From positions 1 to 14,922 of the forward strand of contig JAKDKP010000005.1 in assembly GCA_030453285.1 (NCBI GenBank): DNA of 14,922 nucleotides, in the 5' to 3' direction. The stretch comes from Propionibacteriales bacterium (GTDB lineage: Bacteria > Actinomycetota > Actinomycetes > Propionibacteriales > Propionibacteriaceae). This document shows, piece after piece, positions 1 through 14,922 of the stretch (positions are counted from its first letter, which is position 1; the number at the start of each line of letters is the position of its first letter). The notes below the pieces were generated by a model that worked only from the letters and a program-made list of their open reading frames with translations, made no database searches and was not told the DNA's origin. The position numbers and the translations under genes are program-made.

Positions 1-123
1 CTTCAAGACCTGATCAGAGCTGGGCGAGATGAGCTGTGCGGTAGCGTTCTGCCAAGGACCGAACCCATGGACCCTGACCCCGCGCCCCTGCCCCTTCCCA
101 CGTGGCCGTTCGATCTGTCTTGA
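1..123 (+). CDS. C-terminal tail of an unidentified protein (partial)
   Basis: A frame open from the window edge runs 40 codons to a TGA at 121-123. The peptide begins LQDLIRAGRDELCGSVL and ends in a proline-rich tail, PLPLPTWPFDLS. About 65 percent of third codon positions are G or C, moderate for this window. The stop lies 9 bases before the ATG at 133, and the GAGGAG ribosome binding site of the next gene sits directly after it, as expected for consecutive genes in an operon. The N-terminal part is outside the window and no family can be recognised. A chance open frame of this length is possible in GC-rich DNA, so the call rests mainly on spacing. Confidence 0.4.
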   Translation, partial: LQDLIRAGRDELCGSVLPRTEPMDPDPAPLPLPTWPFDLS

Positions 124-132
124 CGAGGAGAA

Positions 133-567
133 ATGATGAATCCAAGCCTGTTGCGCATCCAACACGAAGACCTCACGTCAGTACGGACACGCATTCGGCA
201 GTCTGTGCACGATGGCCGGCTGGCAGACGATCTCTGCTTTCGCGGCCAGGACGGTGAGAAATTGGTCAGGGTCAGCATGAATCCGGGGGGCCGCCCGGTC
301 GTCGCTGTCGATCCGTCGGTGGTCCCCGAGACTGAGCAGAGGGCCCGTCTCGAGGGCGCTGTGGCGGATGCGATTGTCGATCTGTTGACTGTCAGCGTGA
401 ACCTCCACGAGCCCGTCGACGACATGCTCGAGGCTTTTGACCGCGAGGCCATCCAGATCTTGGGCGGGGCTCGACATCACCTGGATGCCAGGCTGGACAA
501 GGTCACTGACTATATGCAAAAGGTGAAGGAACGTGTGCGCCATGCACAGCAACCCTCCCGCTCCTGA
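133..567 (+). CDS. Small protein resembling YbaB/EbfC nucleoid-associated family
   Basis: A 144-residue protein with no signal peptide or membrane helix. Residues about 33-85 (DLCFRGQDGEKLVRVSMN, then a GRPVVAVDP segment and an acidic/alanine helix) resemble the YbaB/EbfC core, in which a glycine-rich beta hairpin is followed by a helix. This family binds DNA as a dimer. The match is by eye and weak. The C-terminal 45 residues form a charged helix (DARLDKVTDYMQKVKERVRHA) that could be a coiled coil, longer than in plain YbaB. GAGGAG at 125-130 is 2 bases from the ATG at 133 and 5 from a second ATG at 136, so the true start may be one codon later. It overlaps the next gene, suggesting coupled translation. 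If the YbaB reading is wrong, this is simply a hypothetical alpha/beta protein. Confidence 0.75.
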   Translation: MMNPSLLRIQHEDLTSVRTRIRQSVHDGRLADDLCFRGQDGEKLVRVSMNPGGRPVVAVDPSVVPETEQRARLEGAVADAIVDLLTVSVNLHEPVDDMLEAFDREAIQILGGARHHLDARLDKVTDYMQKVKERVRHAQQPSRS

Positions 568-1012
568 CCAGGTTGTGGAGTCACGGACGCTCGACCGTCG
601 CATGATGGTCACGTCGCTCATCGTTCTGCTGGTCCTGTGCGTGTCGCTCCTGCCGTGGATCGGCTTCCGTGCCTGGCCATTCCCGTTCCCTGGCATCGCT
701 CCCTTTGTCTATCTTGTTTTGCTGCTCGCGTCGCTGCTGTTGGTGCCGGCGCGGGTGACCATCAGTTCAGAAGGAATTGGGGGCCTCCGTCGCACGGTCC
801 TTCCATGGAGTGCTGTGGACGCGGTCGAGGTGCGGGGAAGCAGACTGATCGTCAGGCCGACCGCATCGGAGCCGGTGGCTCGGTCGTTGAGGCTGCTCCT
901 GCCACGGGGCCTCCGGGACCGCGACGCCTTCGTCGTCGCGCTCGATCCGAGGAAGCAAGAAGCCTTACGGGAGGCCATCGAGCGGCATCGCGTCACCAGC
1001 GCGAGCCCATGA
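542..1012 (+). CDS. Two-helix membrane protein with PH-like C-terminal domain
   Basis: About 156 residues. Two hydrophobic segments, near residues 22-40 (VTSLIVLLVLCVSLLPWI) and 50-69 (IAPFVYLVLLLASLLLVPA), are followed by a soluble beta-rich part, RVTISSEGIGGLRRTVLPW and onward. That layout is typical of small actinobacterial membrane proteins with a bacterial PH-like domain, where a strand, a W-x-x-V/I segment (LPWSAVDAVEV) and further strands follow the helices. No catalytic motif is visible. The start is ambiguous: GTG at 533 lies only 2 bases after GAAGGA (525-530), while ATG at 542 lies 11 bases after it. Either start overlaps the preceding gene, so the two are probably co-translated. 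Function is unknown; a joint role with the neighbour is inferred only from the overlap. Confidence 0.8.
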   Translation: MHSNPPAPDQVVESRTLDRRMMVTSLIVLLVLCVSLLPWIGFRAWPFPFPGIAPFVYLVLLLASLLLVPARVTISSEGIGGLRRTVLPWSAVDAVEVRGSRLIVRPTASEPVARSLRLLLPRGLRDRDAFVVALDPRKQEALREAIERHRVTSASP

Positions 1013-1015
1013 GGT

Positions 1016-1057
1016 CCTAGCAAGCTCGCCTGTTGTTTCGGATGCGGCAGGTCTAGG
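1016..1057. terminator. Imperfect hairpin in the gap between convergent genes
   Basis: CCTAG (1016-1020) pairs with CTAGG (1053-1057), and inside it CCTG (1029-1032) pairs with CAGG (1048-1051). It occupies the 40-bp gap between two converging genes, and the right arm includes the TAG stop of the minus-strand kinase. There is no T-run on either strand, so it would be a weak or Rho-assisted terminator at best. Confidence 0.25.
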
Positions 1058-2027
1058 CCGAGAGTGCGTTCAGCACGGGGGCCAGGTCCCAGTGCTGTGG
1101 CGGGATCTTGCCGACGGTGAGTCCTCGCCGCTCGATGTCGAGCCGACTGCCCATCACGTTGCGGGCCCGATACACCAGGGCGCGCAGTCGGACGTCGGGT
1201 CCCTCTGGCAGCACCCCGTAGGTCTCCCAGAAGGCGTCGCGCACTGTTCCCGGTCGCTGCCCGGCCTTGTCGATGGTCCAGTCGGCCAGCGGGTCACCCC
1301 AGCTCGCCCGGTCGCTATCGCAGACGCCGGAGATGGTCGGAACGTCCGCGTCGGGATCGAGCAGCAGGTTGGCGTGCCACAGGTCACCGTGCAGCAGGCG
1401 GGGCTCTACGGCATCGAACACCGTACGGGCACGCTCGACCACTCCGGCGACACGATGCACCTGCTGCGGGTCGAGGCCGGCCGCGGCATAGAGCTCGGCC
1501 TCCTGGTCGAAATGGTCCAGCAGGGCCGCGCTCCACGTATTGAAACGGGGGGCTGCCACCGGGCCGTACGAGACGCCCGACACCTTGTGGATGGCGTGGG
1601 TGATCCGCCCCAGCTGTCGATAGAAGGCCACCCAGCTGGGACGGGGATACCGCGGCAGCACCTCGGGGGCCGGTCGTCCCGGCAACAGCGTCTGGACGAG
1701 GTAGTCGCGGTGCAACACCTGGCCGGTGAAGTCGGCTGCGATGATGCCGGGGACCAGCGGCCCCAGCTCGGCCAGGAACGGGGCGGCGGCGTATTCGTTG
1801 CGCAACGCCACGCCCGAGTGCCCACTGCAGCGTGCCTCCGGAGCGACGCGCAGCACCACCGTGCGGTCGGTCAGCTCCAGTCGATAGGTGGTGTTGTAGG
1901 TCCCCAGGCCGAGTTCCTCGGCGGACTGCACGCGCCCGGCGCCGAAGACCCGATCGCAGACCTGCTCGATCTGCTTCTGGGTCAGACCACGCTGGAAGGC
2001 TTCCGGTGATCGGTGGATCGTCGACAT
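1053..2027 (-). CDS. APH/choline-kinase-fold phosphotransferase, substrate unknown
   Basis: About 324 residues, normal for the aminoglycoside phosphotransferase (APH) enzyme family, which uses the eukaryotic-kinase-like fold. Visible landmarks (numbered from a GTG two codons upstream at 2033) are a nucleotide-loop-like LGLGTYNTTY at 41-50, strand VVLRVAP at 59-65, the Brenner motif HGDLWHANLLLD at 215-226 with catalytic Asp217, and a metal-binding segment VCDSDRASWGDPLADW at 237-252 with Asp239 in the usual DFD/DFG position. These support an active small-molecule kinase. Family members phosphorylate many substrates (fructosamines, homoserine, choline, antibiotics), so a resistance role should not be assumed. 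It is the last gene of the minus-strand block, 56 bp after the P-loop kinase. Neither ATG 2027 nor GTG 2033 has a clear ribosome binding site. Confidence 0.88.
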   Translation of the reverse strand: MSTIHRSPEAFQRGLTQKQIEQVCDRVFGAGRVQSAEELGLGTYNTTYRLELTDRTVVLRVAPEARCSGHSGVALRNEYAAAPFLAELGPLVPGIIAADFTGQVLHRDYLVQTLLPGRPAPEVLPRYPRPSWVAFYRQLGRITHAIHKVSGVSYGPVAAPRFNTWSAALLDHFDQEAELYAAAGLDPQQVHRVAGVVERARTVFDAVEPRLLHGDLWHANLLLDPDADVPTISGVCDSDRASWGDPLADWTIDKAGQRPGTVRDAFWETYGVLPEGPDVRLRALVYRARNVMGSRLDIERRGLTVGKIPPQHWDLAPVLNALSA

Positions 2028-2083
2028 CCGCACGCTGACATTGTGCGCCCTTCCGCAGGCGTCTGGGGCCGGAACGCCGAAAT

Positions 2084-2725
2084 TCAGTCAGACGGCTCGG
2101 GCCGGCCCGTCAGGTCGGCCAACGCCGATCGGAAGGACATCGGCGTGCAGCCGGCGGCCAGGGCACGTGCCCGTACGCCGGGTTCGGCTCGCCACAGGGC
2201 CAGACCACGTCGTACGAGGACCCCGGGACGTTTACGCCCCTCCCGCAGATCCCGAACCAATCGGAGCACCAGTGACAGCGTGCGCGGCCGGTCCAACCAG
2301 ATCGCGGTCACCGGCAGTCCCGCGTCGCGGCAGCGCTCGAACATCTGCGGAGCAAAGATGCCCTCGGCCACGATCACCCCTGAACAACCAGGCGCACGGG
2401 AGCGACCAGGGCCACCAACGTCGTCAAGATCAACAGTGCGGGATCCGGTCCGGGCATTGGCGGCGATGCTGTACACCGGCACCTCGGCCCGCCCGGTGGC
2501 GAGCAGCTCGGACAAGGTGGCGACCGCACCATCGGCATCCCAACTGGCGATGTCGTCCCAGTCGACGATTCCCAACGTCTGCGGCAGATCCGGATGGTCA
2601 CCGTCGCGATAGAAGTCGTCGAGACTGACTGAGGGACAACCCGACATCCGGACCAGCCGGGACTTCCCGCTGCCGGACGCCCCGGCCAGCAGGACGAGCC
2701 GTCGAGTGGGCGGGGACGCCCCCAT
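2084..2725 (-). CDS. Uridine-kinase-like P-loop ATP-binding protein
   Basis: About 213 residues. A Walker A motif GASGSGKS sits about 15 residues from the chosen start. SLDDFYRDGDHPDLP follows, resembling the uridine kinase substrate region (D-x-FY), then VDWDDIASWD in the place of the NFDHPDAFD-type segment, and a hydrophobic strand VIVAEGIFA as in the uridine/phosphoribulokinase group. These features suggest a kinase for a nucleoside or similar small molecule. The PVYSIAANARTG segment is shorter and different from the classical P-Y-D-x-x-x-H-x-R region, so the substrate may not be uridine. ATG 2725 is preferred because it gives the family-typical distance to Walker A and starts 16 bases after the stop of the short ALDH. 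GTG at 2758 would overlap that gene by 17 bases. Its position in a nucleoside catabolic block makes a nucleoside or pentose substrate reasonable, but this is inference. Confidence 0.85.
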   Translation of the reverse strand: MGASPPTRRLVLLAGASGSGKSRLVRMSGCPSVSLDDFYRDGDHPDLPQTLGIVDWDDIASWDADGAVATLSELLATGRAEVPVYSIAANARTGSRTVDLDDVGGPGRSRAPGCSGVIVAEGIFAPQMFERCRDAGLPVTAIWLDRPRTLSLVLRLVRDLREGRKRPGVLVRRGLALWRAEPGVRARALAAGCTPMSFRSALADLTGRPEPSD

Positions 2726-2741
2726 CAGTTGGTGCCGTCCA

Positions 2742-3626
2742 TCAGTAGGCAGTGCCACCCGCGAGCGACACCGCGCCCACCGGATGCCAGACCGTCTTGA
2801 TCTCCAGGAAGGCGCGCAGGCGTGCCGTCCCCGGGGCAGCGGTGAAGTCCAGGCTGGTCGGGAAGAACACCCGCTTCAACGTCTGCGAGGCAGCCTGTTC
2901 CAGGGCGACACGCAGTTCTTGATCGGCGCCGGTCAGGTCGAGGGCGTTCACGTCCAGATGCTCCGCCAGCCACGGCGCGGTTTCCGCCGGCTCGCCGGTG
3001 AGGATGTTGATCACGCCACCGGGGACATCGGAGGTGGCCACGATCTCGGCCAAGGTGATCGCCACGCACGGGTCGTCCTTGGCCGCCAGCACCACGACCG
3101 CATTGCCGCCGGCGATCGCCGGGGCGATGCAGGACACCAACCCCAGCAGGGGAGCGTCGCTGGGAGCGACGACGCCGACCACACCGGTCGGCTCCGGCGC
3201 GGAGTAGGAGAAGAACGGGCCCGAGACCGGGTTCGCCCCGCCGAACACTGCGGCCAGCTTGTCGGTCCAGCCGGCGTAGTGCACGAGTCGGTCCACTGCC
3301 GCTGAGACCTCGTCCTTGGCCACCCGCGCCGTCACCCCACGGGAGGTCTTGATCAACTCCGCCATGTCGGCGGCGCGCGCCTCAAGCATCTCGGCGATCC
3401 GATAGATCACCTGGCCGCGGTTGTACGGCGTCGTGCCCGACCAGGCCTGGTAGCCCTTGCGGGCAGCGCCGACCGCATCACGCAGATCCTTGCGGGAAGC
3501 CAGTGCAGCGTTGGCCATGAAGTTCCCTCCTTGATCGGTCACCGCGTACGTCCGGCCGGACTCCGAGCGCGGAAACGTGCCACCCGAGAACAGCTTGTAC
3601 GTCTTGCTCACCGTCACGCGTGCCAT
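2742..3626 (-). CDS. Short, catalytically dead aldehyde dehydrogenase-like protein (ALDH16 second-domain type)
   Basis: 294 residues against about 480 for normal ALDHs. Residues about 10-260 follow the ALDH N-terminal NAD-binding fold (for example YNRGQVIYRIAEMLEARA, then EPTGVVGVVAPSDAPLLGLV), but the key residues are gone. The P-W-N-F segment with the oxyanion Asn is SDAP (156-159), the K-P-A-E cofactor Lys is replaced around LAAKDD (180-185), FTGS is DLTGAD (230-235), and the whole catalytic domain with the Glu and Cys is absent. The C-terminus jumps straight to RLRAFLEIKTVWHPVG (269-284), which matches the ALDH C-terminal oligomerisation strand (E-x-K-T-V). It starts on the last base of the upstream ALDH stop (TGATG), so the two are probably made together. 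The frame is intact with good codon use, so this is not decay. A structural or regulatory partner role is inferred. Confidence 0.9.
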   Translation of the reverse strand: MARVTVSKTYKLFSGGTFPRSESGRTYAVTDQGGNFMANAALASRKDLRDAVGAARKGYQAWSGTTPYNRGQVIYRIAEMLEARAADMAELIKTSRGVTARVAKDEVSAAVDRLVHYAGWTDKLAAVFGGANPVSGPFFSYSAPEPTGVVGVVAPSDAPLLGLVSCIAPAIAGGNAVVVLAAKDDPCVAITLAEIVATSDVPGGVINILTGEPAETAPWLAEHLDVNALDLTGADQELRVALEQAASQTLKRVFFPTSLDFTAAPGTARLRAFLEIKTVWHPVGAVSLAGGTAY

Positions 3627-5071
3627 CAGTTGCCTCCCTCATCGGCGGTCAAATAGGCCGCCATGCCCGACGGGCCGCCCTCGCGACCGAAGCCGGACTC
3701 CTTGTAGCCACCGAACGCCGCAGCCGGGTCGAAGCGGTTGAACGTGTTGTCCCACACCACACCGGCACGCAGTTGGCTGGCGATCCCCATCGCCCGGGAT
3801 CCCTTGTCGGTCCACACCCCCGCGCTCAACCCGTACGGGCTGTTGTTGGCCTTGGCCACGGCCTCGTCAGGCGTACGGAAGGTCATCGTGGTCAGCACCG
3901 GGCCGAAGATCTCCTCACGGGCGATCCGCATCGAGGCGGTCGCGTTCTCCATGATCGTGGGAGGAATGAACCAGCCCTGCTCGGGCAGCGGGCAGGAGGT
4001 GCTCCACACCGATGCGCCTTCGGCGGCGCCGGCCTCGATCAGCGAGTTGATCTTGGTGTACTGCGCGTGTGAGTTGATCGCCCCGACGTCGGTGTTCTTG
4101 TCCATCGGATCGCCCACCACCAAGGTGTCGACGCGCGTCTTCAGTCGATCGATGAACTCCTCGGCGATCGACTCCTGCACCAACAGCCGAGAGCCCGCAC
4201 AGCAGACCTGGCCCTGGTTGAAGAAGATGCCGTTCACGATGCCTTCGACCGCTTGGTCCACCGCGGCATCGTCGAAGACGATGTTGGCGCCCTTGCCGCC
4301 CAGCTCGAGGGTGACCTTGCGGCCCGTCCCAGCCAGAGTGTGCTGGATCTTGCGGCCCACCGCGGTCGACCCGGTGAAGGCGACCTTGTCCAGCCCATCG
4401 TGGCCGACCAGGGCGGCACCGATGTCGCCGGCGCCGGGAACGATGTTGACCACGCCGGGTGGAAGGTCGGCGTCGGCGATGATCTCGGCCAGCACCAGGA
4501 TCGACAGTGGCGTCGTCTCGGCCGGCTTGATCACCACGGTGTTGCCGGCGGCCAGGGCCGGGGCGATCTTCCAGGCCGCCATCAGCAGCGGGAAGTTCCA
4601 CGGGATGACCTGGCCGGCGACGCCGAGCGAACGCGGGTTGGCACCCAGACCCAGATGACCGAGCTTGTCGGCCCAACCGGCGTGATAGAAGAAGTGCTGC
4701 GCCGCGGTCGGCACGTCGAAGTCGCGGGTCTCCTTGATCGGCTTGCCGTTGTCGAGGGTCTCCACCACGGCAAGCTCACGGGCCCGTTCGGCCATCCCGC
4801 GGGCGATCCGGAACAGATACTTGCCGCGTTCGGCACCTGACATCGGTGACCACGTACGGCTGTGCGCCCGGCGGGCGGCGGCGATCGCGCGGTCAAGATC
4901 GGTCGTGTCCACCGTCGACACCGTCGACAGCTTCTTGCCGGTGGCCGGGTTGAGGGTGGTCAGGTCGTCCCCGCCACCCTCGACGAACTCACCGTCGATG
5001 AAGGGCAGGTAGCGATCGGCCACCTGTCCGATGGCGGCCGACTCGGGTGCCGGTGCGTACTCGAAATCCAT
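3626..5071 (-). CDS. NAD(P)-dependent aldehyde dehydrogenase, deoC-linked
   Basis: 481 residues with a complete ALDH active site: PWNF with Asn159, IKPAE with Lys182, FTGSTAVGRKI (232-242), general base Glu256 in VTLELGGK, nucleophile Cys290 in NQGQVCCAGSR, and EEIFGPV (386-392). It would oxidise an aldehyde to the acid with NAD(P)+. Lying 19 bp after deoC, its likely substrate is the acetaldehyde released by DeoC. The protein ends GFGREGGPSGMAAYLTADEG and lacks the E-x-K-T-V strand that normally follows. That strand is found instead at the end of the next gene, with which it shares a TGATG overlap. ATG 5071 is chosen because GGAGAG (5083-5078) lies 6 bases upstream; a TTG two codons earlier sits right against that site. 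A cytoplasmic soluble enzyme is expected. Confidence 0.95.
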   Translation of the reverse strand: MDFEYAPAPESAAIGQVADRYLPFIDGEFVEGGGDDLTTLNPATGKKLSTVSTVDTTDLDRAIAAARRAHSRTWSPMSGAERGKYLFRIARGMAERARELAVVETLDNGKPIKETRDFDVPTAAQHFFYHAGWADKLGHLGLGANPRSLGVAGQVIPWNFPLLMAAWKIAPALAAGNTVVIKPAETTPLSILVLAEIIADADLPPGVVNIVPGAGDIGAALVGHDGLDKVAFTGSTAVGRKIQHTLAGTGRKVTLELGGKGANIVFDDAAVDQAVEGIVNGIFFNQGQVCCAGSRLLVQESIAEEFIDRLKTRVDTLVVGDPMDKNTDVGAINSHAQYTKINSLIEAGAAEGASVWSTSCPLPEQGWFIPPTIMENATASMRIAREEIFGPVLTTMTFRTPDEAVAKANNSPYGLSAGVWTDKGSRAMGIASQLRAGVVWDNTFNRFDPAAAFGGYKESGFGREGGPSGMAAYLTADEGGN

Positions 5072-5090
5072 GATCAACTCTCCGTGGGCT

Positions 5091-6080
5091 TCAGTCGACG
5101 GTCACATAGTCGGGACCCCAGTAGTGGCCCGAGGTCTGTGTACGCCGTTGCATGATCAGATCGTTCAGCACCGAGGAGGCACCGAACCGGAACCAGTACG
5201 GGTCAAGCCATTCGGGACCGGCGATCTCCTTGACCGCCACCAGATAGCGGATCGCGTCCTTGGTGGTACGGATGCCGCCAGCCGGCTTCACCGCCCGCTG
5301 TTCGCCGGTGATCCGCTGCCAGTCCTTCACCGCCTGCAGCATCACGTGCGTCACCGGCAGCGTCGCGGCCGGGGAGATCTTGCCGGTGGAGGTCTTGATG
5401 AAGTCGCCGCCGGCCAGCAGTGCCAGCCACGAGGCGCGCCGGACGTTGTCGTACGTAGCCAGTTCGCCGGTCTCCAGGATCACCTTGAGCCGCGCCGATC
5501 CGCAGACTTCCTTGATCGCCCGGATCTCGTCGTACACCTGGCCATAGTTGCCCTGCAGGAAGGCCCCTCGGTCGATCACCATGTCGACCTCATTCACGCC
5601 GGCCTCGACCGCCATCGCGGTGTCGGCCAACTTCACCTCCAACGAGGAACGGCCGGCGGGGAACGCGGTCGCCACCGCGGCCACCTTCACACCGCTGCCG
5701 GCAACCGTGTCGACGGCCAGGGCGGCCTTGTCGGGATAGATGCACACCGCGGCGGCGGTGGGGGTGTCGGGAATCTCCGGATCGGGCAGCATCGCCTTGC
5801 GGCACAGGTTGCGCACCTTGCCGTCGGTGTCGGCGCCCTCCAGTGTGGTCAGGTCGACCATCGAGATCGCCAGGTCGATCGCGGCCAGCTTGCTGGCCTT
5901 CTTGATCGACCGGGAGGCCAGACCCGCGGCCCGCTGTTCGACGCCGACGGTGTCCACCGGGGACAACCCGTGCAGGAACCGCTTCAGCGACGTCTCATCG
6001 ACGGTCGCATCGGCCAAGGCGGCGGGGGGACCGGCCTGCGCCGGCGTCCGACCAGGGGCCGTGCTGCTCTTCTTCGCCAT
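5091..6080 (-). CDS. deoC: Deoxyribose-phosphate aldolase
   Basis: 329 residues. DeoC cleaves 2-deoxyribose-5-phosphate to glyceraldehyde-3-phosphate and acetaldehyde through a Schiff base. Landmarks are EVDMVID with Asp166, DFIKTSTGK with the Schiff-base Lys229, and the second Lys265 in KPAGGIRT; these correspond to Asp102, Lys167 and Lys201 of the E. coli enzyme. The protein belongs to the longer DERA type (E. coli has about 259 residues), with an N-terminal stretch including AISMVDLTTLEGAD and an extra C-terminal tail ending GPDYVTVD. The frame stays open 26 codons upstream, but ATG 6080 is favoured. TAGGAT just upstream provides either an AGGA ribosome binding site at 8 bases or a -10 element for a leaderless message. 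The following ALDH starts 19 bp after the stop. Confidence 0.96.
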   Translation of the reverse strand: MAKKSSTAPGRTPAQAGPPAALADATVDETSLKRFLHGLSPVDTVGVEQRAAGLASRSIKKASKLAAIDLAISMVDLTTLEGADTDGKVRNLCRKAMLPDPEIPDTPTAAAVCIYPDKAALAVDTVAGSGVKVAAVATAFPAGRSSLEVKLADTAMAVEAGVNEVDMVIDRGAFLQGNYGQVYDEIRAIKEVCGSARLKVILETGELATYDNVRRASWLALLAGGDFIKTSTGKISPAATLPVTHVMLQAVKDWQRITGEQRAVKPAGGIRTTKDAIRYLVAVKEIAGPEWLDPYWFRFGASSVLNDLIMQRRTQTSGHYWGPDYVTVD

Positions 6081-6087
6081 GCGGGCG

Positions 6088-6093
6088 ATCCTA
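6088..6093 (-). promoter_or_regulatory. Candidate -10 element of a leaderless deoC promoter
   Basis: On the minus strand TAGGAT ends 7 bases before the deoC ATG. This fits the TAnnnT-N7-ATG layout of leaderless actinobacterial genes. No good -35 is visible, and the same bases could serve as an AGGA ribosome binding site, so the two readings compete. It follows a 168-bp gap, the largest in the minus-strand block, which supports an internal promoter here. Confidence 0.35.
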
Positions 6094-6164
6094 CGGGGCC
6101 TCGTCGTTCGTGGCGACGTCGAGACCTGGAGCTTGGCCTCGCCCAACTCCAGCCACACGCGAAA

Positions 6165-6205
6165 GCTCCACGCTGCAACGAGGATTTTGCGCGTTGGAGT
6201 GGAGC
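6165..6205. other. Two-part hairpin between the mutase gene and deoC
   Basis: GCTCCAC (6165-6171) pairs perfectly with GTGGAGC (6199-6205), and inside it CAACG (6176-6180) pairs with CGTTG (6192-6196), leaving an 11-base loop. It lies inside the 168-bp gap 6081-6248. Read on the minus strand, it is followed by only a short TTTC, so it could be a weak terminator or attenuating stem after the mutase gene, or an operator. I see nothing else clear in this gap. Confidence 0.35.
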
Positions 6206-6248
6206 CGATGCGCTTGACGGGAGTGGGCCGGATCGACTGAGCCTTGTG

Positions 6249-7937
6249 TCACAGCCCGAGCGCCTGCTGCATCTCCGCCTTGAGGGTGGCCAGCGTCTCG
6301 TTCGCCTTTGCGCGGTCGGCGGCCAGGTCTCGGTCGACACCACGGCGTACCTCGAGATAGCACTTCAATTTGGGCTCGGTGCCCGACGGGCGGACCACCA
6401 CCGAGAAGCAGTCACCGGACAGCCAGACGCCGTCGGTGGGCGGCAGATCGTCGGAGCCTTCGGCCAGGTCGACCACCGCCACCTGGGAGCCCAGCAACTC
6501 CTTCGGTGGCTGGTTCCGGATTCGATCCATCGCTGCGGTGATCAGTGACAGGTCCTCGACCCGGACCGCCAGTTGATCAGTGGCGTGGATGCCGTACTCG
6601 CGGTCGATGTCATCCAGCCGGTCGGCCAAGGTGCGACCGGCCGACTTTTCCGCCGCCGCCAACTCGAGCACCCGCAGGGCGGCGGAGATGCCGTCCTTGT
6701 CGGCCACCGCGGCCGGATCACAGCAGTAGCCCAGGGCTTCTTCGTACCCGAAGGCCAGGCCCTCGACGCGGCCGATCCACTTGAACCCGGTCAGGGTCGT
6801 CACGTACGGCTGGCCGTGCGCCGCGGCCATCTCCGACAACAACGACGACGAGACCACCGAGGCGGCATAGACGCCACGTTCCTTGCGGCGCAGGGCAGCA
6901 TCGCCCAGCAGCGCCCCCACCTGATCACCGCGCAGCATCGCCCACTCACCGTTGCGACGGATCGCCACCGCACATCGGTCGGCGTCGGGATCATTGGCGA
7001 TCACCACGTCGGCGTCGTGTTCGGCGGCCGTGGCCAGGGCGGCATCGATCGCGCCCGGCTCCTCGGGGTTGGGGAAGTCGACGGTGGGGAATTCGGGGTC
7101 GGGTTCGCGTTGGGCCGCGACACTGATCGGGGCACTGAACCCGGCGGCCAGGGCTGCCTGTTCCATCACCGGCGCCCCCACTCCGTGCAGGGCGGTGTGC
7201 ACCCAACGCACCTCACGAGGGCCGTCGGACAGGGCTGCCGCGGTGCGGGCGACGTAGGCGTCGACCAGGTCCTGGCCGACCATGATCACGTCACTGCTGC
7301 GGGCGATGTCGGCCAGTGGTCGAGCCGCCACCCGGGCGATCTGCGCGGCGATCTCGGCATCGGCTGGCGGCACGATCTGGCTGCCGTCGTCGAGATAGAC
7401 CTTGTAGCCGTTGTCCGCCGGCGGATTGTGCGAGGCGGTGACCACCACGCCGGCTACACATTCCAGCTTCTTGATCACGTACGGGACCAGCGGCGTGGGC
7501 AGGTGCTGGTCGAACAACAGCGCCTCGAAGCCCGCCCCGGCCATGATCTCGGCAGTGTCGCGAGCAAAGATCTCGGAGTTGTGCCGCGCATCCCAGCCGA
7601 TGATCACTCGTCCGCGCCCGGCGGGACGTCCATCCTGTTGATCATGGTGAGCCGAAGGGGCGGTGGCCAGCAGGTGCGCGGCCAGACCGGCGGCGGCCTG
7701 ACTCACGACGACCCGATTCATCCGGTTGGGGCCGGGGCCCAGCTTGCCGCGCAGCCCGGCCGTGCCGAACTGCAGCCGCCCAGCGAACGCGTCGGTCAGC
7801 TCGGTGGCAGCCGCCGGGTCTGTCTCGGCGGCGGTGATCAAGGATTCCAGTTCGGTACGGGTGGCCGGATCAGGGTCCTCGCTCGCCCAGACGCGAGCGC
7901 GCGCCAGCAGTGCGTCATCGACTCCGGGTGCGCTCAT
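6249..7937 (-). CDS. Phospho-sugar mutase (alpha-D-phosphohexomutase family), probable phosphopentomutase role
   Basis: 562 residues, the size of the PGM2/PgcA-type subgroup of the alpha-D-phosphohexomutase superfamily. Signature sites are an N-terminal FGTAGLRGKLGPGPNRMN (57-74), phosphoserine loop VVTASHNPPADNGYKVY with Ser169, metal loop NDPDADR (315-321), sugar loop GYEEALGY (398-405 region) after GFKWIG, and phosphate-binding RPSGTEPK (516-523). All catalytic elements are present. The M. tuberculosis gene next to its PNP is named pmmB, but a phosphomannomutase role does not explain the context. Between PNP and DeoC, conversion of (deoxy)ribose-1-phosphate to the 5-phosphate is expected, as done by human PGM2. 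ATG 7937 shares its A with the PNP stop (TGATG). The frame is open 149 codons further upstream, but that part lies inside the PNP gene and is not coding in this frame. Confidence 0.94.
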   Translation of the reverse strand: MSAPGVDDALLARARVWASEDPDPATRTELESLITAAETDPAAATELTDAFAGRLQFGTAGLRGKLGPGPNRMNRVVVSQAAAGLAAHLLATAPSAHHDQQDGRPAGRGRVIIGWDARHNSEIFARDTAEIMAGAGFEALLFDQHLPTPLVPYVIKKLECVAGVVVTASHNPPADNGYKVYLDDGSQIVPPADAEIAAQIARVAARPLADIARSSDVIMVGQDLVDAYVARTAAALSDGPREVRWVHTALHGVGAPVMEQAALAAGFSAPISVAAQREPDPEFPTVDFPNPEEPGAIDAALATAAEHDADVVIANDPDADRCAVAIRRNGEWAMLRGDQVGALLGDAALRRKERGVYAASVVSSSLLSEMAAAHGQPYVTTLTGFKWIGRVEGLAFGYEEALGYCCDPAAVADKDGISAALRVLELAAAEKSAGRTLADRLDDIDREYGIHATDQLAVRVEDLSLITAAMDRIRNQPPKELLGSQVAVVDLAEGSDDLPPTDGVWLSGDCFSVVVRPSGTEPKLKCYLEVRRGVDRDLAADRAKANETLATLKAEMQQALGL

Positions 7938-8764
7938 CACAGCGCCCCGGCCAGTCCGGACAGGAGCGTGCGCAGTCGGGGGGCGGCGGCACGGCCGGCC
8001 TCGATGACCTCCTCGTGGTGCAGCGGGGTCGGGCTGATCCCGGCGGCGAGGTTGGTGACCAGGGAGATGCCGAGCACCTCCATGCCGGCCTCGCGGGCGG
8101 CGATCGTCTCCAAGGTGGTCGACATGCCCACCAGGTCGGCACCCAACACCTGGGCCATCCGCACCTCGGCGGGCGTCTCGTACTGCGGCCCCCGGAACTG
8201 CGCGTACACCCCTTCGGGCAGATCGGCCGACACCGTACGAGCCAACTCGCGAAGCCGTAGAGCGTAGGCCTCGGTGAGATCGATGAAGGTGGCCCCGGCC
8301 AACGGGGAGGCACCGGTCAGATTCAGATGGTCGGCGATCAGCACCGGGGTCCCTGGAGTCCAGTCGGGGTTGAGCCCGCCGCACCCGTTGGTGAGCACCA
8401 GCACCCCGGCCCCGGCAGCAGCGGCCGTGCGCACGCCATGCACGACCGCCTCGACGCCGCGGCCCTCATAGAAGTGCGTCCGGCCGGTGAAGATCGCCGC
8501 CAGCTTGCCGTTGCCGGTGCGCACCACCCGGAGGGCACCACCGTGCCCGGCGACCACCGGAGCGGAGAAGCCGGGCAACTCGGCCAACTCGCAACGGCCG
8601 ATCTCGTCGCCGAGGTCGTCGGCCGCGGCGGACCAGCCCGATCCCAGCACGAACGCGAGGTCGAGGCCGTCAATCGAGAAGCGCTCCCTGATGGCGTCGG
8701 CCGCCGCCTGGGCCTGCTCGGTGGGGCTCGGGGCGGCGTCGGTGGTGTCGGTGTCGGTGCTCAC
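7937..8764 (-). CDS. Purine nucleoside phosphorylase, trimeric class
   Basis: 275 residues, the length of the trimeric (mammalian/M. tuberculosis) PNP class rather than the hexameric E. coli DeoD. It phosphorolyses purine (deoxy)nucleosides to the base and (deoxy)ribose-1-phosphate. Visible sites are the phosphate-binding loop VLGSGW with Ser42, GHGG with His74, GRTHFYEG (94-101), VLTNGCGGLN (122-132), the base-binding FRGPQYETPAEVRM with Glu196, GMSTTLE (213-219), and VTNLAAG with Asn238. The Glu/Asn pair is the one that selects 6-oxopurines in this class. The first 20 residues are a low-complexity T/D/A-rich tail. The start is GTG 8764 without a ribosome binding site, but with a -10-like TAGACT 6 bases upstream, so the message may be leaderless. 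It heads the PNP-mutase-deoC-ALDH series. Literature names are punA or deoD; I leave the symbol open. Confidence 0.95.
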   Translation of the reverse strand: MSTDTDTTDAAPSPTEQAQAAADAIRERFSIDGLDLAFVLGSGWSAAADDLGDEIGRCELAELPGFSAPVVAGHGGALRVVRTGNGKLAAIFTGRTHFYEGRGVEAVVHGVRTAAAAGAGVLVLTNGCGGLNPDWTPGTPVLIADHLNLTGASPLAGATFIDLTEAYALRLRELARTVSADLPEGVYAQFRGPQYETPAEVRMAQVLGADLVGMSTTLETIAAREAGMEVLGISLVTNLAAGISPTPLHHEEVIEAGRAAAPRLRTLLSGLAGAL

Positions 8765-8770
8765 GCTCGG

Positions 8771-8800
8771 AGTCTAGACACGAGACGGCCGTCGGGTCAT
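8771..8800 (-). promoter_or_regulatory. Candidate sigma-70-type promoter of the PNP gene series
   Basis: On the minus strand ATGACC (8800-8795) and TAGACT (8776-8771) form a -35/-10 pair with an 18-base spacer, and TAGACT ends 6 bases before the GTG start, predicting transcription from or very near the start codon. The spacer contains a perfect 10-bp palindrome GACGGCCGTC (8784-8793), a sensible position for a repressor site. The tandem GTGACGTCAC palindromes lie just upstream of the -35. Confidence 0.45.
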
Positions 8801-8803
8801 CAA

Positions 8804-8849
8804 CCGCCGTGACGTCACCATCCGCTGTGACGTCACCATCCGCTGTGAC
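8804..8849. repeat. 18-bp tandem repeat, 2.5 copies, each full copy with a GTGACGTCAC palindrome
   Basis: Copies lie at 8804-8821, 8822-8839 and 8840-8849 (partial). The two full copies differ at one base (CCGCCG versus CCGCTG). Each full copy contains the 10-bp palindrome GTGACGTCAC, at 8809-8818 and 8827-8836. The repeats cover the 3' end of the cyclotransferase-like gene and extend into the 68-bp gap before the PNP gene. Because 18 is a multiple of three, each full copy supplies an in-frame TGA for the upstream gene. Confidence 0.85.
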
Positions 8850-9297
8850 AGGGGCGGGACCGCAACTCGGCCACGTAGTCGTCCGGAGCACCAGCGGCCT
8901 CGGCGGCGTCGGCGAGCAGCCCGATCGTGCGGGCGCTCGGCATTCCGCCCTCGAAGTCGTCCAGTACGTACGCCCAGGCGCTGGCCACGCCGTTGAGCTC
9001 CTGCACCCGGAACCGGAGGCGACGATAGAGCCCACTGACCGCGCTCTCCCAGCCGTCGAGGGTGATGGCATCGGCCTCGGTCACGTCGTACAGGCTGACA
9101 AAGACATTGCTGTCGGACGGGCCACCGTCGGGGTCCTCGGCCAGCGTTGGCAGGGCGCCGTCCCAGCCGTCGCCGCCAAAGGTCAGCCGCCAGCCGACCA
9201 GCCAACCGGTGCCGCGCAGGATCGAGTGCGGGCAGCGGGCGGCCATCTGCTGGGGATCGAGGTTGCTCCCGTAGGCGGCGTACAACACGTGCGGCAC
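8833..9297 (-). CDS. Gamma-glutamylcyclotransferase-like protein (GGCT/AIG2 fold)
   Basis: 154 residues from GTG 9297. The N-terminus VLYAAYGSNLDPQQMAARCP carries the Y-G-S-N substrate loop (residues 9-12) of the gamma-glutamylcyclotransferase/AIG2-like fold. LDGWESAVSGLYRR (80-93) holds Glu84 in the position of the family's catalytic acid, followed by the usual Y-x-R strand. Members release 5-oxoproline from gamma-glutamyl amines or peptides; the substrate here is unknown. GTG 9297 is preferred because the family starts just before the Y-G-S-N strand, although the frame is open for 22 more codons that would run into lpdA. No Shine-Dalgarno is visible. It diverges from lpdA across 46 bp. Its last codons and stop lie in an 18-bp tandem repeat, so past repeat gain or loss would add or remove H-S-G-W units or stops. 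Confidence 0.85.
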   Translation of the reverse strand: MPHVLYAAYGSNLDPQQMAARCPHSILRGTGWLVGWRLTFGGDGWDGALPTLAEDPDGGPSDSNVFVSLYDVTEADAITLDGWESAVSGLYRRLRFRVQELNGVASAWAYVLDDFEGGMPSARTIGLLADAAEAAGAPDDYVAELRSRPCHSGW

Positions 9298-9343
9298 TCT
9301 AACGAATCGAGCCGTACGAGAGTGCCGTGAAAGACTCGCAACC
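9298..9343. promoter_or_regulatory. Divergent promoter gap between the cyclotransferase-like gene and lpdA
   Basis: These 46 bp must carry the 5' signals of both genes if each has its own promoter. A GAAAGA about 9 bases before the lpdA ATG is a weak ribosome binding site. No convincing -10/-35 pair is visible on either strand. The space is too short for two complete promoters without overlap, so expression of the two genes may be linked. Confidence 0.3.
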
Positions 9344-10756
9344 ATGACGCGCGTGGTGATCATTGGTGGAGGACCCGGCGGGTACGAGGCCGCCCTGGTG
9401 GGGAGTCAACTCGGCGGCGAGGTGACCCTGATCGACTCCGACGGCATCGGCGGGTCGGCGGTCCTCACCGACTGTGTCCCGTCCAAGACCCTGATCGCGA
9501 CCGCCGAGGTGATGACCGACGTGGCCGAGTCGCCCTCCCTGGGACTGCGCTACGGCGACCAGGTGTCGGTGGACCTGGCGGCGGTCAACAAGCGAGTGCT
9601 CGGTCTGGCCGGGCAGCAGTCCGCCGACATCGCCCGCAGCCTGGCGAAGGATGGCGTACGGATCATCAACGGTCACGGCCGCCTGACCGGCACTGACACG
9701 GTCGTGGTGACCACGATCGACGGTGACGAGACCATCGTTGCCGACGTGGTGCTGTTGGCGACCGGAGCCCACCCCCGGGTGCTGCCCGACGCCGTACCCG
9801 ACGGTGAACGAATTCTCACCTGGACGCAGGTCTACGAGCTGTCCGAGCTCCCCGAGAAGTTGATCGTGGTCGGCTCCGGTGTCACCGGTGCCGAATTTGC
9901 CAGCGCGTACGACGCCCTGGGCGTCGATGTCGTGCTGGTGTCCTCCCGCGATCGGGTGCTGCCCGGTGAGGACGCCGACGCCGCCACCGTGCTGGAGGAC
10001 GTGTTCACTCGCCGCGGGATGACGGTGATGAGCAAGTCGCGGGCCGCCGGTGTCCGCCGCGACGGCGACCAGGTGATCGTGTCGTTGACCGACGGGTCGG
10101 AGGTTGTTGGTTCGCATTGTCTGTTGGCGGTCGGCTCCATCCCCAACACCGAGAACCTCGGGCTGGAGGTGGCCGGGGTGGACACCGATGATCAGGGTTT
10201 CGTCACCGTCGACAAGGTGTCGCGCACCTCGGCGAAGGGGGTGTACGCCGCCGGCGACTGCACCGGTGTGCTGATGTTGGCCTCGGTGGCCGCCATGCAG
10301 GGCCGAATCGCGATGTGGCACGTACTGGGTGACGCGGTCACCCCACTGAACTTGGCGCAGGTGTCCTCGAATGTCTTCACCTCACCCGAGATCGCCACCG
10401 TCGGCGCGACGCAGACGCAGGTCGATGCCGGGGAGGTGCGTGCCACCTCGGTGACCCTGCCGCTGAAGGGCAACGCCCGGGCCAAGATGCAGGACATCAC
10501 CGACGGGTTCGTGAAGCTGTTCTGCCTGCCCGTGACCGGCATCGTCGTCGGCGGTGTCGTGGTCGCACCACGCGCCAGTGAGCTGATCCACCCGTTGTCG
10601 CTGGCCGTGCAGTGCAAGTTGACCGTTGATCAACTCGCCCAGACCTTCACCGTCTATCCGTCACTGTCCGGATCCCTGGCCGAGGCCGCCCGCCGGTTGC
10701 ACCTGCACTCCCTGGAGACCGTCGACGACGCCAACCCGGCGAAGCCGAGCGCCTGA
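9344..10756 (+). CDS. lpdA: NAD(P)H-quinone dehydrogenase of the LpdA type (flavoprotein disulfide reductase family)
   Basis: 470 residues closely following M. tuberculosis LpdA (Rv3303c) as I remember it, for example DGERILTW, VVGSGVTGAEF, AAGDCTG, LASVAAMQGRIAM and NARAKM. Domains are an FAD dinucleotide fold (GGGPGGYEA, 8-16), an NAD(P) fold (VGSGVTGAE, 176-184), a second FAD motif (YAAGDCTG, 301-308) and a C-terminal interface domain. The redox disulfide of true lipoamide dehydrogenases is not present: the C-x-x-x-x-C motif reads GGSAVLTDCVPSK, with Ala39 where the first Cys should be and only Cys44 left. The C-terminal His-Glu dyad segment is YPSLSGSLAEA rather than HPTxSE. It therefore cannot work as a lipoamide dehydrogenase; quinone reduction with NAD(P)H is the known activity of this subgroup. 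It diverges from the minus-strand block. Confidence 0.95.
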   Translation: MTRVVIIGGGPGGYEAALVGSQLGGEVTLIDSDGIGGSAVLTDCVPSKTLIATAEVMTDVAESPSLGLRYGDQVSVDLAAVNKRVLGLAGQQSADIARSLAKDGVRIINGHGRLTGTDTVVVTTIDGDETIVADVVLLATGAHPRVLPDAVPDGERILTWTQVYELSELPEKLIVVGSGVTGAEFASAYDALGVDVVLVSSRDRVLPGEDADAATVLEDVFTRRGMTVMSKSRAAGVRRDGDQVIVSLTDGSEVVGSHCLLAVGSIPNTENLGLEVAGVDTDDQGFVTVDKVSRTSAKGVYAAGDCTGVLMLASVAAMQGRIAMWHVLGDAVTPLNLAQVSSNVFTSPEIATVGATQTQVDAGEVRATSVTLPLKGNARAKMQDITDGFVKLFCLPVTGIVVGGVVVAPRASELIHPLSLAVQCKLTVDQLAQTFTVYPSLSGSLAEAARRLHLHSLETVDDANPAKPSA

Positions 10757-10825
10757 CCGGGAACGATGGCGGGGAGGCACTCGTTGGACTGATTGAAAAA
10801 TCAACCGACGAAAGGTCTTGCGAAC

Positions 10826-11377
10826 ATGCCTGCGCCCACGAACAACGCAGACTCGTCCCGACTGGCCGACGCGCCACCGCTCGCCGATGCGCCCGAACCC
10901 ACACATGCACACCGATCCGCAGATGCACCCCGCCGTGCAGAGGCGCCCCGTGACGTGGCCACCCTCATCCTGCGCCTGACCCTGGGGGTGGTGATGGTTG
11001 CCCACGGCCTGCAGAAGGTCACCACCATGGGCGTGATCGGTACCGGAGCCGCCTTCGAAGAGATGGGGATCCCCGGCGGCGCCTTCGCTGGACCGCTGGT
11101 GGCCCTGCTCGAGCTGGTCGGTGGAGTTGCGATCATCCTGGGGCTGCTCACTCCGATTGTCGCCGGGCTGTTTGCCCTCAACATGGTGGGCGCGGCGGTC
11201 CTGGTGCATGCGCCCAACGGGTTCTACGTCACCGACGGCGGCTGGGAGTTCGTCTTCGTGCTGGCGGTGATGGCGGCATTCTTCGTGGTGTCCGGGGCCG
11301 GTCGCTACAGCCTGGACGCCATCTTGATGCCCAAGGTGTTGCGAGGCCACCGCGAGTCCCGCGTCGCCACCACCTGA
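10826..11377 (+). CDS. DoxX-family integral membrane protein with repetitive N-terminal tail
   Basis: 183 residues from ATG 10826, with AAAGG about 10 bases upstream. The frame is also open from a TTG at 10793. Residues 1-42 are a hydrophilic tail with four A-D/E-A-P units (LADAP, LADAP, SADAP, AEAP). Four membrane segments follow near 46-64, 88-108, 110-128 and 140-157. RLTLGVVMVAHGLQKV in helix 1 and the GxxxExxGxxxLGLLTP-like pattern (LVALLELVGGVAIILGLLTP) in helix 2 are typical of the DoxX/YphA group. Actinobacterial relatives take part in a membrane oxidoreductase complex linked to redox stress, and some DoxX proteins are quinone-associated; function is not proven for this one. It lies 69 bp after lpdA on the same strand, so a shared role in quinone or redox balance is possible. 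Confidence 0.88.
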   Translation: MPAPTNNADSSRLADAPPLADAPEPTHAHRSADAPRRAEAPRDVATLILRLTLGVVMVAHGLQKVTTMGVIGTGAAFEEMGIPGGAFAGPLVALLELVGGVAIILGLLTPIVAGLFALNMVGAAVLVHAPNGFYVTDGGWEFVFVLAVMAAFFVVSGAGRYSLDAILMPKVLRGHRESRVATT

Positions 11378-11400
11378 GCCGCGACTTCCGTCCGCTCGCC

Positions 11401-11420
11401 ATCGGCTGCTTTCTGCCGAT
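11401..11420. terminator. Hairpin between convergent doxX-like and carboxylase genes
   Basis: ATCGGC (11401-11406) and GCCGAT (11415-11420) form a perfect 6-bp stem with an 8-base loop, in the 48-bp gap between two converging genes. No clear T-run follows on either side, so it may act as a weak bidirectional terminator. Confidence 0.4.
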
Positions 11421-11425
11421 CGCTC

Positions 11426-13186
11426 TCAGTCTGTGATCTCGCAGATCACCGCACCACTGGACACCGTCGCGCCGACTGCGGCCGACAAGCCGGAGACCAC
11501 ACCGTCGCGGTGAGCGGTCAGTGGTTGCTCCATCTTCATCGCCTCCAGCACCACGATCAGGTCACCGGTGGCGACGGTGTCGCCGTCGGCAACCGCCACC
11601 TTGACGATCGTGCCCTGCATGGGCGAGGTCAGGGCGTTCGACGAGGCGGACTTCGCCGATGTCGAGGCCGTACGGCGGGCTGGACGACGACGCGCGGCCG
11701 ATGCTGTGGCGCCGGCGACACCGAAGCTCGCGGGCAGGGCGACGGTCAGCCGTTTGCCGTTCACTTCCACCACCACGGTGTTCTTCTCGGCCGGCTCGGG
11801 CGCCTCGACCATCGGGCCGTCGTACGGTGCGATCTCGTTGGCGAACTCGGTCTCGATCCATCGGGTGTGCACGCCGAAACGTCCGTCGGTGGCGGTGAAG
11901 GCCGGATCGTCGAGCACGGCGCGGTGGAACGGGACGACGGTTGGCATGCCGTCGATGATCAACTCCGCCAGGGCGCGACGGGAGCGTGCGAGGGCTTGCT
12001 CGCGGTTGGCGCCGGTGATGATCAACTTCGCCACGAGGGAGTCAAAACTTCCCGGTACGGCCATCCCGGCGAGATAACCCTCGTCAACGCGGACCCCCGG
12101 GCCGCCGGGCGGTTGCCAGCGGGTCAGCGTGCCGGGAGCGGGCAGGAAGTGGCGGCCGCCGTCCTCGGCGTTGATCCGGAACTCGATCGCATGACCGCGC
12201 ACCTCAGGATCGTCGTAACCCAGTTCCTCGCTGTCGGCGATCCGGAACATCTCCCGTACAAGATCAAGACCGGTGACCTGTTCCGACACGGGATGCTCGA
12301 CCTGCAGTCGGGTGTTCACCTCCAGGAACGAGATGGTGCCGTCGAGGCCGACCAGGAACTCGCAGGTGCCGGCGCCGACATAGCCGGCCTCACGCAGGAT
12401 CGCCTTGGACGAGGCATACAGCGTCTCGACCTGATCATCGGTGAGGTACGGGGCGGGAGCTTCTTCGACCAACTTCTGGTGCCGACGCTGCAGCGAACAG
12501 TCCCGGGTGGAGACGACCACCACGTTGCCATGGCTGTCGGCCAGACACTGGGTCTCCACATGCCGCGGCCGGTCCAGGTAGCGCTCGACAAAACACTCTC
12601 CTCGGCCAAAGGCGGCGACGGCCTCTCGGGTGGCGGAGTCGAACAGCTCGGCGACCTCGGCGCGCTCGCGGGCCACCTTCAGCCCGCGACCGCCGCCACC
12701 GAAGGCGGCCTTGATCGCGATCGGCAGGCCATGCTCGTCGGCGAACGCGAACACTTCGTCGGCATTGGCCACCGGATCGGCGGTGCCGGGCACCAGCGGC
12801 GCACCGACCCGTTGGGCGATGTGGCGGGCCTGCACCTTGTCACCGAGCGCTCTGATCGCCTCTGGGGGAGGACCGATCCAGACCAGGCCGGCGTCGATCA
12901 CGGCCTGGGCGAAGTCGGCGTTCTCGGCCAGGAACCCGTACCCGGGGTGGACGGCATCGGCACCGCTGCGTCCCGCCACGTCGATGATCTTGGTCTGATC
13001 GAGATAGGTCTCGGCCGGGCTGGAGCCGCCGAGCGCGTAGGCCTCGTCGGCCAGTTGCACGAACAAGGCGTCGGCGTCGGGTTCGGCATAGATCGCCACG
13101 CTGACCAGCCCGGCGTCCTTCGCGGCACGGATCACTCGGACGGCGATCTCCCCGCGATTGGCGACGAGCACCTTGGCGATTCCCAT
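11426..13186 (-). CDS. accA3: Acyl-CoA carboxylase alpha subunit (biotin carboxylase plus biotin carrier protein)
   Basis: 586 residues with the actinobacterial AccA3 layout. Biotin carboxylase begins [22 protein letters not shown] and has the ATP-grasp glycine loop [11 protein letters not shown] (162-172), [11 protein letters not shown] (201-211), [16 protein letters not shown] (287-302) and the [15 protein letters not shown] segment (338-352). A flexible Ala/Arg/Ser linker (about 490-518) leads to the carrier domain APMQGT-like SPMQGT (521-526) and the biotinylation motif EAMKME with Lys551. It carboxylates biotin; a separate AccD-type subunit, not in this window, would transfer CO2 to acetyl- or propionyl-CoA. 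ATG 13186 is well supported by GGAGG 6 bases upstream. Similarity to M. tuberculosis AccA3 (Rv3285) is high along the whole length, by memory. The two neighbours are convergent and divergent, so it is transcribed alone. Confidence 0.96.
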
Positions 13187-13210
13187 TGACGGCCTCCACA
13201 TCGAGAGCAA

Positions 13211-13228
13211 CCGGCCGGACACGGCCGG
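13211..13228. other. Strong hairpin in the carboxylase leader region
   Basis: CCGGCCG (13211-13217) and CGGCCGG (13222-13228) form a perfect 7-bp all-GC stem with a 4-base loop. It lies between the carboxylase ATG and a candidate -10 (13240-13245), so it would be in the carboxylase mRNA leader. It could instead be a DNA operator serving either divergent gene. Confidence 0.45.
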
Positions 13229-13239
13229 GTTCGGCTCGG

Positions 13240-13245
13240 AGTCTA
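13240..13245 (-). promoter_or_regulatory. Candidate -10 element for the carboxylase gene
   Basis: TAGACT on the minus strand, followed by CCGAGC, is the same sequence seen at the PNP promoter. It would give a leader of about 47 bases ending in the GGAGG ribosome binding site. No convincing -35 is seen 17-18 bases upstream. Confidence 0.3.
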
Positions 13246-13258
13246 GGGGGCTGGCCGA

Positions 13259-13264
13259 TACGAT
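13259..13264 (+). promoter_or_regulatory. Candidate -10 of a leaderless promoter for the CPBP protease gene
   Basis: TACGAT matches TAnnnT and ends exactly 7 bases before ATG 13272. No good Shine-Dalgarno site lies at normal distance. This is the layout of leaderless actinobacterial transcripts. The -35 region is not recognisable. Confidence 0.4.
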
Positions 13265-13271
13265 CGCCACC

Positions 13272-14276
13272 ATGAGCTCTGCCCCTCATTCCCTTGGTGT
13301 GCCGCCACCTGGTCCTCCGCCATCGGTCGCCGGGCCGCCGCCGGCACTGCCCGTGCAATCCCGTGAGTACCACCACTTCTGGCGCGCCCCCCGCAGCACC
13401 TGGTGGAAGGCCTTGCTGGCCATGGTGCTGCTGCTGATCGCCTTCTTCGCGCTGCAGGCGGTCGCCGGGGCCGTCGGCGTCCTGATCGACGTGGCCACGG
13501 GCACCAGCACCCTCGACAGCCTCGACACGTTCACCGTCACCCCGGCCATCTTCCTGGCGCTGAACCTCTCCCTGGGGGCGATGATCCCGATCAGCATGTG
13601 GCTGGCCTGGGCCTTCACCGGGCAGCGCCCAGGCTGGCTGTCCTCGGTGGAAGGCCGATTCCGGTGGCGATGGATGACGAAGTGTCTGATCATCGTGCTG
13701 CCGGTCTATCTGCTGTACGTGGGCATCGGCACCGCCGTCGGGGGCCCGTTCCCCGGCCCACTGCAACCCAACGCGATCCTGCTGTTGATCATGGTGCTGT
13801 TGACCACGCCCTTCCAGTGTGCCGGTGAGGAGTACGCGGTCCGCGGTCTGCTCGTGCGTGGCGTCTCGTCGTGGATCTCCCGCCCGCTGCTGGCCCTGGT
13901 CACCGCGACGCTGCTGACCGGGCTGCTGTTTGCCAGCGGTCACCCCAACCTGGATGTGTGGAAGGTGCTCGGGCTGTTGGTGTTCGCCTCGATGGCCAGC
14001 ATTCTGACCTGGCGCACCGGCGGACTGGAGGCGGCCTGTCTGGCGCACACGGCCAACAACATGCTGCTGATGGTGCCCGCCGCCCTGTGGGGCGACTTCA
14101 CCGCCCTGCTGAATGCCAACACTCCCGGCACGCCACTGGCTGTCGGGTTGGAGCTGATCGTCGCCGCCCTGGTGATCGGCGGCGTTGAATGGCTCGCCCG
14201 ACGCTCCCGGATCGCCCGCACCAGCGCCCCCGGGCGCGAGGTTGCCGACGCGATCGGTCGTACCTCTCAGCCTTGA
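13272..14276 (+). CDS. CPBP-family intramembrane metalloprotease (CAAX-protease-like)
   Basis: 334 residues. A proline-rich cytoplasmic tail ([19 protein letters not shown], 9-27) precedes about seven or eight hydrophobic segments. The three motifs of the CPBP/Abi/RCE1 family are complete: EExxxR as GEEYAVRG with Glu186, Glu187 and Arg191; FxxxH as FASGH with Phe220 and His224; and HxxxN/B as HTANN with His259. Glu and His residues of these motifs bind the catalytic zinc or activate water in membrane-embedded proteases of this group. Bacterial substrates are mostly unknown; some members work in bacteriocin immunity, but nothing here indicates that. ATG 13272 is chosen because the frame further upstream overlaps the divergent carboxylase gene and a TACGAT element lies 7 bases before this ATG. 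It stands alone, with the carboxylase gene diverging from it. Confidence 0.9.
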
Positions 14277-14488
14277 GTTTGGCGCACCAGCGCCGACACC
14301 CAACTTCTGCACCAGCTCGGCCATCGTCGAATCCAGGTGGGTGCCGTCGCGCCAGTGCTTGTGCAGCACGGGCATCGCTGCTGGATAGGGATTTTTGCGG
14401 CCCTTCCCGTCGAGGTGCCCAACGTCTCCTCGTACGGGGTCTGCCGCTCCGGCGGGATCGTGGGGGCCAGATGCCGGGCACACCTCAT
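14267..14488 (-). pseudogene. Possible frameshifted small gene or relic
   Basis: Within the long gap after the CPBP gene, the minus strand shows protein-like sequence in two adjoining frames. From ATG 14488 (AGGA 8 bases upstream) the frame reads MRCARHLAPTIPPERQTPYE and stays natural-looking to about 14417. From there another frame reads HLDGKGRKNPYPAAMP, then VLHKHWRDGTHLDSTMAELV, to about 14290, with roughly 80 percent G/C third positions. One extra G in the GGG run near 14420 would join the two. Without it, the first frame gives an unbroken 73-residue ORF ending at 14267, overlapping the CPBP stop region. I do not recognise the family. Options are a decayed gene, a sequencing indel, or chance. 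Confidence 0.3.
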
Positions 14489-14747
14489 CGCTGACGTCCT
14501 CGGCCTCGATCGCTTCGGGGCCCGCGCAGCCTCTCAGCAGCTGCGCAAGCACCCTCGGCGCCCGGCCGCTGAGCGGACACGCACGCCAGTACCGGGTTCG
14601 ACCCCGTGGCGCGCCCGATTGCTTCAGTGGCGTGCGCTTTCGCTCACCTCGGCTGATCACCTAAGTTGGGAACCAGCACGGTCGCGGAGATCCCGGCGAT
14701 CGTGACCCACCATCGCCTGCCACCCCTGGGCCGAGACCTGGAGCACC
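14489..14747 (+). other. Region upstream of the acyl-CoA dehydrogenase, no confident gene
   Basis: Together with the possible relic, this makes a gap of about 470 bp between 14277 and 14747. Open frames exist on both strands, but none has a family match or good start signals. TAAGTT at 14662-14667 fits TAnnnT and is a candidate -10 for the downstream gene, with no clear -35. A tRNA T-arm-like string at 14592-14609 was considered and not accepted. Confidence 0.4.
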
Positions 14748-14922
14748 ATGACGACGTCGTCCTTCGAGCTGTCCGCCGACCACCGCGACTTCCGCGCCGC
14801 CGTGGCCGACTTCGCTGCGGCGGAGGTTGCCCCGTACGCCGAGAGCTGGGACGTCGAGCATCACTTCCCGTTGGAGCTGGTCGCCAAGATGGGGCAGTTC
14901 GGGTTGTTCGGCCTGCACGCGC
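14748..14922 (+). CDS. Acyl-CoA dehydrogenase family protein (N-terminal part only)
   Basis: Only 58 codons lie in the window. The peptide begins MTTSSFELSADHRDFRAAV and includes AEVAPYAESWDVEHHFP and LVAKMGQFGLFGLHA. This is the typical first helical domain of acyl-CoA dehydrogenases, where an L-x-x-x-x-x-x-F-R-x-x-V helix is followed by A-P-x-A-x-x-x-D/E and a F-P-x-x-L-V-x-x-x-G-x-x-G segment. The catalytic Glu and FAD-binding parts are beyond the edge. GGAG ends 4 bases before ATG 14748, a good start. The enzyme would oxidise an acyl-CoA with FAD. Being near the acyl-CoA carboxylase gene suggests branched-chain or fatty acid metabolism, comparable with fadE25 near accA3 in M. tuberculosis. 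Confidence 0.85.
   Translation, partial: MTTSSFELSADHRDFRAAVADFAAAEVAPYAESWDVEHHFPLELVAKMGQFGLFGLHA

Follow-up and report, generated by a model that had tools for sequence, protein, structure and literature searches.

A widespread two-gene variant of the ALDH16 aldehyde dehydrogenase family encoded next to deoC

Results

Two overlapping aldehyde dehydrogenase (ALDH)-type genes lie on the minus strand of the window (the whole stretch of 14,922 nucleotides that was analysed), directly after deoC. The long gene (3626..5071) is a 481-residue reading frame running from an ATG at 5071 to 3626, with an alternative in-frame TTG start two codons upstream (5077; 483 residues), and based on its Pfam and PDB matches and its place in the tree encodes a catalytic aldehyde dehydrogenase subunit orthologous to the N-terminal part of ALDH16. 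The short gene (2742..3626), which starts with an ATG at 3626 and ends at 2742, encodes 294 residues of an NAD-domain-like pseudo-domain without a catalytic domain, shown by Pfam, PDB match and trees to be orthologous to the C-terminal domain of ALDH16. In the sequence TGATG (3624..3628, minus strand), one base belongs both to the stop codon of the long gene and to the start codon of the short one, and the two products sum to 775 residues, so that the description in an earlier note of an ALDH and an ALDH-like frame overlapping after deoC is borne out. Upstream on the same strand and separated by 19 nt (5072–5090) is deoC (5091..6158), a deoxyribose-phosphate aldolase identified by profile matches as a 355-residue frame with an N-terminal extension. 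The minus-strand neighbours include a phosphosugar mutase frame (6249..8384), in which the Pfam domains begin at residue 204, placing the true start well inside the frame, a purine-nucleoside phosphorylase (7937..8764; TIGR01698, 328 bits against a cut-off of 303), and a kinase distantly like uridine kinase (2084..2758; TIGR00235, 34 bits against a cut-off of 220; no Pfam match) that overlaps the end of the short gene.

The long protein shares its Pfam family (PF00171, residues 30–475, 527 bits) and its catalytic motifs with classical ALDHs, including ALDH1, ALDH2, and betaine and phenylacetaldehyde dehydrogenases. Cys290 (codon 4202..4204, minus strand; motif GQVCCAGS) is presumably the counterpart of the catalytic Cys302 of ALDH2 and Glu256 (codon 4304..4306, minus strand; motif LELGGK) what we take to be the counterpart of Glu268; the catalytic Cys, Glu, and Asn motifs are present in all 115 long proteins. 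The general-base Glu268 is absent from the acylating acetaldehyde dehydrogenases, which are of the DmpFG and microcompartment types, the former partnering an acetaldehyde-releasing aldolase. Unlike these, the long protein retains the general-base glutamate of hydrolytic ALDHs, both as Glu256 in the window and in the motif across the 115 proteins, and the best NCBIfam matches listed for it are non-acylating families. Among the NCBIfam matches listed for the two proteins (the best 25 of 44 and the best 25 of 36), all fell below the cut-off and no ALDH16 model occurred. Within the PDB, the top match of the long protein is 6mvr (residues 11–475, E 3e-154; next protein, 6e-125), which together with 6mvs, 6mvt, and 6mvu we take to be the Loktanella ALDH16. 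The solved protein has 767 residues and the PDB matches are named just ‘Aldehyde dehydrogenase’. By PDB match and tree alike, the long protein is nearer to ALDH16 than to other ALDHs.

The short protein matches PF00171 over residues 28–254 (144 bits), corresponding to profile positions 10–233 of 461, and has lost the standard PWNFP and KPAE motifs along with the catalytic domain. Its top PDB match is 6mvu (residues 500–767, E 4e-63), with 6mvr second and the best chain outside these two, 1o9j, at E 2e-32; it also matches the N half of the ALDH16 chain at 63 bits. An unrelated second ALDH is ruled out by the PDB match and the C-half tree (see below). Homologues (E < 1e-90) are present in 90 of 147 genomes from the window's order and, in comparisons of the window gene with three relatives, pN (0.17–0.23) is well under pS (0.50–0.55); the short gene is thus a product of neither chance nor decay.

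The two proteins have lost complementary elements. The region of the oligomerisation hairpin spans 23 residues in the long protein (4616..4684, minus strand), compared to a median of 32 (range, 27–37) in 25 ordinary ALDHs, and 34 residues, including FSYSAPEP, in the short protein (3177..3278, minus strand). Among the long proteins it is 21–24 residues in 113 of 115 (23 in 106), with two exceptions of 28 and 32 residues, and in fused ALDH16 it is 21 residues in 70 of 71 N halves (30 in the remaining one). The region is constant in the partner half, at 34 residues in 115/115 short proteins and at 31 residues in 71/71 fused C halves. By sequence, the short protein resembles the ALDH16 C-terminal domain in retaining the protruding flap and in having no catalytic domain, its Pfam match in the window stopping at profile position 233. 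The typical two-gene and fused forms differ in the catalytic half (23 versus 21) and in the other half (34 versus 31). The short protein further possesses a C-terminal segment, FLEIKTVWHPVG (2775..2810, minus strand), identified by strand pattern and matrix, that resembles the ordinary-ALDH terminal strand; no such segment was found in the long protein. A crude K-T-V tail pattern hit 3 of 115 long proteins and just 8 of 19 ordinary ALDHs and was replaced by a matrix built from the C-termini of short proteins and fused genes, for which no C-terminal best site occurred in the long proteins (0/115). The best-scoring matrix site coincided with the terminal strand for 11 of the 25 ordinary ALDHs, after four of 15 ‘top’ hits were left out as lying at another site near the C-terminus (55–57 residues from the end); the matrix failed in the other 10.

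A survey of 204 loci or stretches yielded 186 complete pairs, fused or split, after removal of 18 whose stretch did not contain both halves in full. An N half was scored as adjacent if it occurred within 900 bases and exceeded 300 bits, and for overlaps the candidate start codon closest to the stop upstream was used, a choice favouring overlaps. Trees were built with 64 of the 186 complete-pair rows. In the N-half tree, the 64 ALDH16 rows separate from 14 ordinary ALDHs (SH-aLRT 100), and the fused (23 rows, 100) and split (41 rows, 99) forms each occupy one side of a branch. The C-half tree has the same arrangement (C clade, 100; fused, 99; split, 92), as does a more careful version with 45 rows (100/100, 100/99, and 96/92, respectively). 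Placement of the window short protein among ordinary NAD domains was rejected only at the borderline by an AU test (p 0.048). The earlier note had proposed that the pair is a two-gene equivalent of ALDH16 and had named a tree among its checks; the short protein falls among the ALDH16 C-terminal domains, not in an unrelated ALDH group, and the proposal is supported by each half branching with the matching half of fused ALDH16 and by the same PDB protein being the best match for both. The fused form is sister to the two-gene form, indicating one fusion or fission between them, and the root lies between them in both trees, which fits either event.

The two-gene form is present in five phyla, its carriers including the actinomycetes Nonomuraea and Saccharopolyspora spinosa, and also Herbidospora cretacea, and no fused form was seen among 65 loci from the window's own phylum. 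Across 296 genomes of that phylum, 68 possess both halves, three the short half only, one the long half only, and 224 neither. Seven genomes have one half absent or distant, five of which are explained by a partner elsewhere or a contig-end cut. In G357 and G432 (360 and 280 contigs, the latter 61% complete) the short protein is present and no ALDH16-type long protein was found. In G656, an exception to the pairing, a C half follows in frame after only the last ~90 residues of an N half and no full N half was found. The genes are apart in three members of the Verrucomicrobiota set (on another contig, by ~24 kb, and by ~5.6 kb), and coupled translation is thus not universal. One locus, L089, looks like a fused gene with a break where its two halves join.

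The linkage to deoC extends across the survey. In 185 of 186 complete pairs, fused and split, deoC occurs on the same strand, and the surveyed fused genes likewise follow it. Gene order by itself suggests acetaldehyde as the putative substrate, and this guess, made in the earlier note from the placement after deoC, is strengthened because the link is common to the two-gene and fused forms. In split loci, the correlation between long and short distances controlling for deoC is 0.67 (bootstrap, 0.59–0.72), and those with deoC are weaker (short-deoC, 0.26; long-deoC, 0.33). In fused loci, the two halves given deoC (0.48) and the C half with deoC (0.47) show no telling difference. The window DeoC has ~92 residues before the match to a solved DeoC, some of which may reflect a wrong start, and the Sinorhizobium DeoC, from a genome with a fused protein of 794 residues, has ~63.

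Discussion

The pair is a new, widespread variant of the known ALDH16 family, whose archetype is the Loktanella sp. enzyme (Liu and Tanner 2019, as described in PMC8160307). Like the pair, Loktanella ALDH16 has an active ALDH followed by a domain that resembles an NAD domain and acts as a mimic of a partner subunit, a shortened N-half hairpin (21 residues in the crystal chain), and a C-terminal motif in common with the short protein (EVKTIWVPYG versus EIKTVWHPVG). Unlike it, the pair consists of two genes and two chains and belongs to a separate sister clade in both trees. With two overlapping frames in the window and separate genes in the 115 complete split pairs, this is a two-gene variant that falls outside ALDH16 if the name is reserved for single chains. 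Among the matches listed in the open-licence literature, no paper described a two-gene ALDH16 or a link to deoC; the structure paper (PMC6376876) lies outside that literature and may mention either.

Bacterial members of ALDH16 bind NAD and oxidise aldehydes. In an ordinary ALDH dimer, the hairpin and terminal strand of each subunit dock on the catalytic domain of the partner, and classical subunits carry their own hairpin and strand and have no dead partner. Judged from the sequences, the halves of an enzyme dimer appear to have degenerated reciprocally, each dropping only what its partner makes unnecessary. The long protein has the NAD-binding and catalytic domains with a full catalytic set, its hairpin shortened and C-terminal strand gone, and the short protein is an ALDH minus its catalytic domain whose retained hairpin and strand would dock on the catalytic domain of the long protein. 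The long protein would need no hairpin or strand of its own because the short partner offers no catalytic domain on which they could dock, and this reciprocal loss argues for a constitutive heteromer. Two heterodimers may then pair as in the Loktanella ALDH16 dimer, itself a mimic of the ALDH tetramer, giving long2-short2, and acetaldehyde released by DeoC from deoxyribose 5-phosphate would be oxidised to acetate with NAD+. Available text of PMC6365646 states the DeoC route to acetaldehyde and does not name an ALDH16 partner. Taken together, the pair probably represents the catalytic and structural halves of a two-gene ALDH16 that form an obligate long2-short2 enzyme oxidising the acetaldehyde produced by DeoC.

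It is very unlikely that the long protein is instead an independent homo-oligomer and the short protein an ALDH-derived regulator, chaperone, or scaffold, as the long proteins have a short hairpin region in 113 of 115 cases and no terminal strand was found in any of the 115, the same halves form one chain in the fused form, and the co-occurrence of the halves is near perfect; such a role would be compatible with some genomes having the short gene apart from, or unlinked to, the long one and with portions of PMC8160307 and PMC10650815 in which human ALDH16A1, likened here by family name and description only, is called a pseudoenzyme and is proposed to be a binding protein. A table in the latter, a 2023 review, gives the substrate and oligomeric state of the human protein as unknown. 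The notion that the short gene arose recently by tandem duplication and truncation of the long one, or is what is left of a fused gene that is decaying or has been frameshifted, has next to no probability and is effectively refuted by the trees and purifying selection: even with the homology of the halves (63 bits to the ALDH16 N half) and a locus that looks like a broken fused gene, the short protein groups with ALDH16 C domains and not with its own long neighbour, its hairpin length is kept in 115/115 proteins, and pN is well below pS.

A further reading extends the two-gene ALDH16 explanation rather than opposing it, and places DeoC and the long and short proteins in one acetaldehyde-channelling complex. 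There are precedents for an aldolase and a dehydrogenase channelling within one complex (e.g., DmpFG), deoC is a constant neighbour of both forms, and the window and Sinorhizobium DeoC carry the N-terminal extensions noted above, but distances in split loci correlate less with deoC than between the halves and the window extension is possibly in part a wrong start, leaving this complex distinctly unlikely. Broader still, and unlikely, is a scenario in which all ALDH16, fused or two-gene, would be dedicated to DeoC as the partner that oxidises its acetaldehyde when deoxynucleosides are broken down, perhaps within a channelling complex that includes DeoC; the two-gene form would then preserve the state that preceded one ancient fusion, and the ALDH16A1 of animals would be a dead relic of this DNA-sugar pathway.

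For the two-gene ALDH16 itself, the extra domain can be added or omitted without cutting a chain, making its role directly testable, and through its constant neighbour, deoC, the bacterial ALDH16 family gains a pathway.

Gene context of the ALDH pair

The minus-strand genes of the window look like a deoxynucleoside-breakdown cluster, a pathway in which a nucleoside yields a base and deoxyribose 1-phosphate, followed by deoxyribose 5-phosphate and then glyceraldehyde 3-phosphate and acetaldehyde. A purine-nucleoside phosphorylase (8764-7937) and a phosphosugar mutase ORF (6249-8384) lie upstream of deoC (6158-5091), which ends 19 nt before the gene for the long, 481-residue ALDH (5071-3626). 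The gene for the short, 294-residue ALDH-like protein follows (3626-2742), its end overlapped by a kinase gene that is distantly uridine-kinase-like (2758-2084). The TGATG overlap of the two ALDH genes claimed in the earlier note is present, with deoC preceding. The DeoC step of deoxynucleoside breakdown is described in PMC6365646.

As mechanically called, the mutase ORF shares >400 bases with the phosphorylase gene; because its Pfam domains begin only at residue 204, the true start lies far inside the ORF. A relative of the kinase occurs in 10 of 69 stretches from the Actinomycetota (phmmer), and many of these stretches extend no further than 2.5 kb downstream. The window DeoC has an N-terminal extension, with the match to a solved DeoC starting at ORF residue 93, and a Sinorhizobium DeoC beside a fused, single-chain ALDH16 matches from residue 64. 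Part of the window extension may be a wrong start, but DeoC proteins that accompany ALDH16 may tend to be extended.

The two genes are orthologous to the halves of ALDH16

One 767-residue protein, named only 'Aldehyde dehydrogenase' in the PDB, is the top solved match for long and short protein alike (phmmer against solved structures). The long protein matches residues 11-475 of 6mvr (E 3e-154; next protein, 6e-125) and the short protein residues 500-767 of 6mvu (E 4e-63, 6mvr second; next protein, 2e-32). We take this protein to be the Loktanella ALDH16. A search of the review PMC8160307 did not turn up its PDB codes. A protein search of plasmids recovered single-chain versions of 794 residues in Sinorhizobium and 798 residues in Agrobacterium, both directly preceded by deoC.

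The split ALDH16 proposed in the earlier note is borne out by a tree for each half, in which each window protein groups with the matching half of ALDH16, apart from ordinary ALDHs. In the N-half tree (the part matching the long protein), 64 ALDH16 rows separate from 14 ordinary ALDHs (SH-aLRT 100). The 23 fused rows (support 100) and the 41 split rows (support 99) each fall on one side of a branch, and the closest named neighbours of the window in this tree are Actinomycetota. The C-half tree, with the NAD domains of ordinary ALDHs and of N halves as outgroup, gives 100 for the C clade, 99 for fused, and 92 for split, and a careful version with 45 rows gives 100/100, 100/99, and 96/92, respectively. 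Forcing the window short protein to group with ordinary NAD domains lowers the log-likelihood by 18 units; at p-AU 0.048, rejection of that single placement is borderline, though clade support is strong.

Complementary losses

In a joint alignment, the region bounded by the (H/Y)AGW..DK and GQVIPWNF columns, where classical ALDHs have their oligomerisation hairpin, spans 27-37 residues (median 32) in 25 ordinary ALDHs. It is 21-24 residues in 113 of 115 long proteins (28 and 32 in the other two) and 21 residues in 70 of 71 fused N halves (30 in the other), while all 115 short proteins have 34 residues and all 71 fused C halves 31. At the position where an ordinary ALDH reads FTYTLREP, the short protein retains FSYSAPEP, a segment that is gone from the long protein of the window.

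Many ordinary ALDHs finish with a terminal strand such as EMKTVWLN. The long proteins end a median of 14 residues past the GRE motif (range 11-61, n = 115), compared with 20 (17-40) for the 19 of 25 ordinary ALDHs with the motif. We derived a matrix from the C-termini of 185 short or fused proteins. It placed its best site at the C-terminus in none of the 115 long proteins; among the 25 ordinary ALDHs the best site was the terminal strand in 11, a position 55-57 residues before the end in four, and elsewhere in 10. A cruder strand pattern hit the tails of 3 of 115 long proteins and 8 of 19 ordinary ALDHs. The motif K-[TNHS]-x-[WFY]-x-P lies near the end of 104 of 115 short proteins (the other 11 have a near variant) and of all 71 fused proteins. 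Every long (115/115) and fused (71/71) protein has the catalytic Cys, Glu, and Asn motifs. The losses are therefore complementary: the short partner, lacking a catalytic domain, retains the parts that dock on one, and the long partner, which has that domain, has given up its own docking parts.

Distribution and architecture

Homologues of the short protein were found in 90 of 147 genomes of the Propionibacteriales (E < 1e-90) and 71 of 296 of the Actinomycetota (E < 1e-70). Profile scans (E up to 1e-60) of five other phyla, taken from loci L123, L125, L051, L100, and L069, matched 15 of 100 genomes of the Fidelibacterota, 30 of 240 Verrucomicrobiota, 27 of 299 Pseudomonadota, 8 of 149 Acidobacteriota, and 24 of 112 Myxococcota, respectively. 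By reading frame, the Pseudomonadota are exclusively fused (27/27), and split and fused forms number 14 and 1 in the Fidelibacterota, 23 and 1 in the Myxococcota, 6 and 2 in the Acidobacteriota, and 15 and 3 in the Verrucomicrobiota, where 12 lack a long gene in the near flank. Wider stretches from 65 of the 71 actinomycetotal genomes hold 61 adjacent pairs, one long gene further away, three short stretches without a long gene, and no fused form. Across the six phyla, these scans and counts place the two-gene form in five, four of which have both forms.

The 80 best loci of a named-genome scan comprise 70 fused, eight whose halves lie in different frames, and two lacking an N half in the stretch, both at contig ends. 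The eight include seven two-gene pairs (six in Actinomycetota and one in a Fidelibacterota [Neomarinimicrobiota] genome); the remaining locus, L089, resembles a fused gene with a break between its halves. Frame breaks in L089 (3227-5834) and in a second fused relative, L090 (3451-5837, inside the N half), are either broken genes or assembly errors. At least three acidobacterial loci have an extra ordinary ALDH directly after ALDH16 (L100, 6015-7532; L101, 4948-6597; L089, 5984-7555).

As fused and split forms fall on separate sides of the trees though four phyla hold both, one fusion or fission separates the two architectures among the rows sampled. We infer that such an event, in either direction, was followed by transfer between phyla. 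Within the Propionibacteriales, short proteins from three genomes of genus g14, of another family (L006, L007, and L008/L251), are 68-70% identical to that of the window, exceeding the 56-58% of other g14 genomes with the protein, which hints at transfer; L251 groups with the window in the N-half tree. Five myxobacterial short proteins (L226-L230; wider stretches, L343-L347) are very divergent, with C scores of 207-216 bits versus 300-450 for most; their C-termini resemble EVKTVWMS rather than KTVWHP.

Linkage to deoC and coupling of the halves

A same-strand deoC is present in the stretch for 185 of 186 complete pairs (split, 115/115; fused, 70/71). It lies immediately upstream in 75 of the 80 best named-genome loci, and four of these 80 lack any deoC and have <900 bases of upstream room. 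In the Actinomycetota it is immediately upstream of the pair at 52 of 65 loci and further upstream on the same strand at nine; the remaining four stretches have only 24 to 876 bases upstream. It is likewise immediately upstream in 11 of 11 loci of the Fidelibacterota (10 split, one fused; 11 of 15 matches covered), 17 of 17 of the Myxococcota (all split; 17 of 24), and all three split loci of the Acidobacteriota (4 of 8 matches covered). The order deoC, long gene, gap of 1.4-2.2 kb, short gene occurs in 8 of 20 Verrucomicrobiota loci (from 30 matches). The gap gene in two loci (L232, 2594-3943; L235, 4853-6196) encodes a POT-family transporter, perhaps a nucleoside importer.

Of the 115 split pairs, 54 share 1 or 4 nt at the stop-start junction and 18 are >60 nt apart; the start was taken as the candidate nearest the upstream stop, which biases the count towards overlap. 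Compared with three relatives, the window genes have pN of 0.17-0.23 and pS of 0.50-0.55 (short) and pN of 0.14-0.16 and pS of ~0.43 (long); neither gene shows decay. Distance matrices for the 115 split loci give a long-short correlation of 0.83, or 0.67 controlling for deoC (bootstrap 0.59-0.72), compared with partial values of 0.26 for short-deoC and 0.33 for long-deoC. At 70 fused loci the partial correlation between the halves (0.48) barely differs from that of the C half with deoC (0.47), so this contrast is absent there, and as a sign of coupling the correlations are only suggestive.

The 296 actinomycetotal genomes divide into 68 with both halves, three with the short only, one with the long only, and 224 with neither. 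The long gene was sought in nine genomes: these four one-half genomes, three Verrucomicrobiota (G714, G785, and G763), G442, and G656. It lies on a different contig from the short gene in G714, ~24 kb away in G785, and ~5.6 kb away in G763; in G412 it adjoins the short gene and is cut by the contig end, and it is likewise truncated by a contig end in G442 and in G281, the genome with the long half only. The search found none in the fragmented assemblies G357 and G432. The short gene of G714, neighboured by a metalloenzyme-superfamily gene and a pyrimidine nucleoside phosphorylase, keeps a nucleoside context away from the long gene. In G656 (L250, ~2517-3705, minus strand), a fused-type frame has the C domain after only ~90 residues of N half, and a full N half was found neither in the next 2 kb upstream nor elsewhere at E 1e-100; this genome is an exception, with either a lone C domain or an assembly fault.

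A proposed two-subunit enzyme

ALDH16 is an already known family, of which the two-gene form is a variant. A survey of open-licence literature turned up no account of the two-gene arrangement, of how widely it occurs, or of its link to deoC; the main structure paper might mention them. The comparisons above establish the orthology of the halves, their complementary losses, the catalytic motifs, and the gene linkage. The complex, its stoichiometry, substrate, and cofactor are predictions; in the reading we favour, the long and short proteins would form an obligate long2-short2 ALDH that would oxidise the acetaldehyde released by DeoC.
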